A stretch of DNA of 64,000 nt from Bradyrhizobium amphicarpaeae (GTDB lineage Bacteria; Pseudomonadota; Alphaproteobacteria; Rhizobiales; Xanthobacteraceae): the NCBI RefSeq assembly GCF_002266435.3, contig NZ_CP029426.2, positions 4,742,001 through 4,806,000 of the forward strand, read 5' to 3'. Under the pieces are notes generated by a model. It did not search any database. It was not told where the DNA came from and saw nothing but the letters and a program-made list of their open reading frames with translations. A program made the translations under genes and the position numbers. Below, piece by piece: positions 1-64,000 of this stretch. Within the stretch, counting starts at the first letter, position 1. Every line of letters begins with the position of its first letter.

Positions 1-107
1 GCGAAGACGAAGACGAGGTCGAAGAACAGCTCGACATTGGTAACACGGCTGTGCTGGTTCGGCACGATGACGCGAAACATCGCGCCGCGAGAATTGTCCG
101 CAGCCAT
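1..107 (-). CDS. ltrA: Low temperature requirement A (LtrA) family protein, N-terminal fragment
   Basis: Only the first 35 codons lie in the window; the gene runs off the left edge. The reverse strand reads MAADNSRGAMF, then HSRVTNVELFFDLVFVF. The ELFFDLVFVF stretch is the hallmark start of LtrA family membrane proteins, where the first transmembrane helix begins. A GGGAGG ribosome binding site precedes the ATG at 107. It sits 25 bp downstream of bolA on the same strand, so the two may be co-transcribed. LtrA proteins are multi-pass membrane proteins of unclear biochemical function, named from a Listeria cold-growth mutant. Confidence 0.8.
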   Translation of the reverse strand, partial: MAADNSRGAMFRVIVPNQHSRVTNVELFFDLVFVF

Positions 108-132
108 CGTTGCCTCCCGTCGCGTGATCAGG

Positions 133-369
133 TCAGGCGCCCGGAACGCCGGTTTGCAGCGCCAGCGCGTGCAGCACGCCGCCCATCTGGCCGCGCAGGG
201 ATTGATAGACGATCTGGTGCTGCTGGACGCGGGACTTGCCGCGGAAGGATTCCGAGATCACGGTCGCGGCATAATGGTCGCCATCGCCGGCGAGGTCACG
301 GATGGTCACCTCGGCATCGGGGATCGCTGCCTTGATCATCGCCTCGATATCGTGGGCGTCCATGGGCAT
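133..369 (-). CDS. bolA: BolA/IbaG family protein
   Basis: 78 aa, the normal size for a BolA-like protein. It shows the expected pattern: an N-terminal helix (HDIEAMIKAAIPDAEV), a GDGDHYAATVISESF segment and the RVQQHQIVYQSL motif; the histidine in GDHY fits a cluster ligand. BolA proteins pair with monothiol glutaredoxins to bind and pass on [2Fe-2S] clusters or regulate iron responses. The start at 369 is supported by AGGAG about 10 nt upstream. In many alphaproteobacteria grxD follows bolA; here the next gene is ltrA. The family call is firm, the cellular role is inferred. Confidence 0.9.
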   Translation of the reverse strand: MPMDAHDIEAMIKAAIPDAEVTIRDLAGDGDHYAATVISESFRGKSRVQQHQIVYQSLRGQMGGVLHALALQTGVPGA

Positions 370-563
370 TAGGGTCTAGCTCCTGTCTCGGCATCGAATC
401 GCTTGCCGGGGTCGAATCTGCAAAGCCGAACTTGCCGGCATGGCGAAACTTAGCGTGAACGGCCTTCTACGTCACGCCTTCAGGCACTATATCCCTGATC
501 CCATCAGGATAAAGGCACGACAAAGTGCCGCGCGCGGCAGATTGATCGAAAAGGCGTGACATC

Positions 564-923
564 ATGAAGATTCCAGGGCCCGACCACCCGATCACCATCA
601 CCCGAAATCCCAGGCGCGTCCGCGTCACGGCGGGCGACATCGTGATCGCCGAGACCAGCAAGGCACTGACCTTGAAGGAGGCCAAATACCCGGCGGTGCA
701 ATATGTGCCGCGTGAGGATGCCAACATGGCCCTGCTGGAGCGCACCGAGCGGACCACCCATTGCCCTTACAAGGGGGATGCGAGCTATTACAGCGTCAAG
801 GCCGACGGCAAGGTGCTGGACAACGCGATCTGGACCTACGAGACGCCGTTCCCCGCGATGACCGAGATTTCCGGCCATCTCGCCTTCTATCCGGACAAGG
901 TGAAGATCGAGGAAGTGGGGTAG
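564..923 (+). CDS. DUF427 domain-containing protein
   Basis: 119 aa, a single compact DUF427 domain. Typical features are the ITRNPRRVRV start, the YPAVQYVPREDANMALLERT core, TTHCPYKGDASYYS and the WTYETPFPAM segment. DUF427 proteins are small soluble beta-rich proteins with no settled function. It is divergent from bolA across a 194-bp gap that should hold both promoters. Nothing in the neighbourhood suggests a pathway. Confidence 0.85.
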   Translation: MKIPGPDHPITITRNPRRVRVTAGDIVIAETSKALTLKEAKYPAVQYVPREDANMALLERTERTTHCPYKGDASYYSVKADGKVLDNAIWTYETPFPAMTEISGHLAFYPDKVKIEEVG

Positions 924-942
924 AGACCGACACAGGTCGTTG

Positions 943-1032
943 CGTCATGGCCGGGCCTCGTCCCGGCCATCCACGTTCTTGGCTGCTCAGGTTTAGATAG
1001 TTCGTGAACGCCCGGGACAAGCCCCGGGCATC
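943..1032. repeat. Palindromic intergenic repeat (cggccatccacg type)
   Basis: Between two convergent genes. The left half (cgtcatggccgggcctcgtc) and the right half (cgcccgggacaagccccggg) carry the conserved blocks of a repeat family common in Bradyrhizobium intergenic DNA. It can fold into a GC-rich hairpin and may act as a transcription barrier for both flanking genes. A related half-element lies around 11950-11985. Confidence 0.65.
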
Positions 1033-1049
1033 AGAGATTGATGCAGCCG

Positions 1050-1223
1050 CTACGCCCTGAAGATCGTCAGCCCCAGTATCAGCAGCACCAGGAAGATCAC
1101 GACGAAGACGTAGAACAGGAAGCGGGCGATATCGGCGGAGGCGGCCGAAATGCCGGTGAAGCCGAGCACGCCGGCCACGATCGAGACCAGTAGGAAGATC
1201 AGCGCCCATTTCAGGATCGTCAT
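1050..1223 (-). CDS. DUF1328 small membrane protein
   Basis: 57 aa, consisting almost entirely of two hydrophobic helices separated by [10 protein letters not shown]. The [10 protein letters not shown] start and GVLGFTGI segment are typical of DUF1328 (YtjA-like) inner-membrane proteins, which are often stress-induced. The reading frame stays open farther upstream, but the ATG at 1223 has a GGAG site at the right distance and matches the family start. No function is established. Confidence 0.85.
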
Positions 1224-1390
1224 CGCAAGCTCCGAGAATCTTGCCGCGCCCCTGCGGCCCAAGCCCTTTTCGGGAACGCTAACTTCGCTGAGCGGAACTG
1301 GTTCCTGTGAGCGGCGCACCTCAAACGAGGCTTGCTGAATCCGGTTCCGGGCGGCACAGTCTTGCCGGGGAGCAGGAGCGCAGGGCAGCT

Positions 1391-2578
1391 ATGACGACGA
1401 TGTCACATTCGGCGACGATCGGCGCGGAGGCGCATGCCGCACCGAAAAGCAAATCGCGCAATCTCTCGCTCGATCGCGCCCGCACCTTCCTGACGCTCGT
1501 GGTGCTGCTGCATCATGCGGTGATCCCCTACACCCATTTCGGTCACACCGATCCGGCCTCCTTCGCCGGCTTCGACATGATCGTGCTCGCCACCGACAGC
1601 TTCTTCATGGCGATGTTCTTCTTCCTGTCGGGCCTGTTCACCTGGCCCGGCATCGCGCGCAAGGCGCCGTCGGTCTTTTTGCGCGACCGTCTGCTGCGGC
1701 TTGGGCTGCCGTTCGCGATCGCGGCTCTCACCGTCATCCCGCTCGCCTATTACGCGATCGCGCTGCGGGCCGAGCCCGAGCTGACCTTCGCGGCATTCTG
1801 GTGGAAGACGGTGACGACGGGACCGTGGCCAAGCGGCCCGATCTGGTTCGTGTGGGTGCTGCTCGCCTTCGACCTCACCGCAAGCCTGCTCTACCGCGTC
1901 TCCTCGCATCTGGTCGATCCGGTCAACCGCATCTCGCTGCGCGGTTTCGAGCAGCCGGCCGTGTTCTGGCTGCTGCTCGCCGGCGTCAGTTTGCTCGTCT
2001 ACGTGCCGGCGCTGGTCTATTTCGGCGCCAACAAATGGTTCGAGTTCGGGCCGTTCTCGGTGCAGGCAAGCCGCATCCTGCTCTATTTCTCGTATTTCTT
2101 CATCGGCGCCAGCGTCGGCTCGGCGAATTTCGATCGCGGCATCCTCGGCGCGGACGGCCAATTGCCCAAGAACCGCTGGTTATGGGTGATCGTCACGCTG
2201 ATCCCGTACTGCCTGATGTGGGGCATGATCTACATCAAGCGCGAAATCCTCGGCAATCCCGATCCGCTGCCACACTGGTATCCTGTCTTCTACGGCACGT
2301 TCTTCGTGCTGTTCTCTGCCTCGATCCTGCTCGCGATCCTGGCCTTCTTCCTGCATTCGAAGGCGCCGGGCCCGACCCTGCTCGACCGCATGCAGGCGGA
2401 TGCCTACGGCATCTTCCTGGTGCACTATCCGATCGCACTATGGATCCAGTACGCGCTGTTCGACTACGAGCTGCCGGCGATCGTGAAGGCCACGATCGGC
2501 TTCGTGCTTACGGTGATCCTGAGCTGGGGCCTGACGGCGGTACTGCGGAAAATTCCGGGCGCGTCACACGTGTTGTGA
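1391..2578 (+). CDS. Acyltransferase 3 family membrane protein
   Basis: About 395 aa with roughly ten predicted transmembrane helices. The start of the domain (LDRARTFLTLVVLLHHAVIPYTHFG) shows the Arg and His pattern of the acyltransferase 3 family, which moves acyl or succinyl groups onto sugars, glucans or lipids at the inner membrane. The frame is open from 1307, but the ATG at 1391 is preceded by AGGAG and a purine-rich stretch and gives a normal N-terminus. The substrate cannot be told from sequence; OpgC-like glucan modification is one possibility. Confidence 0.8.
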   Translation: MTTMSHSATIGAEAHAAPKSKSRNLSLDRARTFLTLVVLLHHAVIPYTHFGHTDPASFAGFDMIVLATDSFFMAMFFFLSGLFTWPGIARKAPSVFLRDRLLRLGLPFAIAALTVIPLAYYAIALRAEPELTFAAFWWKTVTTGPWPSGPIWFVWVLLAFDLTASLLYRVSSHLVDPVNRISLRGFEQPAVFWLLLAGVSLLVYVPALVYFGANKWFEFGPFSVQASRILLYFSYFFIGASVGSANFDRGILGADGQLPKNRWLWVIVTLIPYCLMWGMIYIKREILGNPDPLPHWYPVFYGTFFVLFSASILLAILAFFLHSKAPGPTLLDRMQADAYGIFLVHYPIALWIQYALFDYELPAIVKATIGFVLTVILSWGLTAVLRKIPGASHVL

Positions 2579-2610
2579 TATCCGGGCTACGGAGCCCACC
2601 ACACTCACCG

Positions 2611-2735
2611 CCGTCATCCTGAGGCGCGAACCTTGCGACGCATTTGCATCGCAAGGTGAAGCCTCGAAGGATGGGCCGCAGACACTTGCAGCCCATCCTT
2701 CGAGGCGCGCAAGCGCGCGCACCTCAGGATGACGG
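2611..2735. repeat. Palindromic intergenic repeat (cgtcatcctgagg type)
   Basis: A 125-bp inverted repeat bounded by cgtcatcctgagg and its complement cctcaggatgacgg. Inside are further arms, including gcctcgaaggatgggc and gcccatccttcgaggc. This is a classic Bradyrhizobium intergenic palindrome. It lies between the convergent acyltransferase and purL genes, where it could serve as a bidirectional terminator. Confidence 0.85.
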
Positions 2736-2796
2736 TTGGGCTTGCGGCGAGGAAGAATCGGAGTTGGCATGGAGCCGACGGACCTGAGGCAGCGTC

Positions 2797-5007
<2,211 letters not shown>

Positions 5008-5191
5008 GGAATCCAGGCTTTCGGCGGCGGCTGGGCCGTTCTTAGGAACATCCGGGGCTCGCGAAAAGCCCTTTATGGCGCATTTTCCCGCTGTCCCACG
5101 TTTTGCAGGCGGGGGCGGCGGGAACAGGAATTGCACGGCGCGGACGGATCGGATTTAAGGGCTCGAGACCCGCAATTGAAGGCCCATTTCC

Positions 5192-5671
5192 TTGCACGAA
5201 TTGACCAAAACGCCCCCGCCCCGCCGCCCGGACCTGCACATCGCCACCGAGGGCGAATTTCTGGGCTGGCGGACCTGGATCCGCGACAGTTTTGAAGCCC
5301 ATGTCGGCCCCTTCTGGCACCTCATCGAGGCGGACGGCAGCGTCCGCAGCGCCTTCCGGGTCGAGAAGAAGCATCTCAACGGCTCCGGGAACGTCCATGG
5401 CGGCTGCTACATGGCCTTTGCCGACTACTCCCTGTTTGCAATCGCCACCCATGTCCTGGACAGCCGGGCGGTGACGACCAATTTCGCCTGCGAATTCCTC
5501 GACGCGGCACGCGAGGGGGAGCTGATCGAGTGCACCGGCGAGGTCACCCGCGCCGGCGGTTCGCTGATCTTCCTGCGCGGCAAGATGACGTCCGGCGACC
5601 GCGTGCTGCTGACCTTTTCCGGCACGATCAAGCGGATGAAGCGGAAGGCGCTCCCTCAGCCAAACGCATAG
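5192..5671 (+). CDS. PaaI-type hotdog thioesterase
   Basis: 159 aa hotdog-fold protein. HLNGSGNVHGGCYMAFADYSLF matches the (N)xxGxxHGG active-site region of the PaaI/YbdB thioesterases, with the usual VTTNFACEFLDAAREGE strand and sheet after it. Such enzymes hydrolyse acyl-CoA or aryl-CoA thioesters. The only plausible start is TTG at 5192, with GAAGG about 8 nt upstream. It is divergent from purL; the substrate is unknown. Confidence 0.85.
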   Translation: MHELTKTPPPRRPDLHIATEGEFLGWRTWIRDSFEAHVGPFWHLIEADGSVRSAFRVEKKHLNGSGNVHGGCYMAFADYSLFAIATHVLDSRAVTTNFACEFLDAAREGELIECTGEVTRAGGSLIFLRGKMTSGDRVLLTFSGTIKRMKRKALPQPNA

Positions 5672-5747
5672 CTCGGCCGCTTCCCTTTTCGCCCGCCCTC
5701 GCCCAGACTTCCTGGCAAGCGCTGTCGCGCCGGGGAGCAGGAACAAG

Positions 5748-6713
5748 GTGCCGCAGAGCACATCGGAGGCGCGTCGCGCGACGGCGGCCGCAGCAACGCC
5801 GTTGCCGTCCATGGCCGCCACCGGCGCCCGCAACTGGCGCGACTATGCGTTGCTGCTCGCGCTCGCGTTCTGCTGGAGCTCGACCTATCCGTTGACGAAG
5901 CTGGCGCTTCCCACCATCCCGCCGATCACCTTCATCTCGGTACGCTCGCTGATCGCCGCCGCCTTCCTGTTCGCGATCCTGTGGATGCGCGGCATCAAGG
6001 TCCCGACCGACGCGAAGGCCTGGAAGCTGTTCGCCACCCAGCAACTCATCAACTCCACCTTTCCCTTCCTGATCATCACCTGGTCGCAGCAATATGTGCC
6101 CGCCTCGAACACGGTGGTGCTGGCCTCGACGACGCCGATCTTCGCCTTCCTCATCACCTCGCTGATCACGCGCCATGAGCCGGCCACGCTCATCAAGCTG
6201 GCAGGCGCAATCCTTGGCCTCGCCGGAACGATTCTCATCGTCGGGCTCGACGCGTTGCGGGGTCTCGGCAGCGAGATCGTGGCGGAAATCGCGATCCTGC
6301 TCGCCACCATCTCCTTTGCCTGCGCGAGCATCTTCGGCCTGCGCCTGTCCGACTACGATCCGATGGTGGTGGCGGCGGGCTCGGTGCTGTTCGGCGGCCT
6401 CGTGCTGCTGCCGCCGTCGCTGATCATCGACCAGCCCTGGACGCTGAGCCCGACCCCGACGGCGATCGTCGCCACCATCGTCATGAGCATCGTCTCGAGC
6501 GCATTCGGGTTGATGCTGTTCTACGTCTGCCTCGGCCGCCTCGGCACCCTGACCACGAACGCGCAAGGTTACTTGCGCATCCCGATCGGCGTGGGGCTAT
6601 CGGTGCTTTTGCTCGGCGAAAGCGTGCCGTCGAACCTGGCGCTCGGCCTGCTGCTGGTGATGGCGGGCGTTGCCGCAATGACGGTGCCGGCTAGGCGGCT
6701 GAAGCTGCGATAG
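5748..6713 (+). CDS. DMT superfamily (EamA) transporter
   Basis: 321 aa with ten predicted transmembrane helices in two EamA repeats. The first begins YALLLALAFCWSSTYPLTKLAL and the second around EIVAEIAILLATISFACASIFGL. Members export or import small metabolites and amino acids. The start is GTG at 5748 behind a GGAGCAGGAA site; an ATG at 5811 would remove 21 poorly conserved residues and cannot be ruled out. It lies 76 bp behind the thioesterase and may share its transcript. Confidence 0.85.
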   Translation: MPQSTSEARRATAAAATPLPSMAATGARNWRDYALLLALAFCWSSTYPLTKLALPTIPPITFISVRSLIAAAFLFAILWMRGIKVPTDAKAWKLFATQQLINSTFPFLIITWSQQYVPASNTVVLASTTPIFAFLITSLITRHEPATLIKLAGAILGLAGTILIVGLDALRGLGSEIVAEIAILLATISFACASIFGLRLSDYDPMVVAAGSVLFGGLVLLPPSLIIDQPWTLSPTPTAIVATIVMSIVSSAFGLMLFYVCLGRLGTLTTNAQGYLRIPIGVGLSVLLLGESVPSNLALGLLLVMAGVAAMTVPARRLKLR

Positions 6714-6725
6714 CGCAAGACGCGA

Positions 6726-7712
6726 TTACTTGGCGTCGTCCGCCAGCATCTTCCGGTATTTCTCGACGTCGCGCGTCACCAGCTTTTGCAGCACTTCCGG
6801 CGCATGTTCGTTCGCATCGGGCGCGACGGTCGACAGATCGGCGAAACGCTTCTTGACCGCGTCGGTTTCGACGGCGGTCCGCGCCGCGGCGTTGAGCTTG
6901 GCGATCACGGCCGGCGGCGTGCCCTTGGGCGCGAACAGGCCGTTCCAGCCCTGCGCCTCGAATTCGGGCAGGCCCGCTTCCGCGGAGGTCGGCAGGTCGG
7001 GCAGCGTCGCGAGCCGCACGGTCGAGCCGACCACGAGCCCCTTCACCAGCTTCTCGTTGATCGACTGCGAGACCGAGGCGGCAGCATCGCAGACGCCGTC
7101 GATCTGGCCGCCGACGGCATCGGTCAGCGCGGGCGCCGCGCCGCGATAGCCGACCAGCGTCGCGTCGATCCCGGCTGCGGTGACGAAGCTCTTGCAGATC
7201 AGATAGTTCGACGAGCCAACGCCGGCATGGCCGAGATTGATCTTGCCCGGATTGGCCTTGGCATAGGCGATGAACTCCTTGAGGTCCTTCGCCGGAAAAT
7301 CCTTGCGCAGCGCGACGATGCCGAACGTCTTCGCCACCATCGCGATCGGCACGAAGGAGTCCGGCGTGAACGGCAGCTTTGGATAGATCGTATAGGTCGC
7401 GGCATTGGTGCCGGCATTGCCGATCGCGATGGTGTAGCCGTCGGGCTCGGCGCGGGAGGCGCGTGCCAGCGCGGTCGAACCGCCGGCGCCCGCGACGTTC
7501 TCGATCACGATCGTCTGGCCGAGCGCGATGCCCATCTGCTCGGCCACCGCGCGCGCGATCACGTCCGAGGTGCCGCCGGCCGCGAACGGCACGATCATGG
7601 TCACGGGACGCTTGGGATAATCCTGCGCGAATGCGCCGGTCGCGAGCGAAATCGACGCGAGCGACAGCGCCGCGATCGCGACGAGCGAACGCTTCAGCCC
7701 AAACGCAATCAC
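6726..7712 (-). CDS. Bug/TctC-type periplasmic substrate-binding protein
   Basis: 328 aa. A signal peptide (about residues 1-29, ending TGAFA-QDYP) is followed by [23 protein letters not shown], the standard start of the tripartite tricarboxylate receptor (Bug) family, and [13 protein letters not shown]. These proteins bind carboxylated solutes in the periplasm for TctAB permeases, but no tctA or tctB is nearby, so it is an orphan receptor. Its GTG start overlaps the purQ stop in GTGA, so translation is probably coupled to purQ. Ligand unknown. Confidence 0.9.
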
Positions 7713-8410
7713 GCGGCTTTTTCCAGATGCGCGGTCAGGCCCGCGAACAGGCCGCGGCCGTCGGTGCAGCCCATGATGTCTTCGACGTGGTTTTCCGGAT
7801 GCGGCATCATGCCGAGCACGTTGCCCCCGTCGTTGACGATGCCGGCGATCGAATGCGCCGCGCCGTTGATGTTGCTGTCATCGTCGACCACGCCTTCGGC
7901 GGAACAGTAGCGATAGAGCACCCGCCCCTCGCCCTCGAGCCGCTTGATGGTCTCCTCATCCGCCTCGTAATTGCCTTCGCCATGGGCCACCGGCACGCGG
8001 ATCACCTGCCCGGCATTGTAGCCGCGGGTGAACGGCGTATCGGACCGCTCGACGCGCAGATGCACGTCGTGACAGATGAATTTCAGCCGCGCATTGCGCA
8101 TCAGCACGCCCGGCAGCAGGCCGGACTCGCAGAGGATCTGAAAACCGTTGCAGACGCCCAGCACGAGGCCGCCCCTGGCCGCGTAGTCGCGCACCGCGTC
8201 CATCACCGGCGCGCGTGCCGCGATGGCGCCGCAGCGCAGATAGTCGCCGTAGGAGAATCCGCCCGGCACCACCACGAGATCGGTCCCCGCAGGCAGCGCC
8301 GTCTCGGCGTGCCAGACCATCGCCGGCTCGCTGCCCGAGATCAGCCTCAGCGCACGCGCCATGTCGCGCTCGCGGTTGATTCCGGGAAAGACGAGGATGG
8401 CGGCTTTCAT
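7709..8410 (-). CDS. purQ: Phosphoribosylformylglycinamidine synthase glutaminase subunit PurQ
   Basis: 233 aa class I glutamine amidotransferase. It supplies ammonia to PurL through a PurS-bridged complex. The sequence shows [17 protein letters not shown], the [20 protein letters not shown] oxyanion region, the nucleophile cysteine in [10 protein letters not shown] and the His-Glu partner region GMMPHPENH near the C-terminus. The ATG at 8410 gives the family start; the longer frame is not needed. It overlaps the Bug-type gene by 4 nt downstream. Confidence 0.97.
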
Positions 8411-8578
8411 GGCAGAGGTTCCGACGGTGATGGGAATCGGGCTGGCCAAAGGGCCAATTCGTCAAGAGACATAGCCATTTGACGGGGATTTTACCAGTGC
8501 TAGCCTCGCCGGACGGCCTTGTACACAGGCCATAGCCTTGGTCACTTTTGCCCGACGATCTTGCCCGGGATTGAAGCC

Positions 8579-9595
8579 ATGAACGTCCCGTCGCTGCCCA
8601 CATCCCCCTCCGAGCCGGTGTCCGCCGAGGGCGTCGTCGCCGCAGGCGCCTATGTCGACGGCCGCCGTATCGCCAACATCGCCATCAGCGAAGCCTCGAG
8701 CTGGCGGGCCAAGCCCGGCCACGTGGTCTGGATCGGCCTGCACGAGCCCGACATGGCGCTGCTCGGCGCGGTGCAGAAGCAATTCGACCTGCACGAGCTC
8801 GCGATCGAGGACGCCAACCACGCCCATCAGCGGCCCAAGATCGAGCAATATGGCGAAGCCCTGTTCATCGTGGCGCGGACGGCGCAGCTGGTCGAGGGCC
8901 GCATCGTCTTCGGCGAGACCCACATCTTCGTCGGCGAAGGTTATCTGGTCTCGGTGCGCCACGGCGCCTCGACGTCCTACACGCCCGTGCGCGAACGCTG
9001 CGAAAGCTGCCCGCGGGCGCTCGCCCGCGGCGAGGATTACATCCTCTATGCGATCCTCGATTTCATCGTCGACAATTACTCGCCCGTGCTCGAGAGCATT
9101 CACGACGAGGTCGAGGGCATCGAGGACGACGTGCTGTCCAAGCCGATCAGCAAGACGCAGATCGAGCGGCTCTACATGCTCCGCCGCGACCTGCTGCGGC
9201 TGCGCAACGCGATCGGGCCGCTGGTGGAGGTCTGCCGCCGGCTGGAGCATGACGAGCTGTCGATGGTCCGGCAGGCCATGCAGCCGCTATTCCGCGACGT
9301 CACCGATCACGTCCGCAACATCCAGGAGCGCATCGATTCCATGCGCGAGGTGCTGGCCTTCGCCTTCGAGGCCAGCCTGCTGGTCGGCCAGGCACAGGAG
9401 ACGGCGGTGTCCAAGAAGCTCGCCTCGTGGCTCGCGATCATCGCGATCCCGACCGCGCTGGCCGGCATCTACGGCATGAACTTCAAGCACATGCCGGAGC
9501 TGGAATGGGACTACGGCTATTACATGCTGCTCGGCGTGATGCTGACGGCCTGCACCGCGCTGTACTGGCGTTTTCGTCGCGTCGGATGGCTGTGA
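8579..9595 (+). CDS. corA: CorA family Mg2+/Co2+ transporter
   Basis: 338 aa. A large acidic N-terminal cytoplasmic domain is followed by a long helix and two C-terminal transmembrane helices. The signature YGMNFKHMPE (GMN plus MPE loop) lies between the helices, as in the selectivity filter of CorA pentamers. The ATG at 8579 is chosen over an upstream frame extension because it gives the normal length. It is divergent from purQ across 168 bp. Mg2+ uptake is the family function; Co2+ or Zn2+ transport is also possible. Confidence 0.92.
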   Translation: MNVPSLPTSPSEPVSAEGVVAAGAYVDGRRIANIAISEASSWRAKPGHVVWIGLHEPDMALLGAVQKQFDLHELAIEDANHAHQRPKIEQYGEALFIVARTAQLVEGRIVFGETHIFVGEGYLVSVRHGASTSYTPVRERCESCPRALARGEDYILYAILDFIVDNYSPVLESIHDEVEGIEDDVLSKPISKTQIERLYMLRRDLLRLRNAIGPLVEVCRRLEHDELSMVRQAMQPLFRDVTDHVRNIQERIDSMREVLAFAFEASLLVGQAQETAVSKKLASWLAIIAIPTALAGIYGMNFKHMPELEWDYGYYMLLGVMLTACTALYWRFRRVGWL

Positions 9596-9605
9596 CGGAA
9601 TTGCC

Positions 9606-9687
9606 GTAGCCCGGATGGAGCGAAGCGCAATCCGGGACAGTGCCCGCAGATGCACACCCGGATTTCGCTTCGCTCCATCCGGGCTAC
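9606..9687. repeat. Palindromic intergenic repeat (tagcccggatggagcgaag type)
   Basis: An 82-bp inverted repeat: gtagcccggatggagcgaag on the left and its near-complement cttcgctccatccgggctac on the right. It lies between the convergent corA and purS genes. This repeat family is widespread in rhizobial intergenic regions and forms a long hairpin. Confidence 0.85.
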
Positions 9688-9696
9688 AAGGACGAC

Positions 9697-9939
9697 CTAA
9701 CCGATCAGCTCGACCCGATAGTTCTCGATCACGGTATTCGCCAGCAGCTTGTCGGCGGCATCCTTCAACGCCGCCTCCGCCTTGGCCTTGTCGGCGCCGG
9801 CGAGCTCGATGTCGAACACCTTGCCCTGCCGGACGCTGGCAACGCCGTCGACGCCGAGCGACTTCAGCGCGCCTTCGATGGCCTTGCCTTGCGGATCGAG
9901 GATGCCCGTCTTCAAGGTAACGGTGACACGTGCCTTCAC
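9697..9939 (-). CDS. purS: Phosphoribosylformylglycinamidine synthase subunit PurS
   Basis: 80 aa, the normal PurS size. It starts at a GTG with KARVTVTLKTGILDPQGKAIEGALKSLG, the conserved PurS opening, and ends VIENYRVELIG. PurS dimers bridge PurL and PurQ and help form the ammonia channel. It lies 13 bp behind purC on the same strand, so purC-purS is an operon. Confidence 0.95.
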   Translation of the reverse strand: MKARVTVTLKTGILDPQGKAIEGALKSLGVDGVASVRQGKVFDIELAGADKAKAEAALKDAADKLLANTVIENYRVELIG

Positions 9940-9952
9940 GTCGAAAATCCCC

Positions 9953-10720
9953 TCAGCTCTTCACCAGCACCGGGCCTGTGCCCTGCGGACGCTCGTTCTC
10001 CATGAGGATGCCGAGGCGCTTTGCAACTTCCGTGTAAGCCTCGAGCAAGCCACCGAGATCCCTGCGAAAACGATCCTTGTCGAGCTTCTCGTTCGACTTG
10101 ATGTCCCACAGCCGGCAGCTGTCCGGCGAGATCTCGTCGGCGACGATGATGCGCATCATCTCGTTCTCGAACAGGCGGCCGCACTCCATCTTGAAATCGA
10201 CGAGGCGGATGCCGATGCCGAGGAAGAGGCCGGTGAGGAAGTCGTTGACACGGATGGCGAGCGCCATGATGTCGTCGATCTCCTGGGGCGTCGCCCAGCC
10301 AAAGGCCGTGATGTGCTCTTCCGACACCATGGGGTCGTTGAGCTGGTCGTTCTTGTAGTAGAATTCGATGATCGAGCGGGGCAGCTGGGTGCCCTCCTCG
10401 ATGCCGAGGCGCTGCGACAGCGAGCCGGCGGCCACGTTGCGCACCACCACCTCGAGCGGCACGATCTCGACCTCGCGAATCAACTGCTCGCGCATGTTGA
10501 GACGGCGGATGAAGTGGGTCGGCACCCCGATGTCGTTGAGGTGCTGAAACAGGTACTCCGAGATCCGGTTGTTGAGGACACCCTTGCCCTCGATCACCTG
10601 ATGCTTTTTCGCATTGAACGCGGTGGCGTCATCCTTGAAGTGCTGGATCAAGGTACCGGGCTCCGGGCCTTCATACAGAACCTTTGCCTTGCCTTCATAA
10701 ATGCGACGCCGACGGCTCAT
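9953..10720 (-). CDS. purC: SAICAR synthetase PurC
   Basis: Phosphoribosylaminoimidazole-succinocarboxamide synthase, about 255 aa; it ligates aspartate to CAIR with ATP. It shows [18 protein letters not shown] (nucleotide-binding start), [24 protein letters not shown] and [12 protein letters not shown]. The start at 10720 ([10 protein letters not shown]) matches alphaproteobacterial PurC; an in-frame ATG at 10750 with a distant GGAG is the alternative. It is the first gene of the purC-purS operon. Confidence 0.95.
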
Positions 10721-11052
10721 GGGGATGTACCGTGTTTTGTTGAAATCCATATATTTGGTGTGCTCCGGTTACCAGGATTACGACCCACAGCGGAGCTGCC
10801 GTGAACAGCCGGGAACCCGTCTATGACCCAAGAGAACCTGGAGGAAACAGAACGGGAACCAAGCCTTCCGGCAACCTATCCGATTGGCTGACCGAGCACA
10901 ATCGATCCGGCCGTCCGGCACCAACTTATACCATCTTGCCTGCGGCTTAACGGCCCGTTGTTTTGCCGATTCGTGCTATCTATGTAGGCATGCAGTCGGG
11001 TCGCCGCAACGGAAGGCTCCCGCTCCATTCAGCAGGGGATTTGGAACAAGGT
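10721..11052. other. 332-bp divergent intergenic region, purC / DUF1476
   Basis: No convincing gene is seen here. The region must hold promoters for purC (leftward) and the DUF1476 gene (rightward). A candidate rightward sigma-70 promoter is ttgttt at 10959-10964, a 17-nt spacer, and tatgta at 10982-10987, leaving a leader of about 60 nt. No purine-responsive operator was recognised. Confidence 0.4.
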
Positions 11053-11376
11053 ATGAGCCAGTTCGACAAGCGCCAGGAAGGTTTTGAGAAGAAGTTCGCC
11101 CTCGACGAGGAGCAGAAATTCAAGGCGGAAGCCCGCCGCAACCGGCTGCTCGGGCTGTGGGCGGCCGAAAAGCTGGGCATGTCAGGTGACGCCGCCACCG
11201 CCTACGCCAAGGAAGTGGTCGCGGCTGATTTCGAGGAGGCCGGCGATGCCGACGTCCTGCGCAAGCTGACGGCCGATTTCGCCGCCAAGAACGTCACCGT
11301 CACCGAGCAGGCGATTCGAGCCAAGATGAGCGAGCTGCTTGCAGTCGCCGCCGCCGAGGTGAAGGCGGGGAAGTGA
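11053..11376 (+). CDS. DUF1476 protein, F1-ATPase zeta-type inhibitor subunit
   Basis: 107 aa, highly charged and helical. The start MSQFDKRQEGFEKKFALDEE, followed by FKAEARRNRLLGLWAAEKLG, is the conserved opening of DUF1476 proteins. In Paracoccus this family (zeta subunit) binds the F1 domain of ATP synthase and blocks ATP hydrolysis; whether it does so here is inferred. The ATG at 11053 is the family start. Single gene. Confidence 0.85.
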   Translation: MSQFDKRQEGFEKKFALDEEQKFKAEARRNRLLGLWAAEKLGMSGDAATAYAKEVVAADFEEAGDADVLRKLTADFAAKNVTVTEQAIRAKMSELLAVAAAEVKAGK

Positions 11377-11442
11377 CTTGACCCATAGAGAGTAGCGAAT
11401 GGGCGTCCCCATTCGCTGCTCACGATTCGCCACTCGCCTCGT

Positions 11443-11925
11443 TCACTCCTCCTTGAAGCCGTATTCCGGCACGTTGCCGCTGGCACCGTAATATTTGTAC
11501 GGCAGGAATTTGCCGCTCATGGTGATCTTGACGCGGTCGCCCTTCGGGTTGGGTAGGCGCTCCATCACCATGTCGAAATCGATCGCCGACATGATGCCGT
11601 CGCCGTACTCCTCCTCGATCAAGGCCTTCCAGGCCGGACCGTTCACCATCACCAGTTCGTAGAAGCGATAGATCAGGGGATCGGTCGGCGGCATCGGCAT
11701 GCCGCGCATCGGTGTCTCGTTGAGCATGGCGACTTCGGACTTCGACAGGCCGAACAGCTCGCCGGCATTGGCCGCCTGCGGCTTCGTCAGCTTCATCTGG
11801 CCGAGAATGGCGCCTGTTATCAGCACCTCCGAATAGCCGCCGATCTTCTCGCAGATGTGCTTCCAGCTCCATCCCTTCTCGCGCTTGATGTCGAGCAGCT
11901 TTTCGGTGAGGTCTTCGCGTTTCAT
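11443..11925 (-). CDS. cynS: Cyanate hydratase (cyanase)
   Basis: 160 aa; E. coli CynS is 156. It converts cyanate plus bicarbonate to ammonia and CO2 as a decamer in the cytosol. An N-terminal helical DNA-binding-like domain is followed by the catalytic domain. Counting from the ATG at 11925, Arg87, Glu90 and Ser113 fall exactly nine residues before E. coli Arg96, Glu99 and Ser122, so the active site is intact. The start is supported by AAGGAG upstream. It is the last gene of the cynA-cynB-cynD-cynS order also known from cyanobacteria. No carbonic anhydrase gene is adjacent. Confidence 0.97.
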   Translation of the reverse strand: MKREDLTEKLLDIKREKGWSWKHICEKIGGYSEVLITGAILGQMKLTKPQAANAGELFGLSKSEVAMLNETPMRGMPMPPTDPLIYRFYELVMVNGPAWKALIEEEYGDGIMSAIDFDMVMERLPNPKGDRVKITMSGKFLPYKYYGASGNVPEYGFKEE

Positions 11926-11941
11926 GCCGGGGTCTCCTTGG

Positions 11942-12865
11942 TTAGGCACTCAATCCGGGATTTGTCCCGGGCATCCACGTTTGCCGTGGCTCATCGCTGC
12001 CCGCCGCAATCGTGAGCCCCGGCTTGCCGATCTGCACCAGCGGTACGTTGCGCGGATCGTGATCGGACATCTCGGTCGTGAAGGTCTTGCTGCGCGTCAC
12101 CAGGAAATCGATGATGTGGTTGCGCAGCGCATAATAGAGCGGATGGCGGTGCAGATCGGTACGGCCGCGATCCCTCGGCAGCGGGTTCTCGACGACTTCC
12201 GCCAGCACCGCGCCGGGCCCGTTGGTCATCAGGAAGATCTTGTCGGCGAGATAGATCGCCTCGTCCACATCGTGAGTGATCATGAACGCGGTCTGCCCCG
12301 TCTCCAGGCAGATGCGCCGCACCTCGTCCTGCAGTGTACCGCGCGTCAGCGCATCCAGCGCAGAGAACGGCTCGTCCATCAGCATGATCTTCGGCGTGAT
12401 CGACAAGGCCCGCGCGATGCCGACGCGCTGCTTCATGCCGCCGGACAATTCCGATGGCCGCTTGTGCTCGGAGCCGGTGAGACCGACGAGATCGATGAAA
12501 GTCTGAGCATGCGCCTTCACCCTGGCGCGATCCCAGTTGCGCCATTTCGAGCTCACGGCATAGGCGACGTTGCCGAGCACGGTGCGCCAGGGCAGCAGCG
12601 CGTGGCTCTGAAAGATGACGGCGCGGTCGAGGCTGGTGCCGGAGATCGCCTGCCCGTCGACGATCACCGTTCCCTCGCTCGGCGCGTCGAGCCCGGCGAG
12701 GATGTTGAGCACGGTGGTCTTGCCGCAGCCGGAATGCCCGATCACGCAGGCGAACTCGCCGCGTGCCATCGACAGCCACAAATTCTCGAAGATGGTGGTC
12801 GTGGCGCCGCTGGCGCCGGGATAGCGCTTTGCGATGCCTTCGATGGAGATGAACTTGTTGGTCAC
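11942..12865 (-). CDS. cynD: ABC transporter ATPase, NrtD/CynD type (probable cyanate uptake)
   Basis: 307 aa nitrate/taurine-type ABC ATPase. Walker A GHSGCGKTT is at residues 43-51, then LSGGMKQR signature, LMDEPFSALD Walker B and D-loop, and ITHDVDEA switch histidine. The C-terminal tail with LYYALRNHIIDFL is typical of NrtD-like subunits. It sits 16 bp before cynS and 5 bp after the permease gene, so it powers that permease. Cyanate is inferred from cynS; nitrate or sulfonate cannot be excluded from sequence alone. Confidence 0.87.
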   Translation of the reverse strand: MTNKFISIEGIAKRYPGASGATTTIFENLWLSMARGEFACVIGHSGCGKTTVLNILAGLDAPSEGTVIVDGQAISGTSLDRAVIFQSHALLPWRTVLGNVAYAVSSKWRNWDRARVKAHAQTFIDLVGLTGSEHKRPSELSGGMKQRVGIARALSITPKIMLMDEPFSALDALTRGTLQDEVRRICLETGQTAFMITHDVDEAIYLADKIFLMTNGPGAVLAEVVENPLPRDRGRTDLHRHPLYYALRNHIIDFLVTRSKTFTTEMSDHDPRNVPLVQIGKPGLTIAAGSDEPRQTWMPGTNPGLSA

Positions 12866-12870
12866 AGCCT

Positions 12871-13710
12871 CTACTCCGGAAACGTGACCAGGCGCGTGAA
12901 ACGCGCCAGGATCTGGTCGAGCAGCATGCCAATGATCCCGATCAGCAGGATCGCGATGATGACGTTGGTGATCGACAGGTTATTCCACTCGTTCCAGACG
13001 AAATAGCCGATGCCGGTGCCGCCGACGAGCATCTCGGCGGCGACGATCACGAGCCAGGCGATGCCGATGGAGATGCGCATGCCGGTCAGGATCGTCGGCG
13101 CCGCTGCGGGGAGGATGACGGTGAAGGCGCGCCTGACGGTGCCGACTTCGAGCGTGCGCGCGACGTTGATCCATTCCTTGCGCACGCTGGCGACGCCGAA
13201 AACGGTGTTGAGCAGCATCGGCCAGATCGAGCAGATGAAGATGACGAAGATCGCGGAGATCGAGGAATCCTTGATGGTGTAGAGCGCGAGCGGCATCCAG
13301 GCCAGCGGCGAGATCGGCTTCAGCACCTGGATGAAGGGATCCAGCGCCTTGCTGAGCAGCGGCGACATGCCGATCAGGAAGCCGAGCGGGATCGCGACCA
13401 GCACCGCCAGCAGATAGCCGAGCCCGACGCGCGCGATCGAATAGCCGAGCTGGATGCCGAGCCCCTTGTCGTTCGGCCCGTTGTCGTAGAACGGCCGCCG
13501 CAAATGCTCCCACAGCTTGGCGCCGACATCGAGCGGCCCGGGCATCGCCGATTTACCCTGCGTCGCCGTCAGGCCCATCAGCTTGGCGTATTCCGGACTC
13601 ATCGTCGTCGTGGCGCCGGTCGACCGCGTGGCCAGATGCCAGACGCCGAGGAACGCGGCGAGCAGCACGATGGAGACGAGACCGGCGCGGAGACGGAGGG
13701 AAGATGTCAT
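12871..13710 (-). CDS. cynB: ABC transporter permease, NrtB/CynB type
   Basis: About 279 aa with six predicted transmembrane helices. The cytoplasmic EAA loop that contacts the ATPase is visible as EWINVARTLEVGTVRRAFTVILP. An N-terminal helix precedes a periplasmic stretch (GATTTMSPEYAKLMG), as in NrtB. The start at 13710 is preferred on similarity; 13722 is also possible, and neither has a clear ribosome binding site. A 113-bp palindromic repeat separates it from cynA. Confidence 0.87.
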   Translation of the reverse strand: MTSSLRLRAGLVSIVLLAAFLGVWHLATRSTGATTTMSPEYAKLMGLTATQGKSAMPGPLDVGAKLWEHLRRPFYDNGPNDKGLGIQLGYSIARVGLGYLLAVLVAIPLGFLIGMSPLLSKALDPFIQVLKPISPLAWMPLALYTIKDSSISAIFVIFICSIWPMLLNTVFGVASVRKEWINVARTLEVGTVRRAFTVILPAAAPTILTGMRISIGIAWLVIVAAEMLVGGTGIGYFVWNEWNNLSITNVIIAILLIGIIGMLLDQILARFTRLVTFPE

Positions 13711-13730
13711 CGGGCGCACCATCGATACTG

Positions 13731-13843
13731 TGTCCCGGGCGCGGCGCAGCACGAAGTGATGCGACGCAAAACCGGGACCCATGCGGCCACACTGGGTCCC
13801 GGCTCAGCGATGCACCACTGCGTGCTGCTTCGCGTCCGGGACA
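13731..13843. repeat. Palindromic repeat inside the cyn gene cluster
   Basis: The ends tgtcccgggcgcggcgcagca and tgctgcttcgcgtccgggaca are near-perfect inverted copies. The element fills the gap between the cynA stop and the cynB start, so it would be transcribed within the operon and form a long hairpin. It belongs to a family common between Bradyrhizobium genes. Confidence 0.8.
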
Positions 13844-13858
13844 CGAGAGAGCTCACCA

Positions 13859-15238
13859 TCACGACGCCTTCCTGATCTTGAAGCTCGCGACATAATCCTC
13901 GGGCTTGGCCGGATCGAAGGTCTTCCCCATCACCGAGAACGACTTGTACGCGCTTGCAGGCGGCGACAGGCCCATCTCGGTCATCAGCTTCTTGGTGTCG
14001 GTGGCCAAATACACCTGCTCGGCGACCGCCTTGTAGTCGACGTCGCCCTTGATCTGGCCCCAGCGCTTCATCTGCGTCAGCATCCACACCGCAAAGGACT
14101 GCCAGGGGAACGGATCGAAATCGACGCGCTTCGCATCCGTCTTCACGCCGCCGAGACCGTCGGCATAGGTGCCGGTCAGCACCTGCTCCAGCACGGTGAC
14201 GGGCGCGTTGATGTAATTGGCCGGCGCGATCGCTTCCGCGATCTGCTTGCGATTCTCCGCTTTCGACGCATAGGCCGTGGCATCGACGATGGCCCGCGTC
14301 AGCGCCGCAAAACTGTTCGGCGCCGTCGTGATGAACTCGCGGCTGGCGGCGAAGCTGCAGCAGGGATGACCGTCCCAGATTTCCTTGGACAGAATGTGCA
14401 TGAAGCCGACGCCGTCATAGATCGCGCGCTGGCAGATGTTGTCGGGTGCGAGGAAGCCGTCGATGTTGTCGGCGCGCAAATTCGCGACCATCTCCGGCGG
14501 CGGCACCGAGCGCAGTTGCACGTCGGTGTCGGGGTCGATGCCATGCTCGGCGAGATAATAGCGCAACAGGTAATTGTGCATGGAATAGTCGAAGGGAATT
14601 GCGAACTTCATTCCCTTCCAGTCTTTCGGATCGCGCTTGTCCTTGTGCTTCATCGCAAGCGTGATGCCCTGCCCGTTGATGTTCTCGATCGCAGGCACAG
14701 CGAACGGAATCGGGTTCGACCCCAGGCCCAACGAGATCGCGAGCGGCATCGGCGCCAGCATGTGGGCGGCGTCGTATTCCTTGTTGATCGTCTTGTCGCG
14801 GACCACGGCCCAGCCGGCGGTCTTGACCACTTCGACATTGAGCCCGTGCTTGGCATAGAAGCCGAGCGGCGCCGCCATGATGATGGGCGTGGCGCAGGTG
14901 ATCGGAATGAAGCCGACCTTGAGGTCCTTCTTCTCGGGCGCGCCGGCCTGCGCGAAAACTTCGGTCGCCGTCTGCAGCGGAAAGAACTGCGACAGCGCGG
15001 CCAGCGCGGTCGACGCCCCGACCGACTTCAGGAAAGCGCGCCGCGCCACGTCCTGCGGAAACATCGCGCGCATCACGGCAGACGCAACCACGCCCTCGTA
15101 GCGTTTCTCCTCGCTCTCAACGGGCTCGCAACGCAGGGTCAGGGCAGCCTCGTGCTCTCCCGCCGAGGCGTGCTGGCCGCACACACAACCGGAACGGAGA
15201 TTGCGATTGGCATCGAATGGATCGTCGAACGTGGACAT
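13859..15238 (-). CDS. cynA: ABC transporter substrate-binding protein, NrtA/CynA type
   Basis: 459 aa. The unusually long N-terminus (about 65 residues with CVCGQH and acidic segments) precedes a Tat-like signal, ARRAFLKSVGASTALAALSQF, with the arginine pair at 66-67. The mature part starts KDLKVGFIPITCATPIIMAAPLGFYAKHGL, the standard NrtA/CmpA/CynA opening, and PCCSFAASREF is the conserved ligand-pocket region. It captures the substrate in the periplasm. Cyanate is inferred from the cynS linkage. Why a Tat signal lies so far inside the protein is not clear; a later start is possible. Confidence 0.85.
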   Translation of the reverse strand: MSTFDDPFDANRNLRSGCVCGQHASAGEHEAALTLRCEPVESEEKRYEGVVASAVMRAMFPQDVARRAFLKSVGASTALAALSQFFPLQTATEVFAQAGAPEKKDLKVGFIPITCATPIIMAAPLGFYAKHGLNVEVVKTAGWAVVRDKTINKEYDAAHMLAPMPLAISLGLGSNPIPFAVPAIENINGQGITLAMKHKDKRDPKDWKGMKFAIPFDYSMHNYLLRYYLAEHGIDPDTDVQLRSVPPPEMVANLRADNIDGFLAPDNICQRAIYDGVGFMHILSKEIWDGHPCCSFAASREFITTAPNSFAALTRAIVDATAYASKAENRKQIAEAIAPANYINAPVTVLEQVLTGTYADGLGGVKTDAKRVDFDPFPWQSFAVWMLTQMKRWGQIKGDVDYKAVAEQVYLATDTKKLMTEMGLSPPASAYKSFSVMGKTFDPAKPEDYVASFKIRKAS

Positions 15239-15356
15239 GTTGCTGCGCCCCTTTGTCACACCGCGCGGCGGACGCCCCTGCCCGCCGCATCAGATCAAAA
15301 TTCCATCGTGGCCCGGCTACGGCTTGCGCAGCCGGGCCATTGGAAACATGCAGGTT

Positions 15357-16235
15357 CTATGCCGCCTTGCCTGTTACCTGGGCAGCTACCGGCAGCCCCT
15401 GCTCGATCGGCAGCGAGGGGTCACGCGACCATTCGTTCCAGGAGCCGAAATACATCCGCACGTCCTTCACGCCGGCATTCTTCAGCGCCAGGAACGTGTT
15501 CGAGGCGCGCGCCCCCTTGAAGCAGTAGAGATAGACCGGCGTCGACGGTGAGATGCCGACGGTAGCGCATTCGGCGAGGATCTCGTCCTTGGACTTGAAC
15601 CGGGGCCCTTCCGCGGTCGGCTTCATCATGCGGTACCATTCCAGCCACACAGCGCCGGGGATGCGACCCTTGCGCGGGCAGAAATCCTTGCCGTAGGGCG
15701 ACGAGCTGTCGCCGATCCATTCATCGACATCGCGCACGTCGAGGATGGCGATGCCGGGTTTGCCGACCGCGGCAAGCATCGTCTTCGCATCGATCAGGAT
15801 GTCGCCGGCTTCCGGCACGATCGCGAACGAGGCCTTCACCGGGGTCGGAACGTCCTTCGTCACCGGCAAGCCCGCGGCCGCCCACGCATCGAAGCCGCCA
15901 TGCAGCACCTTGATCTTGGGATAGCCGAGCATGGTGAGGAGATAATAGCCGCGGCAGGACTGGCCGAAGCCGGAATTCATCGATTGCTCGTAGATCACCG
16001 CCGTCTCCTTGCCGGAGAGACCGGCGGCGCCGAAGGCGTCGGCGAATTTGGTCTTCAGCTCGGCCATGCCTTCCGGCGTCGAGGTCGCGAGGAACGTGAA
16101 AATCTCGTGCACGTTCACGGCATTGGGCAGATGCCCGGCGGCGTAGGCGTCGGGATTGCGGGTGTCGATGACGACACAGGGTTCGAGCTTCAAGAGATCG
16201 GCAAGTTCGCTGGCAGAGATCAGAACGTCCGTCAT
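15357..16235 (-). CDS. Two-domain rhodanese (thiosulfate/mercaptopyruvate sulfurtransferase)
   Basis: 292 aa with two rhodanese domains. The N-terminal structural domain contains VIDTRNPDAYAAGHLPNAVN. The C-terminal catalytic domain contains AILDVRDVDEW and the active-site loop CFKGARA with Cys238. These enzymes move sulfane sulfur from thiosulfate or mercaptopyruvate to an acceptor such as cyanide or a thiol. The start at 16235 has GGAGAGG upstream. It lies in line with osmC and the ACAD-like gene upstream and cynA downstream (118-bp gap), suggesting a link between cyanide or thiocyanate chemistry and cyanate removal. Confidence 0.9.
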   Translation of the reverse strand: MTDVLISASELADLLKLEPCVVIDTRNPDAYAAGHLPNAVNVHEIFTFLATSTPEGMAELKTKFADAFGAAGLSGKETAVIYEQSMNSGFGQSCRGYYLLTMLGYPKIKVLHGGFDAWAAAGLPVTKDVPTPVKASFAIVPEAGDILIDAKTMLAAVGKPGIAILDVRDVDEWIGDSSSPYGKDFCPRKGRIPGAVWLEWYRMMKPTAEGPRFKSKDEILAECATVGISPSTPVYLYCFKGARASNTFLALKNAGVKDVRMYFGSWNEWSRDPSLPIEQGLPVAAQVTGKAA

Positions 16236-16288
16236 TGGCAGCCTCTCCGTTGAGGTTAAGTGGTCTTCTGGGGGTGGACTCGTGAAGC

Positions 16289-17422
16289 TCAGCAATCGGC
16301 GAGCATCTTGCGCAGCTGCTTGGTGGCCGGCGTGACGATCGCCACGAAATAGGCCTCGCGCAGCCGACGCTGCGCGCGGTGGCCTTTGAGATAGCCGCGC
16401 GCGCCACAATGCAGCATCGCCGCATGCGCCGCCGCGACGCTGGCCTCGCCGGCGCGAAGCCTGAGCGCAATCACCTTGCGCCAGTAGGTGTCCTCCTCGT
16501 TGTAGGGATCGCGCGCCAGCGCCATGGTCTCGGCCTCGAGCTCGGCGGCGAGGTCGCGGAAGTGCACCGGCTGTTGCGGCAAATAGCGGTTGATATGGCC
16601 GAGCGGGTTATCCACCTCGTCCATGATGTTGATGCAGTCCTTGATGAGGCCGAGCGCCATGCCGGCCTGCAGCAGGATGAAGCCGGCGCGGATCTTCTTG
16701 ACGAAGGGGCCGGCGGGATCGGCCAGGATCAGCTCATCCGGCACGAAGACGTCACGGAATTGCACGCCATAGGTGCCGGTGCCGTCCATCGCCATGAACG
16801 GCTTGCACGGCGTCAGCGTGATCGCAGGGTCCGAGCAGTCGGCCAGGAACATGACGGTGCCGGGCTCGCCGCTTGCCTTGCCCTGATCATCCTCGCGCTC
16901 GAAGATGGTGCCGAAATAATGGCCGGGGCCGAGATTGGAAACCCACGGCAACGCGCCGCGCACGATATAACCGCCCTCGACCTTGCGGCCTTTCAGCTTC
17001 AGTTTCTCGATGCCGAAAAAGCTCTTCATCGGGTTCGACAGCCCAGTGCCGCCGAGCACCTGGCCGGTCGAGAAGCCATCGCCGAAGCGCTTTGCCAGTT
17101 TCATGTTGGTCGAGTTGGCGGCATACCAGACCAGCGTGTTCTGGCACCAGGCCATGAAGGCCGTGGCGCCGCAGACCTCGCCGATCGCAGCCATCGCCTG
17201 GATCGCGCAACGAAGATCGGCGGGACCTTCGTGCGGCACGTGACTGCCCCAGGCGCCGACGGCGCCGAACTTGCGCAGCACCTCGGCCGGATAGACCGAG
17301 CCGTCGTCGATGCCGGCGGCAAGCGGCGCGAGATCTTCGCGCGCGATCCGCGCCACCTCCCCTGCAATGGACGGTGCGGGCTGATCCAAAACCTCGGCCC
17401 GCGATAAAGCCAGTGAACCCAT
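16289..17422 (-). CDS. Acyl-CoA dehydrogenase superfamily flavoprotein
   Basis: 377 aa FAD-dependent protein. An alpha-helical N-terminal domain (EVARIAREDLAPLAAGIDDGSVYP) is followed by the middle beta-domain (LPWVSNLGPGHYF, MDGTGTYGVQFRDVFVPDELIL) and a C-terminal helical bundle (LRAGEASVAAAHAAMLHCGARGYLKGH). It is divergent from fatty-acid enzymes and could be a monooxygenase-type or nitroalkane-oxidase-type member. The ATG at 17422 follows GGGAG. It sits between osmC and the rhodanese gene in one transcription unit. The substrate is unknown. Confidence 0.85.
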   Translation of the reverse strand: MGSLALSRAEVLDQPAPSIAGEVARIAREDLAPLAAGIDDGSVYPAEVLRKFGAVGAWGSHVPHEGPADLRCAIQAMAAIGEVCGATAFMAWCQNTLVWYAANSTNMKLAKRFGDGFSTGQVLGGTGLSNPMKSFFGIEKLKLKGRKVEGGYIVRGALPWVSNLGPGHYFGTIFEREDDQGKASGEPGTVMFLADCSDPAITLTPCKPFMAMDGTGTYGVQFRDVFVPDELILADPAGPFVKKIRAGFILLQAGMALGLIKDCINIMDEVDNPLGHINRYLPQQPVHFRDLAAELEAETMALARDPYNEEDTYWRKVIALRLRAGEASVAAAHAAMLHCGARGYLKGHRAQRRLREAYFVAIVTPATKQLRKMLADC

Positions 17423-17457
17423 GATCGTCTCCCGCACCTTGTCCTGGTTGCCGTCTG

Positions 17458-18000
17458 CTAGATGCCGACCTCGAGATTGACCGGACGCGTGAAGGTGTTG
17501 GCCACCGGCGACCATTTCTTCACATGGTCGACCAGCGCGTTGATCTCGTCCTGCGAGACGCCCTCGCACGCCATGTCGACCTTGACCCGCACGTCGGTGA
17601 AGCCGACCGGCTTGTCCGAGGTATCGCCGGTGCCCCAGACCGCGGTGATGTTGAGGTCGCCTTCGAGCTCGAGCTCGAGCTTGTTGACGATCCAGCCGCG
17701 ATGCACGGCGTTGGCATGCAGGCCGACTGCGAGGCAGGAGCCGAGCGCGGCGAGCGAGGCTTCCGACGGATTCGGCGCGGTGTCGTCGCCCAGCAGCCCC
17801 GGCGGCTCGTCGACGATGTAGGGCGGCAGGTTGCGGATGTAGTTGGCGTGGCGGAACTTGCCTTCCGCGACCGTCTTGCACTTCAAGGTCTTGACGACCT
17901 TCGGATTGGCCTTGCCGCTCGCAATCAGTTGCTCGAGGCCATTCTTGTCGATGGGCGCTAGGCACCCCGTCAGCACTGTCTTTTGAACGACGGCAGTCAT
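17458..18000 (-). CDS. OsmC family protein
   Basis: 180 aa. The OsmC fold has two conserved cysteines, seen here as Cys89 (LGSCLAVG) and Cys145 (ACEG), which reduce organic hydroperoxides or react with sulfur species. The ATG at 18000 has GGGAG six nt upstream and is preferred over the adjacent ATG at 18003. It is the promoter-proximal gene of the block and faces a divergent TetR gene. A role in thiol or sulfur stress is inferred from the neighbouring rhodanese. Confidence 0.9.
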   Translation of the reverse strand: MTAVVQKTVLTGCLAPIDKNGLEQLIASGKANPKVVKTLKCKTVAEGKFRHANYIRNLPPYIVDEPPGLLGDDTAPNPSEASLAALGSCLAVGLHANAVHRGWIVNKLELELEGDLNITAVWGTGDTSDKPVGFTDVRVKVDMACEGVSQDEINALVDHVKKWSPVANTFTRPVNLEVGI

Positions 18001-18034
18001 CATCTTCTCCCTGGCAGAAGTGGAAAACGGCAGG

Positions 18035-18048
18035 ATACCGAACGGTCT
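18035..18048. promoter_or_regulatory. Candidate TetR operator between osmC and the TetR gene
   Basis: The imperfect palindrome ataccgaacggtct has a perfect ACCG-AA-CGGT core at 18037-18046. It lies 35 bp upstream of osmC and about 200 bp before the TetR gene, a natural position for repression of the osmC-cyn block. Inferred from symmetry and position only. Confidence 0.4.
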
Positions 18049-18246
18049 GTTTCCTTGCATGGAGCGTGCCAGAGCAGCCCGAAAACGAAACGCGAGGCAT
18101 TGGAGCCGCTTAGCGGTGGCTGCCTGTGGATTGATCAGCGGCGTCCTGCTCAAAGGCGATGCAGATGAGAGCGCCGGTGCGAATCTTTTTAGCGCGGAGC
18201 AGATGCGGCTTGATGATACCGCGCGGCTGCGATTAAGTTGCAGTCC

Positions 18247-18915
18247 ATGGCCAAGCCTTCACTGAACAAGCCCTCGCTGAACAAGATGTCGTCGAAGAAG
18301 AACGCGGCGCATTCAGGCGCCGGCGACGACGAATCCGCGCGCGGGCGCCTGCTCAGCGCCGCCTCGCATCTGTTCTGCAAGAACGGAATCAACGCCACCG
18401 GCATCGATGCGATCATCGAGGAAGCCGGCACCGCGAAGACCACGCTGTACAAGCTGTTCGGCTCCAAGACCAATCTCGTCAACGCGGTGCTGGAGAGCGA
18501 AGGCAAGCAGTGGCGCGAATGGTTCATAGCCGCGATGGAAGACGGCGGCGGCGATGCACAGGCGAAGCTCACGCGCATCTTCCCGGCCCTGAAGAGCTGG
18601 TTTGCCGAAGAGCGCTTCTATGGCTGCCCCTTCATCAACGCGGTCGGCGAGCACGACAAGGACGCCAAGCAGTTCCGCAACATCGCGCTGAAGCACAAGA
18701 AGATCGTGCTCGGCCACATCGAGAAGCTTGCCGGCGAGCTCGGCTCGAGCGAGCCTGCCGTACTCGCGCATCAACTCGGCCTCCTGATCGACGGCGCGAT
18801 CGTCGCCGCGATGATCTCGCGTGATCCCGGCGTGGCAGATACGGCGGCGCTGACGGCCGGTCCCCTGCTCGGCCAGTCGAAGGCGAAGAAGAAGCGCGAG
18901 TTGGAGGCGGTGTGA
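18247..18915 (+). CDS. TetR/AcrR family transcriptional regulator
   Basis: 222 aa. After a charged tail, the N-terminal helix-turn-helix reads RGRLLSAASHLFCKNGINATGIDAIIEEAGTAKTTLYKLFGSK, the TetR signature. The C-terminal ligand domain contains FYGCPFINAVGEHD, with a cysteine in a motif seen in several TetR groups that respond to electrophiles. It is divergent from osmC, making it the likely local repressor of the osmC-ACAD-rhodanese-cyn block. The effector is unknown. Confidence 0.9.
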   Translation: MAKPSLNKPSLNKMSSKKNAAHSGAGDDESARGRLLSAASHLFCKNGINATGIDAIIEEAGTAKTTLYKLFGSKTNLVNAVLESEGKQWREWFIAAMEDGGGDAQAKLTRIFPALKSWFAEERFYGCPFINAVGEHDKDAKQFRNIALKHKKIVLGHIEKLAGELGSSEPAVLAHQLGLLIDGAIVAAMISRDPGVADTAALTAGPLLGQSKAKKKRELEAV

Positions 18916-18940
18916 GTCTGCCGTGATCACATGGTGATCC

Positions 18941-19031
18941 CGTAGGGTGGGCAAAGGCGCGAAGCGCCGTGCCCACGCTCTTCCAGAGATCGAGGGACAA
19001 CGTGGGCACGCTTCGCTTTGCCCACCCTACG
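18941..19031. repeat. Palindromic repeat (cgtagggtgggcaaaggcgcgaag type)
   Basis: The left arm cgtagggtgggcaaaggcg and right arm cttcgctttgcccaccctacg are inverted. It lies between two convergent genes, and the reverse-strand stop codon of the right-hand gene (19027-19029) is supplied by the repeat itself. A half-copy lies at 23871-23906. Confidence 0.85.
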
Positions 19032-20568
19032 AAATACGTCCGATAAATCTGCCAATCGCCTCCAGCACGGGTCGCTGATCGCCGGCAAAGAACCAGTGAT
19101 CGTTGCCGTCGAGCTCGACGAACTCCGCGCCCTTGATCCGGCTCGCGATATCGCGGCCGGCTGCGATGCGCACCGCCTTGTCGCCTCGTCGGTGCAGCAC
19201 CGATGTCGGCACGGCGATTTGCGGCAGCAGGTGTCGCACGTCGGCGTCGCGAAACGCTTCCAGCACGGCCGAGATGCCGCCGGGACTGGAGGCCGCGCGC
19301 AAGAGCCCGGCCCACCAGGCGCGCGCCTGGGGATCACCGGCCAGAGTCGGCGCAAATGTCTCGATCCCGACCGGGCCGCCCCATTGCGCAATCAGATGCC
19401 TGCTCCAGGCATCATACTGGCTGGCGCGCAATGCGTGCGGATAGTCCTCGGACCAGCACCCCTTGGCCAATGCACCGAACAGGATCAACCCGGCCACGCG
19501 GCGCGGCTCGTCGACCGCGAACTTGATGCAGGCCGGGCCGCATTCGGACGCGCCAAACAGCACGACACGGCGCGAGTCCGCGGCCCGCAGCACGGTGCCG
19601 ATATCCTCCGCAGTGACATCGATGCCGGGCGCCGATCCGACCCGGTCGGACAGCCCGATGCCGCGCCGGTCGAACACGATCAGCCGCCCGAGCTTCATCA
19701 ACGACGCCAGGAAGGTCCGGCTCGCCGGATGCTCCCAGGCGCGCTCCACATGCGAGACGAATCCCGGCATGACCAGAATATCGAGCGGACCGCGGCCATA
19801 GGTCTGATAAGCCAGATGCACGCCGCCGCCCTTCACGTAACGTGTGGTCGGAGTGGCGTGTGGAGCCGCAGCCGGACTCATCAGCGCTTCGGTCTCGGCC
19901 TCCGGCGCGACGTCGAGCTCGTCGCGCAGCCGCTGCGTCAGCGCCGCGTGATGGCGTTCAGCCGCGCTTCGGTCGCCCGCCAGCAGCAGGCTGCGGATCA
20001 GGTGCCGGCCGTACACTTCGCTGAGCGGATCGAGCTCGACCAGACGCTGCGCATGGGCCGTCGCGGCAAAATGGTCTCCGGCCGCGTTCTTGTCCTGCAC
20101 GAGACGCTCGAGCGCATGCACCAGCCGGCCCCGTAGCGCCTCGCGGCGAAAGAACGCCCAGTCATCGAATTCGGGACAATCCTCCGGAGCGAACCCCGCC
20201 AGGAAGTCGCCCCGGTAAACCAGGCAGGCCTGTTCGAATGCGCCGCGGTCGCAGGCCTCCTCGAACAGATGCGAGTCGAGCTGCAGCTCGACGTCCGGCG
20301 ACCATCGCAGGCTGGTGCGGTCGGTCTCGAACACGGACTTGCCGAGCGCGAGCTCGACGCGATGAAGCAGCCGCCGCAAGCGCGCCAGGCCCGTCTCACG
20401 GGGCGTCTCCGGCCATAGCAGCGTCGCCATCATTTCGCGCGCGACGGCGCTTCTCGCCTCCCCGAGATAGACCAGCAGCGCAAGCCCCTTGCGCAAGGCC
20501 AGCTTGATCGGGCGGCCGTCGGCGCGGACCTCGGGGAACCCGAACGTTCCCAGCGAGAAAGCCGTCAT
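19027..20568 (-). CDS. BTAD-domain transcriptional regulator fused to an alpha/beta hydrolase
   Basis: 513 aa. Residues 1-90 form an OmpR-like winged helix (LALRKGLALLVYLGE) and 95-230 the helical BTAD domain of SARP/AfsR regulators. Residues 245-513 are an alpha/beta hydrolase with oxyanion VMPGFVSH, nucleophile Ser341 in GASECG, Asp463 and His491. The nucleophile elbow has Cys where GxSxG needs the second Gly. Such fusions probably use the hydrolase part as a sensor. It is divergent from mddA and so a candidate regulator of that operon. Its stop codon lies inside a repeat element. Confidence 0.85.
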   Translation of the reverse strand: MTAFSLGTFGFPEVRADGRPIKLALRKGLALLVYLGEARSAVAREMMATLLWPETPRETGLARLRRLLHRVELALGKSVFETDRTSLRWSPDVELQLDSHLFEEACDRGAFEQACLVYRGDFLAGFAPEDCPEFDDWAFFRREALRGRLVHALERLVQDKNAAGDHFAATAHAQRLVELDPLSEVYGRHLIRSLLLAGDRSAAERHHAALTQRLRDELDVAPEAETEALMSPAAAPHATPTTRYVKGGGVHLAYQTYGRGPLDILVMPGFVSHVERAWEHPASRTFLASLMKLGRLIVFDRRGIGLSDRVGSAPGIDVTAEDIGTVLRAADSRRVVLFGASECGPACIKFAVDEPRRVAGLILFGALAKGCWSEDYPHALRASQYDAWSRHLIAQWGGPVGIETFAPTLAGDPQARAWWAGLLRAASSPGGISAVLEAFRDADVRHLLPQIAVPTSVLHRRGDKAVRIAAGRDIASRIKGAEFVELDGNDHWFFAGDQRPVLEAIGRFIGRIS

Positions 20569-20715
20569 GGAAATCCTCTTCTTCCGGCCGGCGTCCCCCG
20601 GGGGACGCGCAGGGGACGGTCCGGTGGGTACGATCGGGCCAGATCGAGCCTGCTCGCCGGAGAGCGCCCAGGCTCTGCATGCGGCACCGCCGCCCTCGGC
20701 ACAATAGGAAAAACC

Positions 20716-21483
20716 ATGTTCGCGCGCCTCGCAATCCTGCTCTATGCCCTCGTGAGCTATGCCGTCTTCACGATTTCATTTCTCTACGCGCTCGGTTTCG
20801 TCGGCAATTATGTCGTGCCGAAGTCCATCGACGTCGGCCCCGCTTCGAGTCTGGGCGAGGCCGTATTCGTCAACCTGCTGCTGATGAGCCTGTTCGCCAT
20901 CCAGCACACCGTGATGGCGCGCCCGGGCTTCAAGCGATGGCTGGCCCAATACATCCCCGCGGCCTACGAGCGCAGCACCTACGTGTTGCTCTCCAGCCTG
21001 ATCCTCCTCCTCCTGTTCTGGCAGTGGCGGGCGATTCCCGCACCGGTCTGGCAGACGAGCGGAATAGCGGCGTGGGTGCTGACCTCCACGCATTGGCTCG
21101 GCTGGCTGATCGCGTTCGCCTCGACCCACATGCTCGATCATTTCGACCTGTTCGGCTTGCGCCAGGCTCTTGCCGCGTCGCGCGGAGCCGAGATGCCCGA
21201 CCAGTCGTTCCGGACCCCGCTGCTCTACAAGATCGTGCGGCACCCGATCATGCTCGGCTTTCTCCTCGCATTCTGGGCCACACCCGTCATGACGGAGGGC
21301 CACCTGCTGTTCGCGCTTGCCAACACCGCCTACATCCTGATCGCATTGCAGTTCGAAGAGCGCGATCTGATCGCCGTATTCGGCGCAACGTATCGGGATT
21401 ATCGCCGGCGCGTTCCGATGCTGGTGCCGCGACTGTCCGCACGCGGCCGCAACGACGGTCGCCGGCCAGCCGGAGCTCCGTGA
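20716..21483 (+). CDS. mddA: Methanethiol S-methyltransferase, MddA family
   Basis: 255 aa membrane protein with about five helices, related to isoprenylcysteine carboxyl methyltransferases and NnrU. It shows FAIQHTVMARPGFKRW, STHWLGWLIAF, HMLDHFDLFGLRQ and the SAM-binding tail KIVRHPIMLGFLLAFWATP plus FEERDLIAVFGATYRDYRRRVPML. MddA methylates methanethiol to dimethyl sulfide with SAM; the activity is known from Bradyrhizobium and Pseudomonas. The start at 20716 follows AGGAA. First gene of a four-gene operon. An NnrU-like role is the alternative. Confidence 0.8.
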   Translation: MFARLAILLYALVSYAVFTISFLYALGFVGNYVVPKSIDVGPASSLGEAVFVNLLLMSLFAIQHTVMARPGFKRWLAQYIPAAYERSTYVLLSSLILLLLFWQWRAIPAPVWQTSGIAAWVLTSTHWLGWLIAFASTHMLDHFDLFGLRQALAASRGAEMPDQSFRTPLLYKIVRHPIMLGFLLAFWATPVMTEGHLLFALANTAYILIALQFEERDLIAVFGATYRDYRRRVPMLVPRLSARGRNDGRRPAGAP

Positions 21484-22121
21484 TGAACGCAATGCTCCCG
21501 CTTCCCGCGACGGCGGTCGATGCCGCGACCCTCGCCGATACGCTCGACGGGCTCGACATCGGCCTGTATCTCGTTGCCGCGGATGCGCGCCTCGTGCACG
21601 CCAATACGGCCGGGCGCGCCATTCTCGCGGCGCGCGACATCCTGCGCGACGTTCGCGGCCACCTCGTGGCCTGCGATGGCGCAGCCAACCATGTCCTGCA
21701 ACGGCTGTTCGCCGCGCCCCGACTGGCCGGCGAAACAGCGGTGCCGATGATCGGCGCCGACGGCCAGCGCTTTGTCGCCCATGCCCTGCCGCTGGCATCC
21801 GAAGCGCGCCTGTATGCGGATGAGGCTTGCCGCGCCTCGGCCGCCTTGTTCGTTCGCAAGGTGGCCCTGACGATACCGCCTTGCTCCGACGTGATCGGCC
21901 AGGTCTTCCGGCTGACGCCGACCGAATTGCGCGTCCTCCTCGCGATCGTCGAACTCGGCAGCGTTCGCGACGTTGCCGCCGCGTTCGGCGTCGCCGGCTC
22001 GACGATCAAGACACATCTGCGCCGCCTGTTCGAAAAGACCGGCGCCGCGCGACAGGCCGATTTCGTCAAGCTCGTCGCGGGATATGCGACGCCGCTGAGA
22101 AGCACCGGAGAGCCACGATGA
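21483..22121 (+). CDS. LuxR-type helix-turn-helix regulator
   Basis: 212 aa. An N-terminal PAS-like segment (GLDIGLYLVAADARLVHANTAGRAIL) is followed by a C-terminal LuxR DNA-binding domain: FRLTPTELRVLLAIVELGSVRDVAAAFGVAGSTIKTHLRRLFEKTG. The ATG shares one base with the mddA stop (TGATG) and its own stop overlaps the next start (ATGA), so it is translationally coupled on both sides. A sensor-regulator embedded in the operon probably controls it. Confidence 0.85.
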   Translation: MNAMLPLPATAVDAATLADTLDGLDIGLYLVAADARLVHANTAGRAILAARDILRDVRGHLVACDGAANHVLQRLFAAPRLAGETAVPMIGADGQRFVAHALPLASEARLYADEACRASAALFVRKVALTIPPCSDVIGQVFRLTPTELRVLLAIVELGSVRDVAAAFGVAGSTIKTHLRRLFEKTGAARQADFVKLVAGYATPLRSTGEPR

Positions 22122-23095
22122 AAGCCATTCTCTGCCACGCCTTCACCGGACCCGGCGATCTCAGCCTCGGCGAGATCGATGTGCCCCAGCCTGCCGGCGA
22201 CGAGATCCTCATCGACGTCCATGCGGCATCCGTGAGTTTCATGGACCAGTTGATGGTCTCGGGCCTCTACCAGATGCGGCCGCAGACGCCCTTCGTGCCC
22301 GGCACGGAAGCCTCCGGAACGGTCGTCGCAGTTGGCGGCGACGTGACAAGGTTCGCGCCCGGCGACCGCGTGGCCTGCAGCAGCTGGACCGGCGGCTACG
22401 CCGAACGGATGATTGCGAAGGAGTCGAAGACCGTACGCCTGCCTGACGGCGTCGCGTTCGAAGCGGCGGCAACCATCCTGCATAATTACGGCACGGCCTA
22501 TTATGCGCTGGTCGAGCGGGCGCGAGCCGAGCGCAGCGAAACGCTGTTCGTCACCGGCGCTGCCGGCGGCGTTGGACTGGCCGCCGTCGACCTCGGCCGC
22601 CATCTCGGCCTGCGCGTCGTCGCCGGCGTCGGCTCCGACGACAAGGCGGCCCTGGTGCGCGGCTATGGCGCCAGCGCGGTCATCAACTACCGCAGCGAGG
22701 ATCTGCGCGACCGGATCAAGTCGATCACGTCGGGAAACGGCATCGATGTCGGCTTCGACAATGTCGGCGGCGCGATCTTCGAGCAGATGGCCCGGCTGAT
22801 GAAATGGGGCGGACGGCTGATGCCGATCGGCTTCGCCGGCGGCGAGATTCCGTCCATCCCGATGAACCTGCCGCTGCTGAAGAACTTCTCCATCGTCGGT
22901 GTCTTTGCCGGCGCCTGGGCGGAGAAATTCCCTCAAGAGGGCGCACGCATGAACGACACGCTGATGCAATGGCTCGCCGACGGACACATTCGCCCGCATA
23001 TCGATCGTCTCCTCCCTTTGGCGGAGGTCGCCGAGGCCATGCGGGCCGTGGCCAACCGGACGGTTCAAGGCCGAATTGTGCTCAAAATCAGGTAA
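22118..23095 (+). CDS. Medium-chain dehydrogenase, quinone oxidoreductase type
   Basis: 325 aa zinc-independent MDR enzyme. The N-terminal GroES-like domain contains FVPGTEASGTVVAVGGDVTRFAPGDRV. The Rossmann part has VTGAAGGVGLAAVDLGRHLG for NADPH binding. Members reduce quinones or alpha,beta-unsaturated carbonyls. It overlaps the LuxR-type gene by 4 nt and is followed 8 nt later by the next gene. The substrate in this operon is unknown. Confidence 0.88.
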   Translation: MKAILCHAFTGPGDLSLGEIDVPQPAGDEILIDVHAASVSFMDQLMVSGLYQMRPQTPFVPGTEASGTVVAVGGDVTRFAPGDRVACSSWTGGYAERMIAKESKTVRLPDGVAFEAAATILHNYGTAYYALVERARAERSETLFVTGAAGGVGLAAVDLGRHLGLRVVAGVGSDDKAALVRGYGASAVINYRSEDLRDRIKSITSGNGIDVGFDNVGGAIFEQMARLMKWGGRLMPIGFAGGEIPSIPMNLPLLKNFSIVGVFAGAWAEKFPQEGARMNDTLMQWLADGHIRPHIDRLLPLAEVAEAMRAVANRTVQGRIVLKIR

Positions 23096-23103
23096 AATGC
23101 GCC

Positions 23104-23856
23104 ATGGCCCGGATCATCATCGACAAGCGCTATTGCGGCCCTCCGAATTCCGGCAACGGCGGCTATGTCTGCGGCCGGCTGGCCCGGCACGTCCCCGGGG
23201 CTGCAGAGGTGACACTGCGTGCGCCGCCGGCTCTGGACACGCCGCTCGCTGCGGTCGCAATGGACGACGGCACATGGGAGCTTCGCGATGGCGACAAGGC
23301 CGTCGCCACCGGGCGCGCCGCGAGTGTCGAGCTTGCGCAGGTCGAGACAGCCACCCTGCCGGAAGCCCGCGCGGCCGAATTGCTCGCACTGTCCAGACCG
23401 CATGAGCATCCGCTGCCACACTGTTTTGTCTGCGGTCCCGCAAGGACGAAAGGCGACGGCCTGCGCATCTTCGCCGGCCCGCTCGGCCGTCGCGCGCAGA
23501 CACCCGTTCTCGCCGCGAGCTGGGTCCCCGATCCGAATCTCGCCGCCGAGGATGGCCTCATCGCCTCCGAATTCCTCTGGTCCGCGCTGGATTGCCCCAC
23601 CGGCTTTGCCTGCAATTACGACCAACAGGGCGGCAGCTTCGAGAAGACCCCGCTCCTGCTCGGACGGATGGCAGCCCGCATCGAAGCCCGTCCCCGTCCC
23701 GGCGTGCCCTGCATCGTCACCGCATGGCCCACCGGCCGCGACGGCCGCAAGCGCACGGCCGAGGCCGCGCTTCACGATGAAGCCGGGAAGCTGCTCGCTG
23801 TGGCGAGGACGACATGGATCGCAGTGGAGCGCGAGGTGCAGCTCGGGCGCGGCTGA
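23104..23856 (+). CDS. Hypothetical protein, possible hotdog-fold thioesterase
   Basis: 250 aa. The opening DKRYCGPPNSGNGGYVCGRLARH and the middle HCFVCGPARTKGDGLRIFAGP are distinctive and are followed by EFLWSALDCPTGFAC, a helix resembling those in thioesterase-like hotdog proteins. I do not recognise an experimentally defined family. It is the last gene of the mddA operon, 8 nt behind the oxidoreductase. It may act on a thioester made or used by the operon, but this is a guess. Confidence 0.7.
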   Translation: MARIIIDKRYCGPPNSGNGGYVCGRLARHVPGAAEVTLRAPPALDTPLAAVAMDDGTWELRDGDKAVATGRAASVELAQVETATLPEARAAELLALSRPHEHPLPHCFVCGPARTKGDGLRIFAGPLGRRAQTPVLAASWVPDPNLAAEDGLIASEFLWSALDCPTGFACNYDQQGGSFEKTPLLLGRMAARIEARPRPGVPCIVTAWPTGRDGRKRTAEAALHDEAGKLLAVARTTWIAVEREVQLGRG

Positions 23857-23870
23857 TATAAACCCGATCC

Positions 23871-23906
23871 CGCAGGGTGGACAAAGCTTCGCGCCTTTGC
23901 CCACCG
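23871..23906. repeat. Short copy of the gggtgggcaaag repeat
   Basis: cgcagggtggacaaagcttcgcgcctttgcccacc is a shortened relative of the palindrome at 18941-19031. It forms a small hairpin between the convergent hypothetical gene and the LysR gene and could terminate both. Confidence 0.6.
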
Positions 23907-23917
23907 ACAAGATCGCA

Positions 23918-24811
23918 TTACAGCAAGGTCTTGGAGAAACCCGCCGCAAGATGATCGATCAAGGCGCGCACGGCCCGCGGTAGACCTCGTCGTGTCGTAA
24001 ACACGAGATGCACGATACCCGGGTGACCACGCCAGTCCGACAGCACATGGACGAGCTTACCCTGCTCGAGCGCCTCCCGGCAAAGATGGTCGGGCAGAAG
24101 CGCAATGCCGAGTCCCGCGACCGCCGCATCACGCACTGCGCTGAAGTCACCGCATCCCATCCGCGGCTCGTGCCTGTGGATGCGAGCTTGCCCGTCATTC
24201 GTCTCCAGATGCCATTCCACCATCGCGTCGTCATCGGAGGTCGCGAGCGTCGGAAGTGCGGCAAGATCGTCGAGAGTTCGCAGCCGGCTTGCCAGTTGCG
24301 GGCTTGCGACAAGGATCCGCATCGATGTGCCGAGCGACCGCATGGTGAGTGCCGCGTCACCGACGAGCACAGAACGGACCCGCAGGGCCACGTCGATCCG
24401 CTCCTCAATCAGGTCCACCGGCCTGTCGATGGCAACGAGTTGCAGGCGTACCTTGGGATAGCGCGTCAGGAAGCTCGACACGAGGCCGGACATCTCCCCG
24501 ACCATGCCGGTCGGACAGCTGAAACGAATGCGGCCGTGCGGCTCGGCCTGCGCTTGCGTGACCAGCGCCTCGGCCTGTTCGGCCTCCGCCATGATGGCGC
24601 GACAGCGCTCGTAGAAGGCCTGGCCCACTTCGGTGACGCGGAAGCGTCGACTCGAGCGTTCGATCAGGCGCAACCCCAGGCGTTCCTCGAGCCCGGCAAT
24701 CCGCCGGCTCAGCTTGGATTTGGGCTCGTGCAGCGCCCTTCCCGCGGCGGCGAATCCGCCGTGCCCGACCACCTCGGCAAAATAGGCGAAGTCGTTCAAA
24801 TCAGTCTTCAT
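23918..24811 (-). CDS. LysR family transcriptional regulator
   Basis: 297 aa, normal for LysR. The N-terminal winged helix reads MKTDLNDFAYFAEVVGHGGFAAAGRALHEPKSKLSRRIAGLEERLG, followed by a substrate-binding effector domain. The start at 24811 follows GAGAGGAACG. It is divergent from the SDR gene at 24926, the usual arrangement in which the LysR protein controls its neighbour. Effector unknown. Confidence 0.93.
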   Translation of the reverse strand: MKTDLNDFAYFAEVVGHGGFAAAGRALHEPKSKLSRRIAGLEERLGLRLIERSSRRFRVTEVGQAFYERCRAIMAEAEQAEALVTQAQAEPHGRIRFSCPTGMVGEMSGLVSSFLTRYPKVRLQLVAIDRPVDLIEERIDVALRVRSVLVGDAALTMRSLGTSMRILVASPQLASRLRTLDDLAALPTLATSDDDAMVEWHLETNDGQARIHRHEPRMGCGDFSAVRDAAVAGLGIALLPDHLCREALEQGKLVHVLSDWRGHPGIVHLVFTTRRGLPRAVRALIDHLAAGFSKTLL

Positions 24812-24925
24812 CGTTCCTCTCATAGAACGTTGAGTACCAAATTTGCTTTCTACCGTCACCATCGTTCCAACCGCATATACGACGGGTGACGGCGCTTCTG
24901 CCGGGAATTCCAAAGGAGACGAACG

Positions 24926-25678
24926 ATGACCAACAGGTTCAACAACAAGGTCGTGGTGGTGACCGGCGGCACCAGCGGCATCGGACTTGCCACCGCAAAG
25001 GCTTTTGCGGCCGAGGGCGCCTCGGTTTTCATCACCGGCCGCCGCAAGGACACGCTGGACGCAGCAGTGAAATCGATCGGCGGTCGCGTGACCGGCGTGC
25101 AGGGCGACATGGCCAATCTCGCCGACATCGACCGGCTCTACGACGCCGTCCAGAAGAAGCACCAGCAGATCGACGCGATCTTCGCCAATGCCGGCGGCGG
25201 CGAGTTCGCACCGCTCGGCGCCATCACCGAGGAGCACTATCAACGCACTTTCGACACCAACGTGAAAGGCGTTCTCTTCACCGTGCAGAAGGCACTGCCC
25301 CTGCTCCGCGACGGCGCGTCCATCGTGCTGAACGCCTCGACCACGAGCGTCTCGGGCACGCCCGCCTTCAGCGTCTATTCGGCGACCAAGGCTGCCGTGC
25401 GCAATTTCGCGCGCACCTGGATTCTCGACTTGAAGGATCGGCGCATCCGCGTCAACGCCGTCAGCCCCGGTGTGACCGAAACGCCCGGGCTGAACCATCT
25501 GTTCGGCGCCGGCGAGCAGGCCGAAGGCACCAAGACTCATCTCGCGAGCATGATCCCGGCCGGCCGCGTCGGCCAGCCCGAGGAGATCGCGAAGGCTGTT
25601 CTGTTCCTCGCCTCCGACGAGGCCAGCTTCGTCAACGGCGTCGAGCTTTTCGTCGACGGCGGTCAGGTGCAGATCTGA
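24926..25678 (+). CDS. Short-chain dehydrogenase/reductase
   Basis: 250 aa classical SDR. TGGTSGIG at residues 13-20 binds NAD(P), NAG is at 88-90, and the catalytic Tyr151-x3-Lys155 appears as YSATK. It ends VNGVELFVDGGQVQI. An AAGGAG site precedes the ATG. The gap to the divergent LysR gene (114 bp) holds both promoters. Substrate unknown; probably a stress or xenobiotic carbonyl. Confidence 0.92.
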   Translation: MTNRFNNKVVVVTGGTSGIGLATAKAFAAEGASVFITGRRKDTLDAAVKSIGGRVTGVQGDMANLADIDRLYDAVQKKHQQIDAIFANAGGGEFAPLGAITEEHYQRTFDTNVKGVLFTVQKALPLLRDGASIVLNASTTSVSGTPAFSVYSATKAAVRNFARTWILDLKDRRIRVNAVSPGVTETPGLNHLFGAGEQAEGTKTHLASMIPAGRVGQPEEIAKAVLFLASDEASFVNGVELFVDGGQVQI

Positions 25679-25711
25679 GCGCACGTTCGATCAAGCTGGA
25701 AGCATGCTTCG

Positions 25712-25736
25712 ACCGCCGGACATTCCGTCCGGCGGT
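25712..25736 (+). terminator. Hairpin downstream of the SDR gene
   Basis: accgccggac and gtccggcggt form a perfect 10-bp stem with a 5-nt loop, 34 bp after the SDR stop. A second small palindrome (taaggcagaccgcctta) follows. There is no long T run, so termination may be weak or Rho-assisted. Confidence 0.6.
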
Positions 25737-25853
25737 AAGGCAGACCGCCTTAATTTACCTTCCATCAAGCACGGCTTGCGATCAGGGAACCCTGTAAACA
25801 CGGCTTTAGGAGCCCCCGCCTTTATCATCCGCACGACAAGGGGATACTTTGGG

Positions 25854-27074
25854 ATGCGGTCCGACGCTGGACGATACAGCTTGCCACGCTGGCGCGTGAT
25901 GCAGTGGTTGACGGACGTCGGTCCCGACGTGCCGGCCGACATTCGTGCAGCCCTCATCGCCCAACTCTTCGGTGCGGTCCCGATCTTTGCCGGAGGCGCC
26001 ATCAATTCGGTCGCGATCGCGGCCATCATCGCCTATCGACAGCAGACGGCGCCGCTCATCGCCTGGTTCGTGCTCGAACTCGTGATTTGCCTGGCGCGCC
26101 TCGCGATCCTGCTCGCAGCACATCGCGCGATCCGGCTGCATCGCCCGACCCCGACCGATCTTCATCTCCTGTTCTCGATGGCCTGGAGCCTGAGCCTCGG
26201 CCTTGGCGCGATGGCGAGCATCGCGAGCGGCGACTGGCTCGTGGCGATGCTTGCTTGCATGTCCACGGCCGCGATGATCGGCGGCATCTGCTTCCGCAAT
26301 TTCGGTGCGCCGCGATTTGCCGGGCTCATGATCCTGATCAGTCTCGGCCCCGTCGTCCCTTACATCGCCCTTCTTCACGAGCCGGTGCTCTACATCATGA
26401 TCTACCAGATCCCGATGTATCTCGCGGCCATGACCGGCGCGGCCTTCCGGCTCAACAGGATGCTGATCACCACCATGCAGGCCGAGCGCGAGAACAGCCG
26501 TCGCGCGCACCATGACGCACTCACGGGTCTGCTGAACCGCGCCGGGTTGGTCGGTGCGCTCGAAGCGGAGCTCGCGCAAGCCGTCCGTGAGCCGCGCTCC
26601 TTTGCTCTGTTCTTCGCCGATCTCGATGCGTTCAAGCCGATCAACGACACGTTCGGGCATGCAGCCGGCGATGAGGTGCTGAAGACTGTCGCCGGGCGGT
26701 TGCGCAAGGCGGTGCCCGAAGGCGCGGCCATCGCGCGGATGGGCGGCGACGAATTCGTCGCCCTGGTCGATGGCATCACGGCCGAGCAGGCACAGGCGAT
26801 GGGACAACGCATCGTCGGCGAGATCGCAAAGCCCTATCAGGTCGACGGGGAGACCCCTGTGATGATCGGCGTGAGTGTCGGCATCGCGCTGTCACCCGAT
26901 CACGGTTCCCAGGTGGACGAATTGCTCGCGGTCGCGGATGCGGCCCTCTACGAAGCGAAATCCGGCGGCAAGTCGCGCTGCTGCCTGGCGACGCTTGAGG
27001 GCGGCCTGACTGTGCTGCGCCGGCTCCAGAATAACCGCAGGCGTGCCACGCACGCGATCAGCGCGGCGGCCTGA
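25854..27074 (+). CDS. Membrane-bound GGDEF diguanylate cyclase
   Basis: About 406 aa. Five or six transmembrane helices occupy roughly residues 25-200, then a GGDEF domain. HHDALTGLLNRAGL opens the domain, and the active site MGGDEF has Gly297-Gly298-Asp299-Glu300-Phe301. It makes cyclic di-GMP from two GTP. The inhibitory RxxD site before GGDEF is absent (Pro and Ala at those positions), so product inhibition is probably lost. The frame is open from 25704; 25854 is chosen for its AGGGGA site. Signal sensed by the membrane part is unknown. Confidence 0.88.
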   Translation: MRSDAGRYSLPRWRVMQWLTDVGPDVPADIRAALIAQLFGAVPIFAGGAINSVAIAAIIAYRQQTAPLIAWFVLELVICLARLAILLAAHRAIRLHRPTPTDLHLLFSMAWSLSLGLGAMASIASGDWLVAMLACMSTAAMIGGICFRNFGAPRFAGLMILISLGPVVPYIALLHEPVLYIMIYQIPMYLAAMTGAAFRLNRMLITTMQAERENSRRAHHDALTGLLNRAGLVGALEAELAQAVREPRSFALFFADLDAFKPINDTFGHAAGDEVLKTVAGRLRKAVPEGAAIARMGGDEFVALVDGITAEQAQAMGQRIVGEIAKPYQVDGETPVMIGVSVGIALSPDHGSQVDELLAVADAALYEAKSGGKSRCCLATLEGGLTVLRRLQNNRRRATHAISAAA

Positions 27075-27108
27075 CCGCGTCCTCTCTCGCGTTCGTGTGA
27101 CGCGCGGC

Positions 27109-27768
27109 TCAGCTCATCCGGTCTGCAGCCCACCCCATAGCCGTCCTGCCGAAGAAAGCTCCCAGCGCGCCGAACATCGCGGTCGTCCCGACATTCCACA
27201 TCAGGATCATGGCCGAGGCATCGATGGTGTGGAACAGCGACAGTGCCACGGCCGTAAGCGCGCCGACACCGAGGCTGCCCGTGATCGCGACCGCAGCCGG
27301 CTGAAGAACGGCTGCGTAGCGCAGCATGAAGCAAAGCAGACACGAAAGGGGTAGGCCCGTCAGCACGAGCGTGGAGAAGCACCGCACAGCCTCGCCCGGA
27401 CTCACCCCCTCCGGTCCAATCACGACCCAATGGGTCAGGCACTGATAGCCAACGTTGGACAGCCAGACGACAAGAGCGGGAACGGGAAGCAGCAGCCAGA
27501 GCTTCGAGCGGTCGGGCAGGCTGACGACGAAGGCCGCGATGGCCGCGAGGATGCCTGTCGCAAGCGCCGCTGCCGTGCGCGTGGCGAAGGCCGTCTCCCG
27601 CAGCCGGTCGCCGAGGTCGGGTCGAATGCCGCGATTGACTGCGATCAGCGCCAGCAGCAAGGCGGCAAATCCAAGCCAGCCAAGGGCGCGCACCAACGGC
27701 GGCTGCAGTCGTTTCACCGGCTTCATGTCCGACGCAAGCGTAGCGATGAGGTCGGGCGTATCGATCAT
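27109..27768 (-). CDS. nrsF: NrsF/DUF1109 membrane anti-sigma factor
   Basis: 219 aa with six predicted transmembrane helices after a short cytoplasmic start (MIDTPDLIATLASDMKPVKRL). This is the DUF1109/NrsF family of anti-sigma factors. Periplasm-facing cysteines (GYQCLTHW and the SCLLCFML region) resemble those that sense redox or metal stress in NrsF. Its ATG overlaps the sigma factor stop (ATGA), so the pair is translationally coupled. It should hold the sigma factor at the membrane until stressed. Confidence 0.87.
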   Translation of the reverse strand: MIDTPDLIATLASDMKPVKRLQPPLVRALGWLGFAALLLALIAVNRGIRPDLGDRLRETAFATRTAAALATGILAAIAAFVVSLPDRSKLWLLLPVPALVVWLSNVGYQCLTHWVVIGPEGVSPGEAVRCFSTLVLTGLPLSCLLCFMLRYAAVLQPAAVAITGSLGVGALTAVALSLFHTIDASAMILMWNVGTTAMFGALGAFFGRTAMGWAADRMS

Positions 27769-28364
27769 GGCTGGATCCGGTCGGAAAAAAGTCTTTGCAG
27801 GTTCTTCAGAGCCCGGTGAACGTTCACCTTGAGCGCTACGACCGACATGCCGCTCGCATGCGAAGCGTCCTTCAGGGACATGTCCTGCAGTTTGACGAGC
27901 CGCAGCGCCTTCTGTTGAGCCGGCGGCAGGGTTTCGACGGCAGCCTGCAGATGATGCCCATCCAGGCCCGTATCGGATTGCGGCTCTGCAACGGCTTCGT
28001 GTTCGCGCTCCATTGCGACCTCCCGGCGGCGGATGCGGCCCCAACCGCGCAGCCGGTCGACCAGCCGACGCTTGGCGATGGTCACGAGCCAGGGGGCGAA
28101 GGGACGCGCGGGGTCATAGGTGTGTCTGATCGCGTGCACCGTCAGCAGAATATCCTGGATGGCGTCCTCTACGTCGGCGCCATCTCGAAGTCGCGGCGTC
28201 GCCAACGAACGCAGGAATGGGGATATCTCCGTCAGCAGGCGATGATAGGCGACCCGATCGCCGTCCTGCGCCCGCGCCATCAGGATCGACCAGTCGAGCT
28301 CGCGCGCCTGCCGGGTATCCCGTGCATTGGAGCCGCTGCCATCGATCACCTTGAGCAGCACCAT
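27765..28364 (-). CDS. ECF RNA polymerase sigma factor, SigF/EcfF type
   Basis: 199 aa. Region 2 contains VEDAIQDILLTVHAIRHTYDPARPFAPWLVTIAKRRLVDRLR and region 4 contains LPPAQQKALRLVKLQDMSLKDASHASGMSVVALKVNVHRALKNL. It precedes an NrsF-type anti-sigma gene, as sigF does in Caulobacter and ecfF-type genes do in Bradyrhizobium. It is third in the operon trx-ccdA-sigma-antisigma and probably drives that operon from the GTAACT-N16-CGAA promoter upstream of trx. Confidence 0.92.
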   Translation of the reverse strand: MVLLKVIDGSGSNARDTRQARELDWSILMARAQDGDRVAYHRLLTEISPFLRSLATPRLRDGADVEDAIQDILLTVHAIRHTYDPARPFAPWLVTIAKRRLVDRLRGWGRIRRREVAMEREHEAVAEPQSDTGLDGHHLQAAVETLPPAQQKALRLVKLQDMSLKDASHASGMSVVALKVNVHRALKNLQRLFSDRIQP

Positions 28365-28367
28365 GCG

Positions 28368-29087
28368 TCACAGCCGCGTCGTCAGGTCGACCAGCCAGTC
28401 CGGCATGGCGCGCGTCAGGGATGTCTCGATCAGCTTGTCGAAGCCGGTCAGAATGAAAAGACCCGCCAGAACGAGCATCCCGCCCATCGCGGGCTTGGCG
28501 ACCTGCGCAACCCGCATCATGCCGTCGCGCCGGGCGAGGATTGCCTGGCGCGAACCGTAGGCGAGCAGGAGGATCGGCGTTGCCGCGCCAAGCGCAAAGG
28601 CGGTCATGGTGGCTGCCGCCGAAGCCAGGTCGCGGCCCTGCGCGGCGAGCCCGACGGCTGCTCCCAGCGTCGGGCCCGTGCAGGGCGACCAGACCACGCC
28701 GAGCAAGGCGCCAATGACGAACTGACCGCCGAGTCCCCGCGGCGTGACGCGATCGAGCAGCGTCTGACCGCCCGTTGCAAGCGGCGCGGCCGCCGCGGCC
28801 AGCCTGCCCTGCAGCGCCGGGACCAGCAACACCAGCCCCATGATCGCAAGCAGCGCGGCAGTCGCCAGGCGCAGGACGGCGGGATCGATGCCGGCACTGA
28901 ACCCGACCGTCGCCAGCGTGATGCCGACCGCTGCAAAGGACAGCGATAGCCCCGCTGCCAGCGCGACTGGTCCCCACGCATGGCGCTCGACGGCCGCGAA
29001 CAGCACGATCGGCAAGATCGGCAGCACGCATGGAGATAGCGTCGAGAGCGCGCCGGCCACATAGCCGAGCGCCAGCGTGACCGACAT
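28368..29087 (-). CDS. CcdA-type thiol-electron carrier membrane protein
   Basis: 239 aa with six predicted helices. Two membrane cysteines lie in STLSPCVLPILP (first helix) and VWSPCTGPTLGAA (fourth), the conserved redox pair of CcdA/DsbD-beta proteins that pass electrons from cytosolic thioredoxin to the periplasm. It starts 2 nt after the thioredoxin-like gene, its likely periplasmic partner, and ends 3 nt before the sigma factor gene. Confidence 0.9.
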   Translation of the reverse strand: MSVTLALGYVAGALSTLSPCVLPILPIVLFAAVERHAWGPVALAAGLSLSFAAVGITLATVGFSAGIDPAVLRLATAALLAIMGLVLLVPALQGRLAAAAAPLATGGQTLLDRVTPRGLGGQFVIGALLGVVWSPCTGPTLGAAVGLAAQGRDLASAAATMTAFALGAATPILLLAYGSRQAILARRDGMMRVAQVAKPAMGGMLVLAGLFILTGFDKLIETSLTRAMPDWLVDLTTRL

Positions 29088-29089
29088 GA

Positions 29090-29467
29090 TCAGAACGCCT
29101 TGGCGACCATGGCTCGGATCGCAGCGGGATCGGTTTCGCCCGTCGAACGGCCGATCTCCTTTGCCCCACGATAGACGATCAAGGTGCTCTGGTTCTGAAC
29201 CTTGAGCTGCCTGAGGACATCCTTTGCGCTGTCGAAATCCACGTCGAGGATGACGAGGTCAGGCCTCTCCTGCTCGATCTGCTGCACGATCGGCTTCTGC
29301 TTTCGGCAGGTGGGGCACCAGGGTGCTGTGACCTCGATCAAGACAGGCTTGTTGGCCGCCTGAGCCGCCTGGAGGGCTTTCGGTTCATACGGCTGGGCGG
29401 CATGGGCAAGGGTAGGCAGGACCAAGGCGGCCGCGACCAGCATGGCCTTGGAAAACGTGAATGACAT
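29090..29467 (-). CDS. Periplasmic thioredoxin-like protein
   Basis: 125 aa. A signal peptide (about residues 1-23, ending LAHA-AQPY) precedes a thioredoxin fold with active site WCPTC and the QNQSTLIVYRG cis-Pro region, where Thr replaces Pro. It probably receives electrons from the adjacent CcdA-type protein and reduces periplasmic disulfides or oxidised methionine enzymes during redox stress. First gene of the ECF operon. Confidence 0.9.
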   Translation of the reverse strand: MSFTFSKAMLVAAALVLPTLAHAAQPYEPKALQAAQAANKPVLIEVTAPWCPTCRKQKPIVQQIEQERPDLVILDVDFDSAKDVLRQLKVQNQSTLIVYRGAKEIGRSTGETDPAAIRAMVAKAF

Positions 29468-29519
29468 GGGTCTCTCCGTTCGAACGCTCTGAAGGCATTT
29501 GCGCCCCCGAAAGAGACTG

Positions 29520-29545
29520 TTCGCAGCGAAGGAACCAAAAGTTAC
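29520..29545 (-). promoter_or_regulatory. ECF sigma promoter GTAACT-N16-CGAA for the trx-ccdA-sigma operon
   Basis: Reading the minus strand, GTAACT at 29545-29540 is followed by exactly 16 nt and CGAA at 29523-29520, 53 nt before the trx start codon. This fits the GTAACC-N16-CGAA pattern described for Caulobacter SigF targets, with one mismatch in the -35. It implies positive autoregulation. Confidence 0.65.
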
Positions 29546-29642
29546 GCTTGGCGGAAAAGAAACGGATGTCCTCGACCTGCCGGCGTCCGTTCGCAGTGCG
29601 AAGCGTCGCTGATGCAGGAACGCCGCGATGGCGGACGGCCGG

Positions 29643-30836
29643 CTACGCGCCCTGCTCCATCATCCCCGCGAGCCGCGCCAGCTCCGCCTCGAGATCGCGC
29701 TCGACATCCGCCGCGCGGATCTCGAGCACCCGATAGTCCCGCGCCTCGAGCCAGCTCCGCCGTCCCGCACGGTCCGCTGCGATCGCCTCGCCCTCGCCCG
29801 GGTTGACCAGCTCGATCGCGATCCGGTGCGGGAACGAGACGAAGTCCGGGATATGGCGCCCCACAGGAGTCTGGCGCTTGAACAGGCCTGCAAAGCGGCG
29901 GTCGCGGGTCAGGGCCTGCCAGAGCAGGCGCTCGGCGTCGGTCGGATTGCGGCGAAGCAGGCGGGCGAGGCCGCGCACGGTAGAACCGCTATCGGGCGTC
30001 CCGCTGCCGTGCTCGGCGAGCAGAGCGCGCAGGCGCGTGGCCTGCTCGCCGTCGAGCACGCCGCCCTTGGCTGGGCCCTTGCGTCCCTCGGCGATCGCCA
30101 TGATCACCCCGTGCAAGGTGTGCATGTCCTGCTTGGTCGGCTCCATCCGGCTGAAAATGTTGCGCAGGTTGACCAGCATGGTGTCGCGCTTCTCGGCCGG
30201 GCGCAAAAATTCCACCTTGTCGAGCTCACGGATGAGGTTGTCGAAGAACGCCTGCATCTGGTGCTGCGAGGCGCGCTCGGACCGCTCCGGCATGGCGTGC
30301 GGCAGCTCGCCTGAGGTCGCCCGCTTGAACCATTCATAGCCGACCAGCAGCACGGCCTGGGCGAGGTTGAGCGAGGCGAAGCCCGGATTGACCGGGAAGG
30401 TGATGATGCGGTTGGAGAGGCCGACCTCTTCATTGGTCAGTCCCCAGCGCTCGCGGCCGAACAGGATGCCGGCCCTGCCGCCGGCCGCGAGGTGACCCGC
30501 GATCTCGCCGGCCGCCGCCTCCGGCCCGACCACCGGCTTGGCCTGATCGTGCGGGCGCGCGGTGGTGGCAAACAGCAGGTCGAGGTCGGCGACGGCCTCT
30601 TCGACCGTGCCGAACAATTGGACCGTTTCCAGGATGTGGTCGGCACCGGCCGCGGCCCGCTGCGCGGCGATGTTGGGCCAGCCGTCCCTGGGGTTGACGA
30701 TGCGCAGGGCGCCAAGCGCGAAATTGCCCATGGCGCGCGCGGCCATGCCGATGTTTTCCCCGAGCTGCGGCTCGACCAGGATGACGATGGGACCGTCGAG
30801 GGAGAGACCGGCCTTGCTCTTGTCAGTCCCCGACAT
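29643..30836 (-). CDS. trmJ: TrmJ-type RNA methyltransferase with C-terminal DUF559-like domain
   Basis: 397 aa. Residues 15-255 are a SPOUT methyltransferase: VEPQLGENIGMAARAMGNF, ILFGRERWGL and NPGFASLNLAQAV (SAM-binding knot). It fits TrmJ, which 2'-O-methylates position 32 of tRNAs. Residues 288-392 match DUF559, a Vsr-like nuclease fold: RRNPTDAERLLWQAL, RQTPVGRHIPDFV, EARDYRVLEI. Asp331 and Glu342 remain, but the usual ELDGxxH reads ELVNPGE (Val344, Glu348), so the nuclease is probably inactive. E. coli TrmJ is about 246 aa, so the tail is an addition. Single gene. Confidence 0.88.
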   Translation of the reverse strand: MSGTDKSKAGLSLDGPIVILVEPQLGENIGMAARAMGNFALGALRIVNPRDGWPNIAAQRAAAGADHILETVQLFGTVEEAVADLDLLFATTARPHDQAKPVVGPEAAAGEIAGHLAAGGRAGILFGRERWGLTNEEVGLSNRIITFPVNPGFASLNLAQAVLLVGYEWFKRATSGELPHAMPERSERASQHQMQAFFDNLIRELDKVEFLRPAEKRDTMLVNLRNIFSRMEPTKQDMHTLHGVIMAIAEGRKGPAKGGVLDGEQATRLRALLAEHGSGTPDSGSTVRGLARLLRRNPTDAERLLWQALTRDRRFAGLFKRQTPVGRHIPDFVSFPHRIAIELVNPGEGEAIAADRAGRRSWLEARDYRVLEIRAADVERDLEAELARLAGMMEQGA

Positions 30837-31185
30837 CTCGTCTCGCTTTCACGCTTGTCCCTCAAGGCCTTGGCAGGGTCGCCTCAGGAATTGATTCATG
30901 CCGGCCGCCCAGATCTCCCTGGGACCGGCTGCCCGTTCGCCTGTCGTTTGCCTGTCCTGACGAAATTCTCAAGGGAAATAACGGGTTGGAATCGACTTTT
31001 GAATCTCGCTTGAAGCCTCAGCCCCGCCCCGGCCTTTGGGCCCCTCCCCGCCCCCCGTCTGTGGAGGCTGGATCGGCTAAAAGTGCATAATCCCTTGGCT
31101 TTCGCCCGCCGCGTCCGGGTGCTATGACGCCGCGGATATTCCCGTGGCGCGCCAAAAGCGCCGTTCCCAAGAGGCTTCCCCGATC

Positions 31186-32400
31186 ATGGCAAAAATCAAG
31201 GTATCCAATCCCGTCGTCGAACTCGATGGCGACGAGATGACCCGGATCATCTGGCAGTACATCAAGGACAAGCTGATCACCCCGTTCCTGGATGTCGAGC
31301 TGATGTATTTCGACCTGGGCATGGAGTACCGCGACCACACCAACGATCAGGTCACCATCGACGCCGCCGAAGCCATCAAGAAGGTCGGCGTCGGCGTCAA
31401 GTGCGCCACCATCACCCCGGACGAGGCCCGGGTGAAGGAGTTCAACCTCAAGCAGATGTGGAAGTCGCCGAACGGCACCATCCGCAACATCCTCGGCGGC
31501 GTGATCTTCCGCGAGCCGATCATCTGCAAGAACGTGCCGCGCCTGGTTCCCGGCTGGACCAAGCCGATCATCATCGGCCGCCACGCCTATGGCGACCAGT
31601 ACCGCGCCACAGATTTCAAGTTCCCGGGCAAGGGCACCCTGTCGATGAAGTTCGTCGGCGAAGACGGCACCGTGATCGAGAAGGAAGTGTTCAAGGCACC
31701 GGGCGCCGGCGTCGCCATGGAGATGTACAATCTCGACGATTCCATCATCGACTTCGCCCGCGCCTCGCTGAACTACGGCCTGCTGCGCAACTACCCGGTC
31801 TACCTCTCGACCAAGAACACGATTCTCAAGGTCTATGACGGCCGCTTCAAGGACATCTTCCAGGACATCTACGACCGCGAGTTCAAGAAGGAATTCGAGG
31901 CCAAGGGCCTGACCTACGAGCACCGCCTGATCGACGACATGGTGGCCTCGGCGCTGAAATGGTCGGGCGGCTACGTCTGGGCCTGCAAGAACTACGACGG
32001 CGACGTGCAGTCCGACACGGTCGCGCAGGGCTACGGCTCGCTCGGCCTGATGACCTCGGTGCTGCTCACCCCCGACGGCAAGACCGTCGAGGCCGAAGCG
32101 GCCCACGGCACGGTGACCCGCCATTACCGCGAGCACCAGAAGGGCAAGGAGACCTCGACCAACTCGATCGCCTCGATCTTCGCCTGGACCCGTGGCCTGT
32201 CGCACCGCGCCAAGCTCGACAACAATGCCGAGCTCGCCAAGTTCGCCAACACGCTGGAGAAGGTCTGCGTCGACACCGTCGAGGCCGGCTACATGACCAA
32301 GGACCTCGCGCTCCTGGTCGGCGCCGACCAGCGCTGGCTCTCGACCACCGGCTTCCTCGACAAGGTCGCCGAGAACCTGACCAAGGAGCTGGCGGCCTGA
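31186..32400 (+). CDS. icd: NADP-dependent isocitrate dehydrogenase
   Basis: 404 aa of the eukaryote-like (type II) NADP-IDH group common in alphaproteobacteria. It oxidises isocitrate to 2-oxoglutarate in the TCA cycle. The sequence shows [12 protein letters not shown] near the start, [22 protein letters not shown] (substrate loop), [28 protein letters not shown] (metal site) and [17 protein letters not shown] (NADP binding). The ATG at 31186 gives [14 protein letters not shown] strong terminator follows. Confidence 0.97.
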
Positions 32401-32438
32401 GCCGACCGCAATTTCGCCCGACTGGGCCAGACATGATC

Positions 32439-32472
32439 ACGGGCCGCGCAACAGCGCGGCCCGTTTCTTTTT
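32439..32472 (+). terminator. Rho-independent terminator of icd
   Basis: acgggccgcgc pairs with gcgcggcccgt (11 bp, 4-nt loop aaca) and is followed by gtttcttttt. It lies 38 nt after the icd stop codon and before the next gene. A textbook intrinsic terminator. Confidence 0.93.
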
Positions 32473-32496
32473 GGGTCCTTGCCCGGAGATGCCACC

Positions 32497-32997
32497 ATGT
32501 TGATCAAGCTTGCCGGCCCCACGATGCTGTTCGCGGCCCTGATCGGACCGGCCGGGGCTGCAGAGCGACTGCCCGACGCCATCGCCGCACCGGGCGAGAG
32601 CGTCGTGCTCAGCGTCCACGCCGAGGGCGCGCAGGTCTATGAATGCAAGGCGGGTAGCGACGGCAAGCTCGCCTGGGCCTTCCGCGAGCCGATCGCGACG
32701 CTGCTGTCCGAGGGCAAGACCATCGGCCGGCATTATGCCGGCCCGAACTGGGAGTTCGCCGATGGCAGCGCGGTGGTCGGCAAGGCTATCGGCAACGCAC
32801 CTGGCGCAACGGCAGCCGATATCCCCTGGCTGAAGCTCGAGGTCGCCGCCCGCCGCGGCAGCGGCACCCTTACGCCGGTCACCACCGTCCAGCGCATCAA
32901 CACCCATGGCGGCAAGCTCGACGGCGCATGCGACAAGGCCGGCGAGTTCAAGAGCGCGCCCTACTCGGCCGAATATGTCTTCCTGAAGAAGGGTTGA
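32497..32997 (+). CDS. DUF3455 family secreted protein
   Basis: 166 aa. A signal peptide ending around AGAAE is followed by the DUF3455 domain: VLSVHAEGAQVYECKAGSDGKLAWAFREP and THGGKLDGACDKAGEFKSAPYSAEYVFLKK. Proteins of this family are found secreted in bacteria and fungi; the function is unknown. GGAG precedes the ATG at 32497. The next gene starts 5 nt after the stop, so the two are likely co-transcribed. Confidence 0.87.
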   Translation: MLIKLAGPTMLFAALIGPAGAAERLPDAIAAPGESVVLSVHAEGAQVYECKAGSDGKLAWAFREPIATLLSEGKTIGRHYAGPNWEFADGSAVVGKAIGNAPGATAADIPWLKLEVAARRGSGTLTPVTTVQRINTHGGKLDGACDKAGEFKSAPYSAEYVFLKKG

Positions 32998-33002
32998 GGC
33001 CG

Positions 33003-33287
33003 ATGCTCTTCATGGTGATCGAACGCTTCAGGGACCGCGATCCCATCCCGGTCTACCGGCGCGTGCGCGACGAGGGCGTCAAGTTTCCGGAAGGCCTGAA
33101 ATATCTCGGCAGCTGGATCGAGCCGAATTTCGACCGCTGCTTCCAGCTGATGGAATGCGACGACGCGCGCCTGCTGCAAGAATGGGTGTTGAACTGCCAG
33201 GGCAACGGCATGACCTTCGAGATCGTACCGGTCGTGCCCAGCAAGGAGACGCGCGAGGTTGTCGCGCCCTTCCTCGACCGAACCTGA
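33003..33287 (+). CDS. DUF3303 family protein
   Basis: 94 aa, the usual size. MLFMVIERFRDRDPIPVYRRV, PEGLKYLGSWIEPNFDRCFQLMECDDARLLQEW and a FEIVPVVPSKETREVV tail are typical of DUF3303, a small ferredoxin-like-fold family without known function. It follows the DUF3455 gene closely and ends 3 nt from the convergent channel gene. Confidence 0.9.
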   Translation: MLFMVIERFRDRDPIPVYRRVRDEGVKFPEGLKYLGSWIEPNFDRCFQLMECDDARLLQEWVLNCQGNGMTFEIVPVVPSKETREVVAPFLDRT

Positions 33288-33290
33288 CGG

Positions 33291-34517
33291 CTACCCCGGG
33301 CTCTCTTCCTGCTCGGCCTGAGCCAGCTCCGCCAGCGCGAGGTCGCCGGTATCGGCGAGCCTCGCCTTGGCGGTGGTGTGGACGTGGTCGGCGAGCGTCG
33401 GCATGCGCGCGATCAAGGCGTGAAAATCCTGGGCGTCGAGCACGAGCAGGCGCGTCTTGCACGTCGCCGTCACCGTGCCGCTGCGTTTTGTCTTGTGCAG
33501 CAGCGCGATCTCGCCGAAGAAGGTGCCGTCGGTGAGCCGCACCTGCTGGCTCGGCAGCGCGATCTCGACCTCGCCGGCGGTGATGAAATACATCGACGAG
33601 GCCGCATCGCCGCGGCGGACCAGGATTTCGCCCTGCTCGATGGTGCGCGCGCGCAAGAGGCGCATGATGTCGGCGATCTCCGCGGCCGACAGATGCGAGA
33701 ACAGCGGCACCCGCGCCAGCATGCCCCAGGTGACGACGAAGTCGCGCCGCTTCACCTCTTCGGCAAAGGCGGTGGAGATGATCGCGACCGGCAGCGCGAT
33801 CATGGCAAAGCCTGAGATGATGGCGAACGTGGAGACCAGCTTGCCGAGCGCCGTCACCGGCACCACGTCGCCATAGCCGACGGTGCCGAGCGTCACGATC
33901 GCCCACCACATCGCCTGCGGGATGGTGCCGAGCTTGTCCGGCTGCACGTCGCGCTCGATGGCGTAGAGCAGCGAGGCGAAGGACAGGACCGCGCCGATCA
34001 GGATGACGATGCAGCCGATCAGCGCCCGCCGTTCGGCGTGCACGGCGGCGAGCAGCGAGCGCATCGCCGGCGAATAGCGGATCAGCTTGAAGAACGGCAG
34101 CACGCCCAGCGCCGCCAGCGTCGCGTGCCGGCCGGTGGCGAGCACGACGGACGCGGGCAGGAACGCCATGAGGTCGATGATGCCGAGCGTCGAGAAGACG
34201 TAGCCGAACCGGTCGGACAGCGCGGAGCCCTTGCGCTGGGTGTGTCCCGCCACGGTCCACATCCGCGCCAGATATTCCAGCGCGAACACCATCGCGGCGA
34301 GGGCTGTGACGACCGAGAACAGCGTGCCGAATTGCGCGTCCAGCTCCGGCACCGATGCGAGGATCATCGCGACGACGTTGAGTACGATGACGCCGATGAT
34401 GAACTTGATGAAGCGCGACCCGGCTGAATAGGCCAACGGGTCGTGCTCCAGCAATTCATAGAGGCGATCCCTCAAATCGGGATCTCGCAAGCCACGTTCT
34501 CGCGGAACGGGGCGCAT
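33291..34517 (-). CDS. Cyclic-nucleotide-gated K+ channel, MloK1 type
   Basis: 408 aa. Six transmembrane helices span about residues 35-255, with the selectivity filter TLGTVGYGD. The C-terminal cNMP-binding domain (about 265-385) contains GEIALLHKTKRSGTVTA, with the Glu and Arg of the phosphate-binding cassette. Same design as MloK1 of Mesorhizobium loti. It starts 6 nt after alaS on the same strand, so it is probably co-transcribed with it. Ligand (cAMP or cGMP) cannot be read from sequence. Confidence 0.93.
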   Translation of the reverse strand: MRPVPRERGLRDPDLRDRLYELLEHDPLAYSAGSRFIKFIIGVIVLNVVAMILASVPELDAQFGTLFSVVTALAAMVFALEYLARMWTVAGHTQRKGSALSDRFGYVFSTLGIIDLMAFLPASVVLATGRHATLAALGVLPFFKLIRYSPAMRSLLAAVHAERRALIGCIVILIGAVLSFASLLYAIERDVQPDKLGTIPQAMWWAIVTLGTVGYGDVVPVTALGKLVSTFAIISGFAMIALPVAIISTAFAEEVKRRDFVVTWGMLARVPLFSHLSAAEIADIMRLLRARTIEQGEILVRRGDAASSMYFITAGEVEIALPSQQVRLTDGTFFGEIALLHKTKRSGTVTATCKTRLLVLDAQDFHALIARMPTLADHVHTTAKARLADTGDLALAELAQAEQEESPG

Positions 34518-34523
34518 GGCGAT

Positions 34524-37202
<2,679 letters not shown>

Positions 37203-37224
37203 GTTCATCCAATCGGGTGTGCTG

Positions 37225-37299
37225 GAGCATGATCCGGAAAAGTGCGAAGCGGTTTTCCGGAAAGATCATGCTCAAACAAAGAGCTAAAGCGCGATGACT
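37225..37299. repeat. Palindromic repeat (gagcatgatccggaaaagtg type)
   Basis: gagcatgatccggaaaa at 37225 is inverted as ttttccggaaagatcatgctc ending at 37273, followed by the conserved tail aaacaaagagctaaagcgcgatgactc. It is a well-spread Bradyrhizobiaceae intergenic repeat, here in the alaS upstream region, where it may carry or block promoter activity. Confidence 0.85.
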
Positions 37300-37515
37300 C
37301 TCATCGTGCTCTAGGACCCGCTTCTCGCCATCCAAACCGTAACGTTAAGGCTGATATCTGCGGGCCAAAGCGCTTTTAGACAAGGCCAGCTGCGCTGTCC
37401 AGAAACTGTGCAAGGAGATCAGAGGGTTGCCGCAGGCGCTCAATCCCGTTGGATAGGACGCGCGGACGCGTTGACAGGCTTGGCCCCGCTGTGGTCTTTA
37501 CCCATCTGTATCGTA

Positions 37516-37700
37516 CGGCCACGTCGGGAGAGACCGGCTTTAGGCAGCCGGCGCCGAAGGAGCAACCGCCCCGGAAACTCTCAGGCAAACGGACCGCGTG
37601 GCTTTGACAGCATCTGGAAAGAGGCGCCGGCGGGCTTAAGGCCCGGACAGCGTCCGCCGACGGGATAATACTCTCAGGCACAGCGACAGATGGGGCTTCG
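37516..37700 (+). promoter_or_regulatory. Tandem glycine riboswitch upstream of gcvT
   Basis: Two consecutive aptamers are visible. The first has cgggagaga near 37524, gccgaaggagcaaccgcc at 37553 and aaactctcaggcaaacggacc at 37575. The second has ggaaagaggcgcc at 37616, gccgacgggataata at 37656 and actctcaggcacagcgacag at 37670. These are the hallmark blocks of the glycine aptamer pair. It should switch on gcvT-gcvH-gcvP when glycine is plentiful. The expression platform (37700-37752) contains a gggg-aatcgt-cccc hairpin near the gcvT start. Confidence 0.95.
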
Positions 37701-37752
37701 ACTGGTGTCCATCGGGGAATCGTCCCCGGGGAACCGCCGAGGGCCCCTTAAG

Positions 37753-38898
37753 ATGCTAGCGCACGACAAAGACTCCCTGAAACGTACGCCCCTTCATGGG
37801 CTTCATGTCTCCCTGGGCGGCAAGATGGTGCCGTTCGCGGGCTATGACATGCCCGTGCAATACCCCGCGGGCGTGCTGAAGGAGCACCTCCACACCCGGG
37901 TCTCCGCCGGCCTGTTCGACGTCTCCCATATGGGCCAGATCGCGCTCCGGCCGAAATCCGGCCGGGTCGAGGATGCCGCCCGCGCGCTGGAGCGGCTGGT
38001 CCCTCAGGACATCGTGGCGATCGCGCCGGGACGGCAGCGCTACGCCCAATTCACCAACGACAACGGCGGCATCCTCGACGATTTGATGGTCGCCAATTTC
38101 GGCGATCACCTCTTCCTGGTCGTCAACGCCGCCTGCAAGGACGCCGACGAGGCGCATCTGCGCGCGCATCTCTCCGACGTTTGCGTCGTCGATTCTCTCG
38201 CAGATCGCGCGCTGATCGCGCTGCAGGGACCGAAGGCCGAGGCGGCGCTGGCGAAATTGTGTGCAGAGGCGCCCGCCATGAAGTTTATGGATTCCGGCCC
38301 GCGCAAGGTCGCCGGCATCGACTGCTTCGTCTCGCGCTCCGGCTACACCGGCGAGGACGGATTCGAGATCTCGGTCCCCGCGGCCGAGGCCGAGCGCCTC
38401 GCCAAGACGCTGCTCGAAAATCCCGATGTGCTGCCGATAGGCCTGGGCGCCCGCGACAGCCTGCGGCTGGAGGCCGGGCTCTGCCTCTACGGCCACGACA
38501 TCGACACCGCGACCACGCCGGTCGAGGCCGCGCTGGAATGGTCGGTGCAGAAGTCCCGCCGCAGCGGCGGCGCGCGCGCCGGCGGCTTTCCCGGTGCCGA
38601 AAAGATCCTCGCTGATTTCGATCAGGGCGCGGCCCGTCGCCGTGTCGGCCTGCTCGCCCAAGGACGCGCGCCGGTGCGCGAGGGCGCGCCGCTGTTTGCG
38701 AATGACGCGGGCGGCGAGCCGATCGGGCAGGTCACCTCGGGCGGCTTCGGCCCGAGCCTGAACGCGCCGGTCGCGATGGGTTATGTGCCCACGAGCCAAA
38801 GCGCGCTCGGCACAAACCTGTTTGCCGAAGTGCGCGGCCAGCGCTTGGCCGTGCAGGTCGCCGCGATGCCTTTCGTCAAGAACACCTACAAACGCTGA
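37753..38898 (+). CDS. gcvT: Glycine cleavage system T protein (aminomethyltransferase)
   Basis: 381 aa. It releases ammonia from the aminomethyl-lipoyl H protein and passes the one-carbon unit to tetrahydrofolate. Seen: KRTPLHGLHVSLGGKMVPFAGYDMPVQY, GLFDVSHMGQI, the GYTGEDGFEI folate-site motif, and LGARDSLRLEAGLCLYGHD. The ATG at 37753 is chosen over an upstream frame extension that would run into the riboswitch. It is regulated by the glycine riboswitch immediately upstream. Confidence 0.96.
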   Translation: MLAHDKDSLKRTPLHGLHVSLGGKMVPFAGYDMPVQYPAGVLKEHLHTRVSAGLFDVSHMGQIALRPKSGRVEDAARALERLVPQDIVAIAPGRQRYAQFTNDNGGILDDLMVANFGDHLFLVVNAACKDADEAHLRAHLSDVCVVDSLADRALIALQGPKAEAALAKLCAEAPAMKFMDSGPRKVAGIDCFVSRSGYTGEDGFEISVPAAEAERLAKTLLENPDVLPIGLGARDSLRLEAGLCLYGHDIDTATTPVEAALEWSVQKSRRSGGARAGGFPGAEKILADFDQGAARRRVGLLAQGRAPVREGAPLFANDAGGEPIGQVTSGGFGPSLNAPVAMGYVPTSQSALGTNLFAEVRGQRLAVQVAAMPFVKNTYKR

Positions 38899-38907
38899 GG
38901 ACCGACA

Positions 38908-39276
38908 ATGACCACGACGCTGTACACCTCCGACCATGAATGGCTCGCTATCGACGGCGACGTCGCCACCGTCGGCATCACCGACTATGCCCAGCAGCAG
39001 CTCGGTGACGTCGTGTTCGTCGAATTGCCCAAGGTCGGCCGCGCGCTGAAGAAGGCGGAAGCCGCCGCCGTCGTGGAATCGGTCAAGGCCGCCTCCGACG
39101 TCTACGCGCCCGTGACGGGCGAAGTGCTCGAAGCCAATGCCGAGCTCGTGGCCGAGCCGGCGCTGGTGAATTCCGACGCGCAAGGCAAGGCCTGGTTCTT
39201 CAAGATCAAGATGGCCGACAGAAGCGAGCTCGGCGGCCTCATGGATGAAGCCGCGTACAAGGCACATACAGCGTGA
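38908..39276 (+). CDS. gcvH: Glycine cleavage system H protein
   Basis: 122 aa lipoyl carrier that shuttles the aminomethyl group between P, T and L proteins. [32 protein letters not shown] is the family opening, and the lipoylated lysine is Lys60 in [13 protein letters not shown]. It begins 9 nt after gcvT, in the same operon. Confidence 0.97.
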
Positions 39277-39307
39277 GGATATGAGCCGAGACGTCTCCAC
39301 ACACTCA

Positions 39308-39411
39308 CTGTCATCATCCGCGAAGGCGGATGATCCAGTACGCCGCGCCCTCTCGGTTCAAGCCGTGACGGCTGCGTGTACTGGATGCCCCGCCTTCGCG
39401 GGGCATGACGG
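39308..39411. repeat. Palindromic repeat between gcvH and gcvP
   Basis: tgtcatcatccgcgaaggcggatgatccagta on the left and tactggatgccccgccttcgcggggcatgacg on the right form an element with two inner hairpins and inverted outer ends. It lies inside the gcv operon, in the 160-bp gap before gcvP, and could change the gcvP:gcvH ratio by stopping transcription or protecting RNA ends. Confidence 0.85.
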
Positions 39412-39436
39412 CGACAGCGAAATCTAGCGAGGACCC

Positions 39437-42304
<2,868 letters not shown>

Positions 42305-42314
42305 AGGGGCGTGG

Positions 42315-42443
42315 GGTGGGTTACGCGGGCGGCTGCGCGAAGCGCAGGCGACGGCGCAACCCACCGCGTCTGCTTCCGCAGTCACAAGGATGGTGGATTA
42401 CGCGAGCGGACTGCGCTTCGCGCAGCCGCGGGCTAATCCACCA
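42315..42443. repeat. Two palindromic repeats after gcvP
   Basis: The first (42315-42364) pairs ggtgggttacgc with gcgcaacccacc. The second (42391-42443) pairs tggtggattacgcgagcgg with ccgcgggctaatccacca. They are sister copies of one repeat type in tandem, between the convergent gcvP and hypothetical genes, and may act as the operon terminator. Confidence 0.8.
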
Positions 42444-42455
42444 TACGGCAATGAT

Positions 42456-43430
42456 TTACGGCGCAATCAGCAACCGCGTGTCGCGATCCCAACGCCAGAG
42501 CCGCTCGTTGGTCAGTTCGGTCCCGCCCCACCAGCGCTTGATCGAGTTGTGGCGCCACATATCGTCTTCCCGAGCGACAAGGGAACGTCCGAGTTCGGTG
42601 AGCGTGACCTTCCACTCGCTCCTGCCGAAGTAGCGATCCTCATTGTCGAACGCCGGATCACCCAACAGAACGGGCGGTACCGGATGCTCCGCCAGTTCGA
42701 TCAAGGCATCTTGCGCCTCGCCGGCATCGAACACATCGCGATAACACCTCGCTTCGGAGATGTATTTTGGGTCGGCGTGCCCTTCATTCACACAGCCCAG
42801 CATATCCATTTCGGTAGCACCGAGCCCGGTCACCTTGTCTGGAAGCTCTTCAAGCAACGCAATGAGCGCCGATCGAAGTCTCGGAAAGATCATCAGATCC
42901 GTCATCAGCAGATCGAAACAGGATCCTGGCGTCTCAGCCCGATAGGCGCGCCAGGCGCGGCCTGCCATCACCAAATGATCGTCGGCGACCTTGAAGGACG
43001 GCAACTTCCATTTTGCGACGGACTCCGCAGCATAGCCCGCAACGGGGGCGTCCGCATGCACCAGGCTCAGCTTGGTCGTGATTTCCTTGTAGGGACGAAG
43101 CAGGTCGAGCAGCCAGACAAGCACGAGCTGATCGTTCGGCAAAGGATCAACCCATATTTCGATCGAGTCGAACTTTGCACATAGCTCGAAGAAACCGATA
43201 TCGCGCGTACCGAAACCGTCCACCGCCCCGCAACCGGCTCCATCCAGCCAGTGATCGCCCGGATTGCCATGTTTCGCCGATCGCCGCTCCAGCCCCATCA
43301 AGAGCTGCTCCTCGGAAGCCAATTTCCCCCGGACGAAGCGTGGGACGAAGCCCACCGCAACATTCGCAATAAAGGACTGACGGAGCGTATCTGCCGCAAG
43401 ATCGTTTGTTGCCAGGATCAAATGTGACAC
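42456..43430 (-). CDS. Conserved hypothetical protein (paralogue A of a tandem pair)
   Basis: 324 aa soluble protein, possibly related to DUF1835-type proteins but not firmly placed. It opens MSHLILATNDLAADTL. Later features shared with the next gene are GDHWLD, FDSIEIWVDPLPNDQLVLVWLLD, DDHLVMAGRAWRAYRAETP, LLEELPDKVTGLGATE and a C-terminal KRWWGGTELTNERLWRWD. The last block is almost the same in both paralogues, suggesting a binding or catalytic role. No signal peptide, helix-turn-helix or nuclease motif is seen. GC-content and codon use do not stand out. Confidence 0.75.
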   Translation of the reverse strand: MSHLILATNDLAADTLRQSFIANVAVGFVPRFVRGKLASEEQLLMGLERRSAKHGNPGDHWLDGAGCGAVDGFGTRDIGFFELCAKFDSIEIWVDPLPNDQLVLVWLLDLLRPYKEITTKLSLVHADAPVAGYAAESVAKWKLPSFKVADDHLVMAGRAWRAYRAETPGSCFDLLMTDLMIFPRLRSALIALLEELPDKVTGLGATEMDMLGCVNEGHADPKYISEARCYRDVFDAGEAQDALIELAEHPVPPVLLGDPAFDNEDRYFGRSEWKVTLTELGRSLVAREDDMWRHNSIKRWWGGTELTNERLWRWDRDTRLLIAP

Positions 43431-43473
43431 GGTCGCCTCTCAAACTCTGGAGCATACCAGCTGCGCCCGGGCA

Positions 43474-44472
43474 TCAGCCAGGCGCAGCCAGCAAGCGCGT
43501 CTCGGGGTACCAGCGCCAAAGCCGCTCGTTGGTGAGAAGCGTACCGCCCCACCAGCGGCGGATCGGATTATGACGGCGGAAATCCTCGGCGCCTGCCAGC
43601 ACGGCCTTGCCCAGATCCGTGAGGGACAATCGGGATTGCTTGTATCGTGCGTGACGGAGGGCATCGTCGTGCATGTCGAGCGTGAATGGCCCCTCCACCA
43701 GCCCCGTGACCGCCGGCATGGGACAGCGCGCGAGTCCATCGAGCAGCGCGCCAACTTCCCAATAGTCGAAAACGCGCCGCGCGTTGGGTTTCTGATATCC
43801 CGGGAACACGTCGAACGGCGGCACCTCACCCGGCGCAATCAGTTGCAGTATCCGTGTTTCCGTGGCCCCAAGGCCGTTGGTGGTGTTTGGAAGCTCTTCG
43901 AGCAGGGCAACAACGCAGCGCTCGAGCTGCGGAAGCAGGCGCAAGTCCGCGTCGAGGAGGTCGAACCAGGCCTGCGGCGTCGGCGCGCGATAGGCCTGCC
44001 ACGCACGACGAGCAAGCTCCAGATGATCCTGCATGGGCTTGATGGCCGGTGGGTCCAGCTTCGCAAGCTGCTCTGGCTTGACCTCACCCACGGCAAAGTC
44101 CAGGTCACGTATCGAGAGCCTGGAAACTGCCGCTTCCTCGCTGCCGCAATGATCAAGCAGCCAGAGCAGAAGTAACTGCGCATTCGGCTCTGGTCCCATC
44201 CACAGTTCGGCCGTGTCCCATTCTGACAGCAGGTCGATCAGACCGCGCCCCTTCAACCCAGCCCCTTCCAGGCGCCAGGCCGGCGTGTCGTCCAGCCAGT
44301 TCTGACCGAGTTGCTGCGTCGTCCGTGGGGAGAAGAATGCCTGGCACTCCGCCGCGGACGGCAACGGTCCCTCGACTAGCCGACGTTCGATCGCAATGAC
44401 GAGATCGCCAAGGCCGGCCCCTCGTATCCCGCCGGCGGCGGATGAATCCGATGTCATGATGAGCCGCGTCAC
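43474..44472 (-). CDS. Conserved hypothetical protein (paralogue B)
   Basis: 332 aa homologue of the gene at 42456-43430. Shared blocks are NWLDDTPAW, WDTAELWMGPEPNAQLLLLWLLD, DHLELARRAWQAYRAPTP, LLEELPNTTNGLGATE and RRWWGGTLLTNERLWRWYPET. A GTG start at 44472 is chosen because the resulting VTRLIMTSDS aligns with MSHLILATND of paralogue A; this start overlaps the stop of the short upstream ORF in GTGA. Function unknown; 43 bp separate the two paralogues. Confidence 0.72.
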   Translation of the reverse strand: MTRLIMTSDSSAAGGIRGAGLGDLVIAIERRLVEGPLPSAAECQAFFSPRTTQQLGQNWLDDTPAWRLEGAGLKGRGLIDLLSEWDTAELWMGPEPNAQLLLLWLLDHCGSEEAAVSRLSIRDLDFAVGEVKPEQLAKLDPPAIKPMQDHLELARRAWQAYRAPTPQAWFDLLDADLRLLPQLERCVVALLEELPNTTNGLGATETRILQLIAPGEVPPFDVFPGYQKPNARRVFDYWEVGALLDGLARCPMPAVTGLVEGPFTLDMHDDALRHARYKQSRLSLTDLGKAVLAGAEDFRRHNPIRRWWGGTLLTNERLWRWYPETRLLAAPG

Positions 44473-44615
44473 GCCGGCGTCCAGACGGAGAGTTTTTCCG
44501 CCTTCGGAAGCGGCCTCCACTCCAATTGGAAATGCAACGGTATGACGATCTCGGCCCACCCCGATCGAGCAAGATCACGGCCGCCACCCCAGCCAGCCAA
44601 GATCAGACGCTTCAT
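44469..44615 (-). pseudogene. Truncated N-terminal copy of the same family, or a 48-aa small protein
   Basis: 48 codons from ATG 44615: it begins MKRLILAGWGGGRDLARSG and continues IVIPLHFQLEWRPLPKAEKL. The opening and the FxLxWRPLPKAEKL segment resemble the N-termini of both downstream paralogues (for example FVRGKLASEEQL). The frame ends at a TGA that overlaps the GTG of paralogue B, so ribosomes could reinitiate. I read it as the remnant of a third tandem copy; a functional small protein is possible. Confidence 0.5.
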
Positions 44616-44722
44616 CGTCCCACCTCACTGTCACGACAGCCCAAAACGAAGCAGGCACCGAAGACGTCGGCAACTCAACGTCCTCAGCGCCCGCTCCTCG
44701 CGAAAATTGTTCGCGTTAGGGA

Positions 44723-45811
<1,089 letters not shown>

Positions 45812-45882
45812 TGGTCGTGCTCCTTATGGCGAGGATTCGGGTGCGGGACAAACGATTGGCGAGGCGGCTCGTCGATAAAAGT

Positions 45883-45918
45883 ATCGTACCCTATTTGTTC
45901 TAAGTTCGCAATATGTTC
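45883..45918 (-). promoter_or_regulatory. recA promoter with alphaproteobacterial SOS box
   Basis: gttcgcaatatgttc at 45904-45918 is a perfect GTTC-N7-GTTC LexA site. It overlaps a minus-strand promoter: -35 TTGCGA (45911-45906), a 17-nt spacer, -10 TACGAT (45888-45883). LexA bound here would cover the -35. The leader to the recA start is about 65 nt. Confidence 0.88.
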
Positions 45919-46101
45919 TTTTGCGGATTCCCCAACCCCCCTCCTCAATCCCCTGCTCGCCATCCCCCTGTGCGCACAAGTGCACAGACGCCGGCGCCAA
46001 TCATGGTCCCTAATGACCCGTCACCGCACGACGCCTGGCCACTATCGGTGATGAGAACGCCGATTGCGCTCCCGCCTTCCTCGCGCGGAAAGGAGCATGC
46101 C

Positions 46102-46302
46102 ATGTTCAAGCGACGACGTTTCAAGCAGCAGCTGACCCTTCAGGACCGGCTTTCCGCATGGGGGAAGCAGGTCAAGCAACAGGCCTCCGAGCTTCCGCCC
46201 GGGCCCGAGCGGGATGCCCTGCTGAAGAAGGCCCGCCAGGCCGATGTCGCCGATCATCTGCAAGACTGGGCCAAATCCCCCGGACTGCAACCGCCGAAAT
46301 AG
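46102..46302 (+). CDS. Small conserved basic protein
   Basis: 66 aa, MFKRRRFKQQLTLQDRLSAW, then an amphipathic helix (GKQVKQQASELPPGPERDALLKKARQAD) and a DWAKSPGLQPPK tail. A strong GGAAAGGAG site precedes the ATG. I recall similar small proteins in Bradyrhizobium but no function. Single gene downstream of the divergent recA promoter. Confidence 0.75.
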   Translation: MFKRRRFKQQLTLQDRLSAWGKQVKQQASELPPGPERDALLKKARQADVADHLQDWAKSPGLQPPK

Positions 46303-46482
46303 CAGGGCTGCGGCAACGTCCTCCCCGACCGAAGCTGACCTGCATCAACGACGCATGGACCGGCCCCCGTCAGAATTACATAATGCTGCGGCACCGAACC
46401 TTTTCGCGGTCTCCGGGCTTCTCTAGGATGAGGCCCGCAACTCTTGCCGCAACTCTCACCGCAACTCTTGGGGATCTCAGGC

Positions 46483-46650
46483 ATGACCGGAAACGAGCGC
46501 CAGCAAACGACCAGGCGAAGTCCCCTGCTGCAGGCGGCGCATGAGGAGATGATCAAGTTCGAGCGCCAGGAAAACGAGTTCCGCAGGAAGGACCGCGAAG
46601 AGCGCGCCAGCGAGCTCCATCTTCCCTTGAACGACATCAAGATCCACTAG
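46483..46650 (+). CDS. Small charged hypothetical protein
   Basis: 55 aa, MTGNERQQTTRRSPLLQAAHEEMIKFERQENEF, then RRKDREERASELHLPLND. Highly charged and helical throughout, with no cysteine and no membrane segment. A GGGGAT sequence lies 7-12 nt before the ATG. No known family. Confidence 0.55.
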   Translation: MTGNERQQTTRRSPLLQAAHEEMIKFERQENEFRRKDREERASELHLPLNDIKIH

Positions 46651-46672
46651 CGTTCGCCGGAGCTGCTTGAGA

Positions 46673-46705
46673 GGTACCTCAGCACCGTCAAGGCGCTGAG
46701 GTACC
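46673..46705. repeat. Perfect 11-bp inverted repeat
   Basis: ggtacctcagc and gctgaggtacc are separated by 11 nt. It starts 22 bp after the stop of the 55-aa ORF and could be its terminator hairpin, though no T run follows. A protein-binding site is the alternative. Confidence 0.55.
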
Positions 46706-46822
46706 GCTGGAATGTCCTTGACGCCTACTGTGCATGGGGTTGTTTTGCCGTTTTGAGAATGCGGCATGCTCCGCGCCCCCATCATCGCGGGGCACGGCTG
46801 GCCGCCCCCCGCGCCACCCAGT

Positions 46823-46912
46823 CTAAAGCAGCGCCAGCAGCACGAGGCCGATCACCAGCACGACGAAGCCAGCCGCTGTCGCGGCGGCGAATGACCGCTC
46901 TACGTTATCCAT
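46823..46912 (-). CDS. Candidate single-pass membrane microprotein
   Basis: 29 aa: MDNVERSFAAATAAGFVVLVIGLVLLALL. A short polar start is followed by one continuous hydrophobic helix that reaches the stop codon. An AGGGGTGG sequence sits 5-12 nt before the ATG. Such tiny membrane proteins are often real but cannot be proven by sequence alone. Confidence 0.4.
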   Translation of the reverse strand: MDNVERSFAAATAAGFVVLVIGLVLLALL

Positions 46913-46987
46913 GATGCCACCCCTGGTCGGCGTGCCACGTTTCCCCCATGGCTGCGCCGAACGGCGTGGAATCTTGCCGATGGGTGT

Positions 46988-47188
46988 GTCCGCAGTCGTG
47001 CGGACGGATGTCGAAATTGGGACGGGTGCGGGGCCAGTCTGCGGCCCCGGGATGCGGAAATCTGCCGCCTGTCAGGCTGCCGTAAGCGGGGCCGGCTAGG
47101 GTGATGCCGCTATGGTGTTGCAGCCCAGCACCTCAGCCTCCAATAACTCTCTGCCCCGTCTGGCACTCGCCAGGCGGGGCCTTTTCAT
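46988..47188 (+). ncRNA. Candidate small RNA with terminal hairpin
   Basis: Three hairpins follow one another: gtccgca-gtcg-tgcggac (46988-47005), ggggcc-agtctgc-ggcccc (47030-47048), and the terminator at 47153-47180. The stretch between contains pyrimidine-rich CCUC blocks. No plus-strand gene ends within 330 bp upstream, so the terminator points to an independent short transcript. Not matched to any named RNA family; the 5' end is uncertain. Confidence 0.35.
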
Positions 47189-47441
47189 GCCTGCCGGGCG
47201 TTCGGGGATCCCTCTCCTCCTGCGTCAGCAGCAGCGAGAAGGCGCGGATCGCGGGCGCGGCCAGCAGCACGATCGGCAGCATCGCGGCCCATGCGATCAG
47301 CCACGACACCATCCAGTGCGCGACGAAGCTCATCGCGCTGCCTGCTGGCAGGCTCGCAATTCCCGACGCGACCAGAGAAGTCAGTCCGGACTGGATGATT
47401 CCGAAGACGAAATGACTGTAGCGGCGGGGAATGCCGAGCAT
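47133..47441 (-). CDS. DUF2798 membrane protein
   Basis: 102 aa with two transmembrane helices: RRYSHFVFGIIQSGLTSLVASGIAS, then HWMVSWLIAWAAMLPIVLLAAPAIR. This two-helix layout, with the conserved HW-x-x-SW block, is DUF2798. The last 28 residues are low in conservation and overlap the plus-strand terminator, so the true C-terminus may differ from that of relatives. Function unknown. Confidence 0.8.
   Translation of the reverse strand: MLGIPRRYSHFVFGIIQSGLTSLVASGIASLPAGSAMSFVAHWMVSWLIAWAAMLPIVLLAAPAIRAFSLLLTQEERDPRTPGRHEKAPPGECQTGQRVIGG
47153..47186 (+). terminator. Rho-independent terminator
   Basis: gccccgtctggc pairs with gccaggcggggc (one G-U pair) around a short loop and is followed by cttttc. 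It is within the 3' end of the minus-strand DUF2798 reading frame. Confidence 0.75.
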
Positions 47442-47794
47442 GACGGGCCCACGTTGTTTCTGCCATCGTCACACCAAGCAAAGCACATACCGCCGCTTGC
47501 AGCGAATCGGTCATCCCCGGCGCCCGCGATGCGGGCTGTTGGATCGGCCGCTCCATGCAGCCGGGTGCAGCCCAGGAACTCTGTTCTTGGTCGGAGAACC
47601 ACGGAGCTTTCCGTAACCCGGAACCATCAGGCAGCGTGGCGTGTTTCGGACCGGGCTTCGCTTGTTTCGGCGCACGCGCGTTTTCGAGATATCCCCGAAC
47701 TATCCGGGGCTTACCGCCAAAATTTGCTTGTGTCCGGGATATTGTGACGCCCAACATGTTTGCGGTCATGGAAGTGAATCGTGGGGAGGTCACC
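47442..47794. other. 353-bp stretch without a convincing gene
   Basis: Several open frames cross it but none has a ribosome binding site or a recognisable protein. A small hairpin (ccccgaactatccgggg) lies near 47693-47711. It must contain the promoters of the flanking divergent genes. Confidence 0.5.
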
Positions 47795-47992
47795 ATGAAT
47801 CACAGGGGCATCGAGTTCACCGTCGCCAAGACGGCGATCCCCGGAATCTGGCAGTGGCAGTTCCGCATCGGCGAGCAGGTCAAGTCCGGCAAGACCGAAA
47901 CGAAAATCGATCTGTTGGCGATCCGGCGCGTGCAGCTGCGGATCGACCGGGAGCTGAAGCGATCGGCCGGGCAGCCTGAACCGGGCGGATGA
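47795..47992 (+). CDS. Small conserved hypothetical protein
   Basis: 65 aa: MNHRGIEFTVAKTAIPGIWQ, WQFRIGEQVKSGKTETKI, then a charged helix with IRRVQLRIDRELKR. The FTVAKTAIPGIWQWQFRIG segment looks like a small beta-sheet. A GGGGAGG site sits just before the ATG. Similar small proteins recur in Bradyrhizobium; function unknown. Confidence 0.7.
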   Translation: MNHRGIEFTVAKTAIPGIWQWQFRIGEQVKSGKTETKIDLLAIRRVQLRIDRELKRSAGQPEPGG

Positions 47993-48151
47993 CGGTCGGA
48001 GTCGGATGGCGCCTTGTGCGCCGCCACGGCTGGCGGTTGCGGCGGAACATCATCCGTAGCCGCCCGGAATTGATCTGACGGTGGTTTGGGATTGGACTGC
48101 GCGCGTTCATGGCCTGGGGCGAGGCCGTCACGCGTGCGATCGGTGCCAGCC

Positions 48152-48385
48152 ATGCCGCTGTATTTCTTTCGAATCCGGAATGGAAGTTACTCGGGCTGCG
48201 CGGACCAGGCGACGGAGTTCGCCGATCGCAATTCGGCCTGGAAAGAAATGACCAATGTCTGCGCCGACATGACCGCCGGCATTGCCCGCAAGCTCCAGGA
48301 AAATTCCGAGTGGCACATGGAACTGCTGGACGAGACCAAGGAGCCCGTGTTCCGGATCCGCATCGTTGCCGAAACCCTCGACTAG
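48152..48385 (+). CDS. DUF6894 family small protein
   Basis: 77 aa. MPLYFFRIRNGSYSG is the typical start of this rhizobial small-protein family, followed by a helix with ATEFADRNSAWKEMTNVCADMTAGIARKL and a strand with ELLDETKEPVFRIRIVAE. The ATG at 48152 is the family start. Function unknown; members often appear in stress regulons. Confidence 0.8.
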   Translation: MPLYFFRIRNGSYSGCADQATEFADRNSAWKEMTNVCADMTAGIARKLQENSEWHMELLDETKEPVFRIRIVAETLD

Positions 48386-48394
48386 CAAGCACCT

Positions 48395-48649
48395 CTAGTC
48401 CGCGCTGGGCAGCCGCCGCATGGTGAATTCGATGTCCCCGCCGGGCAGCTCGCGCCAGCTCTCGACAACGCTCATATAGCCGGCCTTGGGGTAGCGGGCG
48501 AAGAAGGCCTGCGCCCTTTCCCGCGCCGCCGCGCGCGGCAGCGTGAAGGTCTCGCGCAGATAGCCGTCGCGGACGGCCTGGCCCGGTTTGCCGGCGATGT
48601 TGCGCCGGCGCGCCATCCGCTCGGCGAGATCCCGCGGACGGTCGGCCAT
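48395..48649 (-). CDS. Small basic hypothetical protein
   Basis: 84 aa: MADRPRDLAERMARRRNIAG, a helix with LPRAAARERAQAFFARYPKAGY and a C-terminal strand pair SVVESWRELPGGDIEFTMRRLPS. GAGGAGGG precedes the ATG at 48649. It converges on the DUF6894 gene 9 bp away. No known family is recognised with certainty. Confidence 0.65.
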   Translation of the reverse strand: MADRPRDLAERMARRRNIAGKPGQAVRDGYLRETFTLPRAAARERAQAFFARYPKAGYMSVVESWRELPGGDIEFTMRRLPSAD

Positions 48650-48756
48650 GTCCTGCCCTCCTCTACGCGCTACGCTCAGCCCAATGTAGGGCCTGGGCCG
48701 GACGAAGAGGAGTCCCATCCGAGAGGCGCCATTGCCGCCTCCTGAACGGAATTCGG

Positions 48757-49053
48757 TCAATTGGCAGCCGTGCCGCTTTTGGTCTTTTTCGGCGCGCTGG
48801 TGGCGGCCGAGGCCTTCGGCGCCGCCGGCTGCTTCGGCGGATCGGAACGCATGCCGCCCCAGGGATCGTTGGACGTCTTGGAATCCGGGATCTTCTTCAG
48901 CGTTTCCTTGTAGGCCTTGTCGCGCTCGGCTTCCGCGGCCTTCTCCTCGGGGGTCTTGCTCGGGGCTTCCTGCAGCAAATTCAGATTGGGCATTTGCGCA
49001 TAGGCAGGTCCCGCCAGCACGGCCAGCACCGCGGCGAAACGGAAAAGCTTCAT
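48757..49053 (-). CDS. Small secreted protein with IPDSK-x4-DPWGG motif
   Basis: 98 aa. A signal peptide (residues 1-19, PAYA-QMPN) is followed by a charged helix (PEEKAAEAERDKAYKETLKKIPDSK), the block NDPWGGMRSDPPK and a low-complexity Ala/Lys tail. The helix plus IPDSK...DPWGGxR block recurs in the protein at 51157-51381, so the two are paralogues. Probably periplasmic; function unknown. Confidence 0.75.
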   Translation of the reverse strand: MKLFRFAAVLAVLAGPAYAQMPNLNLLQEAPSKTPEEKAAEAERDKAYKETLKKIPDSKTSNDPWGGMRSDPPKQPAAPKASAATSAPKKTKSGTAAN

Positions 49054-49134
49054 CGTCTACTCCTTGATCCATGAGGCACGAATCGTCCGCACCTCGTCAT
49101 CCCAGTCGCGGCCGTAGAGGCCGGTCGAGGCCCG

Positions 49135-49269
49135 CTAGAGCCGGTCCGATCTGCACGATTTCGGCGCATGCAGCCAGTCGTCCCAGATCGGACCGCATTT
49201 GGTGCACCCGCTCAGCCCGAGGCCGAGCGCTGCCAAACCAAAGACGAGGACAAACCGACGCAACATCAT
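49135..49269 (-). CDS. Small lipoprotein
   Basis: 44 aa: MMLRRFVLVFGLAALGLGLSGC, followed by TKCGPIWDDWLHAPKSC. LSGC is a lipobox with the lipid cysteine at residue 22, leaving a short mature part with two more cysteines. Two adjacent ATGs (49269, 49266) are possible starts. It is probably tethered to the outer membrane; function unknown. It resembles short lipoproteins I recall from Bradyrhizobium. Confidence 0.65.
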   Translation of the reverse strand: MMLRRFVLVFGLAALGLGLSGCTKCGPIWDDWLHAPKSCRSDRL

Positions 49270-49413
49270 CCACCCACACCCAAGCAAGGCATCATATCGG
49301 GCCAAGTCAGGCATTTTCAAGCCGACCGGACCGGCGCCAGACCGGGTGACTTTGCCGCGCCGATGCGCGCACAATGCGCGAAACATCCGGCAATACAGGA
49401 GAGCGCGACAGCA

Positions 49414-49878
49414 ATGCAAATGCAGCCAGACGCCGAATTCGGCCTCGCCGACGCCAGACGCATCCTCGGCGAGGTTTTTGCCCCCTGGGTCCAGGATCTC
49501 AACCTCACCGTCGAGCGCCTCGAGCACGCGCCGCCGGCGGATGCGCCGGACTGGCAGCCGGGCGCGCTGCTGCGCATGCCGTTTTCCGAGCGGTTGTGCC
49601 GGAACGGCGGCATCGTCTGCGGCCAGGCCCTGATGGCGCTCGCCGACACCGCGATGGTGATCGCGATCCTGGCGGCCAATCGCGGCTACCGCCCCATGAC
49701 CACGGTCGACCAGACCACGCATTTCATGCGCGCAGTGTCCTCATCGGACGTGCTGGCGGACGCCCGCGTGGTACGGCTCGGGCGCACCATGAGCTTTGGC
49801 CGCGTCACGCTGCTCTCGGCCGCCGACAACAAGCCGGTCGCGATGGTATCGAGCGCGTTCGCGATGTTGCCGGGCTGA
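49414..49878 (+). CDS. Hotdog-fold PaaI-like thioesterase
   Basis: 154 aa. CRNGGIVCGQALMALADTAMVIAI fits the central hotdog helix, with NGGIVCG in the place of the usual xHGG motif, followed by TTVDQTTHFMRAVSSSDVLADARVVRLGRTMSFGRV, the sheet of PaaI-type enzymes. Because His of the HGG motif is not present, the activity may differ. AGGAG lies before the ATG at 49414. Confidence 0.8.
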   Translation: MQMQPDAEFGLADARRILGEVFAPWVQDLNLTVERLEHAPPADAPDWQPGALLRMPFSERLCRNGGIVCGQALMALADTAMVIAILAANRGYRPMTTVDQTTHFMRAVSSSDVLADARVVRLGRTMSFGRVTLLSAADNKPVAMVSSAFAMLPG

Positions 49879-49997
49879 GCGGCATCTCAAAGCAAAAGAG
49901 CCGCGTGAGCGCAAAGCGCGTCGCGGCTCTCCATTGCGGTCTCCGCGAAGCGAGCGGCCGAAGCACGATTGCATCCGCGCTTCGGTCCCCAGGCCCC

Positions 49998-50100
49998 CAG
50001 GTGACTTCAAAATTCAGGTGACTTCAAAATTCAGGTGACTTCAAAATTCAGGTGACTTCAAAATTCAGGCGACTTCAAAGATCGGGTGACTTCAAAGATT
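49998..50100. repeat. Tandem repeat, 17-bp unit, six copies
   Basis: The unit gtgacttcaaaattcag starts at 50001, 50018, 50035 and 50052 without change, then two altered copies at 50069 (gcgac...) and 50086 (...aagatt). The array ends exactly at the stop codon of the minus-strand HdeA-like gene. With period 17 it cannot be a coding repeat. Likely a variable-number tandem repeat or a transcript-end element. Confidence 0.95.
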
Positions 50101-50392
50101 ACTTGCCGAGCACTTCGTCGGCCGCGGTGACGATGCTGGCGGTCGGATTCTTTCCGCAATAGGCACCGAACTTCTTGGCGTTCTCGATGAACACGTCGGT
50201 GTCGATGATCGCGTTGTCCTCGTCGCCCTTGTACCAGCCGTCCATCCAGGTCAACACGACCTGGATGTTGTCCTCGCCGCTCTCGAGGAACTGCTTGCAG
50301 CTCATGGTCGAGAGGTCCCACTTGACGGCGTGGGCGGGCATCGACGACAGCGAGAACGCGGCGGCGAGCAGAAGCGAAAGCGTGGTCTTCAT
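50099..50392 (-). CDS. HdeA/HdeB family periplasmic protein
   Basis: 97 aa. A signal peptide (about 1-22, PAHA-VKWD) is followed by LSTMSCKQFLESGEDNIQVVLTWMDGWYKG and AKKFGAYCGKNPTASIVTAADEV. Cys32 and Cys79 should form the single disulfide of the HdeA fold. HdeA-like proteins protect periplasmic proteins at low pH; in rhizobia that role is not shown. GGAGAT precedes the ATG at 50392. A six-copy tandem repeat starts at its stop codon. Confidence 0.87.
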   Translation of the reverse strand: MKTTLSLLLAAAFSLSSMPAHAVKWDLSTMSCKQFLESGEDNIQVVLTWMDGWYKGDEDNAIIDTDVFIENAKKFGAYCGKNPTASIVTAADEVLGK

Positions 50393-50575
50393 CAGTATCT
50401 CCATCGGCGCGCAGCGCCATAAAAGAACAGCGTGTGGGGAAAGTCGGCGGGGAAGATTCTCCGCGTCAACGTCGTAAACGAAGTCTGAAGCGCCGAGCAA
50501 GTAGCGCCAGTATTGAGTTTAGTTCAACGTAATTTCTATGCACTATTTCACGACCATCATGATGGACCGACGCCG

Positions 50576-50818
50576 ATGATCGAGAAACGTGCAGCGCAGC
50601 GTCACCGTGTTTTCAAGGGTGGAACGATCACCTTTGAAAACGGCGGTATTCCCTGCACCGTGCGAAACATGTCGGCGGGCGGCGCGGCGATAGACCTCGA
50701 CACCCCCGTCACATTGCCGCAATCGTTCACGCTATCGATCGCGCACGACGATCTCGTCCGGAATTGTCGCACAGTTTGGCGCAGTGACAAGCGCGTCGGC
50801 CTCGCCTTCGTGCAATAG
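50576..50818 (+). CDS. PilZ domain protein
   Basis: 80 aa, a lone PilZ domain. The cyclic di-GMP binding residues are seen as RAAQRHR (RxxxR) near the start and NMSAGG ((D/N)xSxxG) after 28 residues. A small c-di-GMP receptor that could respond to the diguanylate cyclase encoded at 25.9 kb or others. The ATG at 50576 is chosen to start at the domain. Confidence 0.88.
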   Translation: MIEKRAAQRHRVFKGGTITFENGGIPCTVRNMSAGGAAIDLDTPVTLPQSFTLSIAHDDLVRNCRTVWRSDKRVGLAFVQ

Positions 50819-51156
50819 CGCGCGCGATGTGAACGAACGTTCGCATCGCATCCACAACACGATTATGATTGCCTGATACGACGACGGCGACACCAGCGCG
50901 CAAGGCTCGCGAACCTCGCCGATCACAGGCGCCTTGCCATCGATTCCGCAAGTGCGGTTGACGCAAAGCTCGGCGACACCGTCGATCAGTCGCCGACTGG
51001 TGAGCAGAACAGCATGACGTCGGGCGGCCCTCGACGAGGTGTCACCTCGCCTGGAAGCTGCCTTCACCACATCGCATCGGGCGAGCACATCACGCGATCA
51101 CCGGCGCGGAATTCCGAAGACTCGGTGCCGACGCCGGCTTGCCGATTTCGACTTCC
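50819..51156. other. 338-bp stretch without a convincing gene
   Basis: A 118-codon minus-strand frame crosses it but shows no recognisable domain, and its end overlaps the PilZ gene. No hairpin with a T run or clear promoter was recognised. Confidence 0.5.
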
Positions 51157-51381
51157 CTATTTCGGCTTCTTGGCGGGTTCTGTCGGGCGCGCCCCGCCCC
51201 ACGGATCGTACTTCTCCTTGGACTCGGGAATACGCTCGAGTGCGGCCTTGTAGGCTTTCTCGTCGACCTTGGGCTTGTTGTCCGCCGGTTTGCCTGCGTC
51301 ATTGGGGGGCCGCCGGGTCTGCGCTTGCGCAGGGGCAATCGCCAGCGCCATCACCGCAGCCGCTATGACCAAAATCCTCAT
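51157..51381 (-). CDS. Small secreted protein with IPESK-x3-DPWGG motif
   Basis: 74 aa. A signal peptide (1-21, PAQA-QTRR) precedes a Pro/Lys-rich segment, the helix VDEKAYKAALERIPESK and KYDPWGGARPTEPAKKPK. The last block matches the protein at 48757-49053. The ATG at 51381 starts directly at the signal peptide. Probably periplasmic; function unknown. Confidence 0.75.
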   Translation of the reverse strand: MRILVIAAAVMALAIAPAQAQTRRPPNDAGKPADNKPKVDEKAYKAALERIPESKEKYDPWGGARPTEPAKKPK

Positions 51382-51534
51382 TGAGGCAATCCCCTTCGTC
51401 TGGGGTAGAAACCTAGCCTGCAATTCCGGAATATGAAATGCCGCGGGGTCTAGTACTTCAGCAAAATTTGATTGCCGGGCACTTCGCTCGCTCGCGTTCG
51501 TGCCTATTTGTCGGCCCGCAGGGGACCTTCACGG

Positions 51535-51939
51535 ATGTTGCGGATCATTGCTCATGCGGCGCTGCTCACCGAAGCGCTTGCGCTCGGTGGCTGCGGCTTT
51601 GCCGACAGCCGCGCACCGGTGCCGGAATTCATGCGCATGAAGGAAACCGAGCAGCCGCCGCCCGAAGCCGCCCCCGACGTCAAGCGCGTGGTGCGCGAGC
51701 AGATCGACGTGGTCTTCCTCACCACCTCCTATCCGCGCGCCGTGCACGTCGCCATGCCGCATCGTGAGGTGCGCGGACCGGGCTGGACCGCCTGCGTCCG
51801 CGCCGAGCTCACCTCCGCGACCGGCACCTCGCTCGGCGCCCAGACCTACATCGTGACGATATCGGGCGGAAAGGTGGTCGACCGCCGGCGCGCGGGAGCC
51901 GACGACATCTGCGGGACAGAGACCTACGAGCCGATTTAG
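51535..51939 (+). CDS. Putative lipoprotein
   Basis: 134 aa. MLRIIAHAALLTEALALGGC is a lipoprotein signal with LGGC lipobox (Cys20). The mature part has VREQIDVVFLTTSYPRAVHVAMPHREVRGPGWTACVRAELTSATG and ends GADDICGTETYEPI; the two cysteines may pair. It resembles small rhizobial outer-membrane-anchored proteins; no function known. Confidence 0.7.
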   Translation: MLRIIAHAALLTEALALGGCGFADSRAPVPEFMRMKETEQPPPEAAPDVKRVVREQIDVVFLTTSYPRAVHVAMPHREVRGPGWTACVRAELTSATGTSLGAQTYIVTISGGKVVDRRRAGADDICGTETYEPI

Positions 51940-52045
51940 GAGCCGCGGCAAAGAGCGGGCTCCGGGAAAAACTTGCAAACCAGCCGGGAACAATCACCGC
52001 CTCCCCTTCTTGTCGTCCCACAGGGCAGTTGCGGTGGAGGACAGA

Positions 52046-52378
52046 ATGAAGACATTTACGATTGCGCTTTTGGCAGGCGTCGGCGCTTTGGCAGCCGCGT
52101 CGGGTGCGAAGGCATCCGATATCTACACGAGCAGCGAGTACACCAATCCGGATCTCGTCCAGCAGGTTCGGCTTGTCTGCGACGACGCCGGCCGCTGCTA
52201 TCGCACCCGCGGCGGCGCGCGCGTGATCGTGCGCGATTCCTACAACTCCATGCCGCGTGATGGCTACTATGAGCGGCGGACGTATCGTCGCGACTGGGAT
52301 GACGGGCCGCGCGCCGGCGTCGGTATTCGCGCTCCCGGCGTCAGCGTCGGCGTAGGCGTCGGCGACGGCCGCTGGTAA
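52046..52378 (+). CDS. Small secreted Arg/Gly-rich protein
   Basis: 110 aa. A signal peptide (1-22, AKAS) is followed by IYTSSEYTNPDLVQQVRLVCDDAGRCYRTRGG, a Tyr/Arg-rich middle and a GVSVGVGVGDGRW tail. CDDAGRCY may form a small disulfide loop. Glycine-valine tails like this are common in rhizobial exported proteins of unknown function. The ATG at 52046 starts at the signal peptide. Confidence 0.7.
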   Translation: MKTFTIALLAGVGALAAASGAKASDIYTSSEYTNPDLVQQVRLVCDDAGRCYRTRGGARVIVRDSYNSMPRDGYYERRTYRRDWDDGPRAGVGIRAPGVSVGVGVGDGRW

Positions 52379-52397
52379 TAACAGCGAGCTAAGGCAA

Positions 52398-52429
52398 AAG
52401 GACCGGACGACGATCGTCGCCCGGTCCTT
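52398..52429 (-). terminator. Bidirectional hairpin, stronger on the minus strand
   Basis: aaggaccgg pairs with ccggtcctt, with an inner gacgatcgtc palindrome. On the minus strand the stem is followed by TTTTGCC, marking the end of the RND-efflux operon; on the plus strand only a short pyrimidine stretch follows the secreted-protein gene. Confidence 0.75.
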
Positions 52430-52456
52430 CTCGCATCAGACGCCCAACGGCGCCGC

Positions 52457-52813
52457 TCAACTGGAAGCAGTCTGCTGCTGGAACTGATCGTACGCCGCGA
52501 TCGCATCGGCTGCGTACATCAGCGACGGTCCGCCGCCCATATAGACGGCCATGCCGAGCGTCTCCTCGATCTCTTCGCGTGTCGCACCGAGCTTGACCAG
52601 CGCTTCGGTGTGGAAGCCGATGCAGCCGTCGCAATGCGCGGCGACGCCGAGTGCCAGCGCCATCAGCTCCTTGGTCTTCTTGTCCAACGCGCCGTCCCGC
52701 GTGGCGGCCTGGGCGAGTGCGGAAAATCCCTTCATGGTGTCGGGAATGTCGCTTCGCAGCTTCTTCAGATTGGCCGAGATGTTCCTGGTGATGTCGACGT
52801 AGTTCTTGTCCAT
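52457..52813 (-). CDS. Carboxymuconolactone decarboxylase (AhpD-like) family protein
   Basis: 118 aa. CDGCIGFHTEALVKLGATREEIEETLGMAVYMGGGPSLMYA is the CMD/AhpD signature; the CxxC plus nearby His is the AhpD-type peroxidase or thiol-reductase site. It starts 7 nt after the RND pump gene, at the end of that operon, so a redox or organic-peroxide role alongside efflux is likely but unproven. Confidence 0.9.
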   Translation of the reverse strand: MDKNYVDITRNISANLKKLRSDIPDTMKGFSALAQAATRDGALDKKTKELMALALGVAAHCDGCIGFHTEALVKLGATREEIEETLGMAVYMGGGPSLMYAADAIAAYDQFQQQTASS

Positions 52814-52820
52814 TGGATCC

Positions 52821-55800
52821 TCATGAGCTGGATTTGGCTGTGGTCGAAGCCGCCTCGCGCGGCGCGCGCAAGGCGATGTAGATCGCGGGGATCACCAGCA
52901 CGGTGAGCAGGGTCGACGAGGCAAGTCCGAACAGAAGCGAGATCGCCAATCCCTGAAAGATCGGGTCGAGCAGGATCGTTGCGGCCCCGATCATGGCCGC
53001 AAGCGCGGTGAGCAGGATTGGCTTGAAGCGGACCGCGCCGGCTTCCAGCACCACCTCGCGCAGCGACTTGCCGTCCGCGCCGCTGTGACGGATGAAATCG
53101 ACCAGCAGGATCGAGTTGCGCACGATGATGCCGGCCAGCGCGATGAAGCCGATCATCGAGGTCGCGGTGAACGGCGCGCCCAACAGCCAGTGCCCGATCA
53201 GGATGCCGATCAGCGTCAGCGGTATAGGCGTAAGGATGACGAGCGGGAGACGAAAACTCCTGAACTGGGCGACGACCAGCACGTAGATGCCGAGGATGGC
53301 CGCACCGAAGGCGGCGCCCATGTCGCGGAAGGTCACCCAGGTGATCTCCCATTCGCCGTCCCACAGCAGCGTCGGACGCGACTCGTCGGTCGGCTGGCCG
53401 TGCAGGCTGATCGCGGGCTTCGGCAGCCTGCCCCAGTCATGGGCCTCCACGCGGTCGGCAACCGCGAGCATGCCGTAGAGCGGCGCCTCGAAGCGTCCGG
53501 CGAGTTCGGCCATCACCATATCGGCGAAGCGGCCGTCGCGGCGGAAGATCGTCGGCGAGCCCTGCTCCATCGTCGCCTTCACGACCTGACCGAGCTCGAC
53601 CACCGTCCTGCTGCCGGGCAACGTGTTCGCCGGCACCGGCGTCGAGGCCAGCGCCTCGTCCCAGACCAGATCGCGTTTTCCGAGATGCACCGCGATCTCG
53701 ATCGGGTTGCGGTCCTCGCCGCGATGCGAATAGCCAATCGAGATACCGCCGAACAGCGCCTGAATGGTGTCGTAGACATCGCGCTGCTCGACGCCGAAGA
53801 ATTCGAGCCGGTCCTGGTCGATCGAGAGCCGTAACCGGGGCCGCTTGGCGCCGATGGAATCGTCGACGTCGACGATGAACGGCACTTCCGCGAACACCTT
53901 CTTGAGCTCGGCCGTGACCGCACGGCGTGTGGCTGCATCGGGACCGTAGACCTCGGCGAGCAGCGTCGAAAGCACCGGCGGCCCGGGCGGCACCTCGACC
54001 ACCTTGATGCTGGTGCCCGCTGGCGTATCGAGCGCCTTCAGCTTCTCGCGCAGCTCCAGCGCGATCTCGTGGCTCGCGCGCTTGCGCTCGCCCCGCGCGG
54101 CCAGGTTGACCTGCACTTCGCCGAGTTCGGGCCTCTCCCGCAGATAATAATGCCGCACCAGGCCGTTGAAATTGAACGGCGCCGGCGTGCCGGCATAGGA
54201 TTGCAGCGAGGTGACCTCCGGCAATTGCCGCGCGATCTCGGCCGCGCTGAACAGCGTGCGCTCGGTCGCCTCCAGGCTCGCCCCTTCCGGCAGGTCGACG
54301 ACCACGGCGATCTCGGACTTGTTGTCGAACGGCAGCAGCTTGACCGTCACCGACTTGGTCGCAAACAGCGTCATCGACGCCAGCGTCGCGATGCCGACGC
54401 CGAGCAGGAATATCCAGGCCGACCGCTTGCTGCGCACGATCGGCGTGGCGAACCGCCGGTAGAGCCGACCGAGCCGGCCTTCATCATGCGCCGCATGCGC
54501 GGAGGCCACCTCGCCCTTTGGGGCGAGCTTGAGCATCAGCCAGGGCGCGACCACCATCGCGACGAAGAACGAGAACAGCATGGCAGCCGACGCGTTGGCC
54601 GGGATCGGCGCCATATACGGGCCCATCAGGCCCGACACGAACAGCATCGGTAACAGTGCCGCGACCACGGTCAAGGTCGCGACGATGGTGGGATTGCCGA
54701 CCTCCGCCACCGCCTCGATGGTCGCCTGCAGGCGCGGCCTGCCGTCGCGCATGCCCCAGTGCCGCGCGATGTTCTCGACCACGACGATGGCGTCGTCGAC
54801 GAGAATGCCGATGGAGAAGATCAACGCGAACAGGCTGACACGGTTGATGGTGTAGCCCATCAGATTGGCGGCGAACATCGTCAGCAGGATCGTCGTGGGA
54901 ATCACGACGAAGGTCACCAGCGCCTCACGCCAGCCGATCGCGACCGCGATCAGGATGACGATCGAGACGGTCGCAAGGCCGAGGTGGAACAGCAGCTCAT
55001 TGGCCTTCTCGTTGGCGGTCTCGCCGTAGTCGCGCGTCACCGTCACCTGGATATCCTCGGGGATCAGGCGCGACTTCAAGCCCTCGAGGCGCTTGGCGAT
55101 GTTCTCGGAGACGACGACGGCATTGGCACCGGCCCGCTTGGCCAGTGCGAGACTGACGGCGGGCGTCCTCGCCCAATGCCCGCCGGCATCGCGCGAATCC
55201 GTCCAGACGCGATGCTCGACGGTGCTCGGGCCGACGACGACGGAAGCAACGTCCTTGACGTAGACCGGCCGGCCGTCGCGGCTCGTGATCAGCAGCAATC
55301 CGATGTCGGGAATGCCGGACAGCGTCTGCCCCGCCGCGACGCTCCGCACGATGCCGGCATCGCGGACCTGCCCGGCCAGGAACGAGCGATTGGCGTCCTT
55401 CACCTTGGCCACGAGTTGCTGCAGCGTGATCCCGAACAGCGACAGCTTCTCCGGATCGGGCTCGACCCGGATCTGTTGCGCCGCGCCGCCGGAAATGTAG
55501 GTCAGGCCGATGTCGTCGACCTTCATCAGCTCCGATCGCAGCTTGTCGGCGAGCTCGTAGATGTCCTTGTCGGTCCAGCGGCCGGCGGCCTCCGGCTTCG
55601 GCGACAGCGTCAACACCGTCACCGCGACGTCGTTGATGCCCCGGCCGACGATCAGCGGCTCGGGAATGCCGACGGGAATGCGGTCGAGATTGGCGCGGAT
55701 TTTCTCGTGCACCCTGAGGATGGCATCCTCGAACTTGGTGCCGACCAGGAAGCGCGCGGTGACCATCACGCGGTCGTCCTCGGTCTGGCTATAGACATGC

Positions 55801-56048
55801 TCGACGCCGTCGATGCCCTTGACGATCGATTCCAGCGGCTTGCTCACCAGCTCCACCGCGTCCGGCCCGCGCAAGCCGTCGGCATTGACGCGGATGTCCA
55901 CCATGGGAACGCTGATCTGCGGCTCCTCCTCGCGCGGGATCACCACGACGGCGATCAGCCCCACGACGAGTGCCCCGATCAGGAACAGCGGCGTCAGCGG
56001 CGATGCGATGGTCGACCGGGTCAACCGTCCTGACAGACCGAGATTCAC
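52821..56048 (-). CDS. RND family efflux pump, inner-membrane subunit
   Basis: 1075 aa, twelve predicted helices and two large periplasmic loops. TM4 carries GILVDDAIVVVENI with the proton-relay Asp pair. TM10 carries GIIVRNSILLVDF, with Arg where AcrB has Lys940, as in a separate subgroup of hydrophobic-compound RND pumps. The N-terminus VVIPREEEPQISVPMVDIRV is typical of that subgroup. GTG start at 56048 overlaps the membrane-fusion-protein stop (GTGA). No outer-membrane channel gene is adjacent. The substrate is unknown. Confidence 0.93.
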   Translation of the reverse strand: MNLGLSGRLTRSTIASPLTPLFLIGALVVGLIAVVVIPREEEPQISVPMVDIRVNADGLRGPDAVELVSKPLESIVKGIDGVEHVYSQTEDDRVMVTARFLVGTKFEDAILRVHEKIRANLDRIPVGIPEPLIVGRGINDVAVTVLTLSPKPEAAGRWTDKDIYELADKLRSELMKVDDIGLTYISGGAAQQIRVEPDPEKLSLFGITLQQLVAKVKDANRSFLAGQVRDAGIVRSVAAGQTLSGIPDIGLLLITSRDGRPVYVKDVASVVVGPSTVEHRVWTDSRDAGGHWARTPAVSLALAKRAGANAVVVSENIAKRLEGLKSRLIPEDIQVTVTRDYGETANEKANELLFHLGLATVSIVILIAVAIGWREALVTFVVIPTTILLTMFAANLMGYTINRVSLFALIFSIGILVDDAIVVVENIARHWGMRDGRPRLQATIEAVAEVGNPTIVATLTVVAALLPMLFVSGLMGPYMAPIPANASAAMLFSFFVAMVVAPWLMLKLAPKGEVASAHAAHDEGRLGRLYRRFATPIVRSKRSAWIFLLGVGIATLASMTLFATKSVTVKLLPFDNKSEIAVVVDLPEGASLEATERTLFSAAEIARQLPEVTSLQSYAGTPAPFNFNGLVRHYYLRERPELGEVQVNLAARGERKRASHEIALELREKLKALDTPAGTSIKVVEVPPGPPVLSTLLAEVYGPDAATRRAVTAELKKVFAEVPFIVDVDDSIGAKRPRLRLSIDQDRLEFFGVEQRDVYDTIQALFGGISIGYSHRGEDRNPIEIAVHLGKRDLVWDEALASTPVPANTLPGSRTVVELGQVVKATMEQGSPTIFRRDGRFADMVMAELAGRFEAPLYGMLAVADRVEAHDWGRLPKPAISLHGQPTDESRPTLLWDGEWEITWVTFRDMGAAFGAAILGIYVLVVAQFRSFRLPLVILTPIPLTLIGILIGHWLLGAPFTATSMIGFIALAGIIVRNSILLVDFIRHSGADGKSLREVVLEAGAVRFKPILLTALAAMIGAATILLDPIFQGLAISLLFGLASSTLLTVLVIPAIYIALRAPREAASTTAKSSS

Positions 56049-57067
56049 GGCTGCACCAATTGGTCACCGACCTGGATACCCGAGAGGATTTCGAGCCCGT
56101 CCGGAAGCGAAGGCGTCGGCATGTCGCGGCCGCGCTGCACCGGCACGTCGATCGTCTCGCTGCCTTTCCGGAGCTGGACGTAGTCGATGCCGAACCGCGT
56201 CGTCACGCAGCTCGAAGGAATCACGAAGGCCGGCCGCGTGCCGCTGGCGATCCAGACACGCAAGCGATCCCCGACGAAATATTCGCCGAGCCCCTCGACG
56301 GTCGCGTCCGCAATGACGCGCCCCTCCTCGATCTGGGGATAGACGAGGTCGATCACGCCGCGCTTCGAGGCTTCTCCCGCCAGCTCCGCGCCATCGACGC
56401 GGACCTTGTCGCCGGCCTTCAGAAACCGCGCATGGCGCTCCGGCACGCGCAGCCGCAGCTTGAAGTTCTGCTCGGCGACCGTCACGATCGGGTCGCCGGC
56501 GAGCACGACGGATCCCAACGTGATCAGCCGCTTCAACACGCGCCCGTCCGCCGGCGCGAGCACCTGTCCCTGGTTGAGCTGCTCGTTGATGACGGCACGC
56601 TCCGCAGTCTTGGCGCGCAGGCCGTTGTCGGCGACATTGAGCGCCGTGCGCTGTTCGTCGAGCTTGATGCGCGGCAGAATACCGCGCTCGACCAGCCCTT
56701 CGGTCCGGGTGAAGTCGAGCTGCGCCTGCTTGGCCTGAGCCTGCAGCGCCTCGATCTGCGCGTCGAGCGATTTCATCTGCAGGACCAGCTTCTCATCGCC
56801 GATGGCCGCGATGACTTGACCGGCGGTGACGCGATCGCCTTCCCGCACCTTGAGCTGAACGACAGTGCCGCCGATCCGGCTACGCGCGGGGACCACGCTG
56901 ATACTCTCGACGGTCGCGAAGACCGCCTTCTCGTCGGTGACCGGCTGTTGCGCGACGGTCAGCGTTTCCGCGGCGCCAGCAGATCCCGTCGGTACTCCGA
57001 TTGCCGCCCACGCAGCCAGAAGCCCCAGGCGCGCCAGATGTTGCAAAGGACACATCCCTACCGTCAT
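56045..57067 (-). CDS. RND efflux periplasmic adaptor (membrane fusion protein)
   Basis: About 340 aa. A signal peptide (ending GSAGA-AETL) is followed by barrel-sandwich (SRIGGTVVQLKVREGDRVTAGQVIAAI), a helical hairpin (LQMKSLDAQIEALQAQAKQAQLDFTRTEGLVERGIL), and APADGRVLKRLITLGSVVLAGDPI returning to the lipoyl half. It links the RND pump to an outer-membrane channel. The frame extends to a GTG at 57079; 57067 is favoured by a GGAA site. It follows the BigR-like gene by 102 bp. Confidence 0.9.
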   Translation of the reverse strand: MTVGMCPLQHLARLGLLAAWAAIGVPTGSAGAAETLTVAQQPVTDEKAVFATVESISVVPARSRIGGTVVQLKVREGDRVTAGQVIAAIGDEKLVLQMKSLDAQIEALQAQAKQAQLDFTRTEGLVERGILPRIKLDEQRTALNVADNGLRAKTAERAVINEQLNQGQVLAPADGRVLKRLITLGSVVLAGDPIVTVAEQNFKLRLRVPERHARFLKAGDKVRVDGAELAGEASKRGVIDLVYPQIEEGRVIADATVEGLGEYFVGDRLRVWIASGTRPAFVIPSSCVTTRFGIDYVQLRKGSETIDVPVQRGRDMPTPSLPDGLEILSGIQVGDQLVQP

Positions 57068-57169
57068 CGGTTCCATCACACCGCGTCGCGGTGCCCTTTC
57101 ATTTCATCGACATCGGGCGCCGGCGTGTTGATCTCGCGCAAGGCGCAGCCGCTCGCCATTTCCTAGGCT

Positions 57170-57490
57170 TCATTTCGTCCTTGCGGACTTCGGCGCGCAA
57201 AACACCTGATAGAGCGTCTTCAGGATTGCGCGCGCCGGCTCGCTGGCGATCGAATAGAAGATCGTTTGCGCATCGCGCCTGGAGGCGACCAGGCCATCCT
57301 TGCGAAGGAGCGCAAGATGCTGGGAGACCGTCGAGTCCCGCAAGCTCAGGAACTCGGCCAGCTCGCCGACCGACCGCTCGCCGTCGATCAGCTGGCAGAT
57401 GATGAGAAGACGGTGACGATTCGAGAGCGCCTTGAGCAGCTCGCTCGCCTGGTCCGCCGCCCGCTCCATGATTTCGCTATCTATTTTCAT
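57170..57490 (-). CDS. bigR: ArsR-family persulfide sensor, BigR/SqrR type
   Basis: 106 aa. The winged helix contains LSNRHRLLIICQLIDGERSVGELAEFLSLRDSTVSQHLALLRKDGLVASRRD. Cys32 and Cys98 are 66 residues apart, exactly the spacing of the sensor cysteines in SqrR (41/107) and BigR (42/108), which form a tetrasulfide link with reactive sulfur and release DNA. Metal-binding ArsR motifs (ELCVCDL) are missing. It is divergent from the sulfide oxidoreductase operon and upstream of the RND operon. The ATG at 57490 begins 2 nt from a perfect palindrome. Confidence 0.88.
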   Translation of the reverse strand: MKIDSEIMERAADQASELLKALSNRHRLLIICQLIDGERSVGELAEFLSLRDSTVSQHLALLRKDGLVASRRDAQTIFYSIASEPARAILKTLYQVFCAPKSARTK

Positions 57491-57492
57491 AC

Positions 57493-57526
57493 TTGCGTAT
57501 ATACGCAAATACGAATATATAGTCAA
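57493..57526. promoter_or_regulatory. Overlapping divergent promoters with 16-bp palindromic operator
   Basis: ttgcgtatatacgcaa (57493-57508) is a perfect palindrome. Rightward: -35 ttgcgt (57493-57498), 17-nt spacer, -10 tatata (57516-57521), for sqr. Leftward: -35 TTGACT (57526-57521), 17-nt spacer, -10 TATATA (57503-57498), for bigR. The leftward start would fall at or next to the bigR ATG (57490), giving a leaderless message. The repressor should block both. Confidence 0.7.
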
Positions 57527-57585
57527 GCGCCGCATGACGATCGGACCTGAACCGGTGAAGCGGCCTGATCCAACGGAGGTTACCC

Positions 57586-58872
57586 ATGGCGGAGATTGTC
57601 GTAATCGGTGCCGGTCTGAGCGGAACGCTGATGGCCTATGAATTGCTGCCCCAGTTGAGAAAGGAGGATCGCCTCAGCGTCGTCTCGCAAGGCGCGGTCT
57701 ATCATTTCGTGCCCTCGAATCCGTGGGTGGCCGTCGGCTGGCGCAAGCGCGAGGAGATCGAGATCGATCTCGCAAACGTCATGAAGCGCAAGGGGGTGCG
57801 CCTGCTGACGCAAGGCGCAAAGCGCGTCCACCCCGAGGAGAACCGTATCGAGCTCGGCGACGGCTCGTCGATCGACTATGATTATCTGGTCGTCGCGACC
57901 GGTCCCGAACTCGCCTTCGACGAGATCCCCGGCCTCGGCCCGCAGGGCCACACGCAATCGATCTGCCACGTCGATCACGCCGCGCACGCGAAGGACGCGT
58001 TCGAAAAACTCGCGGCGAACCCCGGCCCGGTCGTGATCGGCGCCGTTCAGGGCGCCTCCTGCTTCGGGCCCGCCTACGAGTTCCTCTTTATCCTGGAGAC
58101 AGAGCTGCGCAGGCGCAAGTTGCGCGACCGGGTGCCGATGACCTTCGTCACTTCGGAGCCGTATATCGGCCATCTCGGTCTCGACGGCGTCGGGGACACC
58201 AAGGGTCTTCTGGAAAGCGAGATGCGCGAGAAGCACATCAAGTGGATCACCAACGCCCGCGTCGACAATGTCGCCCCCGGCTTGATGACGGTGGAAGAAC
58301 TCGCCGACAACGGCACGTCCCGCAAGGCCCATGAACTGCCTTTTGCCTATTCGATGATGTTGCCCGCCTTTCGCGGCGTCGAGGCGGTGCGCGGTATCGA
58401 GAAGCTGACCAATCCGCGCGGCTTCGTCATCGTCGACAAGCATCAGCAGAACCCTGCCTTCCCCAACGTGTTTGCGGTCGGCGTCTGCGTCGCGATCGCG
58501 CCGGTCGGCGCGACACCGGTGCCGGTCGGCGTCCCCAAGACCGGCTTCATGATCGAATCCATGGTGACGGCGACCGCGATGAACATCGGCGCCCTGCTCC
58601 GCGGCAAGGCGCCGACGGCGCAGCCGACCTGGAACGCGATCTGCCTCGCCGACTTCGGCGATTCCGGCGTCGCCTTCCTCGCGCAGCCGCAGATCCCGCC
58701 GCGCAACGTCAATTGGTCCTCCAAGGGCGAATGGGTGCACTTCGCCAAGGTCGCCTTCGAGAAATACTTCCTGCGCAAGATGCGGCGCGGCGAGAGCGAG
58801 CCGTTCTACGAGCGCTTCCTGCTCGACCGGCTGAACATCGCCAAGATCAAGGAGGTCCGAACCGGCACATGA
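57586..58872 (+). CDS. sqr: Sulfide:quinone oxidoreductase
   Basis: 428 aa flavoprotein that oxidises sulfide to polysulfide at the membrane and passes electrons to the quinone pool. The FAD motif VVIGAGLSGTLMAYEL is at the start and VVATGPE at about 102-108. Cys127, Cys159 and Cys353 coincide in number with the three essential cysteines of Rhodobacter capsulatus SQR (427 aa). The C-terminal FAKVAFEKYFLRKMRRGESEPFYE helix suits membrane attachment. First gene of the operon; its stop overlaps trxC (ATGA). Confidence 0.92.
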   Translation: MAEIVVIGAGLSGTLMAYELLPQLRKEDRLSVVSQGAVYHFVPSNPWVAVGWRKREEIEIDLANVMKRKGVRLLTQGAKRVHPEENRIELGDGSSIDYDYLVVATGPELAFDEIPGLGPQGHTQSICHVDHAAHAKDAFEKLAANPGPVVIGAVQGASCFGPAYEFLFILETELRRRKLRDRVPMTFVTSEPYIGHLGLDGVGDTKGLLESEMREKHIKWITNARVDNVAPGLMTVEELADNGTSRKAHELPFAYSMMLPAFRGVEAVRGIEKLTNPRGFVIVDKHQQNPAFPNVFAVGVCVAIAPVGATPVPVGVPKTGFMIESMVTATAMNIGALLRGKAPTAQPTWNAICLADFGDSGVAFLAQPQIPPRNVNWSSKGEWVHFAKVAFEKYFLRKMRRGESEPFYERFLLDRLNIAKIKEVRTGT

Positions 58873-59312
58873 GTACGACACGCCAGATCGTCTGCGGACA
58901 TTGCCGGCGCATCAATCGCCTGCCGGCCGAACGCGCTCCGCAAGGTGCGCGCTGCGGCGCCTGTCACCAGCCGATGTTCGCCGGCCAGCCGATCGAGGTG
59001 GACGAAGCAGCCTTCGACCGCCATGTCGCCAGCAGCGACATTCCCGTGCTGATCGACGTCTGGGCGCCATGGTGCGGACCCTGCCGCGCCATGGCACCGA
59101 TGTTCGAGCGCGCGGCGCAGGCGCTCGAACCCGGCGTGCAGCTGTTGAAGCTGAATTCAGACAATGCACCCGCATTGTCGTCGCGGCTCAACATCAGCGG
59201 CATTCCGACGCTGCTGTTGATGCATGGGGGTCGCGAGATCGCCCGCCATTCCGGCGCGATGGATACGCGCAGCATCGTCGCCTGGACCGAAGCCAAACTG
59301 AACCGTTCGTAA
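58869..59312 (+). CDS. trxC: Thioredoxin 2 (TrxC)
   Basis: 147 aa. The N-terminal zinc finger has CGHCRRIN and CGACHQPMF, and the thioredoxin domain has WAPWCGPCRAMAP and ISGIPTLLLMHGG. Unlike Trx1, Trx2 carries the zinc motif and is linked to oxidative stress. Beside sqr it probably reduces persulfide or polysulfide products. It overlaps sqr by 4 nt. Confidence 0.93.
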   Translation: MSTTRQIVCGHCRRINRLPAERAPQGARCGACHQPMFAGQPIEVDEAAFDRHVASSDIPVLIDVWAPWCGPCRAMAPMFERAAQALEPGVQLLKLNSDNAPALSSRLNISGIPTLLLMHGGREIARHSGAMDTRSIVAWTEAKLNRS

Positions 59313-59337
59313 CGTCGCCAATCAAAAGGAGCCTGCC

Positions 59338-59541
59338 ATGAATGTCGATAAAGCCGTCCTCGCCTTTGCGGGGTTCGTCGTCCTGCTCGGTCTCGCACTG
59401 GGCACTTATGTGAATGCGTATTGGTACCTGCTGACGGCGTTCGCCGGGCTGAACATGTTGCAGGCCTCGTTCACGGGATTCTGCCCGGCGGCGATCGTGT
59501 TCAGGAAGCTGGGCCTGAGCAGCGGCTGCGCGTTCTCCTGA
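59338..59541 (+). CDS. DUF2892 (YgaP-like) small membrane protein
   Basis: 67 aa with two transmembrane segments: AVLAFAGFVVLLGLALGTYVNAYW and LLTAFAGLNMLQASFTGFCPAAIVFRKLG. The family is the membrane part of YgaP, where it is joined to a rhodanese; here it is free. FCPA and a C-terminal GCAFS give two cysteines that might interact with reactive sulfur. In the sqr operon. Confidence 0.9.
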   Translation: MNVDKAVLAFAGFVVLLGLALGTYVNAYWYLLTAFAGLNMLQASFTGFCPAAIVFRKLGLSSGCAFS

Positions 59542-59581
59542 ACGCAACGCAGATGCAGTCAGTGATGCGGGGGAATTTGCC

Positions 59582-61018
59582 ATGACCGACGACACCTTCA
59601 TCGAGGGGCCTCTCTACGAGAAGCGCAGGAAGGTCTATCCGCAATCGGTCCACGGGCGGTTCCGCCGCATCAAATGGGCGATCCTGTGCGTCACGCTCGG
59701 GGTTTATTATCTCCTGCCGTTTGTGCGCTGGAATCGCGGACCCGGCCTGCCCGACCAGGCGGTGCTGATCGACCTGCCGCATCGCCGCTTCTATTTCTTC
59801 TTCATCGAGCTGTGGCCGCAGGAGGTGTATTACTTCACCGGCCTCCTCATCCTCGCGGCCATGATGCTGTTCCTGATGAACGCAGTCGCGGGGCGGCTGT
59901 GGTGCGGCTATCTGTGCCCGCAGACGGTGTGGACCGATCTGTTCTACGCCGTTGAGCGCTGGGTCGAGGGCGATCGCCGCGAGCGCATGCAGGGCGACAA
60001 GCGCTACTGGAGCTTCGACCACATCCGGAAGGTCGCACTCAAACACTTCCTCTGGGTCATGATCGCCTGGTGGACCGGCGGCGCCTGGGTGCTGTATTTC
60101 GACGACGCGCCGACCCTGGTGAAGGAGCTCGCCACCTTCCAGGCCCCGTTCATCGCCTATCTCTGGATCGGCATCCTGACCGCCACGACCTATGTCTTCG
60201 CCGGCCACGCCCGCGAGCAGATGTGCATCTACATGTGCCCGTGGCCGCGCATCCAGGCGGCCTTGACCGACGAATGGGCGCTCAACGTCACCTATCGACG
60301 CGACCGCGGCGAGCCGCGCATGTCGGTGAAGAAGGCGGAAGCCGCCCGTGCCCATGGCGATTTCGCCGGCGATTGCGTCGATTGCCACCAGTGCATCAAT
60401 GTCTGCCCGACCGGCGTCGACATCCGCCACGGCATCCAGCTCGGCTGCATCCAGTGCGGCCTGTGCATCGACGCCTGCGACAACGTAATGAGCGAGATCG
60501 GCCGGCCCCAAGGCCTGATCGGCTACGACACCGACATCAACATGCAGCGCCGGCGCGAGGGCAAGCCGCCGATCTATCGTATCGTGCGCGCGCGCACGCT
60601 GATCTATGTGGCCGCGATCGCCATTGTCGGCAGCGTCATGCTGTACACTCTCGCCACGCGCGCGACCCTGGACGTCAACGTGCTGCACGAGCGCAATCCG
60701 CTGTTCGTTCAGCTCTCGGATGGCGGCGTGCGGAACGATTACACCGTGCGCATCCTCAACAAGGGCGCAGAGCGATCTTTCGCGCTCAAGGTCTTGGACC
60801 TGCCAGGCGCCACGGTTCGCGTCGCGGGCGTCGAACCGGGACCAGACGGTAACACGATCGTCCTTGTTGGACAGGATCAGACCCGCGAGGTCCGGATGTC
60901 GGTGCAGGTTTCGCCCGACCGCGTGCCCAAGTCCGCGATCGATATCGGAGTTGAGATCACCGATGTCGCAAGCGGGGAGCGCGCCGAGGCGCGCGATCAT
61001 TTCGTGCCGAAGGAGTGA
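59582..61018 (+). CDS. ccoG: CcoG (FixG) family ferredoxin-like membrane protein
   Basis: 478 aa with five or six transmembrane segments. WCGYLCPQTVW is near the start; MCIYMCPWPRIQAAL follows; two 4Fe-4S clusters bind CVDCHQCINVCP and CIQCGLCIDACD; a C-terminal immunoglobulin-like periplasmic domain follows the last helix. CcoG reduces Cu2+ to Cu+ for cbb3 oxidase assembly. It is separate from any fixHIS genes here and shares the sqr operon, which is unusual. Confidence 0.92.
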   Translation: MTDDTFIEGPLYEKRRKVYPQSVHGRFRRIKWAILCVTLGVYYLLPFVRWNRGPGLPDQAVLIDLPHRRFYFFFIELWPQEVYYFTGLLILAAMMLFLMNAVAGRLWCGYLCPQTVWTDLFYAVERWVEGDRRERMQGDKRYWSFDHIRKVALKHFLWVMIAWWTGGAWVLYFDDAPTLVKELATFQAPFIAYLWIGILTATTYVFAGHAREQMCIYMCPWPRIQAALTDEWALNVTYRRDRGEPRMSVKKAEAARAHGDFAGDCVDCHQCINVCPTGVDIRHGIQLGCIQCGLCIDACDNVMSEIGRPQGLIGYDTDINMQRRREGKPPIYRIVRARTLIYVAAIAIVGSVMLYTLATRATLDVNVLHERNPLFVQLSDGGVRNDYTVRILNKGAERSFALKVLDLPGATVRVAGVEPGPDGNTIVLVGQDQTREVRMSVQVSPDRVPKSAIDIGVEITDVASGERAEARDHFVPKE

Positions 61019-61043
61019 AAGTCGATGCTGCGGAGCAATCGTC

Positions 61044-61928
61044 TCAAGCCATGAGACGTTGCAGCCTCGACTGCGCGCGCGGGGCCATGACGATGTCAGG
61101 CGCGAGCTGGACCGAACTGTCGTGCACGACCTCTTCCGTCACGACGTTGAACCGAACCAGCTCCGCCTGGCCGAACGCCGTCGAGATCGCGACGTCGGCG
61201 GCGTCGCGGCCGCGGGCAATGACGATCCGGCCGATGCGCGGATGGTTGTGGCGCGCGTCGAACGTGTACCATCGACCACCGATATAGGCCTCGAACCAGG
61301 CGCTGAAATCCATCGGTGCCGGGTCGGGAGGCACCCCGATATCGCCGAGATAGCCGGTGCAATAGCGCGCTGGAATGTTCATGCAGCGGCACAACGTCAC
61401 GGCCAAATGGGCGAAGTCCCGGCAGACGCCGATGCGCTCGGCATGACCTTCGGACGCCGTGCGGTCACCGCGTGCAAACTGGTAGCCGAATTTGATGCGG
61501 TCGTGGACATAGTCGCAAATCGCCTGCACGCGCTGACCGCCGCCTTCAATCTTGCCGAAGGTCGACCAGGCCAGATCCGCCAGTTTCTGGGTGTCGCAAT
61601 AGCGGCTGCCCAGCAGATAAACGAGCGTGTCGTCGGGCAGGTCCTGAAGCTGAAGCTGAGCTGCGAACGGCGCCGCCGGCTCGGGAACGCCGGAATCTGC
61701 GATCACGAAGTCGTTGCGGATCTCGATCAGACCGCTTGGCGCGACCACGCGGGTGCAGACGTTGCCGAAGGCATCGAGGTAGTCCCTGGTGGCAACACCG
61801 GGCGTGGTCTGGATGGCGTGCGGGGACAAGAGATCGCCGTGCCGCGACGGATGCACACTCAGCATCAGGATCATCGGGACGTCTTGAAGGCAATTGAACG
61901 CAATGTCGTAGCCGGCGCGAATCTTCAA
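61044..61928 (-). CDS. Transglutaminase-like family protein, altered triad
   Basis: 294 aa. A TTG start at 61928, preceded by GAGGAG, gives MKIRAGYDIAFNCLQDVP. The core domain has the nucleophile Cys169 (GVCRDFAHL) and Asp224 (YTFDARHN). The position usually held by catalytic His is Ser209 (MDFSAWFEAY). Family members are cysteine-protease or transglutaminase-like cytoplasmic enzymes. It is divergent from a second transglutaminase-like gene 198 bp away. Confidence 0.85.
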   Translation of the reverse strand: MKIRAGYDIAFNCLQDVPMILMLSVHPSRHGDLLSPHAIQTTPGVATRDYLDAFGNVCTRVVAPSGLIEIRNDFVIADSGVPEPAAPFAAQLQLQDLPDDTLVYLLGSRYCDTQKLADLAWSTFGKIEGGGQRVQAICDYVHDRIKFGYQFARGDRTASEGHAERIGVCRDFAHLAVTLCRCMNIPARYCTGYLGDIGVPPDPAPMDFSAWFEAYIGGRWYTFDARHNHPRIGRIVIARGRDAADVAISTAFGQAELVRFNVVTEEVVHDSSVQLAPDIVMAPRAQSRLQRLMA

Positions 61929-62126
61929 GATCGTCTCCTCGGAGTCGTCGTTGACCTCAGCGCAAACACCTGCCCCGGCGCATTCGTTCCGCGTCTTCGG
62001 CTGCAGCGCTGCTGAAATGAAGGGCAATTGTGCCTGTCGCCCCCTTTCCTCTGCCGTATCCCTCGAATCCCTGCTTGGACCGGGGACGAAAGCAGGGTCA
62101 TATGGCCGCGGGCCGGAAGCGAGCAC

Positions 62127-63044
62127 ATGACAACCTACGCCGTCCACCACAGAACGATCTACCGCTATCGTCAGCCGGTGAAGCTCGGGCAGCACCAGCT
62201 GCTATTCCGGCCACGCGACAGCTACGACCAGCGCCTGCTGGACTGCCGGCTCGTCATCCGGCCCGAACCCGCCGAAATCCGCTGGATTCACGACGTCTCG
62301 GGCAATTGCCTCACGCTGGTCGACTTCGACACCGTGAGCGACCGGCTCGAGTTCGACACCACTATCGAGCTCGACCATACGCCGGAGAACACGCCGGACT
62401 TCCGCATCGAGGACTACGCCCGCGAGCATCCGTTCGCCTATGCGGACAGCGAGTTGCCAGATCTCGAACCCTATATGCGTCGCCATCATCCCGACGATGT
62501 CGCCGTGGAGGAGTGGTTGGCCAAGTTCGTGGCAGCGGACGGCCGGCGGCCCACGGGCCAATTGTTGATGACGCTCAACGAGGCCATTGCCGAAGGCTTC
62601 TCCTACCAGCGCCGGACGATGCGGGGAACACAGACGCCTGCGGAGACGCTTGAGTTGCAGCAGGGGACATGCCGCGACTTCGCGCTGCTGATGATGGAGG
62701 CGGCACGCGCGCTCGGCTTCGCCGCCCGCTTCATCACCGGCTATGTCTACGTCGCCGATCGCGACGGGCCGGCGCGGCTCGGCGGCGGCTCGACCCACGC
62801 CTGGTGCTCGATCTACGTGCCCGGCTCGGGCTGGGTGGAGTTCGATCCGACCAACGGCATCGTCGGCAATCGCGACCTGATCCGGGTCGGCGTCGCCCGG
62901 ACGCCGCAGCAGGCCATTCCGCTCTGGGGCTCCTATTGGGGAGAACCCGAGGACGATCTCGGCATGGAAGTCTCGGTGAACGTGAAGACCGAGCGGGCTC
63001 CTCCGGCCGACCAGCCCGCCGCGACATCGTCAACGCGACGTTAA
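62127..63044 (+). CDS. Transglutaminase-like family protein, intact triad
   Basis: 305 aa. An N-terminal bacterial transglutaminase-like domain (MTTYAVHHRTIYRYRQPVKLGQHQLLFRPRDS) precedes the core with Cys182 (GTCRDFALLM), His224 (GGGSTHAWCSIY) and Asp240 (WVEFDPTNG). A probable cysteine amidase/protease or ligase; often found with alpha-E and circularly-permuted ATP-grasp genes in other genomes, which are not visible here. It starts at 62127. Confidence 0.9.
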   Translation: MTTYAVHHRTIYRYRQPVKLGQHQLLFRPRDSYDQRLLDCRLVIRPEPAEIRWIHDVSGNCLTLVDFDTVSDRLEFDTTIELDHTPENTPDFRIEDYAREHPFAYADSELPDLEPYMRRHHPDDVAVEEWLAKFVAADGRRPTGQLLMTLNEAIAEGFSYQRRTMRGTQTPAETLELQQGTCRDFALLMMEAARALGFAARFITGYVYVADRDGPARLGGGSTHAWCSIYVPGSGWVEFDPTNGIVGNRDLIRVGVARTPQQAIPLWGSYWGEPEDDLGMEVSVNVKTERAPPADQPAATSSTRR

Positions 63045-63149
63045 CAATTTCGCGCAATTTGACGCGGCGCCCGAACGGCATTTTCCATCCTATGCGCTAG
63101 CATGCCCCACAGAACTCGGGCTCGGCCCGCGTGAACGGGGACGAGGGAC

Positions 63150-64000
63150 GTGGTCGACATCGCGCAGCAGGCAGCGATCCATCCGGCACCGGCGGCGGAT
63201 GCCACGACGGCGCGCGTGCCGCTCACGGCGATCGACCCCGGCCAGTGGCGCGCACTCGCGCAGCGGGCGATCGAGCCGAACGGGTATTACCTGCCCGGCT
63301 GGGAGCTCGCCGTCAGCGCCACCGCGCGCGGCCGCACCGAAGCCTCGGCCTTGCCCGCATTCGACGGCTCATCGTCGCGGCTGATCGGGCTGATGCCGGT
63401 GATCCCGCTATGGCGCGCCCTGAAGATCCCCCTGCCCGCGCTGGTGAGCGCGCACCCTTACGGCACGCTGTGCAGCCCGCTGATCGACCGCGACGCTCCG
63501 ATCGAGGCGGCCACGCAACTGTTGCAACGGGCCCGCGAGGCCGGCGCGCATGCGCTGGTGCTCAACGACATCGCGCTCGACGGTGCCGCGATGAATGCAC
63601 TGAAGCAGGTCCTGGACCGCGACGGCCTGACGCCGCGCGTGCTGTCCTCCTACGTCCGTGCCAGCCTGGATGCGACGCAAAATGACGAAACGCTGCTGCG
63701 CGAAGCGCTCGGCGCCAGGAAGCTCAAGGAGTTGCGCCGACAACGCCATCGTCTCGAAGAGCACGGCCCCGTTGCGTTCGACGTGGCCCGCCGGCCTGAC
63801 GGGATCGGGCCCGCCCTCGAGACATTCCTGCAGCTCGAAGCCAGCGGCTGGAAGGGCAAGCGCGGCACCGCGCTGGTCCAGCACGCCGGCGATGCGACCT
63901 TCATTCGCCGCGCCGTGCCGGCCCTGGCCGAGACCGCGCAGTGCGAGATCATCACGCTTCGGGCCGGGACGACGCCGGTGGCCGCCGGCATCGTGCTGCG
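63150..64000 (+). CDS. GNAT/CelD-like acetyltransferase family protein, 3'-truncated by the window
   Basis: 283 codons from GTG 63150 to the window edge, open throughout. VPLTAIDPGQWRALAQRAIEPNGYYLPGWELA resembles the start of CelD/BcsL-type and FemAB-like acetyltransferases, and ALGARKLKELRRQRHRLEEHG plus FLQLEASGWKGKRGTAL match the second half of that family (cellulose- or polysaccharide-linked). GAGGGAC lies before the GTG. The end is outside the window. Confidence 0.75.
   Translation, partial: MVDIAQQAAIHPAPAADATTARVPLTAIDPGQWRALAQRAIEPNGYYLPGWELAVSATARGRTEASALPAFDGSSSRLIGLMPVIPLWRALKIPLPALVSAHPYGTLCSPLIDRDAPIEAATQLLQRAREAGAHALVLNDIALDGAAMNALKQVLDRDGLTPRVLSSYVRASLDATQNDETLLREALGARKLKELRRQRHRLEEHGPVAFDVARRPDGIGPALETFLQLEASGWKGKRGTALVQHAGDATFIRRAVPALAETAQCEIITLRAGTTPVAAGIVL

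Follow-up and report, generated by a model that had tools for sequence, protein, structure and literature searches.

An SqrR/BigR-type repressor between a sulfide oxidation operon and an RND efflux operon in Bradyrhizobium amphicarpaeae: a probable two-armed sulfide-stress regulon

The bacterial disposal of polysulfide made by sulfide:quinone oxidoreductase (SQR) is incompletely understood; dioxygenases and reductases have been described, and no efflux pump shown to remove SQR-made polysulfide was found among the open-licence papers searched. In Escherichia coli ygaVP, an SqrR-type repressor is found beside a YgaP-type membrane domain, and the bigR-blh operon of Xylella and Agrobacterium, with a repressor of the same family, serves sulfide/persulfide detoxification. 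In Rhodobacter capsulatus, the ArsR-fold repressor SqrR controls SQR and a rhodanese; ATTC-N8-GAAT is the operator form given for an SqrR (PMC9774250), and the available excerpt of another report names sqr and rcc01557 as SqrR-regulated and does not mention RND (PMC9995734). An excerpt on Azospira suillum PS describes Dsui_3440-3443 (unknown protein, RND permease, SQR, and adaptor) as an H2S-induced operon, reports strong induction of a DUF2892 gene as well, and gives an unchanged H2S oxidation rate after deletion of the whole SQR-RND operon (PMC5358917). SqrR/sHdrR-type regulators were associated with RND pumps in the available part of Li et al. 2025 (PMC12423496). Neither the proximity of RND pumps to SqrR-type regulators nor an H2S-induced SQR-RND operon is new.

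The locus of B. amphicarpaeae was analyzed within a window of 64,000 nucleotides, the whole stretch of DNA under study. Eight genes are found at the positions given in a sequence-only reading, which rightly described a repressor of the SqrR/BigR type heading an adaptor-RND-AhpD operon opposite sqr-trxC-DUF2892-ccoG:

52457-52813, minus strand: AhpD-like carboxymuconolactone decarboxylase-family protein (CMD) with CxxC (PF02627 82.4 bits, TIGR00778 51.7 bits)
52821-56048, minus strand: RND permease of a distinct sulfide-linked ortholog group (PF00873 474 bits)
56045-57079, minus strand: periplasmic adaptor, RND_mfp (TIGR01730 123.8 bits, cut-off 94.9)
57170-57490, minus strand: ArsR repressor of the SqrR/BigR type, 106 aa, with Cys32 and Cys98 (family scans, structure-sequence alignment)
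57586-58872, plus strand: SQR (closest solved structures 3sz0 and 3kpk, E 2e-142 to 3sz0)
58869-59312, plus strand: thioredoxin TrxC with zinc ribbon and CGPC (NF008229 128.7 bits, cut-off 125)
59338-59541, plus strand: free YgaP-like membrane domain (DUF2892) with a conserved FCP motif (PF11127 38.4 bits, cut-off 25.3)
59582-61018, plus strand: CcoG/FixG (TIGR02745 559.8 bits, cut-off 316.7)

The locus resembles the SqrR system of R. capsulatus in the ArsR fold, the same two cysteines, the operator type, and the predicted control of SQR, whereas the repressor here is flanked by both sqr and an RND operon at a shared divergent element. The locus differs from ygaVP in that its membrane domain carries no rhodanese and shares an operon with SQR, and in the addition of a pump. 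SQR and RND genes occur together here as in A. suillum, a likeness drawn from the description of that operon; the gene order there is different, SQR lies within the pump operon, and the excerpt names no regulator. The excerpt of Li et al. likewise places SqrR-type ArsR genes with RND pumps but is silent on operators, ortholog groups, and promoter structure.

Judged by fold and cysteines, the repressor is an SqrR/BigR-type ArsR protein and not a strict NCBIfam BigR. The nearest solved relatives of its winged helix are HlyU, SqrR, and BigR (E 1e-24 to 5e-21), its two cysteines match in alignment those of 13ct and 6o8k, which we take to be SqrR entries, and its score falls under the BigR equivalog cut-off (89.8 vs 155 bits, NF040642); a PHROGs scan matched only families of unknown function. 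Among 80 named relatives, Cys98 is kept in all and Cys32 in 79. The longest open reading frame begins at 57535, a start that was rejected because the bases upstream of 57490 form a conserved promoter-like element; position 57490 (106 aa, MKIDSEIM) is the likelier start because an ATG sits there in 79 named relatives and the conserved promoter-operator precedes it. A second repressor-like ArsR paralogue in the genome neighbors SoxY, SoxA, cytochrome c, a YeeE-type transporter, and a CcdA-like protein, and was rejected as a BigR paralogue with Blh since it sits in this sox cluster.

In the sulfide arm, SQR shows full-length similarity to solved SQR, and no other SQR of this type was found in the genome; Cys127, Cys159, and Cys353, presumably the catalytic cysteines, are present in 52/52 aligned sequences. 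CcoG is a copper-handling assembly factor, and a second CcoG/FixG copy, 65% identical, is encoded at C1:2180933. Membership of CcoG in an oxidase cluster was rejected here, as the eight genes include no oxidase gene and the second copy lies elsewhere. In the pump arm, permease and periplasmic adaptor are both present, as in tripartite RND efflux systems; no outer-membrane channel was found in the pump operon, and a TolC-family cluster, of which one member was scanned, occurs close to the permease in 16 of the 78 loci retrieved. The permease scores below the cut-off of every matched NCBIfam RND subfamily (best 421.7 vs 1250 bits). Among 240 alphaproteobacterial genomes, at least 21, counting that of B. 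amphicarpaeae, encode a member of its ortholog group with 62% identity or more, and the next matches are at 43% (partial) and 31%. Three candidates per genome were scored in that survey and two per genome in the further listing used below; some group permeases contain internal stop codons (e.g. G298, G176, G242) and were counted unchanged, and counts of RND proton-relay motifs, made with loose patterns that gave many misses (e.g. 15/40 for DD), were not used.

A conserved element of approximately 40 nt between the arms reads, by its sequence, as a pair of promoters arranged in mirror image about an SqrR-like operator:

57498-57519, no strand: main operator-like site TATATACGCAAATACGAATATA, on the other strand ATATTC-N8-GTATAT (37.3 bits, top site of the 64 kb window)
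57482-57503, no strand: second, overlapping operator-like site that extends into the first codons of the repressor (25.0 bits)
57491-57526, minus strand: predicted repressor/pump promoter with -35 TTGACT at 57521-57526, 17 nt, -10 TATATA at 57498-57503, and 7 nt to the ATG (conservation)
57493-57521, plus strand: predicted sulfide-arm promoter in mirror image, with TTGCGT at 57493-57498, 17 nt, and TATATA at 57516-57521 (conservation)

The main site is the sole exact match to its pattern in the 7.0 Mb genome, and the runner-up lies in the sox cluster, which also holds its own ArsR paralogue; the second site recurs at equal offset in most relatives among those listed. Gene-order, element, and sqr counts refer to the 80 named loci, 79 of which have enough sequence for the element. 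In these 79, the repressor promoter boxes TTGAC and TATATA are exact in 74 and 61, respectively, and the TTGCG (CGCAA) of the sulfide-arm promoter in 69. ATTC-N8-GTAT, which is close to the SqrR operator form, is exact in 53/79 between the predicted -35 and -10 boxes, so that a putative operator of the ATTC-N8-GAAT type lies over the promoter. A sigma-70-type promoter scan of 57000-57620 gave no site; its rule requires the -10 box to end in T, and because the proposed -10 ends in A, the promoter proposal rests on conservation and not on the scan. The repressor mRNA is predicted to be leaderless, and together with the shared element it would make a compact switch.

The neighborhood survey of repressor relatives that the sequence-only reading had suggested was carried out by tblastn on the named loci. 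An adaptor gene follows the repressor gene, co-directionally and within 1 kb, in at least 74 of the 80, and an RND gene in at least 72, an arrangement far beyond chance; the repressor-adaptor gap is 391-540 bp in 11 of the 74. Because several loci end at contig ends (e.g. L074, L078, L092, L096, L108), gene-order counts are lower bounds, and positions were taken from tblastn edges. Four of 20 additional loci are named records (L118=L072, L119=L080, L120=L084, L123=L104) and were not double-counted. Bradyrhizobium strain BTAi1 (L086) has the complete locus. DUF2892 is more constant than sqr across relatives, and genes switch arms: ahpD is present in the pump arm in at least 36/80 and in the sulfide arm in at least 7/80, ccoG lies behind RND in L085, and a dioxygenase gene can lie in either arm. 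Six relatives have sqr elsewhere, and in four of these an operator-like site (26-30 bits) lies about 140-210 bp upstream of sqr.

A second survey started from the pump. The near group comprised all 20 non-own genomes of the first listing and 20 of at least 28 further ones at 60% identity or more (G395, G442, G611, G349, G500, G590, G609, and G639 were left out), the distant set comprised 38 loci (36 genomes) of well over 100 listed at 37-47% identity, and the controls were 20 RND loci with matches at about 24-31%, including one in B. amphicarpaeae itself. Around the 40 near permeases, DUF2892 was found in 30, a BigR-like ArsR in 30, and SQR in 19; 35 loci had one or more of these and the other five had none, and none of the three was found near the 20 control pumps. 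In the distant set, DUF2892 or SQR is nearby in 22/38 and neither in 16/38. Across Pseudomonadota, the genes that recur beside permeases of this group are those for DUF2892, SQR, rhodanese, sulfur dioxygenase, TauE, and DUF6691/YeeE-type proteins. Where no same-strand repressor gene precedes the adaptor, the top-scoring operator-like site sits directly upstream of the pump operon in 26 of 34 loci vs 1 of 20 controls; 15 of these 26 sites reach 15 bits or more and 11 fall below (lowest 2.8 bits). The same test gave 11/35 in the distant set. Of 43 ArsR genes near pumps, 12 have no second cysteine at the expected place, although 10 of them carry a cysteine slightly earlier, by a few residues.

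The gene order, the shared conserved element, and the tie of the pump to operator-like sites emerge from sequence comparison, and together they make it likely that the locus is a two-armed sulfide/sulfane-sulfur stress regulon under an SqrR/BigR-type repressor, pump arm included. Points that weigh against this reading are the repressor's score under the BigR cut-off, the wide repressor-adaptor gap in 11 relatives, the weak sites among the 26, the ArsR genes with a displaced or missing second cysteine, the five near loci with none of the three neighbors, the looser ties in the distant set, and the unaltered H2S oxidation rate after the operon deletion in A. suillum. The earlier proposal of a two-sided sulfide-stress locus thus gains support from the conserved pairing and from an operator-like element over both predicted divergent promoters. 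The pump itself, which had been assigned to the regulon from strand and spacing, very probably belongs to it, an assignment largely borne out by the conserved pairing, the shared element, and the operator position. Since the pump is kept with the switch where the sulfide enzyme has moved, the pump family probably helps cells to survive sulfide. In the proposed mechanism, without sulfane sulfur, a repressor dimer would occupy 57498-57519, and probably 57482-57503 too, covering the face-to-face promoters so that both arms would be silent and the repressor would restrict its own synthesis. A rise in persulfide or polysulfide may, by analogy, place a sulfur bridge between Cys32 and Cys98 and take the repressor off the DNA, which would release sqr-trxC-DUF2892-ccoG rightward and bigR-adaptor-RND-ahpD leftward, the latter from the predicted leaderless start. 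SQR would then convert sulfide to polysulfide at the quinone pool and TrxC would reduce persulfides, both by analogy. It may be guessed that CcoG probably helps to rebuild sulfide-poisoned copper and haem oxidases, and that the pump probably rids the periplasm or membrane of some sulfur-containing product or toxicant.

The most natural guess for the pump cargo would be a hydrophobic polysulfide or a low-molecular-weight persulfide. In its extended form, which we put forward only tentatively, the permease group (at least about 37% identity, Pseudomonadota), with its ties to DUF2892, SQR, rhodanese, sulfur dioxygenase, and SqrR-type operators, would be a dedicated tripartite exporter of sulfane sulfur. 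It would collect polysulfide, S8, or small persulfides at the sites where SQR would deposit them, in the periplasm or the inner membrane's outer leaflet, and carry them out of the cell, with DUF2892 as a sulfur-handing membrane partner. A conserved RND group under a predicted SqrR-type operator is a concrete candidate for polysulfide removal, and a physiological role is thereby offered for one branch of a transporter family mostly studied for drug resistance. It is rather unlikely that sulfide is only the signal and metal the cargo, in the form of metal-sulfide or metal-thiol complexes or of metals from sulfide-damaged metalloproteins. Such a role was proposed for the sulfide-induced RND pumps of A. 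suillum in the available excerpt (PMC5358917), and a heavy-metal P-type ATPase cluster, of which one member was scanned, lies near 3/40 group loci. The presence of the copper-handling CcoG beside sqr also fits metal export; however, the permease reaches 249 bits against a CusA/CzcA cut-off of 701, and family scans of the eight genes show no metal ATPase or metal chaperone. Similarly doubtful is a pump that acts with AhpD against organic electrophiles, organosulfur toxicants, or hydroperoxides that raise persulfide, the repressor reporting general thiol damage and the cargo being an organic toxicant. The CxxC AhpD-like protein in the pump arm, recurrent there among the relatives, would suit it, as would the closest solved permeases, which are efflux pumps, several of them drug-named; pumps of this kind carry organic molecules. 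Against this, the recurrent neighbors of the permease group are sulfur genes, and AhpD lies near just 3/40 group and 3/38 distant loci.

The remaining explanations depart further from sulfane-sulfur export under the repressor. An ordinary multidrug pump that merely neighbors the repressor and has its own unrelated promoter is highly improbable given the conserved adjacency, the absence of the three sulfur neighbors from the control loci, and the operator position, and no terminator-like site was found on the minus strand in 57000-57620. In its favor, the 90-bp repressor-adaptor gap holds no operator-like site in the window, and none was found in this gap among the relatives listed (within L041-L116), so that a separate operator there was rejected; because the gap is without such a site and transcription of the pump arm would have to pass through the repressor gene, an unregulated promoter in the gap is possible. 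The sequence-only reading also suggested, from the lack of a persulfide dioxygenase, an alternative route in which SQR, TrxC, and the pump would stand in for that enzyme. The lack is correct for the 64 kb window, where tblastn with two dioxygenase queries found none (best E 1.3) and which, unlike the bigR-blh operon, contains no Blh, and no Blh above the family cut-off was found in the genome. It fails for the genome, in which an ETHE1-type dioxygenase fused to rhodanese is encoded at C1:6.84 Mb (PDB matches 4ysb, BpPRF 5ve3, and ETHE1 4chl), and replacement of the enzyme is very unlikely also because some relatives carry dioxygenase and pump in one cluster, where the dioxygenase gene comes directly after the RND gene (L109, L113) or belongs to the sulfide arm (L072, L078). 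Four close relatives of the repressor occur without the pump (L094, L098, L111, L114), and in these a dioxygenase gene lies 0.9-2.1 kb behind the repressor gene.

All eight genes proposed in the sequence-only reading were found, and they lie in two arms that are transcribed away from each other in a genome consisting of a single contig of 7.03 Mb.

Genes of the locus (window coordinates, strand, product)
52457-52813, minus strand, AhpD-like protein, pump arm
52821-56048, minus strand, RND permease, pump arm
56045-57079, minus strand, adaptor, pump arm
57170-57490, minus strand, repressor (ArsR), pump arm
57586-58872, plus strand, sqr, sulfide arm
58869-59312, plus strand, trxC, sulfide arm
59338-59541, plus strand, DUF2892 gene, sulfide arm
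59582-61018, plus strand, ccoG, sulfide arm

The sqr and trxC genes overlap by four bases. SQR is similar over its full length to the solved enzyme 3sz0 (E 2e-142), possesses Cys127, Cys159 and Cys353, which are conserved in all 52 aligned sequences, and is the sole enzyme of its type found in the genome, the second match being partial at 25%. TrxC lies above its family cut-off (128.7 vs 125), and CcoG is a second genome copy, 65% identical to the one encoded at C1:2180933.

The scan of named genomes yielded at least 453 relatives of the repressor, the best 80 of which were used for the counts (the named relatives); all those with a repressor 94-98% identical belong to Bradyrhizobium, which makes a Bradyrhizobium origin of the window very probable. 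The proposed pairing of pump and repressor is upheld by this neighbourhood survey, in which 74/80 loci have an adaptor gene that is co-directional with the repressor and begins no more than 1 kb downstream of it, and 72/80 have an RND gene following. On the other side, DUF2892 is divergent from the repressor within 3.5 kb in 71 loci, while SQR (within 3 kb), TrxC (within 3.5 kb) and CcoG (within 5 kb) are present in 52, 50 and 37 of the 80, respectively. Because 69 of the 72 loci with an RND permease of at least 60% identity retain DUF2892 and 51 retain SQR, the core of the system, as judged from gene content, is the pump, the repressor and DUF2892, with SQR as an optional part. Some genes change arms: AhpD is located in the pump arm behind the repressor in 36/80 loci and in the other arm in 7/80, ccoG is placed behind the RND gene in L085, and a sulfur dioxygenase-like gene, assigned by 50-57% identity to the L231 protein, lies behind the RND gene in two loci (L109 and L113) and belongs to the sulfide arm in two others (L072 and L078). 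The L231 protein itself scores 361.6 bits against the Blh model, of which it covers the dioxygenase part, the cut-off of 625 being set for the whole fusion. Such swapping is expected if both arms answer one signal. The adaptor is missing from six loci (L076, L094, L098, L107, L111 and L114), and in four of these (L094, L098, L111 and L114) the repressor is followed instead, at a distance of 0.9-2.1 kb, by a sulfur dioxygenase-like gene with another BigR-like ArsR gene immediately after it.

The solved structures closest to the repressor are HlyU, BigR (3pqj) and the chains 13ct and 6o8k, which we take to be SqrR of R. capsulatus, and Cys32 and Cys98 of the repressor align with cysteines in the latter two chains. 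The strict NCBIfam rule does not class it as BigR (89.8 vs 155 bits). Cys98 is conserved in 80/80 named relatives and Cys32 in 79/80, the sole exception being the repressor of an Acetobacteraceae MAG (L107:10001-10303), in which Ser occupies the place of Cys32, no pump adaptor follows, and loss or change of sensing is possible. A third cysteine at position 104, in the C-terminus, occurs in 15/80 repressors (L096, L099-L101, L103, L105-L110, L112, L113, L115 and L116), most of which are not members of the main Bradyrhizobium group.

Immediately upstream of the repressor ATG, the relatives share the sequence CTTGACtATATATTCGtAttttCGTATATACGCAAgTATG (79/80 loci with enough sequence). This element is predicted to contain the repressor promoter, with -35 TTGACt, a 17-nt spacer and -10 TATATA; TTGAC is exact in 74/79 and TATATA in 61/79 relatives. 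Only 7 nt separate the -10 box from the ATG, and a leaderless repressor mRNA is thus predicted. In the opposite direction, TTGCGT, 17 nt and TATATA form a second predicted promoter, which would serve the sulfide arm. The stretch between the predicted promoter boxes contains ATTC-N8-GTAT (exact in 53/79), which is close to the ATTC-N8-GAAT reported for an SqrR (PMC9774250). With a weight matrix built from the 79 elements, the site at 57498-57519 scored 37.3 and a second one that overlaps it (57482-57503) scored 25.0, and nothing else in the 64-kb window exceeded 3.1 outside the cluster at 57480-57521. A pattern search of the whole genome gave one exact match, at the locus, and one match with a single mismatch (L117:8926-8945; C1:2826925-2826944), in a sox cluster encoding SoxY, SoxA, a YeeE-type transporter and its own ArsR paralogue, which suggests cross-talk between the two repressors. 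At two mismatches, 18 places were matched, including the overlapping site at the locus, compared with 8 for a reversed control pattern at up to two mismatches; hence these places are largely due to chance.

A survey starting from the pump delimited the permease group. Permeases of at least 62% identity occur in 21 of 240 alphaproteobacterial genomes, our own included, the next matches being 43% (partial) and then 31%; across 398 genomes of the phylum, the matches listed also include groups at 42-47% and 37-40%. Neighbours within 6 kb of the permease were counted in 40 first-group loci, 38 loci of the other two groups and 20 unrelated RND pump controls. DUF2892, BigR-like ArsR and SQR were found in 30, 30 and 19 first-group loci (at least one in 35) and in 22, 10 and 7 of the others, and each was absent from all 20 controls. 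Clustering of the neighbours at the 78 loci, with identities resting on one scanned member per cluster, gave TolC-family outer-membrane (16 loci), rhodanese (14), TauE (4), sulfur dioxygenase-like (3), heavy-metal ATPase (3) and DUF6691 and YeeE-type (3 each) clusters. Both cysteines are in place in 31 of 43 ArsR proteins encoded near pumps. In 10 of the remaining 12, including some encoded behind the RND gene (L228, L231, L233, L236, L238, L240 and others), the first cysteine is kept and the second is shifted a few residues earlier in a TLC/LLC motif, perhaps marking a different sensor subtype. Six loci of the 43-46% permease group with neither DUF2892 nor SQR nearby (L248-L252 and L259) share a gene for 137-200 aa located 1.3-2.2 kb upstream of the permease; the L252 copy has no Pfam match.

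The best operator-like site reached at least 15 bits in 25/40 first-group, 14/38 other-group and 0/20 control loci. Its position was assessed at the 34 first-group loci in which no repressor gene on the same strand directly precedes the adaptor. The proposed membership of the pump in the regulon gains support here: the best predicted site lies 900-1800 nt before the RND start in 26/34 loci, with 6% expected, compared with 1/20 controls and 11/35 loci of the more distant groups, where the controls address the preference of the matrix for A+T-rich stretches but not kinship among the surveyed genomes, some of which are related. A site in this zone immediately precedes the adaptor or, where a DUF2892 gene stands ahead of the adaptor, that gene; 15 of the 26 sites score at least 15 bits and the others are weaker. 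At several of these loci, the adaptor and either the repressor or a sulfide gene are transcribed divergently, and the site may serve both directions. Nine genomes of the same family have an SQR-less locus, and six of them encode an SQR of the same type elsewhere (62-68% identity), whereas G029, G037 and G053 gave only partial matches of 26-32%. Four of the six distant sqr genes have a 26-30-bit site approximately 140-210 bp upstream; in a fifth genome (L321), the coordinates place a repressor-like gene ahead of sqr and a site of 19.8 bits in front of that gene, and no site was found at the sqr of the sixth (L320).

As the sequence-only reading had stated, no persulfide dioxygenase was found in the window. 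The alternative route without this enzyme that it had proposed does not hold, however. No Blh in the genome exceeds the family cut-off, and the best match below it maps to C1:6837267. The protein encoded there, 343 residues long, combines a metallo-beta-lactamase fold with a rhodanese domain at its C-terminus, and its best matches among solved structures are 4ysb, BpPRF (5ve3) and ETHE1 (4chl), a persulfide dioxygenase. The 3.4-kb locus of this gene contains no operator-like site (best -2.2 bits). The genome thus encodes a dioxygenase-rhodanese fusion that stands outside the regulon.

Comparison of these loci thus provides good support for a single operator through which the two arms are repressed. 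Sulfane sulfur would release the repressor, as known for the SqrR/BigR-type family, in which it is sensed via a bridge between the cysteines equivalent to Cys32 and Cys98 (PMC12423496). SQR, TrxC, CcoG and the pump could then act together, the chemistry of SQR and TrxC being that expected of their families. The association as such has published precedents: according to Li et al. 2025, RND pumps occur in the neighbourhood of SqrR-type regulators (PMC12423496), and in Azospira suillum an H2S-induced operon comprises an RND permease, SQR and an adaptor, a DUF2892 gene is also induced, and deletion of the operon left the H2S oxidation rate unchanged (PMC5358917). In the open-licence literature searched, no earlier account was found that delimits this permease group, describes a mirror-image promoter-operator shared by the two arms, reports operator-like sites persisting before the pump despite changed gene order, or treats SQR as a dispensable part. 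For the putative cargo of the pump, most weight is given to a sulfur species or a toxicant that contains sulfur; alternative candidates are organic electrophiles and metal complexes, the latter having been suggested for Azospira (PMC5358917).

Beside the locus, two transglutaminase-like proteins are encoded at 61044-62195 (minus strand) and 62028-63044 (plus strand), overlapping on opposite strands, and the pair is also present in five named relatives (L037, L038, L052, L054 and L058). A small PilZ-domain protein is encoded at 50513-50818 (plus strand).
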